A stretch of 43,719 bases of DNA from Pseudomonadota bacterium. Lineage in GTDB: Bacteria; Pseudomonadota; Gammaproteobacteria; Burkholderiales; Rhodocyclaceae. Position numbers and translations under genes: made by a program. The notes beneath the pieces were generated by a model. The model saw nothing but the letters and a program-made list of their open reading frames with translations, was not told where the DNA came from and ran no database searches. Positions within the stretch are counted from its first letter, which is position 1; every line of letters starts with the position of its first letter. Below are positions 1 to 43,719 of the stretch, in pieces. The stretch is from NCBI GenBank assembly GCA_018262285.1, contig JAGTRX010000042.1:1-43719 (forward strand), in the 5' to 3' direction.

Positions 1-1291
1 GCGTTCCGCGGATCAGCGTCTCGACATCGCCACCTTCGCCCGCCGAATCGCGCGCATCTTCGGCAATCCATTCGGTCAGACTGATGTCGGAATCGAACAG
101 CGCCGCATGATCCTGGGCGTAATAGCCAAGATTGGCTTTCTCTGCCCATTTCAGGCTACCGAATTGCGGCAACAGTTCGGCCATGAGCAATTTCAACAGT
201 GTCGTTTTGCCGACACCGTTTTCACCGATGACCGCGACCTTCTCACCAGCGTTGATAGTCAGGGTCATGTTTTTGAAAATTTTGCACTCGATGCCCGGAT
301 AAGCGAAGGACAGATTTTCAATTTCCACCGCATGCCGGTGCAACTTCTCCCTATCGTCGTAATCGAAGCGAATCCAAGGGTATTGGCGCGACGATGGTTT
401 CACGTCCTCCGGCTTCAGTTTATCGATCAATTTGACGCGCGAAGTCGCCTGTTTGGCCTTGGAAGCGTTGGCAGAGAAACGACGGACAAAGGTCTGCAAA
501 TCGGCAATGCGTTCCTTGGCCTTGGCGTTGGCCGCCGATTGGCGCTCACGCGCCTGCGTCGAGGCCTCCATGAAATCATCGTAGTTGCCGGCATAGGTGG
601 TGATCTTGCCGTAATCGAGATCGGCCATATGGGTACATACCTGATTCAGGAAGTGGCGATCATGCGAAATGATGATCATGGACGAATCGCGCTGGTTGAG
701 AACATCCTCCAGCCAGCGGATGGTATTGATATCAAGATTGTTGGTCGGCTCGTCGAGCAGCAGGATGTCAGGGTTGGCGAAAAGCGCCTGCACCAGCAAT
801 ACGCGCAGTTTCCAGCCCGGCGCCACCTCGCGCATCGGACCATTATGTTTTTCAATAGGAATGCCAACGCCCAGCAGTAATTCACCGGCACGCGCCTCGG
901 CCGTGTAGCCACCATATTCGGCAAAATGCGACTCCAGTTCGGCGGCGTGCATGTAATCCTTTTCGGTGGCCTCCGGATTGGCGTAAATGGCATCCTTCTC
1001 GGACATGCAAGCCCACATTTCAGCATGGCCCATCAGCACCACGTCGAGCACGCGCATATCTTCAAAGGCAAACTGATCTTGGCGCAGATAGGCCATGCGC
1101 TCGTGCGCATCCTTGGAAACATTGCCAACAGAAGGCTCCAGCGCGCCACAAAGGATTTTCATAAACGTCGATTTACCGGCGCCGTTGGCACCGATCAGAC
1201 CGTAACGATAGCCTGCGCCAAATTTGACGTTGACGTTCTCAAACAGGGGCTTGGCCCCGAACTGCATAGTGATATTAGCGGCGACGAGCAA
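1..1291 (-). CDS. ybiT: ABC-F family ATPase YbiT (C-terminus beyond window edge)
   Basis: Ribosome-associated ABC-F ATPase with two ABC domains and no membrane segments; family members act on stalled or initiating ribosomes. The first 430 codons are present; the E. coli protein is about 530 residues, so roughly 100 C-terminal residues lie left of the window. Visible: Walker [10 protein letters not shown] (34-42), signature APGWKLR (157-163), Walker [12 protein letters not shown] (177-187), linker with [13 protein letters not shown], second Walker [10 protein letters not shown] near residue 355. Start chosen at TTG 1291 because AGGA lies 7 nt upstream and the N-terminus [12 protein letters not shown] matches E. 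coli YbiT MLVSSNVTMQFG; the next in-frame ATG would remove eight conserved residues. Divergent from the SPFH gene. Family assignment is strong; the exact cellular role is inferred from the family. Confidence 0.93.
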
Positions 1292-1398
1292 GGTTTTTTC
1301 CTGATGTAAGCGCTTGAAAGGGGGGTGATTTTAACCCCTTTGGCCATCAACACCGTGCCTGCGCTAGAATGAATTCTCGCCCAATACAGGAGAAGACC

Positions 1399-2277
1399 AT
1401 GAATGCTCCCATCCGCAACCCGATCGTCGAGCGCGAAGCCTTCCATGTCTCCGGCTGGTTTGCCCTGCTCATCTGGCTTGGCATCCTGGGTTGGCTGATC
1501 TGGGGAACGATCACCTCGGTTCCTGACCAGGCTGGCCCGCCCTTCCGCCTGATTATCGGCTTGCCAATTTTGCTCTTCCTGGGCAAAGGCTTCATCATCC
1601 TGCAGCCCAACATCGCCGCCGTTCTGACTTTTTTCGGCAAGTACGCCGGAACCATTCGCAACGACGGCCTGTTCTGGTACAACCCCTTTTGCGTCAACCA
1701 GAAAATTTCCTTGCGGGTCGCCAATCTCAACACCCCCACCATCAAGGTTAACGACAAGGCGGGCAATCCCATCGAAATCGCCGCCGTCATTGCCTGGCGT
1801 GTTGCCGACACCGCCAAGGCCGCCTTTGATGTCGAGGATTACGGCGTTTTCATCCACATCCAGTGCGAATCGGCCTTACGCGCCGTCGCCAGCACCCGCC
1901 ATTACGACGGCGATCATAAGGGTGAGCATTCCCTGCGCGGCGATCTCGATGCCGTAGCGGAGCTACTCACCAATACCATTCAGGAGCATGTTGTACTCGC
2001 CGGCCTGGAGGTTATTGAAGCCAAAATCGCCCACCTTGCCTACGCATCTGAAATCGCCAGTGCCATGTTGCGCCGCCAGCAGGCCGAAGCCATCATTGCC
2101 GCTCGCACGCGCATCGTTGAAGGCGCCGTCGGCATGGTCAAGCAAGCGCTCGAAGAATTGCAGTCGGCTGGAGTCGTCACGCTCTCCGACACCGACCGCG
2201 TCCGGCTGGTAACCAACCTGCTGACGGTTCTGGTCTCGGAAAATGACACCCAACCGGTGCTGTCGGTCCGGGACTAA
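1399..2277 (+). CDS. SPFH/band-7 domain membrane protein
   Basis: 292-residue protein with two N-terminal hydrophobic segments (about 19-37 and 50-67) followed directly by an SPFH (stomatin/prohibitin/flotillin) domain from about residue 69 (QPNIAAVLTFFGKYAGT). A long helical C-terminus is rich in Ala, Glu and Arg (about 215-265), as in the coiled region that drives oligomerisation of this family. Family members form membrane-anchored ring scaffolds; the client here is unknown. Start ATG 1399 has AGGAG 6 nt upstream; an earlier in-frame ATG at 1369 has no comparable site. Divergent from ybiT and convergent with the zinc-ribbon gene, overlapping it by 4 bp at the stop codons. Confidence 0.85.
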   Translation: MNAPIRNPIVEREAFHVSGWFALLIWLGILGWLIWGTITSVPDQAGPPFRLIIGLPILLFLGKGFIILQPNIAAVLTFFGKYAGTIRNDGLFWYNPFCVNQKISLRVANLNTPTIKVNDKAGNPIEIAAVIAWRVADTAKAAFDVEDYGVFIHIQCESALRAVASTRHYDGDHKGEHSLRGDLDAVAELLTNTIQEHVVLAGLEVIEAKIAHLAYASEIASAMLRRQQAEAIIAARTRIVEGAVGMVKQALEELQSAGVVTLSDTDRVRLVTNLLTVLVSENDTQPVLSVRD

Positions 2278-2855
2278 AACTTCAACGATGGTCCTGGTGG
2301 AACAAATTTCGGTGGGGGCGCATTGCTGGTCAGCAGATCGCGCTCCCACTCAAGACATTCTCGACCGTTCAGATCTTCGAACTGCTTGCGGAAGGTGCGG
2401 TGCACCAGCAAACGGCAATCCAGCCCCGCTCTCATGCTCAAAGGTCGCAACTTCCTGGCCTTGGGGGCACATTTGGCACAAACCGGCAGGATAACCAGCG
2501 AACGCGTACTGAATTGGCTCCCTGGCAGATAGCTGAATAGCCAGGCCAAAGGAGCAAACCAAAACGGCAAATTCCTGGTGCTGATCCGGGATGTCCACGC
2601 CAACCTCTGCCTTCTTTGCGTTTCTTCACCGCAAACAAAGCAACAATGTGGCAGCTTGTGCACATTGTCGATCGACACCATCGTCCGGTGAGGGTCTACG
2701 CCCTTCTTGTCCAGGCTGTTCTTGCCGCAAGCAATGCAATGGCCATCGGCACGCACCATCACTTCAGTGTGGCAATGCGGGCATTCAGCGTAGCGAATAG
2801 GGTCGGGGCTGTGTGGCGTCATTAAGGGCATCGTTCCTTCCATCAAGATCTTCAT
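2274..2855 (-). CDS. Uncharacterised zinc-ribbon protein with a hydrophobic segment
   Basis: I do not recognise a named family. The N-terminal third carries a zinc ribbon (CPHC, then CIAC 15 residues later). A second cysteine set (CCFVC and, after a hydrophobic stretch, VCAKC) suggests another metal site or knuckle. A segment with LPFWFAPLAWLFSYLPG could be a membrane or re-entrant helix between the two halves of the second site. The C-terminus is basic, then Pro-rich. The start is uncertain: ATG 2855 (193 aa) is given. ATG 2831 has a clearer GGAAGGA just upstream, and a longer frame reaches 2945. Its stop overlaps the stop of the convergent SPFH gene by 4 bp. A role with membrane or translation neighbours is only a guess from context. 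Confidence 0.6.
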   Translation of the reverse strand: MKILMEGTMPLMTPHSPDPIRYAECPHCHTEVMVRADGHCIACGKNSLDKKGVDPHRTMVSIDNVHKLPHCCFVCGEETQRRQRLAWTSRISTRNLPFWFAPLAWLFSYLPGSQFSTRSLVILPVCAKCAPKARKLRPLSMRAGLDCRLLVHRTFRKQFEDLNGRECLEWERDLLTSNAPPPKFVPPGPSLKF

Positions 2856-2992
2856 TATCGCTCTCTTGCCCCTCAGCTGTGGTTCTTCAGTGAGGTCTGG
2901 TGCGCCACCGCCTTGCAAAAATCCCTCGAAAGGTTTCAAAAGCATCAGGCCATATAGGCCAGCAAACGCCTTTCGAATTTAGCGTTTGGGAA

Positions 2993-3008
2993 TGTTTCAC
3001 GTGAAACC
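2993..3008. promoter_or_regulatory. parS: parS site 1 (ParB/Spo0J-binding palindrome)
   Basis: TGTTTCACGTGAAACC matches the universal parS palindrome TGTTTCACGTGAAACA at 15 of 16 positions. It lies in the noncoding gap between the zinc-ribbon gene and the LysR gene, about 14.6 kb from the candidate oriC. Two further copies lie at 8371 and 16338. ParB spreading from such clusters loads SMC and segregates the origin; parA and parB themselves are not in this window. Confidence 0.85.
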
Positions 3009-3117
3009 CTGAATCGTCTTCGTTGCTTTCAGCATTTGCGAGCAGCTATGAAATAGTATCCAGCCTGAGCTATGCTGAGGCACTAAACACTGAATACCTG
3101 GTAGCTCCTATTTGACC

Positions 3118-4044
3118 ATGCGCGCGATCAATCTTTCTCACCTGCCCTTGCAAGCCCTGCGCTGCTTTGAGGCCGCCGCAAGGCATCAGAGCTTCAAGCT
3201 GGCCGCCGATGAACTCTGCCTCACCCCTTCTGCGGTCAGCCATCAAATCAAGAAACTGGAAGACTGGATCGGCAATCCTTTGTTCCTGCGCAAGACTCGT
3301 CAGATCGAACTGACCGAAATTGGGCGCAGCTTGTTCGATGAGATTTCCGCCGCCTTCCGTCGCATGGAATCCAGTCTCGAAGAGGCAGCTCGACATGCGC
3401 GCAAGCAACCCTTGCGTCTAGCCGTCCCGCTGGTCATGCAGCATGTCCTGCAAAAAGACTTCATTGCGCCTTTTCAGGACAGACACCCGCAATACGATTT
3501 AGAACTCATTAGCATACCCAATGCCATGTCTGTTCCGCACCACGAAATCCTGCAGCAAGCCGATGTTGCCCTGTTGCTTGGTACGGGCTATTGGGAAAAT
3601 ACGCGCGCATACCCGTTGATCTCCCTGCATATCAGCGCCTACTGCCCTGCCAGCCTTGCCAAGCATAAATTCCCCCTTGATGATCCCAGAAAACTGGAGC
3701 AATACCGCTGGCTGCAGAATCGTGAATTTCCCGAAGGCTGGCGCTGGTTTCTCGGGATTTTTGGGCTTTCCGGCCTCCAATCCAAGGTGGGCACCGCAAC
3801 ATACGAATATCTGACCGTTTTGCTTGAACCAAGTTTTAAGGCCGATGGAATTGCCCTTCTCGATGTCAGAATTGCGCCCTATTTGCTAGGCAACGACTGG
3901 TTGCGCATGCTCGACGCCGCCCCGCCTTCCGCCGCTTATTGCTTGGTCTGCCTTGATAATTCCGAACCCAACCCAGGCCTCCAACGAATGATCAGCTTCT
4001 TCACCGAACAAGCAACGCGGCTGGGCTGGCCGAATTCCTTCTGA
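3118..4044 (+). CDS. LysR-type transcriptional regulator (GcvA-like)
   Basis: 308-residue LysR-family regulator. The N-terminal winged helix-turn-helix spans about 8-68 (LPLQALRCFEAAARHQSFKLAADELCLTPSAVSHQIKKLE), with the conserved Ser-Ala-Val-Ser-His-Gln-Ile recognition helix. A periplasmic-binding-protein-like effector domain runs from about 93 to the end. The sequence resembles GcvA/AmpR-type regulators. ATG 3118 is chosen over the TTG two codons earlier; neither has a strong ribosome binding site. It is followed by a good terminator, so it forms its own unit. The target is unknown: it lies upstream of, not divergent from, the hydrolase at 4238, whose promoter shares a box with a second promoter at 5159, making this protein one candidate regulator of both. 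Confidence 0.88.
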   Translation: MRAINLSHLPLQALRCFEAAARHQSFKLAADELCLTPSAVSHQIKKLEDWIGNPLFLRKTRQIELTEIGRSLFDEISAAFRRMESSLEEAARHARKQPLRLAVPLVMQHVLQKDFIAPFQDRHPQYDLELISIPNAMSVPHHEILQQADVALLLGTGYWENTRAYPLISLHISAYCPASLAKHKFPLDDPRKLEQYRWLQNREFPEGWRWFLGIFGLSGLQSKVGTATYEYLTVLLEPSFKADGIALLDVRIAPYLLGNDWLRMLDAAPPSAAYCLVCLDNSEPNPGLQRMISFFTEQATRLGWPNSF

Positions 4045-4115
4045 CCAGACACTTTTGCCATAAAGCGCCATTTGGCAAGATCAATGGATGGATATTAACC
4101 AAAAGTCCAATATCG

Positions 4116-4137
4116 GCCGCCTGCGGGCGGCTTTTTT
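4116..4137 (+). terminator. Rho-independent terminator after the LysR gene
   Basis: Perfect 6-bp stem GCCGCC/GGCGGC with a TGCG tetraloop, then six T residues. It lies 71 bp after the LysR stop codon and before the shared promoter box of the hydrolase gene. The metK terminator uses the same CC-TGCG-GG apex. Confidence 0.9.
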
Positions 4138-4164
4138 CACACATGAATTTTCTTCAGCAGTACT

Positions 4165-4209
4165 TGAAAACAATCCGTTTGTCGAAGGTATCACTCCCAA
4201 GCATCATGA
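4165..4209 (+). promoter_or_regulatory. Shared promoter/operator box, copy A
   Basis: Contains AAACAATCCGTTTGTCGA, identical over 18 bp to copy B at 5159. Its core is an AAAC-N5-GTTT palindrome. The last base of the box is 53 bp from the A of the start codon at 4238, exactly the spacing of copy B. A second conserved patch lies about 20 bp further on (CATCATGAC here, GATGATGAA in copy B), where a -10 element would sit if TTGTCG is the -35. A reverse half-copy TCGACAAAC lies at 4215-4223. The promoter assignment is inference. Confidence 0.55.
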
Positions 4210-4237
4210 CTGCATCGACAAACGCAAAGGAGCAGCC

Positions 4238-5107
4238 ATGCACCCGCCCACCATTGAATTCTTCAATTACACCATCGGCACCGAACATGGCAGAATGGCC
4301 TATCGCCAGTGGTCGCAAGCTGGCTCCGCAAAACCTTGGCTCATTTGCGCGCACGGCCTGAACCAGAACAGCAGGCATCTGGAAGCCTTGGCCAATCGTC
4401 TCGCCGACGATTTCAACATTCTCGTCCCCGATTTTCCCGGCCGTGGTCTGAGCGATTACCTCACCGACAAGCTGTCCTACTCCTATTTGTTCTATGTACC
4501 GCTCTGCCAATCCTTGATCGAGCAATTAAAGCTTGGCGAAATCTATTGGCTTGGCACTTCGATGGGCGGACTAACCGGCCTCTTGCTCGCTTCCCTGCCA
4601 AACACACCCGTCAAGAAGTTGGTTCTCAACGATATTGGCCCAATCATCCCGAAAGCGACCATGCAAGCCGCCGCCTTTGCCGGCACCGTCGCCGACGTTC
4701 GCTTTGCTTCAATCGCCGAGGCCCAGGAAAAGCTGGCGCCGATGCTGGCTGTTTCCGGAATCACCGATCCCGCCATGAAAGAGGCCTACATCCGCGCCAG
4801 CTTGCGTCAGGAACCCAATGGCTCATGGCGGCCAGACAACGACCAAGGAATCTACCATTACACCAAGGTGATGCCCGAATTCAACTCGGCCGACCTGCCC
4901 TTCTGGCAATACTGGCATAGCTTGCGCTGCCCGGTTTTGCTGCTGCACGGCGTGCACTCCAATACGCTGACCCCGGAAATCATCGCTGAAATGAAAAAGT
5001 GCCGGCCGGATATTGAAGTCGTCGATATTCCCGACACCGGCCATGCACCGCATTTGATGAACGATGAACAGGCCGAACTGGTTCGCCACTGGCTATTACG
5101 AGCCTGA
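4238..5107 (+). CDS. Alpha/beta hydrolase
   Basis: 289-residue alpha/beta-hydrolase-fold enzyme, probably an esterase, lactonase or C-C hydrolase; the substrate is unknown. Visible: oxyanion loop HG (39-40), nucleophile elbow GTSMG with Ser108, and catalytic His269 in DTGHAPH. The usual acid position after strand 6 reads HGVHSNTLTP, with Asn242 where relatives normally have Asp, so the acid may come from elsewhere or activity may be altered. Start ATG 4238 has AAAGGAG 5-6 nt upstream; the frame is open back to 4088, but that region holds a terminator and the promoter box. Stands alone between copies A and B of the shared box, which suggests coregulation with the exported-protein operon. Confidence 0.82.
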   Translation: MHPPTIEFFNYTIGTEHGRMAYRQWSQAGSAKPWLICAHGLNQNSRHLEALANRLADDFNILVPDFPGRGLSDYLTDKLSYSYLFYVPLCQSLIEQLKLGEIYWLGTSMGGLTGLLLASLPNTPVKKLVLNDIGPIIPKATMQAAAFAGTVADVRFASIAEAQEKLAPMLAVSGITDPAMKEAYIRASLRQEPNGSWRPDNDQGIYHYTKVMPEFNSADLPFWQYWHSLRCPVLLLHGVHSNTLTPEIIAEMKKCRPDIEVVDIPDTGHAPHLMNDEQAELVRHWLLRA

Positions 5108-5158
5108 GCCTTCAATCTATTAGCCCGGAATAACAAGTGAACTGCATTCATCCGTAGA

Positions 5159-5203
5159 TGCAAACAATCCGTTTGTCGACAGGGCGCCAAGCAACGATGA
5201 TGA
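5159..5203 (+). promoter_or_regulatory. Shared promoter/operator box, copy B
   Basis: Second copy of AAACAATCCGTTTGTCGA, here with palindromic arms extended to CAAAC/GTTTG around AATCC. It ends 53 bp before the start codon at 5232. The downstream conserved patch contains the perfect palindrome GATGAATTCATC. See copy A at 4165. Confidence 0.55.
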
Positions 5204-5231
5204 ATTCATCAACCTCAATAAGGGAGTTGTC

Positions 5232-5984
5232 ATGAAAAAACCATCGGCTCGCAGACGCATCACCGCACTGCTGTTATCCCTTCTACCGCTGGCAGCGGCG
5301 CATGCCACTGAATCGGATGAATTCGATAGGCCGGAAACGCTGAGCACCTGGAAAATTCTCGATCAGGACAAAGCCAGCGGAATTGATATCGACAGCAGCC
5401 GCAAAGGCCATCTCACTTTACAGATCAAAGATTTGAACGATAACGGCTGGTACATGAATGGCCGCGGCGTTTTCGTCTTCAAGGAAATTCAGGGTAATTT
5501 CGCAGCCGAAACCAAGCTCAGGGTCGGCCGTATCAGCGATGCCGGTCAATGGCCACGCGGCCTTTTCAATTCGGCGGGCTTCGTCGTGCGTGACCCGGCC
5601 AGCACCTCAGGCAAGGAAAATTGGATCATGGTCAACATTGGCTATCAATATGCCGGTCTGGGCAGGGAAACCAAAACCACGCGCAATTCGCACTCCGAAC
5701 TCAATCTGATCGACATTCCCACAACAGCCAATACCGGCAAATTGCTGATCTGCCGTGTTGGCAACATTTTCCGCATGTACCACTGGCTGGCGCATGAGAC
5801 CGACTGGGTCGCCGAAGACACACCTCGTGAATTCAAGCGCGATGATTTCCCGGCTACCGTTCAGGTCGGCCTGACCATAAATGCCTATGAGACACCGCGG
5901 GAAACCCTTGCCGAATTTGACTATGTCCGTTTCAGCAAGCCAATCAGTTTTGATGACTGTCTGAGCAACGCTTCCAAGGAATAA
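5232..5984 (+). CDS. Exported protein, probable jelly-roll (concanavalin-like) fold
   Basis: 250 residues with a clear Sec signal peptide: basic MKKPSARRR, hydrophobic core LLLSLLPLAAA, probable cleavage after AHA near residue 25. The mature part starts EFDRPETLSTWKILDQD and continues with alternating strands (GHLTLQIKDL, FAAETKLRVG, AGFVVRDP, WIMVNIGYQ, VQVGLTINAYE, AEFDYVRFS). This is the pattern of DUF1349/LamG-like beta-sandwich proteins that bind or cleave carbohydrate. No catalytic residues can be named. AAGGGAG lies 6 nt before the ATG. First gene of a tight operon (5-bp gap to the SDR gene) driven from copy B of the shared box. The fold is inferred from pattern only. Confidence 0.7.
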   Translation: MKKPSARRRITALLLSLLPLAAAHATESDEFDRPETLSTWKILDQDKASGIDIDSSRKGHLTLQIKDLNDNGWYMNGRGVFVFKEIQGNFAAETKLRVGRISDAGQWPRGLFNSAGFVVRDPASTSGKENWIMVNIGYQYAGLGRETKTTRNSHSELNLIDIPTTANTGKLLICRVGNIFRMYHWLAHETDWVAEDTPREFKRDDFPATVQVGLTINAYETPRETLAEFDYVRFSKPISFDDCLSNASKE

Positions 5985-5989
5985 CTGCA

Positions 5990-6988
5990 ATGGCCGAAAA
6001 AATACTCGTCACCGGCGCCAACGGCCACCTTGGCAACAATCTGGTTCGCGCCCTCTGTGCCCAAGGCAAAACGGTAAGTGCCGGCATCCGGCAAACGTCC
6101 AACAAGACAACGCTGGAAGGCCTTGATTGTGAGATCATACCTTTCGACATGGTCGACCGCGCCTCGGTTGCGGCAGCGATGGAAGGGGTCACCACCGTAT
6201 ACCATGTCGCAGCCGTATTCCGGCACTGGGCCAGACATCCGGTCAAGGAAATCATTCAGCCCAACCTCGACGGCACCCGGAATGTACTCGAACTCGCCGC
6301 GCAAAAGGGTGTTGCCAAAGTGGTTTACGTCAGTTCCATCGCCGCGCTCGATTACGCCCAGGTGCCCATGAACGAGAGCACCTGGAACACCATCACCAGC
6401 GATCCTTACATCCATGCCAAAATGCTGTCGGAAAAGCTGGCCTGGGAATTGGCCAAATCACTCGGGCTTAATATGGTTTCGGTTCTGCCCGCTGCCATTG
6501 TTGGCCCCAATCTTGGCGACCATCTGACCCCAACCATGGGATTCCTCGCCCATGTGCTCAGCAACACCGCCCGCTTCGATGTCAATTTCACCATGAATTA
6601 CGTCCATGTTGAGGACGTCGTTGCCGGCATGATTGCTGCGACTGAAAATGGGAAAAACGGCAGCCGCTATATTCTCGGCAACGAATTGCCACTCACCTCC
6701 GGTCGTGTTTTCGAAATCGCCAAGACCATACTCCCGCACATCCGCAAGCCACCGCTCATCGACAAGGCCAGCCTGCTGCAGATGGCTAAAACGCTGGAAG
6801 CTGCCAGCCGCGAAAGCGGACAGGAACCACTGCTGACCAGTTACGGTGTCGAGCTTTATTACGATGCCGATACCCGTCTCGATACATCGCGCGCCCAAAA
6901 AGAATTGGGATTTTCTCCGCGCAACCCAGAAGAAGCGATCCAGCAAGCGCTAAAATATCTCATCCAGCGTTTTGCGCCTGGAATTTGA
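5990..6988 (+). CDS. Extended SDR, NAD(P)-dependent epimerase/reductase-like
   Basis: 332-residue extended short-chain dehydrogenase. Visible: nucleotide-binding TGANGHLG (8-15), conserved NLDGTRNVLELA (101-113), Ser in VSSIAAL (125/126) and the catalytic pair Tyr140-Lys144 (YIHAK). The arrangement resembles dihydroflavonol-4-reductase/3-beta-HSD-like and hopanoid-associated epimerase proteins rather than a classical UDP-glucose epimerase. The substrate is probably a hydroxy/keto or sugar compound but cannot be fixed. AAGGA lies 9 nt before the ATG. It lies between the exported protein (5-bp gap) and an alpha/beta hydrolase (20-bp gap), so all three are probably one transcript and may act on one substrate class. 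Confidence 0.85.
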   Translation: MAEKILVTGANGHLGNNLVRALCAQGKTVSAGIRQTSNKTTLEGLDCEIIPFDMVDRASVAAAMEGVTTVYHVAAVFRHWARHPVKEIIQPNLDGTRNVLELAAQKGVAKVVYVSSIAALDYAQVPMNESTWNTITSDPYIHAKMLSEKLAWELAKSLGLNMVSVLPAAIVGPNLGDHLTPTMGFLAHVLSNTARFDVNFTMNYVHVEDVVAGMIAATENGKNGSRYILGNELPLTSGRVFEIAKTILPHIRKPPLIDKASLLQMAKTLEAASRESGQEPLLTSYGVELYYDADTRLDTSRAQKELGFSPRNPEEAIQQALKYLIQRFAPGI

Positions 6989-7008
6989 AACGGGTTTGAG
7001 GAGGGAAC

Positions 7009-7812
7009 ATGCCAGTCGCTGTCATCAATGGAATCGATCTCTATTACGAAACTTTGGGTTCAGGCGAGCCGCTAGTTTTCATTCCTGGCCTGGGCGGAAC
7101 CACCGACTTATGGTTCCAGCAAAGAAAATATTTCAGCGAGTACTACCAGTTCATCTCTCTCGACAACCGTGGTGCGGGACGCAGCGACAAACCGCAAGGC
7201 CCCTATACGATGCAGCAGTTCGCCGACGATCTCAATGCCCTGCTCGACCATTTGGAAATCACTGCGCCCATCAATCTCGTCGGCGCCTCGATGGGCGGAA
7301 TCATCGCTCAGATGTTCATTCACGATCACCCGCAACGCGTCAAAAAACTGGCGCTGGTCTGCTCCGGCGTTTCAGCCGGCGATCCGCATTACACACCAAC
7401 CAGCCAGTACGTCATGCAGAAAATCCTGAATCCCGGTAATACCGTGGAAGAGAAGGTCAATTCCTTTCTGGAAATCTTCTATCACCCGGAATACGCCGCC
7501 AATACTCCGGGAATCCGCGATTTCTATCTCAACCGCAAGATCGATCCGCAACCGCCGCACGCCTATCAGGCACAACTCGGCGCCTGCTTCGATCAACGTC
7601 GCTACTACGAGTGGCTGGCCGACATTCACGTTCCGGTTTTGGTCTATCACGGTCGCGAGGATGCGGTCTGGCCTTTGCAAAACGCGCAAACACTCAAAGA
7701 TGGTCTCGGGGATTTTGCCACTTTGATGATCATGGAAAAGGCCGGCCATGTCCTGATGCAGGAAAAACCGGAAGAGTTCAACCAAACGCTGCACGATTTT
7801 CTAAAGCAATAA
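7009..7812 (+). CDS. Alpha/beta hydrolase (3-oxoadipate enol-lactonase-like)
   Basis: 267-residue alpha/beta hydrolase with a complete triad: Ser94 in GASMG (92-96), Asp218 in HGREDAVWP and His247 in AGHVLMQEKP. The oxyanion region is PGLGG (26-30). The DNRGAGRSDKP motif is typical of the PcaD/BioH-like group of lactonases and carboxylesterases. Very strong ribosome binding site GAGGAGG 5 nt before the ATG, stronger than its neighbours, so it may be the most highly translated protein of the operon. Follows the SDR gene by 20 bp and precedes the methyltransferase by 7 bp. The substrate is unknown. Confidence 0.87.
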   Translation: MPVAVINGIDLYYETLGSGEPLVFIPGLGGTTDLWFQQRKYFSEYYQFISLDNRGAGRSDKPQGPYTMQQFADDLNALLDHLEITAPINLVGASMGGIIAQMFIHDHPQRVKKLALVCSGVSAGDPHYTPTSQYVMQKILNPGNTVEEKVNSFLEIFYHPEYAANTPGIRDFYLNRKIDPQPPHAYQAQLGACFDQRRYYEWLADIHVPVLVYHGREDAVWPLQNAQTLKDGLGDFATLMIMEKAGHVLMQEKPEEFNQTLHDFLKQ

Positions 7813-7819
7813 ATTCCGA

Positions 7820-9025
7820 ATGGCCGATAAGGACGTCGCCAAACTCGGCCAGGTATTTACCCCACCGGCCGTTGTTGACGCCATGCTGCGCCTCCAACGC
7901 AATCAGGGTCGCGTACTCGAACCCGCCGCAGGCGATGGCGCCTTTTCCCGTCGCATCGAAAACTGCGTCGCCATCGAGCCGGATGCCCGGCACGCTCCGC
8001 CAGGCGCGCGAATCATGGATTTCTTCGCCTATCCAGAGAACAAGCGCTTCGCCACCATTATTGGCAACCCGCCTTACGTACGTTATCAGGACATCCAGCC
8101 GGAAACTGCCCTGCTCCTACGTTCAAAACTCTTCGACGGTCGTTCGAATCTCTATCTTTTCTTTATTGAAAAAGCCATCCGTCACCTCGAACCTGGTGGC
8201 GAACTGATTTTCATCACCCCGCGCGATTTTCTCAAGACCACTTCTTCAGTCAAGCTCAACCGCTGGCTCTACCAACAAGGCAACATTACCGACGCCATCG
8301 AGCTGGGCGACGCCAAAGTCTTCGACGGCGCCGTTCCCAATTGCCTGATCTGGCGTTTTGAAAAGGATCAGGTTTCACGTGAAACACGCTATGCCGAAAT
8401 AGGCTATGGCTGCGAACTCGCCCAAGCCTTGGCCAATCCACCTTGGCAGAACCGGATATTCACCGAGGCCAGCGGCCACTTGATGTTTACGCGCGGGGAT
8501 TACGGCCTGCATCTCCGCGATCTGTTCGCCGTCAAAGTTGGTGCTGTTTCCGGTGCCGATGACCTTTATGCCAGCCTGCCGGGTAACCGCAATTTTGTTT
8601 GCTCCGAAACCGCCACTACCGGCCTGACGCGTCAGATGCTCTGGCAAGCACCCGGTTCATCCAGGCCTGATCCCGCCCTATTGCCGCACAAGGAAAGGCT
8701 GATCGCCCGCCGTATCCGGCCTTACGACGAAAACAACTGGTGGCAGTGGGGTCGCGGTTACCCGGAAACCGATGCGCCCCGCATTTACGTCAATAACCGG
8801 ACGCGCCGGCCGCAGCCCTTCTTCCTGCATCCCTGCCCACATTTCGATGGCGCCGTATTGGCGCTTTTTCCGCACGACCCCAAAGCCAATCTCAAGAAAC
8901 TGTGCGCCGCACTCAACCAGATGGACTGGAACGAACTCGGCTTCATATGTGACGGCCGTTTCATCTTCACCCAGCGCAGCCTGGAAAACGCCCCCCTTCC
9001 CCTGAGCTTTGGCAACGCAGTGTAA
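7820..9025 (+). CDS. N6-adenine-specific DNA methyltransferase (TaqI/Eco57I-like)
   Basis: 401-residue class I methyltransferase of the gamma-type N6-adenine group. Visible: N-terminal GQVFTPPAVVDAML, SAM-binding motif I VLEPAAGDGAF (32-42) and catalytic NPPY (83-86). The remainder (about 230-400) would be the target-recognition domain. No restriction endonuclease or specificity subunit is adjacent, so it looks like an orphan methylase or the methylase of a dispersed system. Only 7 bp separate it from the hydrolase, yet no clear ribosome binding site precedes ATG 7820, so translation may be coupled. The frame also encodes parS site 2 (8371-8386). The target sequence is unknown. Confidence 0.85.
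   Translation: MADKDVAKLGQVFTPPAVVDAMLRLQRNQGRVLEPAAGDGAFSRRIENCVAIEPDARHAPPGARIMDFFAYPENKRFATIIGNPPYVRYQDIQPETALLLRSKLFDGRSNLYLFFIEKAIRHLEPGGELIFITPRDFLKTTSSVKLNRWLYQQGNITDAIELGDAKVFDGAVPNCLIWRFEKDQVSRETRYAEIGYGCELAQALANPPWQNRIFTEASGHLMFTRGDYGLHLRDLFAVKVGAVSGADDLYASLPGNRNFVCSETATTGLTRQMLWQAPGSSRPDPALLPHKERLIARRIRPYDENNWWQWGRGYPETDAPRIYVNNRTRRPQPFFLHPCPHFDGAVLALFPHDPKANLKKLCAALNQMDWNELGFICDGRFIFTQRSLENAPLPLSFGNAV
8371..8386. promoter_or_regulatory. parS: parS site 2 inside the methyltransferase gene
   Basis: GGTTTCACGTGAAACA matches the parS consensus TGTTTCACGTGAAACA at 15 of 16 positions, the mismatch being at the first base. It is read in the methyltransferase frame as part of a Val-Ser-Arg-Glu-Thr stretch. 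It is about 9.2 kb from the candidate oriC. Intragenic parS sites are common in other bacteria. Confidence 0.85.
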
Positions 9026-9059
9026 GATAGTCGGATTGCCACTCCAGCGTCCCCCTGCC

Positions 9060-10340
9060 ATGGTTCCCCATCTGACTACCGCCCTCACCGGCCCCCTCCT
9101 CGATCTGGAGCAACGTTTCCTGGAAAACTGTGCCCAGATTGAGCACTGGCTGCGTTGCCAGTGGCAGGAGCATCCGCCACCTTTCTATACTTCCTGCGAT
9201 TTGCGAAATTCAGGCTTCAAGCTGGCGCCGGTCGACACCAACCTGTTCCCCGGCGGTTTCAACAATCTCAACCCCGCTTTCCTGCCGCTCTGCGTGCAGG
9301 CAGCCATGAGCGCCATCGAAAAAATCTGTCCGCAAGCAAAGAGCATCGTCCTCATTCCGGAAAACCATACGCGCAACCAGTTCTACCTGCAAAATGTCGC
9401 CCGCCTCGCTCAAATTCTGCGCATGACCGGGCTGGAGGTTCGCATCGGTTCGCTATCACCGGAAATCAACGTTCCAACACCTATCGATCTGCCCAATGGC
9501 GAGACGCTGTTGCTCGAGCCTCTGGTACGCAACGGCAACCGTGTTGGTGTCGAGGGCTGCATTCCCTGTGCCATTCTTTTGAACAATGACCTCTCAGCCG
9601 GTATCCCGACCATCCTGCAAAATCTGGACGAGCAATTCGTCCTGCCACCAGTCCATGCAGCCTGGGCCGTGCGGCGCAAGTCGAAGCACTTCGCCGCCTA
9701 CGATCAGGTCGCTAATGATTTTGCCCAGGCTATCGGTATCGACCCCTGGCGCATCAACCCAGCCTTCGGGGTTTGCCGCAGCGTCAATTTTCAGGAGCGG
9801 CAAGGCGAGGAATGCCTAAAGGCCAATGTCGACGCTGTTCTCGAGAAGGTTCGTAACAAGTACCGGGAGCACGGCATTGACGAAACGCCCTACGTTGTTG
9901 TCAAAGCCGATGCTGGCACTTACGGCATGGGTGTGATGACAGTCAAGGACGCCAGCGAAATCACCGGTCTTAACCGCCGTCAGCGCAACAAGATGAGCGT
10001 CGTCAAGGAAGGACTTGAAGTTAGTGAAGTCCTCATCCAGGAAGGCGTGCACAGCTTTGAGACGGTGGGTGGCGCCGTGGCCGAACCCGTCATTTACATG
10101 ATTGACCGTTACGTCGTTGGTGGCTTTTATCGTGTGCACACCAATCGTGGCAAAGACGAAAATCTCAACGCCCCCGGCATGCACTTCGAGCCGCTTGCTT
10201 TCACCACCGGCTGCAACCTGCCCGACGCCTGCTGCTGTAACCCGGATGCGCCGCCCAACCGCTTCTACGCTTATGGCGTCGTCGGCCGCCTCGCCTGTCT
10301 GGCCGCCGCCCTTGAACTTGAAAGCACGGCGCCGAAATGA
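9060..10340 (+). CDS. gshA: Glutamate-cysteine ligase (proteobacterial GshA type)
   Basis: Joins glutamate and cysteine to gamma-glutamylcysteine, first step of glutathione synthesis, in the cytoplasm. About 426 residues of the non-E. coli GshA family found in betaproteobacteria, not homologous end to end with the E. coli enzyme. Recognisable by VDTNLFPGGFNNLNP, the IPENHTRNQFY segment and the C-terminal YVVVKADAGTYGMGVM grasp-like region. The cluster DACCCNPDAPPNRFYAYGV near the end is a family feature. ATG 9060 is chosen because it restores the usual N-terminus; no good ribosome binding site is visible and a TTG at 9009 is possible. Overlaps gshB by ATGA. Confidence 0.9.
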   Translation: MVPHLTTALTGPLLDLEQRFLENCAQIEHWLRCQWQEHPPPFYTSCDLRNSGFKLAPVDTNLFPGGFNNLNPAFLPLCVQAAMSAIEKICPQAKSIVLIPENHTRNQFYLQNVARLAQILRMTGLEVRIGSLSPEINVPTPIDLPNGETLLLEPLVRNGNRVGVEGCIPCAILLNNDLSAGIPTILQNLDEQFVLPPVHAAWAVRRKSKHFAAYDQVANDFAQAIGIDPWRINPAFGVCRSVNFQERQGEECLKANVDAVLEKVRNKYREHGIDETPYVVVKADAGTYGMGVMTVKDASEITGLNRRQRNKMSVVKEGLEVSEVLIQEGVHSFETVGGAVAEPVIYMIDRYVVGGFYRVHTNRGKDENLNAPGMHFEPLAFTTGCNLPDACCCNPDAPPNRFYAYGVVGRLACLAAALELESTAPK

Positions 10341-11359
10341 GCCCGCTTCCCGAACAATTGCGCTTTGGTAATGAAGCCTTTGGCGGCACAAAGCCGCTCA
10401 AGTTCGCTTTCATTATCGGACCCATTGATTCGCTCAAAGCTTACAAGGATTCTACCGTGGCCATGATGCGTGCCGGAGAACGGCATGGGCACGATGTGTA
10501 CGGCATTGAATGCCAGACCCTGGGCTGGCGTCAGTCGGAAACCAACCGTTCAACGGTGTTCGGCCAAGCTGTTCGCCTGCGTACTCGCCCCGACGACCAC
10601 GACTGGTATCGCGAAACCGGACGCGAATGGCTGCCCCTCAAAACTTTCGACGCAGTAGTGATGCGCAGGGATCCACCCTTCGATTTTGAATACCTCGCCG
10701 CCACCTGGCTGCTGGATCGCGCTGAATCCGAAGGTGTGCGCGTCGTCAACAAACCGCAGGCGCTGCGCGACCACTCCGAAAAACTCGCCATCACTGAATT
10801 CAGCCGTTTCATCCCGGCCACTGTTGTCGCCTCCGACATGCAGCGCATCCAGTCCTTCATTGACGATGAACGTGACGTCATCCTGAAGCCACTGGATGGC
10901 ATGGGCGGCCAGGGTATCTTTCGCGTGCACCGCAACGACCCCAATCGTAACTCCATTGTTGAAACCCTGTCGCAACTCGGTCGCCGTACCATCATGGGGC
11001 AAAAATACCTGCACGAAATTTCGCAGGGCGACAAACGCATCCTGCTTATCGGCGGCAAAGTCGTCCCGTTCTGCCTGGCTCGCATTCCCAAAGCCGGCGA
11101 AACACGCGGCAATCTCTCGGCCGGCGGTACCGGCGTCGCCCAGGAACTCTCAAAGAGCGACCTTGAAATTGCCGAAACCCTGGCACCCATCCTGATGAAA
11201 CGCGGCCTGATGCTGGTCGGCATCGACGTCATCGGCGACCATCTCACCGAGATCAATGTCACCAGCCCGACCTGCATGGTCGAAATCCGCCAGCAGACGG
11301 GTTTTGATGTTGCAGGAACCTTTATTACCGCCCTCGAGCATTTATGCGAAACCTCCTGA
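10337..11359 (+). CDS. gshB: Glutathione synthetase
   Basis: ATP-grasp ligase adding glycine to gamma-glutamylcysteine, second step of glutathione synthesis. 340 residues; family members are usually about 315. An N-terminal extension MSPLPEQLRFGNEAFGGTKP precedes the usual start KFAFIIGPIDSLKAYKDSTVAMM. Visible: MRRDPPFDFEYLAATWLLDRA, the ATP-binding VILKPLDGMGGQGIFR, RILLIGGKVVPFCLARIP and the metal/substrate loop GIDVIGDHLTEINVTSPT. Start ATG 10337 overlaps the gshA stop, consistent with translational coupling; a shorter start at the usual position is not excluded. Its end overlaps apbE by 16 bp, giving a four-gene overlapping unit gshA-gshB-apbE-small protein. Confidence 0.93.
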   Translation: MSPLPEQLRFGNEAFGGTKPLKFAFIIGPIDSLKAYKDSTVAMMRAGERHGHDVYGIECQTLGWRQSETNRSTVFGQAVRLRTRPDDHDWYRETGREWLPLKTFDAVVMRRDPPFDFEYLAATWLLDRAESEGVRVVNKPQALRDHSEKLAITEFSRFIPATVVASDMQRIQSFIDDERDVILKPLDGMGGQGIFRVHRNDPNRNSIVETLSQLGRRTIMGQKYLHEISQGDKRILLIGGKVVPFCLARIPKAGETRGNLSAGGTGVAQELSKSDLEIAETLAPILMKRGLMLVGIDVIGDHLTEINVTSPTCMVEIRQQTGFDVAGTFITALEHLCETS

Positions 11360-12366
11360 TTCTAGCCCTTTTCCTGACTTGTCTCGCCGCTTGCAAACCC
11401 TCCCCCGTGCAACACCAGGAGGCCTATGTTTTCGGCACGCGTGTCGAAGTTCTGGTTGCCGACGCCGACGAACAGAAGGGTAGAAACGCCATTGCCACCG
11501 TCTTGCGCGAATTTGATCGTCTGAACACCGCCTACCACGCCTGGAAGCCTTCCGAACTGACCACGCTTAATCAAGCAATGGCTGCCGGGAATAAGCATGC
11601 CGTCACGCCGGAGCTAGCCGCCTTTATCACCGACGCCCAGGATCTGGCCAAGCAGGGCGATTACCTGTTCGATCCCGGAATCGGGCGCCTGATCGGTATT
11701 TGGGGATTTCAGTCCGACGAGTTCGAACCGAAAATTCCAGCGCCAGCCACCCTCGCCGCCTGGTTACAGAAAAAACCTTCCATCGCCGATATCGAAATCT
11801 CCAACAATGTTGTCAGTAGCCACAATACGGCGGTTTCCCTCGATTTCGGCGGCTACCTTAAAGGCGTAGCACTTGACCGTGCTGCTGCAGTACTCAAGCG
11901 AGAAGGCATAGATAACGCCCTCATCAACATCGGCGGTAATGTCATGGCGCTAGGCAGCAAGCAAGGACGCAAGTGGAAAGTCGGCATTCGCCATCCACGC
12001 CAGCCCGGCCCGCTGGCAGCACTGGAATTGAATGACGGCGAGGCCACCGGCACTTCCGGCGATTACCAGCGCTTCTTCGAGCTCGACGGCAAGCGCTACC
12101 CTCACCTGCTCGACCCCCGTAATGCCCAGCCAGTGACGCATACGCAATCCCTGACGATTCTGATTCCGGCCGGCAAACGATCCGGAACCCTGTCGGATGC
12201 CCTCTCCAAGCCTATTTTTATCGCCGGCAGTGATGGCTGGCGCAACATGGCTCGTCAACTCGGAGTCGAGCATGTGCTTCGCGTCGATGCCAGTGGTAAA
12301 GTTCAGGTCACGGAAAAATTGCGCCAGCGCCTTGAAACACAGGAAGCCATGGAGACCATACAATGA
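11344..12366 (+). CDS. apbE: FAD:protein FMN transferase, lipoprotein (ApbE)
   Basis: Mg-dependent enzyme that transfers FMN from FAD onto Thr/Ser of periplasm-facing targets such as NqrB/C, RnfG/D or NosR-like proteins. 340 residues with a lipoprotein signal peptide (MRNLLILALFLTCLAAC, lipidated Cys17). Visible: FGTRVEV, LNTAYHAWKPSELTTLN, the FAD-site DFGGYLKGVALDRA, INIGGNVMALG, GTSGDYQRFFELDGKRYPHLLDP and GTLSDALSKPIFIAG. The start lies inside the end of gshB, so it is probably translated by coupling. The flavinylation target is not in this window; linkage to glutathione genes may simply reflect operon packing. Confidence 0.93.
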   Translation: MRNLLILALFLTCLAACKPSPVQHQEAYVFGTRVEVLVADADEQKGRNAIATVLREFDRLNTAYHAWKPSELTTLNQAMAAGNKHAVTPELAAFITDAQDLAKQGDYLFDPGIGRLIGIWGFQSDEFEPKIPAPATLAAWLQKKPSIADIEISNNVVSSHNTAVSLDFGGYLKGVALDRAAAVLKREGIDNALINIGGNVMALGSKQGRKWKVGIRHPRQPGPLAALELNDGEATGTSGDYQRFFELDGKRYPHLLDPRNAQPVTHTQSLTILIPAGKRSGTLSDALSKPIFIAGSDGWRNMARQLGVEHVLRVDASGKVQVTEKLRQRLETQEAMETIQ

Positions 12367-12566
12367 CCAGCAATTCTGATGATCCTGAAATAGCTGCGGC
12401 GACTACGCGCATGACGGGCGTTTCGGCCTTGCGCAAAATCCGCAAACTGGTGGACGAAGAAAATGCCAACGAGCACCTGAAAAGCCGGTGGGCGCCTCGC
12501 TTCATTGCTTTCACAGGTGTACTGCTTATTCTTCTGCTAACCTATTTTCTGCTGAAGTGGTTCTGA
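12363..12566 (+). CDS. Small tail-anchored membrane protein
   Basis: 67 residues, no recognised family. A charged soluble N-terminal part (about 1-45, with RMTGVSALRKIRKLVDEENANEHLKSRW) is followed by one hydrophobic helix (IAFTGVLLILLLTYFLLKWF, about 48-67) that runs to the C-terminus. It would sit in the inner membrane with its N-terminus in the cytoplasm. It overlaps the apbE stop by ATGA, so it is probably cotranslated and may assist ApbE or its target, by analogy with the small membrane partners of some flavinylation modules. Its last 41 bp overlap the end of the convergent rhomboid gene. Confidence 0.65.
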   Translation: MTSNSDDPEIAAATTRMTGVSALRKIRKLVDEENANEHLKSRWAPRFIAFTGVLLILLLTYFLLKWF

Positions 12567-13128
12567 GTAATCGAGCCATAACGATCCCGGCCACAAATCC
12601 GCCAAAATGGCTTTGCCAGGAAATACCCGCCTCCCCTGGCAAAACACCGAACACCATACCACCATAGAAAAATAGAACGCCAAAGCTAACAGCAATGGCA
12701 GAAAAAGTCCGTTCATACCAGCCGCGCAAGACCAGAAAACCGAAATACCCGAAGACAACACCACTGGCGCCAATGTGAACCGTTTGCCGCCCGCCGAGCA
12801 ACCAAGCTGCCAATCCAGCGCCAAAAATTGCAGCCAGCGTTACCAGCAAAAAACCTGAGATCCTCGGCCACAGGCAAAACCAGCCAAGCACCACCAAAGC
12901 GCCAATATTGGCGAATAGATGACTGAAACTGCCATGCAGCCAGGGCGCCATAATAACGCCCTCCAGGTGCCCAAAATCGCGTGGGAATACGCCAAAACGT
13001 CGCCAGCCCAGACTGAAAACCAAATCAACCGTGCTCATCAGCGCAATGCTGGCAACAAAAAACGCTAGAACCAAAACCCGAAGCTTAATCGGGCTTCCCT
13101 CTTTCGACTGATCGCCTGACACACGCAT
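12526..13128 (-). CDS. Rhomboid family intramembrane serine protease
   Basis: About 200 residues with six predicted membrane helices. Visible: the helix-2 motif WLHGSFSHLFAN (64-75), catalytic Ser122 in GASGVVFG (120-127) and His174 in QSHFGGFVAG, giving the Ser-His dyad. It cleaves membrane proteins within or near their transmembrane helices; the substrate is unknown. ATG 13128 is chosen because GAGG precedes it; a GTG six codons upstream (13146) is the alternative. Compact rhomboid proteins of this kind are often annotated rhombosortase-like, but no GlyGly-CTERM substrate is seen here. Transcribed after the CheX-like gene (23-bp gap) and convergent with the small protein. Confidence 0.85.
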   Translation of the reverse strand: MRVSGDQSKEGSPIKLRVLVLAFFVASIALMSTVDLVFSLGWRRFGVFPRDFGHLEGVIMAPWLHGSFSHLFANIGALVVLGWFCLWPRISGFLLVTLAAIFGAGLAAWLLGGRQTVHIGASGVVFGYFGFLVLRGWYERTFSAIAVSFGVLFFYGGMVFGVLPGEAGISWQSHFGGFVAGIVMARLLRTTSAENRLAEE

Positions 13129-13151
13129 TCCGCCTCGATCAGCCACAGCGC

Positions 13152-13841
13152 CTACATTCCAAGAGAGTCGAGCAGGTCGTCGTTGGCGTTTGACTGATTT
13201 TGCTGTGGCGCTGGTGCTGCTATTGGTTCTTTACTGGCCTGATCGATCAGGTCGTCAGGATTGGGGGCTTCCTGTGACTCGAAGTCATAAAGTTTGATGA
13301 ACTCGGTTCGATCAACAGCCAGTTCAAGGTAAAAAATGTTGTTGCGGCCGGTAAAAAAAGTAACGCGCCGACCCTCTGGATTATCCAGATTGGTATCCAC
13401 ACTCAGCATGACCTGCTTGTTGAGAACCAGCATTTTCGGCTGGTTCTGCGTGATATGGGTCTGCAGTTCGCGCCCAACTTTGCCCGTGAAATCACCAACA
13501 ATCTGATTCATCAGTTCGCCCATGACGTTGTTAACATCATCCGAAGTATGGGAACTGGCCAGGTGTTCCAGCGGCATGCCCATATTGAGCATATAACTCT
13601 CGTAGAGTTCCATGGCGGACTGAGCCGAGAAGTTGATAATCACGAGTCCTGAAAAACCGCCGTCAAACAACACGAAGCAACCGATATCGGGCTTGAGACA
13701 GGTTTTGGTAATACGCTGTACCATGCCGGAATAATGGATATTGCTACCGGTCGCCGCAGTCAGAACCTTGGTCACCGAGTTGCACAGACTGACCAGAAGA
13801 TCCTCAGTACCAAATACAACGGAGTTTTTTTCATTGCTCAT
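13152..13841 (-). CDS. CheC/CheX-like phosphatase-motif protein (possibly DUF3334)
   Basis: 229 residues, about the size of the uncharacterised family I recall as DUF3334. Read directly, residues 109-135 match the CheC/CheX/FliY phosphatase signature: Glu109-x2-Asn112, then exactly 22 residues, then Pro135. The -4 position is Asn rather than Asp/Ser. The surrounding GELMNQIVGDFTGKVG resembles the CheX catalytic helix. The C-terminus is low-complexity, acidic and Gln-rich, ending DDLLDSLGM. If active, it would dephosphorylate a receiver domain. It starts 12 bp after the gyrB stop (ATG 13841; a GTG at 13850 is the alternative), so it is probably the last gene of dnaA-dnaN-gyrB transcription. 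Function is inferred from the motif only. Confidence 0.7.
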   Translation of the reverse strand: MSNEKNSVVFGTEDLLVSLCNSVTKVLTAATGSNIHYSGMVQRITKTCLKPDIGCFVLFDGGFSGLVIINFSAQSAMELYESYMLNMGMPLEHLASSHTSDDVNNVMGELMNQIVGDFTGKVGRELQTHITQNQPKMLVLNKQVMLSVDTNLDNPEGRRVTFFTGRNNIFYLELAVDRTEFIKLYDFESQEAPNPDDLIDQASKEPIAAPAPQQNQSNANDDLLDSLGM

Positions 13842-13853
13842 GATGGACACCGT

Positions 13854-16358
<2,505 letters not shown>

Positions 16359-16377
16359 TCAATTTGAAAAATAATCG

Positions 16378-17484
16378 TTAGATACGCATTGGCATGACAA
16401 CATACTTGAATGAATTATCATCAGGTATTGATATCAGTGCGCTTGAACTGGCATCGTTAAAACTCCACTGCACGTTTGGCGTGTGAATGTTGTTCAAAAC
16501 ATCGAGCAGGTAGCTGACGTTAAAACCAATATCCAGCTCGTCACCCTGATAAGCGACTTCCATTTCTTCCTGCGCTTCTTCCTGTTCGGCATTGGCAACA
16601 ACAATTCGCAGGCTGTTATTGCCAATCACAATACGAACACCACGGAATTTCTCGTTGGTCAGAATAGCGGCTCGAACCATCGACTGCATCAACACCTGAC
16701 GATCAAAAATCAGGTGATGTTGCAAGCTGGCCGGGACAACGCGCTGGTAGTCGGGAAACTTGCCATCGATCAACTTGGAAACCAATACGATCGATCCAAA
16801 AGTAAATCGTACCTGGTTGGCCGTAAAACAAATATTCAGAGGTTCATCGTTGTCCATCAGAAGACGATTCAGTTCCAGAACCGTCTTGCGCGGCAAAATA
16901 GCTTCCTGACGCGGATGTTCTTCGCTAATCGCCATGCAGGCATAGGCCAAGCGGTGGCCATCTGTCGCTACGGCCCTTAATTCCTTGCCTTCCAGGAGGA
17001 GCAACAGTCCATTCAGATAATATCGGACATCTTGGGCTGCCATGGAAAACTGCGTTTTGGCCAGGAGCTTTTTGAAATCCCCCTGTGTCACGTTGAGTTC
17101 GCGCGTTTCACCTTCCGAAATGGTCATCCTAGGGAAATCGTTGGCCGCAAGTGTCTGCAAACTGAAGCGGATCTTGCCAGATTTAACGACCAGTTTATGC
17201 TCTTCCAAGGCTAGACTGACTTCGGCATTTTCTGGCAACAAACGCAAAATATCCTGAAGCTTGCGTGCTCCAACCGTCGTGGCACCATCGTTGCCTTCTC
17301 CGGCATCGGTCATGGCGGTGGTGACCTGAATCTCAATATCGGTCGCCAGAAAAGTCAGGCAACCGGCTTTTCGTTCAAGTAAAACATTGGAAAGAATGGG
17401 CAGGGTATGACGTCTCTCGACGATACCGGATACGGATTGCAAAGGTTGCAGCAACGTATCTCTCTGGGTCTTGATAAGAATCAT
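16378..17484 (-). CDS. dnaN: DNA polymerase III beta sliding clamp
   Basis: Processivity clamp, a ring-shaped homodimer that tethers DNA polymerase III and binds many partners. 368 residues, the usual length, made of three similar domains. It begins MILIKTQRDTLLQPLQSVSGIVERRHTLPILSNVLLE, contains ATDGHRLAYA and KTVLELNRLL, and ends with the conserved YVVMPMRI. Start ATG 17484 has AAAGGAA about 9 nt upstream. Separated from dnaA by a 197-bp AT-rich spacer and followed by gyrB after 46 bp. Confidence 0.98.
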   Translation of the reverse strand: MILIKTQRDTLLQPLQSVSGIVERRHTLPILSNVLLERKAGCLTFLATDIEIQVTTAMTDAGEGNDGATTVGARKLQDILRLLPENAEVSLALEEHKLVVKSGKIRFSLQTLAANDFPRMTISEGETRELNVTQGDFKKLLAKTQFSMAAQDVRYYLNGLLLLLEGKELRAVATDGHRLAYACMAISEEHPRQEAILPRKTVLELNRLLMDNDEPLNICFTANQVRFTFGSIVLVSKLIDGKFPDYQRVVPASLQHHLIFDRQVLMQSMVRAAILTNEKFRGVRIVIGNNSLRIVVANAEQEEAQEEMEVAYQGDELDIGFNVSYLLDVLNNIHTPNVQWSFNDASSSALISIPDDNSFKYVVMPMRI

Positions 17485-17601
17485 ATATATAAATTCCTTT
17501 AAAGACTAAGTACGAAACAAGTCTGGGTATAACTAAATTTTTTCATTTCTAATCATTAACTTAAATAAGAAAACAGGGTCTTGGAAAAGCTCTGGATTGC
17601 C

Positions 17602-17610
17602 TGTGGATGA
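17602..17610 (-). promoter_or_regulatory. DnaA box, one mismatch
   Basis: TGTGGATGA, reverse complement TCATCCACA, differs from TTATCCACA at the second base. It lies between the AT-rich tract and the perfect box of the dnaA-dnaN spacer. Confidence 0.6.
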
Positions 17611-17670
17611 AACTCGAACAACTTGGCTGTCCGGTTCAAAAGTGTTGGTCTTCCACAATGGCAAAACAGC

Positions 17671-17679
17671 TTATCCACA
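17671..17679 (+). promoter_or_regulatory. DnaA box, perfect consensus
   Basis: TTATCCACA, the high-affinity DnaA box, immediately beside the dnaA stop codon at 17682. A partial repeat CTTATCC follows directly. Confidence 0.85.
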
Positions 17680-17681
17680 GC

Positions 17682-19094
17682 TTATCCTTTCAGAACTTGC
17701 AGAAGAACGTGCAAGTCATGATTGAGTTCATTTTCGCGTAAACGGGCGGCATCGATCGTCTTAACGGCGTGAATCACCGTAGTATGATCCCTACCGCCAA
17801 AAGCATCACCAATTTCCGGATAACTATGGCTGGTAATTTCGCGACAGAGCCACATGGCAACCTGACGGGGTCTGGCAATAGCACGGGTTCGCTTCTTTGA
17901 AAAAAATTCCGATACTTTCATTTTGTAGTAATCGGCGACAGTCTTCTGAATGGAATCAAGACTGACATTGCGAACGGAACCAACAATATCCTTGAGTGAC
18001 TCTTTGACCAGATCAAGAGAAATAGGCGCTTTGTGGAACATGGAAAAAGCCAGCACCTTGTTTAATGAACCTTCAAGTTCGCGCACATTCGAGCGCAAGT
18101 GCTTGGCAATAAAAAATGAAGACTCATCATCGAGGTGAATACCTTGGGCGGCAGCTTTGTTTTTAAGTATCGCAACGCGCATTTCCAGTTCAGGGGGCTC
18201 GATCTGAACCGTCAAACCCCAGTCAAAACGGGTGACGAGGCGATCATCCAGACCGTTAATGTCTTTAGGGTAAGTGTCACTGGTGATGATAATCTGCTTC
18301 TTTGATTCAATTAGAGCATTGAAAACAAAAAAGAATTCTTCCTGCGTACGGTTTTTGCCGTTAAAGAATTGAACGTCATCAATGAGAAGAACATCCAGTG
18401 AACGGTAATAACGCTTAAAGGTATCGAAAGATTTTTGCTGATAGGCACGGACTACATCGGAATAATAATCTTCAGCGTGGACATAACGGACAACACAATC
18501 CGGGCGCTCAGTCAGAATCTCGTTGCCGATAGCGTGAATCAGGTGTGTCTTGCCAAGGCCGGTGCCACCGTAAATGAACAAGGGGTTGTAAGCTCCCCCA
18601 GGGTTTTGGGAAACCTGCTGTGCTGCTGCCCGGGCAAGATTATTGGCCTTGCCGACAACCAGATTGTGAAAAGAAAAATCAGGAATCAGGCGTGACTTAT
18701 CGTAGGCTGCGTTTTTGGGTTTTCCCGAATTCCGGTTTTCGCCGACTCGGGGTTCGGCAAGAGCGGGCGCAGAAACCTTGCTTGAATCGGAAGCCCCTGT
18801 ATTCGTCACTTTTGCATCGAGTAAATGACGAGTGCCATTCCCCTTGCTATTGATGACCAGATCAATTTTGACCGGCAGCGAAAAAAACTCTGACCCGTAT
18901 TCAATGATTTGTTGCAGGTAGCGGTCACGTACCCACTTCTGGACGAAGCTGTTGGGAGCAACCAATCGCAGGCCTTTTTCGGGCGTCTCTTCCCCTTCCA
19001 GTCCCAGGGGTCTAATCCAGGTATTAAACTGTTGGGGAGATAATTCCTGTTCAAAGCGGCACAAACAGGATTTCCAGAAACCAGACAAAGCCAA
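17682..19094 (-). CDS. dnaA: Chromosomal replication initiator DnaA
   Basis: AAA+ initiator that binds DnaA boxes and melts oriC. 470 residues: domain I (1-80, FWKSCLCRFEQELSPQQFNTWIRPL), variable linker rich in Ser/Ala/Pro (about 95-135), AAA+ domain with Walker A GGTGLGKT (176-183) and Walker B LLIDDVQF (236-243), and C-terminal DNA-binding domain with the signature GDAFGGRDHTTVIHA near residue 430. The start is TTG 19094, supported by an excellent AGGAGGAG about 5-8 nt upstream and by alignment of the N-terminus; a weak start codon with a strong ribosome binding site is typical for dnaA. First gene of the leftward replication operon. Confidence 0.98.
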   Translation of the reverse strand: MALSGFWKSCLCRFEQELSPQQFNTWIRPLGLEGEETPEKGLRLVAPNSFVQKWVRDRYLQQIIEYGSEFFSLPVKIDLVINSKGNGTRHLLDAKVTNTGASDSSKVSAPALAEPRVGENRNSGKPKNAAYDKSRLIPDFSFHNLVVGKANNLARAAAQQVSQNPGGAYNPLFIYGGTGLGKTHLIHAIGNEILTERPDCVVRYVHAEDYYSDVVRAYQQKSFDTFKRYYRSLDVLLIDDVQFFNGKNRTQEEFFFVFNALIESKKQIIITSDTYPKDINGLDDRLVTRFDWGLTVQIEPPELEMRVAILKNKAAAQGIHLDDESSFFIAKHLRSNVRELEGSLNKVLAFSMFHKAPISLDLVKESLKDIVGSVRNVSLDSIQKTVADYYKMKVSEFFSKKRTRAIARPRQVAMWLCREITSHSYPEIGDAFGGRDHTTVIHAVKTIDAARLRENELNHDLHVLLQVLKG

Positions 19095-19167
19095 CTTAGC
19101 TCCTCCTGCCAGCGTGTACGAACAGAAACGGGGTTAAAACGAAAATAATTTAAGCCAGGGAAAGAAA

Positions 19168-19189
19168 TCGGCGACCCCCCGGTCGCCGA
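19168..19189. other. Strong hairpin in the dnaA upstream region
   Basis: Nine-bp perfect stem TCGGCGACC/GGTCGCCGA with a CCCC loop. On the minus strand it is followed by ATTTCTTT, so it could act as a weak terminator or attenuator of transcripts heading into dnaA, or protect the dnaA leader. Function unproven. Confidence 0.5.
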
Positions 19190-19221
19190 CATGCAGTACA
19201 TTCTACTCCGCCATGTGCTAC

Positions 19222-19230
19222 TTATCCACA
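19222..19230 (+). promoter_or_regulatory. DnaA box, perfect consensus, upstream of dnaA
   Basis: TTATCCACA in the dnaA-rpmH spacer. A second box-like sequence TGTGAACAA (19265-19273, reverse of TTGTTCACA, one mismatch to TTWTNCACA) lies 35 bp away. These may serve dnaA autoregulation or be part of a bipartite origin. Confidence 0.8.
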
Positions 19231-19250
19231 AGCCGGGGAAAAAATTTGAC

Positions 19251-19280
19251 TTGACAAAAGACCCTGTGAACAAGTCAAAT
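19251..19280 (+). promoter_or_regulatory. Probable rpmH promoter
   Basis: Perfect -35 TTGACA (19251-19256), 18-bp spacer, -10 TCAAAT (19275-19280, four of six). A 9-bp inverted repeat TTTGACTTG (19245-19253)/CAAGTCAAA (19271-19279) brackets the spacer and the one-mismatch DnaA box, so the promoter is placed to be controlled by a symmetric regulator or by DnaA. Confidence 0.55.
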
Positions 19281-19325
19281 AGCGCGTTTTTTCTCCATAG
19301 ACATCAAGGACTTCGTAATTCGGTT

Positions 19326-19433
19326 GTGCGCCGCAAGCGTACCCATGGATTTTTGGTCCGTATGGCGACCAAAGGCGGCCGTAAGGTAATTGCCGCCCGC
19401 CGTGCCAAGGGTCGTCACCGTTTGGGCGTGTAA
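19326..19433 (+). CDS. rpmH: 50S ribosomal protein L34, start region apparently deleted
   Basis: L34 of the large ribosomal subunit. The body [19 protein letters not shown] (beginning at the two Val codons) to GRHRLGV is textbook L34. The near-invariant N-terminus MKRTYQPS is absent: the eight codons before the first Val read R-H-Q-G-L-R-N-S and no start codon lies in place. A good ribosome binding site AAGGA (19306-19310) is followed by CTTCGTAAT and then directly by TCG-GTT-GTG. Inserting G plus codons 2-7 after AT would restore ATG at ideal spacing, so about 19 bp seem missing. The coordinate given begins at the first in-frame GTG of the conserved part. The frame is open upstream to ATG 19191, an unlikely start. 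Confidence 0.8.
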
Positions 19434-19451
19434 TCAGCTATATCGTAACGG

Positions 19452-19862
19452 GTGCCCCAGGTCGTCGCTATAGCCAGTTCCTGCCAATATTTTCCACGGC
19501 AGAATCGCCTGACCAGAACGGATGAGTACTCATCCGTTTTTGATTTCAGGCGTGCAATTCGCGGCCAGATGTTTATGTTGCACTATCAGCCGCGGTCAGA
19601 AGTGTATGCTGATGCGCGCCTGGGTCTGGTCATTGGCAAGAAACAGGTCAAGAGCGCGGTTCGCCGCAATTTGATCAAGCGTTTGGCGCGGGAAAGTTTT
19701 CGCAAGCAGCGCGCCGGGTTGGAAGGATACGATATTGTGTTGCGTCTGCATGCCCGACCCGAAACCATGGATCGCCGCCATCTTGCAGGCGAGATTGCGA
19801 CCTTGCTCGGCAAATTACGTCCTCGCCAGAAATTATCGGCAAAGACACAAGTAAGCGGATGA
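19452..19862 (+). CDS. rnpA: Ribonuclease P protein component
   Basis: Protein subunit of RNase P, which together with the RNA subunit trims the 5' ends of tRNA precursors. Up to 136 residues: [49 protein letters not shown] (the RNR signature) and [11 protein letters not shown] are all conserved. The only in-frame start upstream of the conserved part is GTG 19452, with no good ribosome binding site, so the first 13 residues are doubtful. It lies 18 bp after rpmH and overlaps yidD by ATGA, the usual rpmH-rnpA-yidD-yidC order. Confidence 0.92.
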
Positions 19863-20068
19863 AAAAGCTGGTTATTGGCCTGATTGGCATTTACCGCTAT
19901 GCAATCAGTCCGTTGTTGGGGCCCAGGTGCCGTTTTTTTCCGACCTGTTCGGAATACGCTGCCGAGGCCGTGGAAAAACATGGTGTGTCCCATGGAAGCT
20001 GGTTGGCGATCAGGCGACTCCTGCGCTGCCATCCATGGAACCCCGGTGGATTTGACCCGGTACCCTAA
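19859..20068 (+). CDS. yidD: Membrane protein insertion efficiency factor YidD
   Basis: Small amphipathic membrane-associated protein that aids YidC-dependent insertion. 69 residues, full length. Family motifs present: [23 protein letters not shown] (12-34) and [14 protein letters not shown] (56-69), with conserved cysteines. Start overlaps the rnpA stop (ATGA) and the gene ends 29 bp before yidC. Confidence 0.96.
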
Positions 20069-20097
20069 AAAAGTGCCACATTATTGGTAGGCTGCTC

Positions 20098-21813
20098 ATG
20101 GAAACACGTCGCTTGATCCTGCTGTCCGTTTTCTGCTTTTCAATCTTCATGTTGTGGCAAAACTGGCAAATCTATAAACAGCCCAAAATCCCTGTAACAA
20201 CCAGCAGTAATGCCTCGCCAGCAGCGGTGCCTTCCGTGGGTACGGTTCCGGCGGCAATACCGACAGCCGTTCCTGGCGCTGTTGCAACACCAGCGCCGGC
20301 AAGCGTACCGGCAGGCGAAGCCAAGGAAGCGCAACTCGTTACCGTCAAGACCGATCTCTACCAGGCGTCTTTCTCCAGTGTCGGTGGTGACATGGTGCGG
20401 CTCGAACTGTTGAACTATCGCGATCATGCTGACAAGGGTCAGAATTTTGTCCTGTTCGATGCCAAGCACCAGTATTTTGCCCAAAGCGGCTTTTTGCCCG
20501 GCGCCGGCCTGCCTGACCACCGCTCACTTTTCAGTATCAGCGGCCCGACTGAAATGGCGGAAGGCATCAATGAACTGAAAATCCGTTTGACTCCAGTTCA
20601 GTCCGCCCTCAAGGCCAGCAAGGTCTATACCCTCAAACGCGGCAGTTACCTGATCGACGTGAGTTGGGAAATTGAAAACACCAGTCAAAGCCCCGTCACG
20701 CCAAATGCCTATTATCAATTGCAGCGTGATGATGTTGCCCCGGCAGGCGAATCGAGCATGGTGTCGACTTTTACCGGCCCGGCTGTATTCACCAACGAAG
20801 GGAAATACCAAAAAGTCGATATTGGCGACATCGTCAAGGAAAAAGCCAAGTTTACGCAAAAAGCTGACAACGGCTGGTTGGCCATGGTGCAGCATTATTT
20901 TGTCGCCGCCTGGGTGCCAAAGGCGCCGCAGCAGCGCGAGTTTTACATGAGTAAACTCGACAGTGCCAAGAATCATCTGGTTCGCGCCGGCATGATTGTG
21001 CCTTTGGCCAGCGTGGCTCCGGGTGGCAAAACCACCTATTCCATGTCGCTCTATGCCGGCCCGCAGGAACAGTCGGTTCTCAAGCAGGTTGCTCCAGGGC
21101 TCGAACTGGTCGTCGATTACGGCTGGCTGACCGTTGTGGCCTCGCCAATATTCTGGGCGCTCGAATGGATCCACAAACTGGTCGGCAACTGGGGTTGGGC
21201 CATCGTTATTCTGACCATCTGTATCAAGCTTGTTTTCTTCCCGCTTTCGGCTGCTTCGTATAAATCGATGGCCAAAATGAAGAACCTGGCACCGCAGATG
21301 ACGGCGCTCAAAGAACGTTACGGCGACGACCGCCAGCGCCTCAACCAGGAGATGATGAACCTTTACAAGACGGAAAAGGTCAATCCGCTGGGTGGCTGCC
21401 TGCCCATCCTGATCCAGATCCCGGTGTTTATTGCCCTTTACTGGGTGCTGCTCGGCGCTGTCGAAATGCGGGATGCGCCCTGGATCTTGTGGATCAAGGA
21501 TTTGTCGGCGCCCGATGCTTTGTTCGGCCATCTTCCCATTATTGGCTGGCCGATTGGTCCGCTGCCGATCGTGATGGTCATCAGCATGCTGATCCAGACC
21601 AAACTCAATCCCACCCCGCCCGATCCGGTGCAGGCCAAAGTCATGCAGATCATGCCCTTCGCTTTCGGACTCATGTTCTTCAACTTCCCTTCCGGACTAG
21701 TGTTGTACTGGGTGGTGAACAATATTCTTTCCATTGCCCAGCAATGGCAGATTACACGTTTGATCGACGGCAAGGGCAAAGGCAAGAAAGCGGCGAACGA
21801 CGCCAAGGCCTGA
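20098..21813 (+). CDS. yidC: Membrane protein insertase YidC
   Basis: Inner-membrane insertase of the YidC/Oxa1/Alb3 family, acting alone or with SecYEG. 571 residues: N-terminal helix (LILLSVFCFSIFMLWQNW, about 6-23), an Ala/Pro/Val-rich linker (about 35-80), the large periplasmic beta-sandwich P1 domain (about 80-340), then five C-terminal helices beginning near WLTVVASPIFWALEWIHKLVGNWGW. The cytoplasmic loop SAASYKSMAKMKNLAPQMTALKERYGDDR is conserved. The end GKGKGKKAANDAKA is basic, as often seen. ATG 20098 gives the usual METRRLIL start. Confidence 0.97.
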   Translation: METRRLILLSVFCFSIFMLWQNWQIYKQPKIPVTTSSNASPAAVPSVGTVPAAIPTAVPGAVATPAPASVPAGEAKEAQLVTVKTDLYQASFSSVGGDMVRLELLNYRDHADKGQNFVLFDAKHQYFAQSGFLPGAGLPDHRSLFSISGPTEMAEGINELKIRLTPVQSALKASKVYTLKRGSYLIDVSWEIENTSQSPVTPNAYYQLQRDDVAPAGESSMVSTFTGPAVFTNEGKYQKVDIGDIVKEKAKFTQKADNGWLAMVQHYFVAAWVPKAPQQREFYMSKLDSAKNHLVRAGMIVPLASVAPGGKTTYSMSLYAGPQEQSVLKQVAPGLELVVDYGWLTVVASPIFWALEWIHKLVGNWGWAIVILTICIKLVFFPLSAASYKSMAKMKNLAPQMTALKERYGDDRQRLNQEMMNLYKTEKVNPLGGCLPILIQIPVFIALYWVLLGAVEMRDAPWILWIKDLSAPDALFGHLPIIGWPIGPLPIVMVISMLIQTKLNPTPPDPVQAKVMQIMPFAFGLMFFNFPSGLVLYWVVNNILSIAQQWQITRLIDGKGKGKKAANDAKA

Positions 21814-21822
21814 GTGCCTTGA

Positions 21823-23178
21823 ATGATTACGGCAAAGGAAACCATTGCTGCCATCGCCACGGCTCCCGGCCGTGGCGGCATCGGGGTTGTCCGATTTTCT
21901 GGGTCTGAACTCCTGCCCTTGGCGCTGGCGCTCAGTGGCAAATCGCCGCCACCGCGCCATGCCACCCTGGCCAATTTCAAAGCTGCTGATGGCAGCGTTA
22001 TCGACCAGGGGCTATTGCTCTACTTCCCTGCCCCGCATTCCTTTACCGGTGAAGACGTCCTCGAACTGCACGGCCACGGCGGCCCGGTGGTCATGCAAAT
22101 GCTGCTCGCACGCTGCCTTGATCTTGGCGCCCGTCTGGCCGAACCGGGCGAATTCACCTGCCGCGCCTTCTTGAATGGCAAGCTCGATCTGGCGCAGGCC
22201 GAAGCCGTTGCCGATTTGATCGATGCGGCAACAACTTCAGCCGCCCGTTCGGCGGTGCGCTCGCTGCAGGGCGAGTTTTCCCGCGCTGTCCACACGATGG
22301 TGCAGGAATTGATCGATTTGCGCATGCTGGTCGAAGCCACGCTCGATTTTCCTGAGGAAGAGATCGATTTTCTGCAGGCGGCGGATGCTTTTGCCCGCCT
22401 GCAACGTGTCCATGATCAACTGGCAACGGTGCGGGATCGTGCCGCTCAGGGCAAACTGCTGCAGGCCGGTTTGCACGTTGTGCTGGCCGGGCAGCCCAAT
22501 GTTGGCAAGTCCTCCCTGCTCAATCGTCTGGCCGGTGACGAGCTGGCCATTGTGACGCCCATTGCCGGCACCACCCGCGATGCCCTCAAATCCGCCATCC
22601 AGATTGCCGGCATTCCCCTGCACATCATCGACACAGCGGGTCTGCGCGACAGTGAAGATGAAATCGAGCGTTTGGGCATTGAGCGCACCTGGCGCGAGAT
22701 CGAGCGTGCCGATGTTGTCCTGCTGCTGGTCGATGCCCGTATTGGCGTGACCGAGGCCGACCGCTCCATTCTGGCCCGTCTGCCAGCCAATCTGTGTCGC
22801 ATTACTGTGTTGAACAAGCTGGATTTATTGGCCGATCAAGAACCCTGCCGGCGGGAAACTGCAGATGGCGTCGCGCTCTATCTGTCCGCCAAGAAGGATT
22901 TGGGCATCGATTTGCTGCGCCAGGAACTTTTGCAGGTGGCGGGTTGGCATCAGACCGAAGATGTCTTTATCGCCCGTGAGCGCCATTTGCGGGCGCTGAG
23001 CGAGGCACACGAGCATCTTGCAGCGGCACGCGCCATGATGAAGGATGCCAGCCTGCCACTTGAACTTTTTGCCGAAGAACTGCGGCTGGCGCAACGTGCG
23101 CTGGGCGAGATTACAGGCGAATTTTCGGCCGACGACTTGCTGGGCAGGATATTCAGCCATTTTTGCATGGGCAAGTGA
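21823..23178 (+). CDS. mnmE: tRNA modification GTPase MnmE
   Basis: With MnmG makes the 5-(carboxymethyl)aminomethyl group on wobble U34 of tRNAs. 451 residues, full length: N-terminal formyl-THF-binding domain ([61 protein letters not shown]), helical domain, inserted G domain with G1 GQPNVGKSS (about 222-230), G2 GTTRD, G3 DTAGLRD and G4 NKLD. The C-terminal Cys motif reads FCMGK instead of the more common FCIGK; the catalytic Cys is retained. Starts 9 bp after yidC with no clear ribosome binding site. Completes the conserved origin block. Confidence 0.97.
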
Positions 23179-23198
23179 TAAGCCCTGCCTGCTCAAAA

Positions 23199-23972
23199 AT
23201 GCCCGAAAAACTGTCACCTCCGGATCACAGCATCGATATCAGCGAAGAGGCCGGGGTGCGTTATCTGCACTTTGGCTCCGACTGGGTGCAGGGCGCCATG
23301 CGCATTGCCCGTCCGTGGGCACTGGAACTGGCCTATACGCGGGAAATGATGGCCTGGCTGTTGTTCCAGCCCGTTGCTGTGCATCCGCAAAAAATATTGC
23401 TGATCGGGCTTGGCGCCGCTTCGCTGATCCGCTTTCTGTACCGCAACCTGCCGCAAAGTCATCTGACCGTGGTCGAAATCCATCCGGGCGTGGTCGCGGC
23501 AGCGCGCCAGTTTTTCAAATTGCCGGAAGATGCCGGACGTCTGGAAATTGTCATTGACGATGGCGCTGATTTTCTTCGTAAAAACACCGGTCAGTTCGAT
23601 TGCATCCTGGTCGATGGCTTTGATGCGGACGCCCGTTGTGGGCGGCTCGATAGCAGGGACTTCTATCGCGATTGCTACCAGCGGCTTGCCCCCGAAGGCA
23701 TCGTTGTGTGCAACCTGCTGGGTCGCAACAAGGGATTCCAGGCCAGTGTCGATCGCCTGCGTGCCGCCTTCGACGAGCGTGCCATTGTTTTCCCCTCCTG
23801 TGACAGCGGTAATGCTGTCGCCTTTGCTTGCCGGACACCGTTGACTGTCAGTCTGGAGGAATTGCGCGAACGCGCCGGACAACTGAAATCGAGCACTGGC
23901 CTTGATCTGCGGCCGACCATCAGCCGTCTGCAATTGACCCAGTCGTTGCCGGGGAATCGGCTTTCACTGTAA
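23199..23972 (+). CDS. Spermidine synthase-like methyltransferase-fold protein
   Basis: 257-residue Rossmann-fold protein of the polyamine synthase-like group. Visible: the SAM-site-like ILLIGLGAASLIRFLYR, acidic strand end VVEIHPGVVAAAR, and DDGADFLRKNTGQFDCILVDGFDA, equivalent to the DDG/D-D region of SpeE. The N-terminal beta tetramerisation domain of true spermidine synthase is short (GVRYLHFGSDWVQGAMRI), and the DDDDG-type catalytic loop is not complete, so the product may not be spermidine. ATG 23199 is used; an in-frame start at 23163 would overlap mnmE. Convergent with the GNAT gene. Confidence 0.75.
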   Translation: MPEKLSPPDHSIDISEEAGVRYLHFGSDWVQGAMRIARPWALELAYTREMMAWLLFQPVAVHPQKILLIGLGAASLIRFLYRNLPQSHLTVVEIHPGVVAAARQFFKLPEDAGRLEIVIDDGADFLRKNTGQFDCILVDGFDADARCGRLDSRDFYRDCYQRLAPEGIVVCNLLGRNKGFQASVDRLRAAFDERAIVFPSCDSGNAVAFACRTPLTVSLEELRERAGQLKSSTGLDLRPTISRLQLTQSLPGNRLSL

Positions 23973-23984
23973 CAAGCGCAAGAT

Positions 23985-24485
23985 TTACAAGGGCTTTTCC
24001 ATGACGAAATCGTCCATGACAAAGCCCTTGCCGATGTCGACGCAAACGCTTTCGCGCACGGCGAAACCGTGTTTGCGGTAGGCGGCAATGGCCTGTTCAT
24101 TGCGCTTGTTGACCGCCAGGATCATTTCGCCATAGCCTTTTTCGCGGCCGCGTGCCGCCGCCCGGGCAATTAGCATGCCGCCGATGCCAAGGCGCTGCCT
24201 GCCCGGATGGATGTAAAGCTTGTCCAGTTTGTACTCGCCCTGATAAACCTCGCAGGCGCAAAAGCCACAGATTTCGCCATCGACCAGCGCCAGTTCGAAC
24301 CAGTGGTCGGGTGAATCGAGGTATGTCCGCAAACTTTCTTCCGAATAACGCTCGGCCAGCATGTGGTCAATCTGCGCCTGGGTGATGATTTTCTTGTAAG
24401 TGGCCTGCCAGATGACGCGGGCGAGCTTGGTGACAGCAGCAAAATCTTCGGCAGCCAGCGGCCGAAAAGTGATGGCATCGTTCAT
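23985..24485 (-). CDS. GNAT family N-acetyltransferase
   Basis: 166-residue Gcn5-related acetyltransferase. Visible: beta4 LDKLYIHPG followed by the acetyl-CoA-binding loop RQRLGIGG, and the later AVNKRNEQAIAAYRKHGF motif that precedes the C-terminal strands. The substrate is unknown; small-molecule and protein N-acetylation are both possible. It overlaps the preceding lipid A acyltransferase gene by 4 bp (ATGA), so it is translated from the same message. Complete at both ends. Confidence 0.88.
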   Translation of the reverse strand: MNDAITFRPLAAEDFAAVTKLARVIWQATYKKIITQAQIDHMLAERYSEESLRTYLDSPDHWFELALVDGEICGFCACEVYQGEYKLDKLYIHPGRQRLGIGGMLIARAAARGREKGYGEMILAVNKRNEQAIAAYRKHGFAVRESVCVDIGKGFVMDDFVMEKPL

Positions 24486-25357
24486 GGATAAAACCTTTCT
24501 TCTCCCGGCGGCCGGGTCTTGAAGCGCTTGTGCAACCAGAAATACTGTTCCGGCATTTTACGCACTTCGTTTTCGATAAAGCGGTTCATGCGTATGGTGT
24601 CGGCTTCGACGCTTGCGCCAGGGAAATTTTCCCAAGCCGACTGTAGGCTGATTTCGTAGCCATCAGCCACCTGTCGGCAGATACAGGGCACGACACAGGC
24701 GCCGGTCAGCCGCGCCAGGCGTGACACCGTCGGCAGCGTCGCCGCCTGCACGCCAAAAAAGGGGGCAAAAATCGAATCCTGCGGGCCAAAATCCATATCA
24801 GGCAGGTAATAAAAGGGGTAGCCGTCTCTCAAGGCCTTGACCGCCTTGCGCATACCATCCTGACGCGACAGCAGGATGGGCTGGTTGAAACGTAGCCGCC
24901 CATTCAGCAATACCTGATTGAAAACCGGATTTTTCTGATTGGAGTAAACGCTCACTAGCGGCGTCGTCATCGTCATCATGGTGCCACCAGCATCGAGCCC
25001 GACGAAATGCGGCGCCAGAAGGATGACCGGCCGGCCTTGGCGGTCTTTCAAATGTTCGCCGCCAGAAAGGCGAATCAGACGGGCCAATCTATTGGGCGAA
25101 GCCCACCAGCCCAAAGTCCGATCCAGAAAGGCGCGGGCAAAGGCGATGAAATGGCGGCGGGCGAGATTGGTGCGCTCGCTTTCGCTCATTCCCGGAAAGC
25201 ACAGGCGCAGGTTAGTGAGCGCGACCATACGGCGCTCGTGCCCCACAGCAAAGAGCAGGCGCCCAAGCAAAGCGCCGAGAAAGCGTAATACGGGCAAGGG
25301 CAGCCAGTGCAACAACCAGAGAAGCGCTACCGCCAGATGGGCAGTCCAATATTTCAA
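24482..25357 (-). CDS. Lipid A biosynthesis acyltransferase (LpxL/HtrB family), first of two
   Basis: Adds a secondary acyl chain to lipid A at the inner face of the inner membrane. 291 residues: N-terminal anchor helix (AHLAVALLWLLHWLPLPVLRFLGALLGRLLFAVG, about 6-39), then the acyltransferase core with the catalytic HX4D motif His117-Asp122 (APHFVGLD), the block LPDMDFGPQDSIFAPFFGVQAAT, and MPEQYFWLHKRFKTRPPGE at the C-terminus. It overlaps its upstream paralogue by 4 bp. The acyl position and chain length (LpxL, LpxM or LpxP type) cannot be told from sequence alone. Confidence 0.92.
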   Translation of the reverse strand: MKYWTAHLAVALLWLLHWLPLPVLRFLGALLGRLLFAVGHERRMVALTNLRLCFPGMSESERTNLARRHFIAFARAFLDRTLGWWASPNRLARLIRLSGGEHLKDRQGRPVILLAPHFVGLDAGGTMMTMTTPLVSVYSNQKNPVFNQVLLNGRLRFNQPILLSRQDGMRKAVKALRDGYPFYYLPDMDFGPQDSIFAPFFGVQAATLPTVSRLARLTGACVVPCICRQVADGYEISLQSAWENFPGASVEADTIRMNRFIENEVRKMPEQYFWLHKRFKTRPPGEERFYP

Positions 25358-26211
25358 TGCGGCTCTCCATTGCTACCCGGAGGCGGTTCTGCCCCGGCCG
25401 GCCTTTTGTAGCGGTTATAGCCCCACAAGTATTGTTCCGGCTTCTGGCGGATCAGGTCTTCGATTTCGTGGTTGATCTGGTGGGCGCGTGCCACGGTATC
25501 GCCGGTAAATTCCTGCAGTGGTGGTCGGAAACGCAGACGAAAACCCTTGCCGCCGGGCAGGCGCTCGCCCCAGACAAAAAGAGTCGTTGCGCCGGTTTCG
25601 GTCAAGCGGGCGGCGAGGGTCATGGTGTAAGCCGGTCGGCCGAAAAAATCGAGCCAGATGCCTTCACCTACTCTGGGCGCCTGATCGGGCAGCAGGCCGA
25701 TGGCTTGCCCTTTCTTCAGCGCCTTGATCAGGGCGCGCACGCCGGAAAGGTCAGCCGGTGCCAGATGAAGATGCGGGCGACGGCGACCCGCTTCGATCAA
25801 GGTCTGCAAGCCGGCATTTTTGGGCGGGCGGAACAGTACGGTTATTTCGGCCAGGGTCGACAGATACTGAGCGATGATTTCAAAGCAGCCCAGGTGCGGG
25901 GTCAGATAAACAATGCCCTTACCGGCAGCTTGCGCCGCCTTGACATGCTCCGCTCCATCGATTTCAACCGCCAGTGCGGCGGCATCCGGCAGATTGTGCA
26001 ACCAGATGTGGGAAGGCTCCAGCGCCTGTTTGCCGGCTTCGGCAATGGCGGCGGAACGCAGCGCCGGATCAATACCGGCCTGCGCCATATTGGCCTTGAG
26101 GTTGTGCCGATAGGTGGGCGAGGCCAGGTAGGTTAGCCAGCCGAGTAAGCCGCCGATGACGTGCACCAGGCACAGGGGGATGCAACTGAGAAGACGGTAG
26201 AAAAAGACCAT
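25354..26211 (-). CDS. Lipid A biosynthesis acyltransferase (LpxL/HtrB family), second
   Basis: Paralogue of the gene it overlaps (25354-25357). 285 residues: N-terminal hydrophobic region (FFYRLLSCIPLCLVHVIGGLLGWLTYLA, 3-30), catalytic HX4E motif His106-Glu111 (TPHLGCFE), LLPDQAPRVGEGIWLDFFGRPAYT, and QYLWGYNRYKRP at the end. It therefore differs from its neighbour in the acidic residue (Glu versus Asp), the same difference seen between acyltransferases with different acyl or position specificity. ATG 26211 gives the usual start; the frame is open upstream to 26304 through the metK promoter region. Divergent from metK. Confidence 0.9.
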   Translation of the reverse strand: MVFFYRLLSCIPLCLVHVIGGLLGWLTYLASPTYRHNLKANMAQAGIDPALRSAAIAEAGKQALEPSHIWLHNLPDAAALAVEIDGAEHVKAAQAAGKGIVYLTPHLGCFEIIAQYLSTLAEITVLFRPPKNAGLQTLIEAGRRRPHLHLAPADLSGVRALIKALKKGQAIGLLPDQAPRVGEGIWLDFFGRPAYTMTLAARLTETGATTLFVWGERLPGGKGFRLRFRPPLQEFTGDTVARAHQINHEIEDLIRQKPEQYLWGYNRYKRPAGAEPPPGSNGEPH

Positions 26212-26224
26212 GCGCAAATACGGC

Positions 26225-26252
26225 TTGCAAGAGTGGGGAAAAGAGGTAAGAT
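26225..26252 (+). promoter_or_regulatory. Candidate metK promoter
   Basis: TTGCAA (26225-26230), 16-bp spacer, TAAGAT (26247-26252). Transcription would begin near 26259, giving an approximately 120-nt leader that contains the hairpin at 26323-26371. It lies in the divergent gap with the acyltransferase genes. Confidence 0.4.
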
Positions 26253-26322
26253 TATCAGTTCGCCGAGTTAAACAGACAACTTGCGGGGCGAAAAGAAACA
26301 TCAAAATACCGCTAAAGCGTCG

Positions 26323-26371
26323 CCTGCTCGTGGTCCGAAGCCGGTAGCGCCGGATAACAGGACCATGCAGG
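26323..26371 (+). promoter_or_regulatory. Three-tier leader hairpin covering the metK ribosome binding site
   Basis: Nested helices CCTGC/GCAGG, TGGTCC/GGACCA and CCGG/CCGG (15 bp in total), separated by small asymmetric internal loops and capped by TAGCG. The 3' arm GCAGG includes the first bases of the metK Shine-Dalgarno AGGAG (26369-26373), which lies 5 nt before the ATG, so folding would block initiation. I do not recognise it as a known SAM or SAH riboswitch class. A tiny frame ATG-CAG-GAG-TTG-TTA-TGA (26365-26382) ends on the metK start. Confidence 0.6.
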
Positions 26372-26378
26372 AGTTGTT

Positions 26379-27542
26379 ATGAGTGAATTTCTCTTTACCT
26401 CGGAATCCGTTTCCGAAGGCCATCCCGACAAAGTTTCCGACCAGATTTCCGACGCCATTCTGGACGCCATTCTGTCACAGGACAAACATTCGCGCGTCGC
26501 TGCCGAAACCTTGTGCAACACTGGCCTCGTTGTTCTTGCTGGTGAAATCACCACCAGCGCCAATGTCGATTACATCCAGGTCGCCCGCGATACCTTGAAG
26601 CGCATCGGCTACGACAATACCGAATTCGGCATCGACTACAAGGGTTGCGCCGTGTTGGTCGCCTACGACAAGCAGTCGCCGGATATCGCCCAAGGCGTCA
26701 ACAAGGCTTACGACGACAATCTCGGCCAAGGTGCCGGCGACCAAGGCTTGATGTTTGGCTATGCCTGCGACGAAACACCTGTGCTGATGCCGCTACCGAT
26801 TCACCTTTCGCACCGGCTAGTCGAGCGTCAGGCGATGCTGCGCAAGGATGGCCGCCTGCCCTGGCTGCGCCCGGATGCCAAGTCGCAGGTCACCATCCGC
26901 TATATCGACGGCAAGCCACATTCCATCGACACGGTTGTTCTTTCCACCCAGCACGCCCCGGACATTAGCCTGGAAGACCTGCGTGAAGCCACTATCGAGG
27001 AAATCATCAAGCCGGTGCTGCCCAAGGAACTGATCAAGGGCGACATCAAGTTTCTGGTCAACCCGACCGGCCGTTTTGTCGTCGGCGGCCCGCAGGGCGA
27101 TTGCGGCCTGACCGGTCGCAAGATCATCGTTGACACCTACGGCGGTTCCGCCCCGCACGGCGGCGGCGCCTTCTCTGGCAAGGATCCTTCCAAGGTTGAC
27201 CGTTCTGCCGCCTACGCTGGTCGCTACGTCGCCAAGAACATCGTCGCTGCCGGGCTGGCCAGCAAATGCCAGGTGCAGATTTCCTACGCCATTGGTGTGG
27301 CCGAGCCGACCTCGATCATGGTTGAAACCTTTGGTACCGGCAAGGTCAACAACGAAACGTTGACGGCGCTTGTTCGCAAACATTTTGACTTGCGCCCGAA
27401 GGGCATCGTCAACATGCTCGACCTGCTGCGCCCGATTTACCAGAAGACCGCTGCCTATGGCCATTTCGGTCGCGACGAGCCGGAATTCAGCTGGGAAGCC
27501 ACGGATCGCGCCAGCCTGTTGAAGAGCGACGCCGGCCTCTAA
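26379..27542 (+). CDS. metK: S-adenosylmethionine synthetase
   Basis: Makes SAM from methionine and ATP. 387 residues, usual length for betaproteobacteria. Visible: [20 protein letters not shown] (methionine/ATP loop), [12 protein letters not shown], the P-loop-like [22 protein letters not shown] and [16 protein letters not shown] 26379 is preceded by AGGAG at 5 nt, embedded in the leader hairpin. Monocistronic: it is followed by a strong terminator. Regulation at the level of translation initiation is inferred from the leader structure. Confidence 0.98.
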
Positions 27543-27562
27543 TCAGCAAGCGACCGTTCGTC

Positions 27563-27595
27563 CAATCAAGCCACCTGCGGGTGGCTTGATTGTTT
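27563..27595 (+). terminator. Rho-independent terminator after metK
   Basis: Perfect 13-bp stem (arms 27563-27575 and 27580-27592) with a TGCG tetraloop and a short T run (TTT). The apex CC-TGCG-GG is the same as in the LysR-gene terminator at 4116. Confidence 0.9.
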
Positions 27596-27647
27596 CAACG
27601 CACTAAAATTGGGCTATATTTGCAACACCCTGCTTTGTAGCCTACCC

Positions 27648-28764
27648 ATGCTCAAGAAAATCGGCGTCGAACACCTCAAGCTTGGCATGCACCTCCATGA
27701 ATTTTGCGGTTCGTGGATGGAGCATCCCTTCTGGCGTACCAAATTTGTCATCAACAGCGAGAAGGATCTGGAACTCATCCGCGCCAGCAGTATTCGGGAA
27801 GTCTGGATCGATATCGAAAAGGGCGACGATGTAGAGGCCGGCGTCGCCAAGGAAGAATCAGAAGTCGAAATTGATCGCCGTCTGGATCAGGCCGTCAGTC
27901 AAACTCCGGGGCCGGTTGAGCGTGTCTCGCTCGCGGAGGAGGCGCAGCGCGCCGCCAAAATCTGCGCCAAATCCAAAGAGGCCGTGCTTTCCATGTTCCA
28001 GGAAGCCCGTATGGGCAAGGCTGTCGAGGCTGAACAGGCCATGCCGCTGGTGGAGGAAATCAACAAATCGGTCGAGCGTAACCCCGGCGCTCTCATTAGT
28101 CTGGCCAGGCTGAAAACTTCCGACAATTACACCTATCTGCACTCAATTGCGGTTTGCGCCCTGATGATTGCGCTCGGCAAGCAGATGAAACTGGATGAAT
28201 CCGTGTTGCGCGATGTCGGCATGGCCGGGTTGTTCCACGCTGCTACTGGAGGGCAAGAGCGTCAGCGACATCGTTCTCGACGTTTGCCTGCACCATCACG
28301 AAAAGGTCGAAGGCAGCGGTTACCCGGAACACAACAAAGGTGAGGAAATCAGCCTTTACGCCAAGATGGGCGCGGTTTGCGATGTGTACGACGCCATCAC
28401 CTCGGATCGCCCCTACAAGGCGGGCTGGGATCCGGCCGAGGCACTGCGCAAGATGGTCGAATGGTCGAAAGGCCACTTTGACGAGACGGTTTTCCAGGCC
28501 TTTGTCAAAAGCATGGGCATTTACCCGATTGGTTCTTTTGTCCGGCTCGAATCGGGTCGGCTTGGCGTTGTTATCGAACAGAGCTCCAAATCGCTGCTGA
28601 CCCCCAAGGTCAAGGTCTTTTTCTCGTCCAAGTCGCAGGCCTATATCAAGCCGGAGATTGTTGATCTGAACCACCGGGACAAAATCGCCGGGCGTGAAGA
28701 TGCCGCCAAATGGGGCATCAAGAATTTGGCGCAATACTGGGCTGGCGATGCCATACCAAAGTGA
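27648..28764 (+). pseudogene. HD-GYP cyclic-di-GMP phosphodiesterase gene with internal deletion and frameshift
   Basis: The first part (27648-28239) encodes a DUF3391-like N-terminal domain (MLKKIGVEHLKLGMHLHEFCGSW) and the start of an HD-GYP domain up to GMAGLFH. At 28239/28240 the reading frame jumps by one, and the rest of the domain continues (LLLEGKSVSDIVLDVCLHHHEKVEGSGYP, YDAITSDRPYKAGW) to 28764. Between the halves a typical protein has about 34 further residues: the Asp of the HD pair, the following GK, the LNKPGKLT segment and the next metal-binding His. All are absent. The product would be frameshifted and without its metal site, so it cannot degrade c-di-GMP. Either a real decayed gene or a consensus error. 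Confidence 0.85.
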
Positions 28765-28772
28765 GGCCAACA

Positions 28773-29096
28773 ATGACGCCCCTTCTCGTCATCACCAACT
28801 GCCCCAACGCCACTTGTGCCGAAACCATTGCCATGGCCGTTGTCGAAGAACGCCTAGCGGCCTGCGTCAATATCATGCCGCCGTGCCGTTCAATCTACCT
28901 TTGGCTCGGCGCCATCGAAGCCGCTGAAGAAATTCCCCTCTTGATCAAGACCACTTCTAATCGTTATACCGAACTGGAAGCGGTGATCAAAACCCATCAC
29001 CCCTATACTGTGCCGGAAATTATTGCCATTCCTATCAGCCAAGGCCTGCCTGCCTATCTCGAATGGCTGGTTGCCGAAACCAACACCTTAGACTAA
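28773..29096 (+). CDS. cutA: Divalent cation tolerance protein CutA
   Basis: Small trimeric PII-like protein linked to divalent metal tolerance; its biochemical role is unsettled. 107 residues: LLVITNCPNATCAETIAMAVVEERLAACVNIMPPCRSIYLW, then EEIPLLIKTTSNRY and HPYTVPEIIAIPI, all family hallmarks. Start ATG 28773 has GAGG 6 nt upstream. The stop overlaps the dsbD start (TAATG), and cutA-dsbD pairing is common in proteobacteria. Confidence 0.94.
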   Translation: MTPLLVITNCPNATCAETIAMAVVEERLAACVNIMPPCRSIYLWLGAIEAAEEIPLLIKTTSNRYTELEAVIKTHHPYTVPEIIAIPISQGLPAYLEWLVAETNTLD

Positions 29097-30895
29097 TGCG
29101 CCCTCGATTGCTGTTTCGCCTGCTTATTCTGGTCTGGCTGCTGGCCGGATTTCGTTTTGCCATGGCTGCCGATGATTTTCTCGATCCCAGGGAAGCCTTC
29201 GTCGCCAAAGTTCAGGCTATCGATGCGCAAACCATCGAAGTCAATTTCACCATTGCCAAGGGGTATTACCTCTACCGCGACAAATTCAAATTTGCTGCCG
29301 ACAATCTCGTTATCGCCACGCCGGGTTTTCCCCAAGGCAAGGAAAAGGATGACGAGAATTTCGGCAAGGTCGAGGTTTACTACGATCAGGTCAGCATCCG
29401 CCTGCCGGTTGAACGCAACGCCTCGGGCGCGCTGACGGTCAATCTTAAAGTCACCTCGCAGGGCTGTGCCGACGGCAGAATGTGTTACCCGGCGCAACAC
29501 CAGCAGTTCAGTGTCGAATTGCCAGCGCCCAGCTTGGCAAGCCCGATGCCAACGCCGCAAGCCTTTCCGGCCGACAACAAAGCGGACGAAAGCGGCCGCA
29601 TCTTCCAGGCTCTGAAGAAGAACGGCTTCTGGGCCAATATTGCCCTCTTTTTCCTGGCTGGCCTCGGCCTGGCACTGACTCCCTGCGTTTTCCCGATGAT
29701 CCCCATCTTGTCCGGCATCATTGCCGGACAGGGGCATCGCGCCTCGCATGGCCGGGCGCTGGCCTTGTCGATCATGTACGTGCTCGGTATGGCCGTCACC
29801 TACGCTATCGCTGGCGTCATCGCCGGACTGACCGGAACGCTGATTTCCGGGCTGATGCAGAATGCCTGGGTAATCTCGGCCTTCGCTTTCCTCTTCGTCA
29901 TCCTGGCTTTTTCGATGTTCGGTTTCTATCAGTTGCAGTTGCCTGCTGCCCTGCAAAGCAAGCTGTCGGAAGAAGCCGGGCATTTTGCCAACGGCCGTGG
30001 CCCAGGTGTTTTCATCATGGGCAGCCTGTCGGCGCTGATCGTTGGCCCTTGTGTCGCCGCGCCGCTGGCCGGTGCCCTGCTCTACATTGGCAAGACCGGC
30101 AATGCCGTGTTGGGTGGCAGTGCGCTGTTTGCACTGGCGCTCGGCATGGGCGTCCCGCTCATTGCCGTCGGGCTTTCGGCCGGAACGCTGCTGCCACGCG
30201 CCGGTGCCTGGATGCAGGCGGTCAATCGCGCTTTCGGCGTCGTTTTGCTCGGTGTCGCCCTCTGGCTGGTTTCACCGCTCTTGCCGCCGGCTGTGGTCAT
30301 GGTGGGCTGGGCAGCGCTCTTGATCATTCCCGCCGTCTTCCTGCATGCCCTGGACGGCCTGCCGCCAACCGCGAAGAACGGGCAACGCTTCACGAAGGGA
30401 ATAGGTATCCTGCTCTTGCTGACTGGCGCTGCGATGTTGGCTGGTGCTTTGGCGGGCAGCCGCAACCCCTGGCAACCACTGGCCGGATTGTTCGGGCAGC
30501 CGGAAAATACGGTTGCCGCCCTGCCCTTCGAGCGTGTTGCCTCGCTTGCCAAACTGGACAGCCGACTACAAAAGGCCGACAAGCCGGTGATGCTGGTTTT
30601 TTCTGCTGAATGGTGCACCGACTGCAAACGCATGGAGCGTGAAACCTTCACGGATGCCGGCGTGCGTGCCCGGCTGGCGACCTTCACGCTGCTCAAGGCC
30701 GAAATCGGCGAGGGCAGCGATAACGACCGCCAACTGTTGGCCCGCTTCGGCCTCTATGGCCCACCCGCAATTGTCTTTTTCGACGCCAGCGGCAAGGAAA
30801 ATACAAACGCCCGTTTAGCCGGCTTTCAGGATGCAGTCGCCCTGATTAAAGCGCTGGATGCGTTGAAAACAAGCTTCGCTTCTGCGCGCGGTTAA
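29096..30895 (+). CDS. dsbD: Thiol:disulfide interchange protein DsbD
   Basis: Passes electrons from cytoplasmic thioredoxin across the inner membrane to periplasmic DsbC/DsbG/CcmG. 599 residues with all three cysteine pairs: N-terminal domain Cys124/Cys130 (GCADGRMCYP), membrane domain Cys197 (LTPCVFPMIP) and Cys319 (GPCVAAP), and C-terminal thioredoxin domain Cys507-Thr-Asp-Cys510 (AEWCTDCK). Signal peptide 1-25 (LILVWLLAGFRFAMA) and eight membrane helices between about 180 and 465. Translation probably restarts at the TAATG junction with cutA. The reductive supply could serve disulfide-rich exported proteins such as the one at 35895. Confidence 0.96.
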   Translation: MRPRLLFRLLILVWLLAGFRFAMAADDFLDPREAFVAKVQAIDAQTIEVNFTIAKGYYLYRDKFKFAADNLVIATPGFPQGKEKDDENFGKVEVYYDQVSIRLPVERNASGALTVNLKVTSQGCADGRMCYPAQHQQFSVELPAPSLASPMPTPQAFPADNKADESGRIFQALKKNGFWANIALFFLAGLGLALTPCVFPMIPILSGIIAGQGHRASHGRALALSIMYVLGMAVTYAIAGVIAGLTGTLISGLMQNAWVISAFAFLFVILAFSMFGFYQLQLPAALQSKLSEEAGHFANGRGPGVFIMGSLSALIVGPCVAAPLAGALLYIGKTGNAVLGGSALFALALGMGVPLIAVGLSAGTLLPRAGAWMQAVNRAFGVVLLGVALWLVSPLLPPAVVMVGWAALLIIPAVFLHALDGLPPTAKNGQRFTKGIGILLLLTGAAMLAGALAGSRNPWQPLAGLFGQPENTVAALPFERVASLAKLDSRLQKADKPVMLVFSAEWCTDCKRMERETFTDAGVRARLATFTLLKAEIGEGSDNDRQLLARFGLYGPPAIVFFDASGKENTNARLAGFQDAVALIKALDALKTSFASARG

Positions 30896-30906
30896 AAGGG
30901 GTTGGT

Positions 30907-31677
30907 CTATTTCGACATGCCAACAGCAGCCGGAACGGGTTGCGCGTCGTCTTCGCAGGCACAATGCTTTGTGCAAAGTTGCGGCGAAAAGGCCAGATAG
31001 CCGAGCAGCAGCAGAAACCAGACCACCCAGGCTGACCACAGGGTATGCGACAGAAAATGGGCACCGCGCATGGTCTGGCTCCAGCCCATGACTGCACCGA
31101 GCGCCAATCCGCCAATGAGGGCAACGCGCGCCGCAACTGGCCGGTCGTCGCGCCAGGCGAAATAGAACGCCAGCAGCACAAAGCCCGCCGAGGCGTGACC
31201 GCCAGGAAAACAGCGTCCAGGTTCGATGCCTGCTGGCAAGGCTTCGAACAGCGCCAGATGCGGTGCGTAGCCGCCATAGTCGAGCAAATCCCAGGGGCAA
31301 TGATGGATGCTGGCACCCTTCAGCGTTGAAATCACCGCGCTGGCGATTGCCATGCTGATCCAGATCCAGCCCAGGCGACGACGTTCCTGTTGAAGTGCGG
31401 GTTCGAAAAATGAGACTGCCCAGGCGCCGAATACGGCAACACCAAAGGCAATGACCAGCATCTTGAGCGCGCTATGCATGCCGATGGTTAGCCAGGGTTC
31501 GTTACGCAGAGGGAAAGCCTGCGCAGCCGGATCGTAGTACCAGTTCTGGATGATCTGGTCGACGCCGGTGGCCGGGTAAATTTGCCACAACAACAGGCCA
31601 AGACCCAGCGGCAAGACCAGATGCCACCACCAGAAACGCAAAGAGTGCCGCTGGATGGAAGCCAGGAAGTTATTCAT
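30907..31677 (-). CDS. PAP2-family membrane phosphatase next to eptA
   Basis: 256-residue integral membrane phosphatase with about six helices. The type 2 phosphatidic acid phosphatase motifs are present in variant form: Lys120-x6-Cys-Pro128 instead of KX6RP, PGGH (158-161) with His161, and Arg204-Gly-Ala-His207 with a downstream SHTLW. Likely substrates are lipid phosphates such as undecaprenyl pyrophosphate, phosphatidic acid or lipid A 1-phosphate. It starts 7 bp after the eptA stop on the same strand, the same order as mcr-1 with its pap2 partner. The C-terminal tail is Cys-rich (CTKHCACEDDAQP), which is unusual. Confidence 0.85.
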   Translation of the reverse strand: MNNFLASIQRHSLRFWWWHLVLPLGLGLLLWQIYPATGVDQIIQNWYYDPAAQAFPLRNEPWLTIGMHSALKMLVIAFGVAVFGAWAVSFFEPALQQERRRLGWIWISMAIASAVISTLKGASIHHCPWDLLDYGGYAPHLALFEALPAGIEPGRCFPGGHASAGFVLLAFYFAWRDDRPVAARVALIGGLALGAVMGWSQTMRGAHFLSHTLWSAWVVWFLLLLGYLAFSPQLCTKHCACEDDAQPVPAAVGMSK

Positions 31678-31683
31678 GCGCTT

Positions 31684-33333
31684 CTACCCGGCATTACGAC
31701 AACTTTTGAACAGGTCTTGCGCGGCGTCGTACTGCTGCGTTTGGACATTAAGCAATCCAAGTACCGAATGGTACAGATTGTCGTGCGATAGTCGCTGATC
31801 GTGACTGCGCGTCAGGCAGGCGGTATCGATGCCGAAATTCTTGCGATAACCGTCGGAGAACCACAGCAGCATCGGCACATGCTTTTGCGCATCGGGCGCA
31901 ATCAGATATGGCGTGCCATGCAGGTACAGATTGTGTTCGCCCAGCGATTCGCCGTGATCGGAGACATAGAGCATGGCCGTGTCGACCCGGTCGTCGTGCT
32001 GGCGTAAAAGCTGAATCAGTTTTGCCAGGACAGAATCGGTATAGCGCAAAGTGTTGTCAAAAGCATTGACGATATCTTGTTGCGCGCAGCGATCAAGCTG
32101 GCTGGTCTGGCATACCGGCAGGAATACCTCGAAACGGCCGGGATAGCGCTTGTAATAGGCTGGGCCGTGGCTGCCCATCATGTGCAAGACCAGTACCGTA
32201 TTTTGTTCCAGATGGGTAAGCTGTTCGGCCAGTCCCCTTAGCAGAATGTCGTCAAAGCAGCCTTCCGGGCCGCAGAATTCTGGTACGCCCGCATCCTTGA
32301 GATTTTCGCTGGGTACGCGATCGCATACCCCTTTGCAGCCGGACTGGTTGTCACGCCAATGCACAGTTAACCCGGCATGCTGCAGCACATCGAGCAGATT
32401 TTCACGCCGCTCTGCCTTCTCGCGACTGAACTGACTGCGCCCCATTCCGGAAAACATACAGGGAAGTGAAACCGCTGTTTCTGTTCCGCAGGACCGGACA
32501 TTGGTCAGGCTGATGAGTCCGCTCTCTTTGGCAAGTTGCGGATTGGTCTCGCGCGCGTATCCATTGAGTGAGAAATGATCGGCCCGCGCTGTTTCACCAA
32601 CAACGATCACGGTGAGCGACTTGCGTGGGCGATGCAGCCAGGCAGCACCAAGTCTGGCGTCCCTGCCAATCGGCTCCACCACAAGCAGTTTTGCGCTTTG
32701 ACGCCGCACATAGCCGGAAGCGGCTTGCAGATAGTTGGAGGGGGTCAGCAGAAATCTCAGTTCGCGGTGGTTACGGGCAATCGAGGCGAAAGTCTGAAAA
32801 TAGGCTAGGGCAACCAGTGCCATGATGCTCAGAGAGAGGAAAATGACCACACCCTTACTGACAATTTCCCGACCCGGCGAACGCCAGCGTATCGGTACAC
32901 GCCAAAGCAGCCAGACTGGCAGCACACCGAGCAATAAAACGTAGGCGGCCATTTTCAAGGTCAGCAGATCGCGGCTTTCCGCAATGTCGGTTTCCAAAAT
33001 ATTGCGAATCATGTTGACATCGATCATGACGCCGTACTGGTTCATGAAATAGGCGGCAAACGCCGTGGCAACCAGCATGAAGGTCAGTACCGGACGTAAT
33101 ATGAATGGCCAGGCGAGCAGGGTCAGCAGCAGGTTGAAGGTGGCCAACAGAAAAATGAAAATCGCCACCAGCCCCGGCAAATTGGCGACGTTCATCGGCT
33201 GGGCAGCCAGAAGATTTCCCCAGAATGGCATATTGCAGAACAGCAGGAAGAACAGCACCAGACACAAAGTGACCCATTCCGGGCGGAATGCGGTCAGGCG
33301 CAGAGTACTGAATGGCAGCTTGATGGCTTGCAT
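31684..33333 (-). CDS. eptA: Phosphoethanolamine-lipid A transferase (EptA/MCR family)
   Basis: Transfers phosphoethanolamine from phosphatidylethanolamine to lipid A phosphate, lowering negative charge and reducing polymyxin binding. 549 residues: five N-terminal helices (about 20-180), then a periplasmic sulfatase-fold domain. Zinc and nucleophile residues are all present: Glu247 (VGETARADH), nucleophile Thr284 (SCGTETAVSLPC), His388, Asp458-His459 (SDHGESLGEHNLYLHG) and His471. Numbering is nearly that of MCR-1 (Glu246, Thr285). Six or more periplasmic cysteines. Transcribed towards pap2; a CAATTT-N5-CAATTT box lies 54 bp upstream. A chromosomal intrinsic copy; nothing indicates mobility. 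Confidence 0.94.
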   Translation of the reverse strand: MQAIKLPFSTLRLTAFRPEWVTLCLVLFFLLFCNMPFWGNLLAAQPMNVANLPGLVAIFIFLLATFNLLLTLLAWPFILRPVLTFMLVATAFAAYFMNQYGVMIDVNMIRNILETDIAESRDLLTLKMAAYVLLLGVLPVWLLWRVPIRWRSPGREIVSKGVVIFLSLSIMALVALAYFQTFASIARNHRELRFLLTPSNYLQAASGYVRRQSAKLLVVEPIGRDARLGAAWLHRPRKSLTVIVVGETARADHFSLNGYARETNPQLAKESGLISLTNVRSCGTETAVSLPCMFSGMGRSQFSREKAERRENLLDVLQHAGLTVHWRDNQSGCKGVCDRVPSENLKDAGVPEFCGPEGCFDDILLRGLAEQLTHLEQNTVLVLHMMGSHGPAYYKRYPGRFEVFLPVCQTSQLDRCAQQDIVNAFDNTLRYTDSVLAKLIQLLRQHDDRVDTAMLYVSDHGESLGEHNLYLHGTPYLIAPDAQKHVPMLLWFSDGYRKNFGIDTACLTRSHDQRLSHDNLYHSVLGLLNVQTQQYDAAQDLFKSCRNAG

Positions 33334-33386
33334 GGCGCGAGGAACCGAAAAAACGTTCCACGCAGGCTATCAATGTCGCCGTGATG

Positions 33387-33403
33387 AAATTGCAGCCAAA
33401 TTG
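33387..33403 (-). promoter_or_regulatory. Candidate response-regulator box upstream of eptA
   Basis: Direct repeat CAATTT-GGCTG-CAATTT on the minus strand: 6-bp half-sites with 11-bp periodicity, the arrangement of OmpR/PmrA-family sites (PmrA box HTTAAD-N5-HTTAAD). It ends 54 bp before the eptA start codon and just past the histidine kinase stop, in the only gap between the two units. Confidence 0.55.
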
Positions 33404-33423
33404 TGAGGGTTTTGTGGTGCCGT

Positions 33424-34671
33424 TCAGGAAGAGAGATGCACTCGCACTTCTGTGCCCTGCCCAGAATTGCTCGAAAGTTCGCAGCGCCAGCCGCAGCGTT
33501 CCGAAATTTCACGGACGATATCCAGCCCCAGCCCAGCGCCATCCTGCGTACCGTCGCCCCGGAAATGGCGCTCGAATACCTGTTTTTGCAGGCCTTCGGG
33601 TATGCCGATACCGGTATCGCGCACGATGAGGCAACCGTCCTCAAAAGCGATACTGATTGAGCCGGAATCGGTAAATTTTACGGCGTTGCGCAGTAAATTA
33701 TCGACCAGGAGGGAAAGCAGCGCTGGATCTGTTTCTAGCTTCACCTCGGGCGAAATTTTGTTTTCCAGTGCGACACCACGAGATTCGCAATCTTCGCGAT
33801 AGTGTTCGGCCAAGTTATCCACCAAGTCGCGCAGAGGCAGCGACTGAAACTCCGGCCGCACGGAACCGCGCGCTAGAAACAACAGGCCCTTGAGGCGGCG
33901 CTCCATTTCGTCGACAGCAAGGACGATGCGTTGCGCCCGACTGCCATCATTGATGCCGGCTACCAGAAGTTCAGCCCCGGTGCGGATACGGGTCAAGGGT
34001 GTGCGCAGTTCATGGCTGACATTGGCGGAGAATTCGCGCTCACGGGCAATCAGCGCCGTGTTGCGTGTCCGGTAATCATCGAGTGCCTTGGCCAGCAGCG
34101 CCACCTCGCGATCCTGCTCGGGTTGCGCCAGTAACTTTTGGTCATCTGCTGCCAGGTTAGCCGCGAGTTGTTCCAGTTGACGCATTAACACCTTCGAAAT
34201 CCAGTGTCCCAGCCAGAGCGAAAGCAGAGAAATGATCCCGACGCCTGCAATCAGAGCCCATAGCAGCCAAGCCAGCCGCTCCTCATGATCGGTTGCGTCG
34301 TAGAGCAGATAAAAGCGCTCGCCGTTGTGATCGCGGATGCCGACATGAAATTCGGTTCCCTTGGCAAACCATTCGTGTTTTCCAATTGGCAATTTGGCCA
34401 GTGGCTCCGGCAGCTCGGAGGGCAAGGTGCCAATTGGGGCATGGTAGAGCGAAAGATGCTGACCGAGTATTACGTGCGCCTGATCGATCGGGCGGGCGAT
34501 GATATTGTCCAGTGCCGTACTGACCACTTCGTCGATCAGGTCCTCCTCCTGTTCCTCGTTTACCAGATACAGCGCCGTGGCCTGAATAACCAGGGCGCAG
34601 GCGGTCAGTATGGTAAACGCCCACATCAGGCGCTTACGCAAACTACGGCGGTGACTCAGGGCATCAGGCAT
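33424..34671 (-). CDS. Sensor histidine kinase (PmrB/QseC-like)
   Basis: 415-residue membrane sensor kinase: TM1 about 16-36, periplasmic domain about 37-133, TM2 about 134-156, HAMP-like linker, H-box NVSHELRTPLTRIR with His220, N-box DNLLRNAVKF, G1 DTGIGIP, G2 GAGLGLDIV. The periplasmic part opens with the acidic stretch NEEQEEDLIDE (38-48), which includes ExxE spacings like the iron-sensing motif of PmrB. This resemblance is suggestive only. ATG 34671 lies inside the 3' end of the regulator gene (8-bp overlap), so the pair is coupled. Regulation of eptA by this pair is inferred from position. Confidence 0.9.
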   Translation of the reverse strand: MPDALSHRRSLRKRLMWAFTILTACALVIQATALYLVNEEQEEDLIDEVVSTALDNIIARPIDQAHVILGQHLSLYHAPIGTLPSELPEPLAKLPIGKHEWFAKGTEFHVGIRDHNGERFYLLYDATDHEERLAWLLWALIAGVGIISLLSLWLGHWISKVLMRQLEQLAANLAADDQKLLAQPEQDREVALLAKALDDYRTRNTALIAREREFSANVSHELRTPLTRIRTGAELLVAGINDGSRAQRIVLAVDEMERRLKGLLFLARGSVRPEFQSLPLRDLVDNLAEHYREDCESRGVALENKISPEVKLETDPALLSLLVDNLLRNAVKFTDSGSISIAFEDGCLIVRDTGIGIPEGLQKQVFERHFRGDGTQDGAGLGLDIVREISERCGWRCELSSNSGQGTEVRVHLSS

Positions 34672-35344
34672 CGGGATCGACCAGTTTGTAACCACGACCA
34701 TGCACTGTCACCAGTGGACAGCGCCCATCGGCCAGCGTCAGCGCTCGGCGCAGTTGTGAAAGCTGGGTGCGCAAGGCATCGCTCGTTTCCTGTTCTTCGC
34801 CCCACACCAGTGTTTCAAGTTCGGCACGGCTGAACAGTCGCCCCGGCTGACTCAGCATTGCCAACAGTAACTGCAAGGCTTTCGGCGGCAGCGCCAATGC
34901 TGTTTCGCACCAGGTTAACGTGCCGCTGTCGGGGTCGTACTCGAGTTGTCCCAGACGCAGGCGGGAATTGACCACCCTGCCCTGGGCGCGCTTGACCAAT
35001 GCCAGCAAGCGGGCTTCCACTTCCCTCAGCGCAAAGGGCTTGACCAAATAATCGTCGGCGCCAGCGTCAAATCCGACCAGCTTGTCTTCCAGAGTATCGC
35101 GTGCTGTCAGCATCAGAATCGGCGTGGCAAGCTGGGCATCGCGCCGCAAACGTTGTGTCAGGGTCAATCCATCGATGCCCGGCAGACCTAGATCGAGCAC
35201 AATGGCGTCGAAAGTCTGGCTGGTGGCCAAATGCAGGCCGACCAAGCCATTGGGTGCGGCATCGACACTGTGGCCGCGCGCCGCCAGATAGTCGTAAAGA
35301 TTGGCGGAAATATCAGCGTCATCTTCAACAATCAGGATTTTCAT
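34664..35344 (-). CDS. OmpR-family response regulator (PmrA/QseB-like)
   Basis: 226 residues: receiver domain with acidic pocket Glu7-Asp8-Asp9, phosphorylation site Asp51 (VLDLGLP), Thr79 and Lys101 (VKPF), then a winged-helix DNA-binding domain (about 130-222) ending VTVHGRGYKL. Predicted to bind direct repeats spaced 11 bp, as seen upstream of eptA. Starts 6 bp after the hldC stop and overlaps the kinase gene by 8 bp, so hldC, regulator and kinase are likely one message. Confidence 0.93.
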   Translation of the reverse strand: MKILIVEDDADISANLYDYLAARGHSVDAAPNGLVGLHLATSQTFDAIVLDLGLPGIDGLTLTQRLRRDAQLATPILMLTARDTLEDKLVGFDAGADDYLVKPFALREVEARLLALVKRAQGRVVNSRLRLGQLEYDPDSGTLTWCETALALPPKALQLLLAMLSQPGRLFSRAELETLVWGEEQETSDALRTQLSQLRRALTLADGRCPLVTVHGRGYKLVDPDA

Positions 35345-35350
35345 CGGAAT

Positions 35351-35848
35351 TCAGAGCAACCGAATTTTCTGCAGCAAGGCTGTGGTCGACTTCTCGTGCA
35401 GGAACGGGATGGAATGCACCGTACCACCCCAGCTTTTGACTTCGGCGCAACCGACAATCTTGTCCACCGGCCAGTCGCCACCTTTGACCAGAATGTCCGG
35501 GCGGCAGTCGATAATGCGTTGCAGCGGGGTGTCCTCGTCAAACCAGGTGACGAGTGCGACCGATTCGAGCGCTGCCATGACAGCCAGGCGATCCGCCAGG
35601 GGATTGACCGGTCGGTCGTCGCCCTTGCCCAGACGCCTGACCGAAGCATCGCTGTTGAGTGCCACCACCATGCTTTTGCCGAGTGCGGCCGCTTGCGCCA
35701 GATAGGTGACATGGCCGCGATGCAGAATGTCGAAACAGCCGTTGGTGAAAACGAGCGGATGTGGCAGTTTGGCGAGACATGCCGCCAGTTCGGCCGGCGG
35801 GCAGATTTTGGCCTCAAAAGCCGGCGCGGAATATTGCAAAGCTGACAC
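35351..35848 (-). CDS. hldC: D-glycero-beta-D-manno-heptose 1-phosphate adenylyltransferase
   Basis: Activates heptose 1-phosphate to ADP-heptose for the LPS inner core; corresponds to the C-terminal domain of E. coli HldE (RfaE2), here a stand-alone protein of 165 residues. Nucleotidyltransferase signature TNGCFDILHRGH (35-46) with His43 and His46, DILVKGGDW, and the C-terminal STTALLQKI. The start is GTG 35848, supported by GAGGA 6 nt upstream; no ATG is near. The ribosome binding site lies only a few bases after a terminator-like hairpin that follows the preceding gene, so expression may depend on read-through. Confidence 0.93.
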   Translation of the reverse strand: MSALQYSAPAFEAKICPPAELAACLAKLPHPLVFTNGCFDILHRGHVTYLAQAAALGKSMVVALNSDASVRRLGKGDDRPVNPLADRLAVMAALESVALVTWFDEDTPLQRIIDCRPDILVKGGDWPVDKIVGCAEVKSWGGTVHSIPFLHEKSTTALLQKIRLL

Positions 35849-35859
35849 CGTGAATCCTC

Positions 35860-35886
35860 AAAAAAGGGGCTTGCGTCACAAGCCCC
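35860..35886 (-). terminator. Terminator or attenuator between the Cys-rich gene and hldC
   Basis: On the minus strand, 8-bp stem GGGGCTTG/CAAGCCCC with a TGACG loop followed by six T residues. It comes 8 bp after the Cys-rich gene stop and only 11 bp before the hldC start codon, leaving no room for an hldC promoter downstream of it. Confidence 0.85.
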
Positions 35887-35894
35887 TTGCGTCA

Positions 35895-36194
35895 TTAACT
35901 ATCCTTGCCGGGCAGCCGGAAGACTGGGCGAGCCGCCAACATTTCGCCCAGACGCGTATTGGCGCTGGCAACGCAAACCTTGTAATTGGCAGCGGTCGGG
36001 CAGGACGCAGTCCCGCTGATCTTGCAACCGGCCGCTTGGCATTTCTTGCGCGCTTCGGAGGTGTCGGAACCGCTGTACTTGCAGTAATTCTTGCAGGCAT
36101 CCGAACTTCCCGAGCCGCACATGTAGCAGTTATCTGCGATTGCCGGTGTTGCGGCGAGCAGTAAAAAGGACAGCAAACCTAGCCATTTTTTCAT
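35895..36194 (-). CDS. Small exported cysteine-rich protein
   Basis: 99 residues, no family recognised. Signal peptide MKKWLGLLSFLLLAATPAIA with probable cleavage after residue 20. The mature part begins DNCYMCGSGSSDACKNYC and contains eight cysteines, enough for four disulfides, so it is expected to be a compact periplasmic or secreted protein. The last 25 residues are cysteine-free and basic. AAGGGG lies 5 nt before ATG 36194. The leader upstream contains two hairpins. Followed by a strong terminator-like hairpin and then hldC. Function unknown. Confidence 0.7.
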   Translation of the reverse strand: MKKWLGLLSFLLLAATPAIADNCYMCGSGSSDACKNYCKYSGSDTSEARKKCQAAGCKISGTASCPTAANYKVCVASANTRLGEMLAARPVFRLPGKDS

Positions 36195-36245
36195 GAGAAC
36201 CCCTTGAATGAACACGCGAACGCCGCAATCTCAAGCATAAGCTTC

Positions 36246-36292
36246 TGTCGCGCGGCATGTGCGACAGGGCAAATCCCGCAAGGGATTTGTCG
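36246..36292 (-). other. Paired hairpins in the leader of the Cys-rich gene
   Basis: Arms CAAATCCC (36270-36277) and GGGATTTG (36282-36289) form an 8-bp hairpin. TGTCGC (36246-36251) pairs with GCGACA (36261-36266). The CGACA in that arm can instead pair with TGTCG at 36288-36292, so two alternative folds exist. No T tract follows. The function, if any, is unknown. Confidence 0.4.
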
Positions 36293-36335
36293 GGAAACTA
36301 CCATGCGACCGATTGTAGGCGGGTCGATGAGAGTG

Positions 36336-36737
36336 TCAAGTGCCATCCTCTTGCCGAAACTGACCATCGACGTAGACCCAGCGCCCGCACTCCCGCACAA
36401 AACGGCTGACTTCATGCAAGCGATGGGCGCGGCCGCCAATGCGATAACGCGCCACAAATTCAACCGTCGCACTGTCAGGTCCGGTCATGGTGTGGTCTTT
36501 GATTTCCAGCCCGATCCATTTTGTTCCCGCTTCTTTCTTGAGATCGAGTTGCGGCGGGCGCGTGTCAGGGTGCCAGCTTGCCAGCAAATAAGGCTCAAGT
36601 TCGAGGGCGTAGGCGCAGTAGCGCGAGCGCATGAGCGTCTCGGCCGTTGCAGCGTCCTGACCCTGATGCAGCGGCGCGCAACAGCGTGAATAGGCATGGC
36701 CGCTGCCGCAAGGGCAGGCAAGAATGTGTTGCTTCAC
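36336..36737 (-). CDS. ychJ: YchJ-family SEC-C motif protein (UPF0225)
   Basis: 133 residues: N-terminal zinc-binding SEC-C motif CPCGSGHAYSRCC (9-21), then the NTF2-like YchJ domain (TAETLMRSRYCAYALELEPYLLASWHPDTRP, EFVARYRIGGRAHRLHEVSRFVRECGRWVYVDG). Cytoplasmic, biochemical role unknown. Its start overlaps the yicC stop by ATGA. Confidence 0.9.
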   Translation of the reverse strand: MKQHILACPCGSGHAYSRCCAPLHQGQDAATAETLMRSRYCAYALELEPYLLASWHPDTRPPQLDLKKEAGTKWIGLEIKDHTMTGPDSATVEFVARYRIGGRAHRLHEVSRFVRECGRWVYVDGQFRQEDGT

Positions 36738-37600
36738 TCCAAATTCTGGATCTGCTCGCGCATTTGCTCGATCAGCAGTTTCAATTCCATCGAGGCCTGC
36801 GAAACGGCAGTGACGGCCGACTTGGAGCCGAGGGTATTGGCTTCGCGGTTGAGTTCCTGCATGAGGAAGTCCAGCCGTTTGCCGGCAGCGCCGCCGTGTT
36901 TGAGGACGCGTTCGACTTCGTCGAGGTGAGTATTGAGGCGTGCGAGTTCTTCGGCAACGTCGATGCGATTGGCGAAAACGGCGACTTCCTGACGAATGCG
37001 CTCATCGTCAGCGGTGTTGATGGCTTCAAGCAGGCGCTGCCGCAATTTTTCGGCAAAGGTGGCCTGCGCCTGCGGAATGAGGGGGGCGACTTCGGTGACG
37101 ACGGCGCGAATGCGTGTCACGTTTTGCAGAATGATGGCTGAGAGTTTTTCGCCCTCGCGCGCCCGGCTGGCGGTGAAATCGGCCAGGGCTTCAGCTGCCA
37201 TTTCGAGTGCGGGCGCCGAGATCGCTTCCAGATCAATGGTGTCGTCGCCGAAAATTCCCGGCCACTGCAGCACCTGCGCCACCGACAAGGGCGCGGCATC
37301 CGGCAGGCTTTCATGCACCTTTGCCTGCAATACCCGGAGTTGATGCAGCTTTTCGGGCATCAGGCCATCTTGCTCGCGCTTGCCAGCCGCCACATTAAAG
37401 AACAGCCGACACTCGACTTTGCCGCGCGCAATGCGTTTGGTCAGCAGTTCGCGCAGCGGTGTTTCCAGCGCGCGCAGGTCGTCGTGAATGCGAAAGTGCA
37501 AATCCAGAAAACGCGAATTAACACCGCGCAGCTCGATTTGCAGGGCACCGCAACCTATGTCACGTGTTTTGGCCGCATAGCCAGTCATACTTTGGATCAT
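36734..37600 (-). CDS. yicC: YicC/YloC family endoribonuclease
   Basis: 288 residues: N-terminal MIQSMTGYAAKTRD and ELRGVNSRFLDLHFRIHDDLRALE, C-terminal NTHLDEVERVLKHGGAAGKRLDFLMQELNREANTLGSKS, all invariant in the family. YicC proteins are ring-forming endoribonucleases implicated in small RNA turnover. Divergent from the kinase gene across a 76-bp gap and overlapping ychJ by 4 bp. Confidence 0.94.
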   Translation of the reverse strand: MIQSMTGYAAKTRDIGCGALQIELRGVNSRFLDLHFRIHDDLRALETPLRELLTKRIARGKVECRLFFNVAAGKREQDGLMPEKLHQLRVLQAKVHESLPDAAPLSVAQVLQWPGIFGDDTIDLEAISAPALEMAAEALADFTASRAREGEKLSAIILQNVTRIRAVVTEVAPLIPQAQATFAEKLRQRLLEAINTADDERIRQEVAVFANRIDVAEELARLNTHLDEVERVLKHGGAAGKRLDFLMQELNREANTLGSKSAVTAVSQASMELKLLIEQMREQIQNLE

Positions 37601-37676
37601 GATAGTCAGATTCAGCTTTACAGGCGGGGGACAACACCCGAAAATAGTCTAAAGAACGGATCATACTTGCCCAACG

Positions 37677-38630
37677 ATGGCTCAACAAGCAAACCATGCT
37701 TTGCCAAACGGTTATCGTCTCGAGGAATACACCATCGAGCGGCAGCTTTCGCTCGGCGGTTTTTCCATTGTTTACGTGGCGCGCGATGCCGCCAACGTCG
37801 AGGTCGCCATCAAGGAATATCTGCCCAATAGCCTGGCTTTACGCGGTGAAGGGCAAACCCACCCGGTTGTCGCGCCCGAACATCTGGGGGCCTTTCGCTA
37901 CGGCATGAAATGTTTTTTCGAGGAAGGCCGGGCGCTGGCCAAGCTTTCTCATCCCAATGTGATCCGGGTGCTCAATTTTTTCCGTTCCAACGATACGGTT
38001 TATATGGTCATGGAGTATGAGCATGGCCGCACCCTGCAAGAATTCATCGTCAAGCACAAGGGACATATTTCGGAACGCTTCATCCGGGGCGTTTTCACCC
38101 GCCTCTTGAACGGTCTGCGCGAAGTGCACTCCTGCAAGCTGCTACATCTCGACCTGAAACCTTCCAATATATATCTGCGCACCGACAACACGCCGGTGCT
38201 GATCGACTTTGGTGCCGCCCGGCAAACCCTGATGAACGAGCAGCCCATCCTCAAACCCATGTATACGCCGGGCTTCGCCTCGCCGGAACATTACGGCCCA
38301 CGCCGTGATCTCGGGCCGTGGAGCGATATTTACAGTGTCGGTGCCACCATGTACGCCTGTCTTGCTGGCTCGGCGCCGCAGGCGGCCGACGGGCGCATGG
38401 AAAAGGACGAACTGACGCCGGCCATGGTGCGCTGGGAAGGGCAATATTCCGACCACCTGCTCGAAATTATCGACTGGTGCCTGAGCCTCAATCACCTTTA
38501 CCGGCCGCAAAGTGTTCTCGCCCTGCAAAAAACTCTGGTCACTGCCGTAGCCGACAACGTGCCAGTCGTTAAAAAGGAAGTTCCCACCACTTGGATCAAC
38601 CGCCTCGTCGATAAACTAAGAAACCAATGA
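37677..38630 (+). CDS. Soluble serine/threonine protein kinase
   Basis: 317-residue Hanks-type kinase without a membrane anchor or extracellular sensor domain. Visible: glycine loop LGGFSIVY (26-33), Lys46 (VAIKEYLP), catalytic HLDLKPSN (157-164) with Asp159 and Asn164, DFG Asp177, and APE-like SPEHYGPRRDLGPWSDIYSVG. The residue before the catalytic Asp is Leu, not Arg, so it is a non-RD kinase and may not need activation-loop phosphorylation. Overlaps the PP2C gene by ATGA, forming a kinase-phosphatase pair upstream of rph. Confidence 0.92.
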   Translation: MAQQANHALPNGYRLEEYTIERQLSLGGFSIVYVARDAANVEVAIKEYLPNSLALRGEGQTHPVVAPEHLGAFRYGMKCFFEEGRALAKLSHPNVIRVLNFFRSNDTVYMVMEYEHGRTLQEFIVKHKGHISERFIRGVFTRLLNGLREVHSCKLLHLDLKPSNIYLRTDNTPVLIDFGAARQTLMNEQPILKPMYTPGFASPEHYGPRRDLGPWSDIYSVGATMYACLAGSAPQAADGRMEKDELTPAMVRWEGQYSDHLLEIIDWCLSLNHLYRPQSVLALQKTLVTAVADNVPVVKKEVPTTWINRLVDKLRNQ

Positions 38631-39547
38631 AATTCACTATATTCCAGGGCAGCCTGCAAGGCGGACGCTCCAATAACGAAGACCGGATTGCCTACTGTTA
38701 TTCACGCGAGGCTTTGCTCATGGTGGTGGCCGATGGCATGGGTGGGCACCACTTTGGCGAAATTGCCGCGCAAATTGCGGCGCAGACCCTGACTGAATCA
38801 TTTCAGCGCGAAGCCAAGCCCGACATTATCGATCCCTTCCGCTTTTTGCAGCGCGGCATGAGCAATGCCCATTACGCCATTCTCGATTACTCTTTTGCCC
38901 ACAAACTCGACGACTCGCCGCGTACCACCTGTGTTGCCTGTCTGATCCAGGACAGCATCGCCTATTGGGCGCATACGGGCGATTCCCGCCTTTTCCTGAT
39001 GCGCGGCGGCAAAGTTGCCGCCCAGACGCGCGACCATTCGCGCATTCGCCTGCTGATGGAAGAAGGCGTGATTTCCGAGGCGCAAGCGGCCACCCATCCG
39101 GATCGCAACAAGATTTACAGCTGTCTGGGCGGCGATGTCGCGCCTGAAATCGATTTTTCACGCAAAACGCCGCTTGAGCGCGGCGACATTATCCTGATGT
39201 GCAGCGACGGCCTGTGGGGCGTCATGCCGGGCGAGGAGCTGGCGGTCGTCCTCAAGGGCGCCAATCTGATGCAGGCGATACCGCAAGTCATCAAGGATGC
39301 GGAGAAGCGCGGCGGGCCAAAGGGCGACAATGTCTCGGCCGTGGCCGTGTGCTGGGAGCAAAGCTATCAGGAAGGCCTGGGCGACAGCGCCATTTCGACG
39401 CAAACCATGTCGCCGGGCGAAGTTACCACCAAGCTCGAAGAATTCGGCCGTCAGCCCGGCTACAAGGCCGAAATGACCGAAGAAGAGATCGAAAAAGCGA
39501 TCGGCGAAATCCGTTCCACCATTGAAAAATACAATTCCAAAAAGTGA
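38627..39547 (+). CDS. PP2C-family protein phosphatase
   Basis: 306 residues, Mn/Mg-dependent Ser/Thr phosphatase. Visible: GRSNNEDR (13-20), metal motif ADGMGGH (35-41), [54 protein letters not shown] and [15 protein letters not shown]-terminal tail of about 60 residues (helical, Glu/Lys-rich) extends beyond the catalytic domain. It probably reverses the action of the kinase encoded just upstream. The stop overlaps the possible GTG start of rph. Confidence 0.93.
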
Positions 39548-39552
39548 GTGTC

Positions 39553-40272
39553 ATGCGCCCCAGCCAGCGTCAGGCCGACCAGTTACGGCCGCTTGAGATT
39601 ACCCGCCATGCCACCCGTCACGCCGAAGGTTCGGTGTTGATCAGCATGGGCGACACCAAAGTGCTATGCACAGCCAGCGTCGAAGAACACGTGCCGCCCT
39701 TTTTACGTGGCAAGGGAAAAGGCTGGGTCACCGCCGAATACGGCATGCTGCCGCGTTCAACCCACACCCGCACGGCGCGCGAGGCGGCCAAAGGCAAACA
39801 GAGCGGCCGCACGCAGGAAATCCAGCGCCTGATTGGCCGTTCGCTGCGTGCCGTGATTAACCTGGAAGCGCTCGGTGAGCGTCAGATTACGCTCGATTGC
39901 GACGTGCTGCAGGCCGATGGTGGCACGCGTTGTGCCGCCATTACCGGCGCCTGGATAGCGCTCATGGATGCCTGCGACCGTTTGGTGGCCGAAGGCAAAC
40001 TGGCTGCCAATCCGGTGCGCGAGCAGGTGGCTGCCGTTTCGGTCGGCATTTATCAAGGTCAACCAGTACTCGATCTCGACTATCCGGAAGATTCGGACTG
40101 CGACACCGACATGAATGTGGTGATGACTGGTTCCGGCGGTCTGGTCGAAGTCCAGGGCACCGCCGAGGGCGAACCGTTCAGCCGCGAACAGATGAACACC
40201 CTGCTCGATCTGGCCAACAAGGGGCTGCGCCAACTGATGGTGGCGCAGAAAGTGGCGCGTCAGTCGCCATGA
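39553..40272 (+). CDS. rph: Ribonuclease PH
   Basis: Phosphorolytic 3'-5' exoribonuclease that trims tRNA 3' ends. 239 residues: [96 protein letters not shown], and [15 protein letters not shown], all family hallmarks. ATG 39553 is used; GTG 39544 overlapping the PP2C stop is an alternative. Overlaps rdgB by ATGA. Confidence 0.96.
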
Positions 40273-40856
40273 GGCTGGTTCTAGCGTCCAACAACGCCAA
40301 AAAACTGGGCGAACTTTCTGCTATGCTGGAGCCGCTCGGTTTCGAGTTGGTGCCGCAGGGTGCGCTGGGTGTGCCGGAGGCCGAGGAACCGCACTGCACC
40401 TTTGTCGAAAATGCGCTGGCCAAGGCGCGCCACGCCGCAAAGCTCACCGGCCTGCCTGCACTGGCCGATGATTCCGGCTTGTGCGTCAGCGCGCTGGGCG
40501 GCGAGCCTGGCGTTCATTCGGCCCGCTATGCCGGCGAACCGAAATCGGATGAGCGCAACAACGCCCGCCTGTTGGCGGAACTGGCCAACCAGACTGACCG
40601 GCGCGCCCACTACGTCGCCCTGCTCGTCTTTGTGCGCCATGCCGACGATCCGCAACCCATCATCGCCGAGGGCGAGTGGCACGGCCAAGTGATTTCCGAA
40701 GCGCGCGGCAGCGGGGGTTTCGGTTACGATCCTCTCGTTCTCATCCCGGAACTGGGCCTGACTGTGGCCGAAATCGAAGCGGACGAAAAAAATCGCCGCT
40801 CGCATCGTGGCCAGGCCATGGCCAAGCTGGTCGAAAAGCTCCGTCAACTCCGTTAA
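40269..40856 (+). CDS. rdgB: Non-canonical purine NTP pyrophosphatase (RdgB/HAM1)
   Basis: Hydrolyses dITP, ITP and XTP to the monophosphates and keeps them out of DNA and RNA. 195 residues: [14 protein letters not shown] (3-16), [38 protein letters not shown] and GGFGYDPL, then [10 protein letters not shown]. Start overlaps the rph stop and the end overlaps hemW (TAATG), so rph-rdgB-hemW is translated as a coupled unit. Confidence 0.96.
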
Positions 40857-42031
40857 TGCCACCAAACTTGCTGGAATTGCCGCCGCTGGCGTTGTACCTT
40901 CATTTCCCTTGGTGTGTGCGCAAGTGTCCCTATTGCGATTTCAACTCGCACCCGATGCCGGGAAAAATGCCGGAAGGGGCTTATATTCAGGCTTTGCTGG
41001 CTGATCTTGAATCCGCCCTGCCGTATCTGTCGGGAAGAAAACCGATCAGCCTTTTTCTGGGCGGTGGTACGCCCAGCCTTTTCTCGCCGGCCGCCATTGG
41101 CCGGCTGCTGGAAGCCATCCACGCCCGCCTGCCCTGGCAGGAAGGCGCTGAAATCACGATGGAAGCCAACCCCGGAACCCTCGCAGCTGCCAATTTTGCC
41201 GCCTTGCGTTCCGTCGGCATCAACCGGCTTTCGCTCGGCATCCAGAGTTTTAACGCCACTCATCTCAAAATTCTGGAGCGCATCCATACGCCGGAAGAAG
41301 CGTGCCGGGCCGCCGAACTTGCCGGCCGCCATTTCAAGCGTTTCAATCTCGACCTGATGTATGGCCTGCCGGGGCAAACGCAGGAGTTGGCACTTGCTGA
41401 CGTGGAAACGGCACTCTCCTTTGCCCCGACACACCTTTCCTGCTACCAGTTGACCCTGGAACCTGAAACCCGCTTCGGCGCTTGTCCGCCGCAGGACATG
41501 CCGGAGGATGATCTGAGCGCCGACATGCAGGAGGCCATTGAGTCCCGGCTGGCCAAGGCCGGTTTTGAACATTACGAAACTTCTGCCTTTGCCCGGCCGG
41601 GTCAGCAGTGCCAGCACAATCTCAATTACTGGCAGTTTGGCGATTATCTGGGCATTGGTGCCGGGGCGCATAGCAAATTCAGTCTGGAGGGGCGCATTTT
41701 CCGGCAGGTTCGATGGCCGCAACCTGAGGACTATCTGCAAAAGGCCGTCATCGGGCAGGCGATACAAGAGGAAAATGAGGTTGAAAAAGCCGAGTTGCCG
41801 CTTGAGTTCATGATGAACACCCTGCGCCTCAATCAGGGTTTCCCGCGCAGCCTGTTTGCGGCGCGTACCGGTTTGCCGCTGGCTGTGGTCGAGCCGGCAT
41901 TGCAGCAGGCAGTTAGCGAAGGCTGGCTGGTCATGAATGATCAACATATTGAACCGACCCGACGCGGGCGCCGTTTTCTCAATCATGTCCTCGAACGCTG
42001 GCTGCCAAACGTGGCGGAAATGACAGACTGA
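40856..42031 (+). CDS. hemW: Radical SAM protein HemW (heme chaperone)
   Basis: Heme chaperone formerly called HemN-like oxygen-independent coproporphyrinogen oxidase. 391 residues: radical SAM cluster Cys20-x3-Cys24-x2-Cys27 (WCVRKCPYCDFN), FLGGGTPSLFSPAA, EANPGTL, RLSLGIQSFN, DLMYGLPGQT and GIGAGAHSKF. It lacks the extra N-terminal region and the fourth cysteine (CxxxCxxCxC) of true HemN, which supports HemW. The start at the TAATG junction gives the usual N-terminus; the frame is open for 60 codons upstream inside rdgB. Confidence 0.95.
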   Translation: MPPNLLELPPLALYLHFPWCVRKCPYCDFNSHPMPGKMPEGAYIQALLADLESALPYLSGRKPISLFLGGGTPSLFSPAAIGRLLEAIHARLPWQEGAEITMEANPGTLAAANFAALRSVGINRLSLGIQSFNATHLKILERIHTPEEACRAAELAGRHFKRFNLDLMYGLPGQTQELALADVETALSFAPTHLSCYQLTLEPETRFGACPPQDMPEDDLSADMQEAIESRLAKAGFEHYETSAFARPGQQCQHNLNYWQFGDYLGIGAGAHSKFSLEGRIFRQVRWPQPEDYLQKAVIGQAIQEENEVEKAELPLEFMMNTLRLNQGFPRSLFAARTGLPLAVVEPALQQAVSEGWLVMNDQHIEPTRRGRRFLNHVLERWLPNVAEMTD

Positions 42032-42115
42032 AATCCGGCTTTCGCCTCTTTCCTCTTGCCCTTATTGTCTCTTTGTGTCAGATTTGTGCGCTACGAACCG
42101 CCTGAGGATATTGGA

Positions 42116-42562
42116 ATGAAACAAAACCCTGCATGGATAAGCCTTGCCCTTGCCGCCGCACTCATAGCCACCCTGCCCGCCAGCCAGGCTGCCGACGAAA
42201 AGGCCAAGCCACTCGCCAAACTGCAAGCCCCGGCCAAGGCTGCCGATGATGCCGCTTACGAAAAAAATATGGCGGCTGAACGTGCTGCTAGCGATGCGCG
42301 AGCCAAAATGTCGGAAGCAGCAAAAAAAGACGCAGAAAAGCAAAAGGCCGAACAGGATGTCGAGCAAAAGCGCAAGGACGAAGCCGCTGCTATCGAGAAG
42401 GCCAAGCAGGATACCGAGGCAGCCAAGCGCCGCGACGAAGAAAAAAGACAGGCCTGGATTGAAGAGCAGAAACGCTTGAGGGCTGAACGCCAGCGTTCCT
42501 GCCAGATCAAGCCGGTGATGAGCGACGCGGAAATTTTGAACTGCAAAAAGGTCTGGCGCTGA
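42116..42562 (+). CDS. Exported coiled-coil protein
   Basis: 148 residues. Signal peptide MKQNPAWISLALAAALIATLPASQA, probable cleavage after residue 25. The rest is a long charged helix rich in Ala, Lys, Glu and Arg (about 40-125), predicted coiled coil, then a short C-terminal piece with two cysteines (SCQIKPVMSDAEILNCKKVW) that may form a disulfide. I recognise no family; low-complexity helices of this kind give misleading database hits. GAGGATATTGGA precedes the ATG. Stands alone between hemW and a terminator. Confidence 0.7.
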   Translation: MKQNPAWISLALAAALIATLPASQAADEKAKPLAKLQAPAKAADDAAYEKNMAAERAASDARAKMSEAAKKDAEKQKAEQDVEQKRKDEAAAIEKAKQDTEAAKRRDEEKRQAWIEEQKRLRAERQRSCQIKPVMSDAEILNCKKVWR

Positions 42563-42613
42563 GTTTTGTGGTTTTGTCTGCATTCTGGCAGACACATCGA
42601 TAACTACAAACAT

Positions 42614-42634
42614 CCCTCCCCTTCAAGGGGAGGG
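42614..42634. terminator. Terminator between convergent genes
   Basis: CCCTCCCC/GGGGAGGG stem with a TTCAA loop. T residues follow (GTTGTTT) on the plus strand and the minus strand reads ATGTTTG, so it may serve both the coiled-coil gene and maf. Confidence 0.65.
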
Positions 42635-42640
42635 AGTTGT

Positions 42641-43246
42641 TTACAACACCTTGTGACCAAATCGTTTGAGCAGTTCGCCGGTTTTGCACAGCGGCAGACC
42701 CATCACGCCGTTGTAGTCGCCGGCCAGATGCTCGACAAAAAGGGCGGCGTGCCCCTGAATACCGTAGGCGCCGGCCTTGTCGCAATGTTCGCCGCTCAAC
42801 ACATAGCGGCGAATTTCTTCCGCCTCCAGGGTGCGGAAAACCACCTCGCTTTTTGACAGCACATATTCCGTCCTGTCGCCGAAATGCACGGCAACGCCCG
42901 TCAGGACGAAGTGCGCCCGGCCGGAAAGACGCTGCAGGATGGCGCTGGCGTGTTCGTCGTTATCCGGTTTGCCGATAATCTCGCCGTCGAGTTCGATGCT
43001 GGTATCTGCAGCCAACACGGGTTGCTGTATCAAATGGCGCAGAAGGACAAGTCGGCCGCCATGTTCGGCCTTGGCGCGCGCGAGACGCTCGACATAAGCA
43101 TCGGCCGCTTCACCGGGCTGGGGCGTTTCGTCGACTTCCGGATCCATGCGGGCGCCGTCGCGAAAGAGCAGGGAATCGAAGCGAACGCCGATTTGTGTCA
43201 ACAATTCCCGTCGGCGCGGGCTGCGCGAGGCAAGATAAATGCGCAT
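42641..43246 (-). CDS. maf: Maf-family nucleotide pyrophosphatase
   Basis: Hydrolyses non-canonical or pyrimidine nucleoside triphosphates. 201 residues: IYLASRSPRRRELLTQIGVRFD at the N-terminus, catalytic ADTSIELDGEIIGKP, AHFVLTGVAV and the C-terminal DKAGAYGIQGHAALFVEHLAGDYNGVMGLPL. The first-block residues place it in the YhdE/YceF-type group; the exact subfamily is not assigned. ATG 43246 has AAGGA 6 nt upstream. Follows rlmH by 3 bp. Confidence 0.94.
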   Translation of the reverse strand: MRIYLASRSPRRRELLTQIGVRFDSLLFRDGARMDPEVDETPQPGEAADAYVERLARAKAEHGGRLVLLRHLIQQPVLAADTSIELDGEIIGKPDNDEHASAILQRLSGRAHFVLTGVAVHFGDRTEYVLSKSEVVFRTLEAEEIRRYVLSGEHCDKAGAYGIQGHAALFVEHLAGDYNGVMGLPLCKTGELLKRFGHKVL

Positions 43247-43249
43247 CAA

Positions 43250-43719
43250 TTATCCTTCCCGATGGTAAGGGTGGTTTTTCAGCACGCTGCTTGCGCGATA
43301 GAGTTGCTCGCACAACACCAGTCGCGCCATGCCGTGCGGCAAGGTCAGGCTGGAAAGGCGTAGCGACTGGTCTGCCGCCTGCTTCAGACTATCGTCGATA
43401 CCGTCTGCGCCGCCAATCAGCAATGCCGTATCGCGCCCGTCCTGCATCCATTGTTCGAGTCGGCGAGAAAGTTGCAGAGTCGTCAGATCGTCGCCGCGCT
43501 CGTCGAGTACCACCAGCCGGCAAGAGGCTGGCAGAGCTTCCCGGATGCGGCCGGCTTCTGCCGCCAACAATTGTTCGCGGCTTTTCGAGCCACGCGTTTC
43601 CGGCTTGATCGGCACGATGCTGACTGGCAGTTCACGCGGCATGCGTTTCTGGTACTCGGCACAACCGGTGCTCACCCATTCGGGCTGGCGATGACCCACC
43701 GCAAGTACCAGAAGTTTCA
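43250..43719 (-). CDS. rlmH: 23S rRNA pseudouridine1915 N3-methyltransferase RlmH (start codon cut by window edge)
   Basis: SPOUT methyltransferase that methylates pseudouridine 1915 of helix 69 in assembled 70S ribosomes. Essentially complete: reading from the right edge, two bases of the start codon are followed by K-L-L-V-L-A-V-G-H-R-Q-P-E-W, matching the family N-terminus. Only the first base of the start codon is outside. Predicted 156 residues (E. coli 155). Conserved PIKPETRG, LDERGDDLTT, FIGG-like LLIGGADGID, and LTLPHGMARLVLCEQLYRA, ending NHPYHREG. Precedes maf by 3 bp; the usual upstream partner rsfS would lie outside. Confidence 0.95.
   Translation of the reverse strand, partial: KLLVLAVGHRQPEWVSTGCAEYQKRMPRELPVSIVPIKPETRGSKSREQLLAAEAGRIREALPASCRLVVLDERGDDLTTLQLSRRLEQWMQDGRDTALLIGGADGIDDSLKQAADQSLRLSSLTLPHGMARLVLCEQLYRASSVLKNHPYHREG

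Follow-up and report, generated by a model that had tools for sequence, protein, structure and literature searches.

A member of the DUF3334 family (PF11813) is encoded directly behind gyrB in the window, i.e., the whole 43,719-nucleotide stretch of DNA analyzed here. This protein is probably a phosphatase of phosphorylated CheY (CheY-P) that combines a CheX-type catalytic domain with a CheZ-type tether and operates alongside CheZ; we infer its activity, its substrate and the binding by its tail. Assignment as a predicted CheX-type phosphatase is well supported by sequence comparisons and by the modeled fold. CheY-P is taken as the substrate because the protein retains the catalytic Glu and Asn and ends in a CheZ-type tail, and conservation of this tail points to the ordinary chemotaxis regulator CheY. 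With somewhat less assurance, we propose that DUF3334 represents an unrecognized and widespread class of CheY-P phosphatases of the Pseudomonadota, in which a CheX-type domain and the tail of the unrelated phosphatase CheZ may have been brought together by capture or convergence, and that both phosphatases of a cell, which differ in fold, would compete for one face of CheY. The features of the window are listed in Table 1.

Table 1. Positions of the DUF3334 gene, its predicted parts and its neighbors in the window.
Feature	Position	Strand	Basis
DUF3334 (PF11813) gene, predicted CheX-like phosphatase	13152..13841	(-)	229 aa; Pfam
Predicted CheX-fold domain, about residues 12-177	13311..13808	(-)	AlphaFold2 model; VIA-align to 1squ over model residues 11-177
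Catalytic signature Glu109-x2-Asn112-x22-Pro135	13437..13517	(-)	111/111 distinct full-length frames
Variable linker, about residues 181-220	13182..13301	(-)	Lowest conservation in the alignment falls here
C-terminal CheZ-type tail DDLLDSLGM, residues 221-229	13155..13181	(-)	CheZ-only PSSM; comparison with CheZ peptide
Rhomboid-family gene, close downstream neighbor of the DUF3334 gene	12526..13146	(-)	Pfam Rhomboid
gyrB, upstream neighbor	13854..16355	(-)	Pfam
dnaN	16378..17484	(-)	ORF; place between dnaA and gyrB plus sequence; congener tblastn hits there
dnaA	17682..19094	(-)	Pfam Bac_DnaA

Family Membership, Predicted Fold and Catalytic Signature

The best Pfam match of the window protein was DUF3334 (382.4 bits against a cut-off of 25.2, E = 1e-114), and positions 2-226 of the 226 in this profile were matched, which makes the protein a full-length member of the family. 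Residues 54-130 also matched Pfam CheX (PF13690) with 37.9 bits (cut-off 27), a match that covered only positions 2-69 of the 94 in that profile. All 49 members of alignment A1 (i.e., the window protein and 48 of 80 named relatives) matched Pfam CheX at E <= 0.001, and the DUF3334 gene passed the CheX cut-off in all 20 genomes searched, which were chosen from the 46 DUF3334 genomes known at that stage. The CheX likeness is therefore implicit in public databases already, given that the Pfam CheX model hits DUF3334. The NCBIfam scan of the window protein gave no match, no CheZ domain (PF04344) was among its Pfam matches at E <= 1, and neither CheX nor CheZ was returned by the PDB sequence searches, whether the query was the entire protein, its last 38 residues or the family profile.

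The AlphaFold2 model built from A1 as a single chain had a mean pLDDT of 61 and a pTM of 0.60. In this model Glu109 and Asn112 are carried by a long helix (residues 100-125), residues 126-153 are below 50 pLDDT with Pro135 poorly placed, and confidence in the tail is low. The first match found by Foldseek was CheX of Thermotoga maritima (1squ; E = 5.3e-7); the top eight rows were CheX or CheC-like, and the probability was 1.00 in 30 of the 50 rows shown, which were chains of CheX, CheC, FliY, FliM or the flagellar rotor. Alignment to 1squ with VIA-align gave a Z of 16.8 and an rmsd of 2.6 over 150 residues. A Z of 14.8-16.8 was reached by eight CheX or CheC-like entries and one of 9.9-11.5 by the next group (FliM, FliY and CheC), and the remaining rows were at or below 4.3. 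The match of the predicted fold is specific to CheX despite the modest confidence of the model.

The ORF, the residues Glu109, Asn112 and Pro135, Asn105 at position -4 and the 12 bp behind gyrB are all as the original prediction had given them. The signature is also more than a chance resemblance, since the protein passes the Pfam cut-offs of both DUF3334 and CheX and all 111 distinct full-length DUF3334 frames from all fetched loci keep E-x2-N-x22-P. In an alignment of 104 relatives that includes the window protein, Glu109 and Asn112 were 99% conserved and Pro135 100%, and the sole sequence without the Glu/Asn pair was a fragment (L086). The sets used for the tail (121 proteins), the signature (111) and the alignment (104) differ, as they were filtered in different ways from successively larger sets of loci. 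With the Pfam CheX match, the CheX-like predicted fold and the conserved Glu and Asn, the CheX-type phosphatase originally read from the spacing of three residues is borne out at the level of prediction.

One part of that signature did not stand. Five canonical CheX proteins from DUF3334-bearing genomes have 18 residues between Asn and Pro (columns N98 and P117), so that the x22 spacing of DUF3334 is not a strict CheX mark. These five proteins also have Asp at position -4. Asp or Ser at this position is a mark of the CheC/CheX signature, and the window protein has Asn there; for this reason it is called CheX-like and kept out of CheX proper. Asn at -4 was found in 104 of the 111 DUF3334 frames and Asp in seven, and Asn is thus the usual state of the family. 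When DUF3334 and the five canonical CheX were compared with hhalign, Glu and Asn were paired in the right register, with a probability of 0.84% and an E of 0.066 that are not significant.

In CheX-type enzymes, an acidic residue and an Asn reach with their side chains into the active site of the receiver, where the Asn orients the attacking water (PMC3035606). Glu109 of the window protein would pair with the active-site Lys of the receiver, and Asn112 would position a water molecule for attack on the aspartyl phosphate.

The Linker and the CheZ-Type Tail

DUF3334 resembles the CheX/CheC/FliY phosphatases in its predicted fold, its E-x2-N pair and its Pfam CheX match. Unlike CheX, it has about 50 additional C-terminal residues, which form a linker and a CheZ-type tail. 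Of 104 proteins examined, 101 showed both marks, and in 100 of these the domain end lay 38-48 residues from the tail; in the 104-relative alignment a conserved end, [D/E]xLLxSLGM, follows the poorly conserved linker. The window protein ends with NANDDLLDSLGM, and the CheZ peptide crystallized on CheY (2FMF) is QDQVDDLLDSLGF (PMC5760072). The final nine residues of the window protein (DDLLDSLGM) and of the CheZ peptide (DDLLDSLGF) are identical at 8 of 9 positions.

With a PSSM built from CheZ tails alone, 118 of 121 DUF3334 C-termini outscored the best of 11,340 other ORF C-termini, a background drawn from every ORF of the DNA that was fetched, spurious ORFs included. The PSSM was made from seven distinct CheZ tails, selected by the CheZ core motif and an end in [SAQ]LGF, and is a fairer test than an earlier tail motif, which was written with the DUF3334 tails already in view. 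DUF3334 accordingly carries, as far as its sequence goes, the C-terminal tail that is characteristic of CheZ. Three tails failed the PSSM, i.e., those of L085 and L086, which end in FLxDLDI, and that of L230, which is truncated. L085 and L086 (genomes G218 and G317) are the DUF3334 members of one family, f101, in another order, and their tails have diverged; the gene of G317 is broken by in-frame stops, and the CheZ search of this genome found none, while CheZ of the genome of L085 ends in DDLLSSLGF. L230 (G923) lacks the tail that is retained in congeneric G853, G960 and G990, and its loss is either a natural truncation or a sequence error.

The last residue of the tail is usually Met, Ile or Leu in DUF3334 and is Phe in CheZ. 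In a set of 14 genomes from other orders, the DUF3334 tail did not co-vary with that of the CheZ encoded beside it in each genome's repertoire. In all 14, CheZ ends in LLSSLGF; their DUF3334 proteins end in LLDELGI in ten genomes and otherwise in LLNELGL, LLSELGL or FLANLGL, with that of G923 truncated.

According to PMC7750401, CheZ of Escherichia coli consists of a four-helix bundle, a linker (residues 169-199) and a C-terminal helix (residues 199-214), and in PMC1447658 this helix is described as the main source of affinity for CheY-P. DUF3334 is similar to CheZ (PF04344) in its putative C-terminal helix of the CheY-binding type on a linker, and differs from it in the catalytic fold.

The linker of about 40 residues would be flexible, and the short helix at its end would imitate the helix by which the C-terminus of CheZ binds CheY. 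The short helix would grip CheY, presumably on its alpha4-beta5-alpha5 face, and the tail would thereby deliver CheY-P to the catalytic domain, such that the DUF3334 protein would end the flagellar signal jointly with CheZ.

The new part would be the CheZ-type tail, of which no description was found in the literature searched. Neither DUF3334 nor PF11813 was named in the open literature searched; most subscription papers lie outside this search, and a prior description is possible. Similarly, no description of such a protein was found in the accessible portions of the literature on CheX plus CheZ and related terms. If the proposal is correct, a domain of unknown function in many CheZ-bearing bacteria gains a function and a partner that can be tested, a tether known from one phosphatase fold can serve again on a different fold, and a second, hidden route switches off CheY-P, in which case models of chemotaxis that count CheZ alone are incomplete.

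Distribution and Genomic Context

The class sample (369 genomes) contained five genomes with DUF3334, the order sample (150) four and the family sample (150) 41; the 14 control genomes had none. Within the Pseudomonadota, the taxa included many betaproteobacterial genera, Aeromonas and several other families of the class. A search of plasmid records returned a single record, a 4.9-Mb sequence of Aeromonas caviae. In the phylum sample (398 genomes), DUF3334 was present in 20 genomes and CheZ passed its cut-off in 148, i.e., in 20 of 20 genomes with DUF3334 vs. 128 of 378 without it (Fisher, 1e-9, with kinship ignored; 9 genera). The association inside the family sample was weak, with CheZ over the cut-off in 38 of 41 genomes with DUF3334 vs. 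89 of 109 without it (p = 0.07), and the three DUF3334 genomes without CheZ were 85, 86, and 52% complete. In both samples the DUF3334 and CheZ searches were taken as the same draw of genomes, as their genome handles and numbers agree. The window's genome has CheZ and, as read by eye, CheA. It also encodes a separate canonical CheX of about 155 aa without the tail (L187 on contig C217 of G000), so that three candidate CheY-P phosphatases are present in this genome.

In G232, DUF3334 follows, on the same strand, flhF-fleN-fliA-cheY-cheZ and a single GspE-like gene (identities assigned by reading the sequences). This was the only neighborhood informative for function; flhF, fleN, fliA, cheY and cheZ were absent near DUF3334 at the other 117 of 118 loci. 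At L027, a CheA-like match with 43% identity lies about 9 kb from DUF3334. Shared neighbors were rejected as a guide to function, as no neighbor family occurred in more than nine of 87 loci, a count made with crude ORF calls in which some strands are wrong. Among a further 20 loci, the DUF3334 gene was found in 15, seven of which (genus g439) have neighbors in common; by eye, these common neighbors include no chemotaxis genes.

Alternative Explanations and the Linkage with gyrB

The genomes already have CheZ and would not obviously need a second enzyme, which counts against the reading of DUF3334 as a CheY-P phosphatase. The protein might instead act, as a CheX-type phosphatase, on a receiver different from flagellar CheY, such as that of a second chemosensory pathway or of a response regulator, with the tail binding that receiver. 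Hosts that already possess CheZ, a further CheX match over the cut-off in 7 of 20 DUF3334 genomes searched and the lack of common gene neighbors in most genomes examined are in line with such a partner. We nevertheless consider it rather unlikely, given that the tail almost matches that of CheZ, a known partner of CheY, and that CheZ is present in every one of the 20 phylum-sample genomes with DUF3334. It is less likely still that the tail binds CheY while the protein serves mainly as a sink for CheY-P or as a scaffold (e.g., at the motor) and not as an enzyme. FliM shares the fold, its middle domains belong to the group of fold matches that ranks next after CheX, and the five canonical CheX have Asp where DUF3334 usually has Asn; yet Glu and Asn are present in every one of the 111 frames, and the structures of CheX score well above those of FliM. 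There is very little probability that the tail likeness is convergent and unrelated to CheY, e.g., that the tail marks the protein for degradation or makes contact with its folded domain. The likeness extends over nine residues only, two members of one family have diverged and one protein is tail-less, but the tail has the residues of CheZ in the same place, i.e., the extreme C-terminus past a variable linker, all other ORF C-termini score below the 118 DUF3334 tails, and the remainder of the protein is CheX-like independently of the tail.

The original prediction went beyond phosphatase activity and proposed a device that couples replication (dnaA-dnaN-gyrB) with two-component signaling, which we now regard as scarcely credible. 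It arose from the position of the gene, which is separated from the gyrB end (13854) by 12 bp on the same strand, with dnaN and dnaA farther upstream, also on this strand; the ORF starts with ATG at 13841, and an alternative in-frame GTG lies nine bases upstream (13850). Co-transcription of DUF3334 with gyrB is likely in the window species and is uninformative on the role of the family. At 118 loci from elsewhere, no gyrB, dnaN, dnaA or rhomboid gene was found near DUF3334 (E <= 1e-12, >38% identity, more than half of the query). These loci are not independent (e.g., L120 and L004 are the same contig, as judged by length); upstream sequence amounted to 1.5 kb or more at 110 of them, and 94 had 3 kb or more on either side.

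The genus is represented by four genomes, including that of the window. Three of them have DUF3334, which lies beside gyrB in neither of the two other carriers. In G647 (L144), the genes gshA-gshB-apbE-rhomboid-gyrB-dnaN-dnaA are arranged as in the window, with DUF3334 missing there and located on another contig instead; in G610, some 297 kb separate DUF3334 from gyrB. No DUF3334 match was found in G556, where gyrB is cut by the contig end. The simplest reading is a one-off move of the DUF3334 gene behind gyrB in the window's lineage. An assembly artefact is an unlikely cause of the linkage because both flanks keep the gene order of G647 and a single match was found in the window's genome. No difference between the window protein and the rest of its family was found, and its place behind gyrB is unique among the loci examined.

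Two additional observations concern the surroundings of this gene. In G647, as judged by eye at the junction, the rhomboid gene directly adjoins gyrB with a short intergenic gap, and the window has one gene inserted there. Farther along the window, a gene for an Eco57I-type DNA methylase (7820-9025) is located directly ahead of gshA in surroundings that otherwise consist of glutathione-synthesis genes, and the two ORFs overlap as called.
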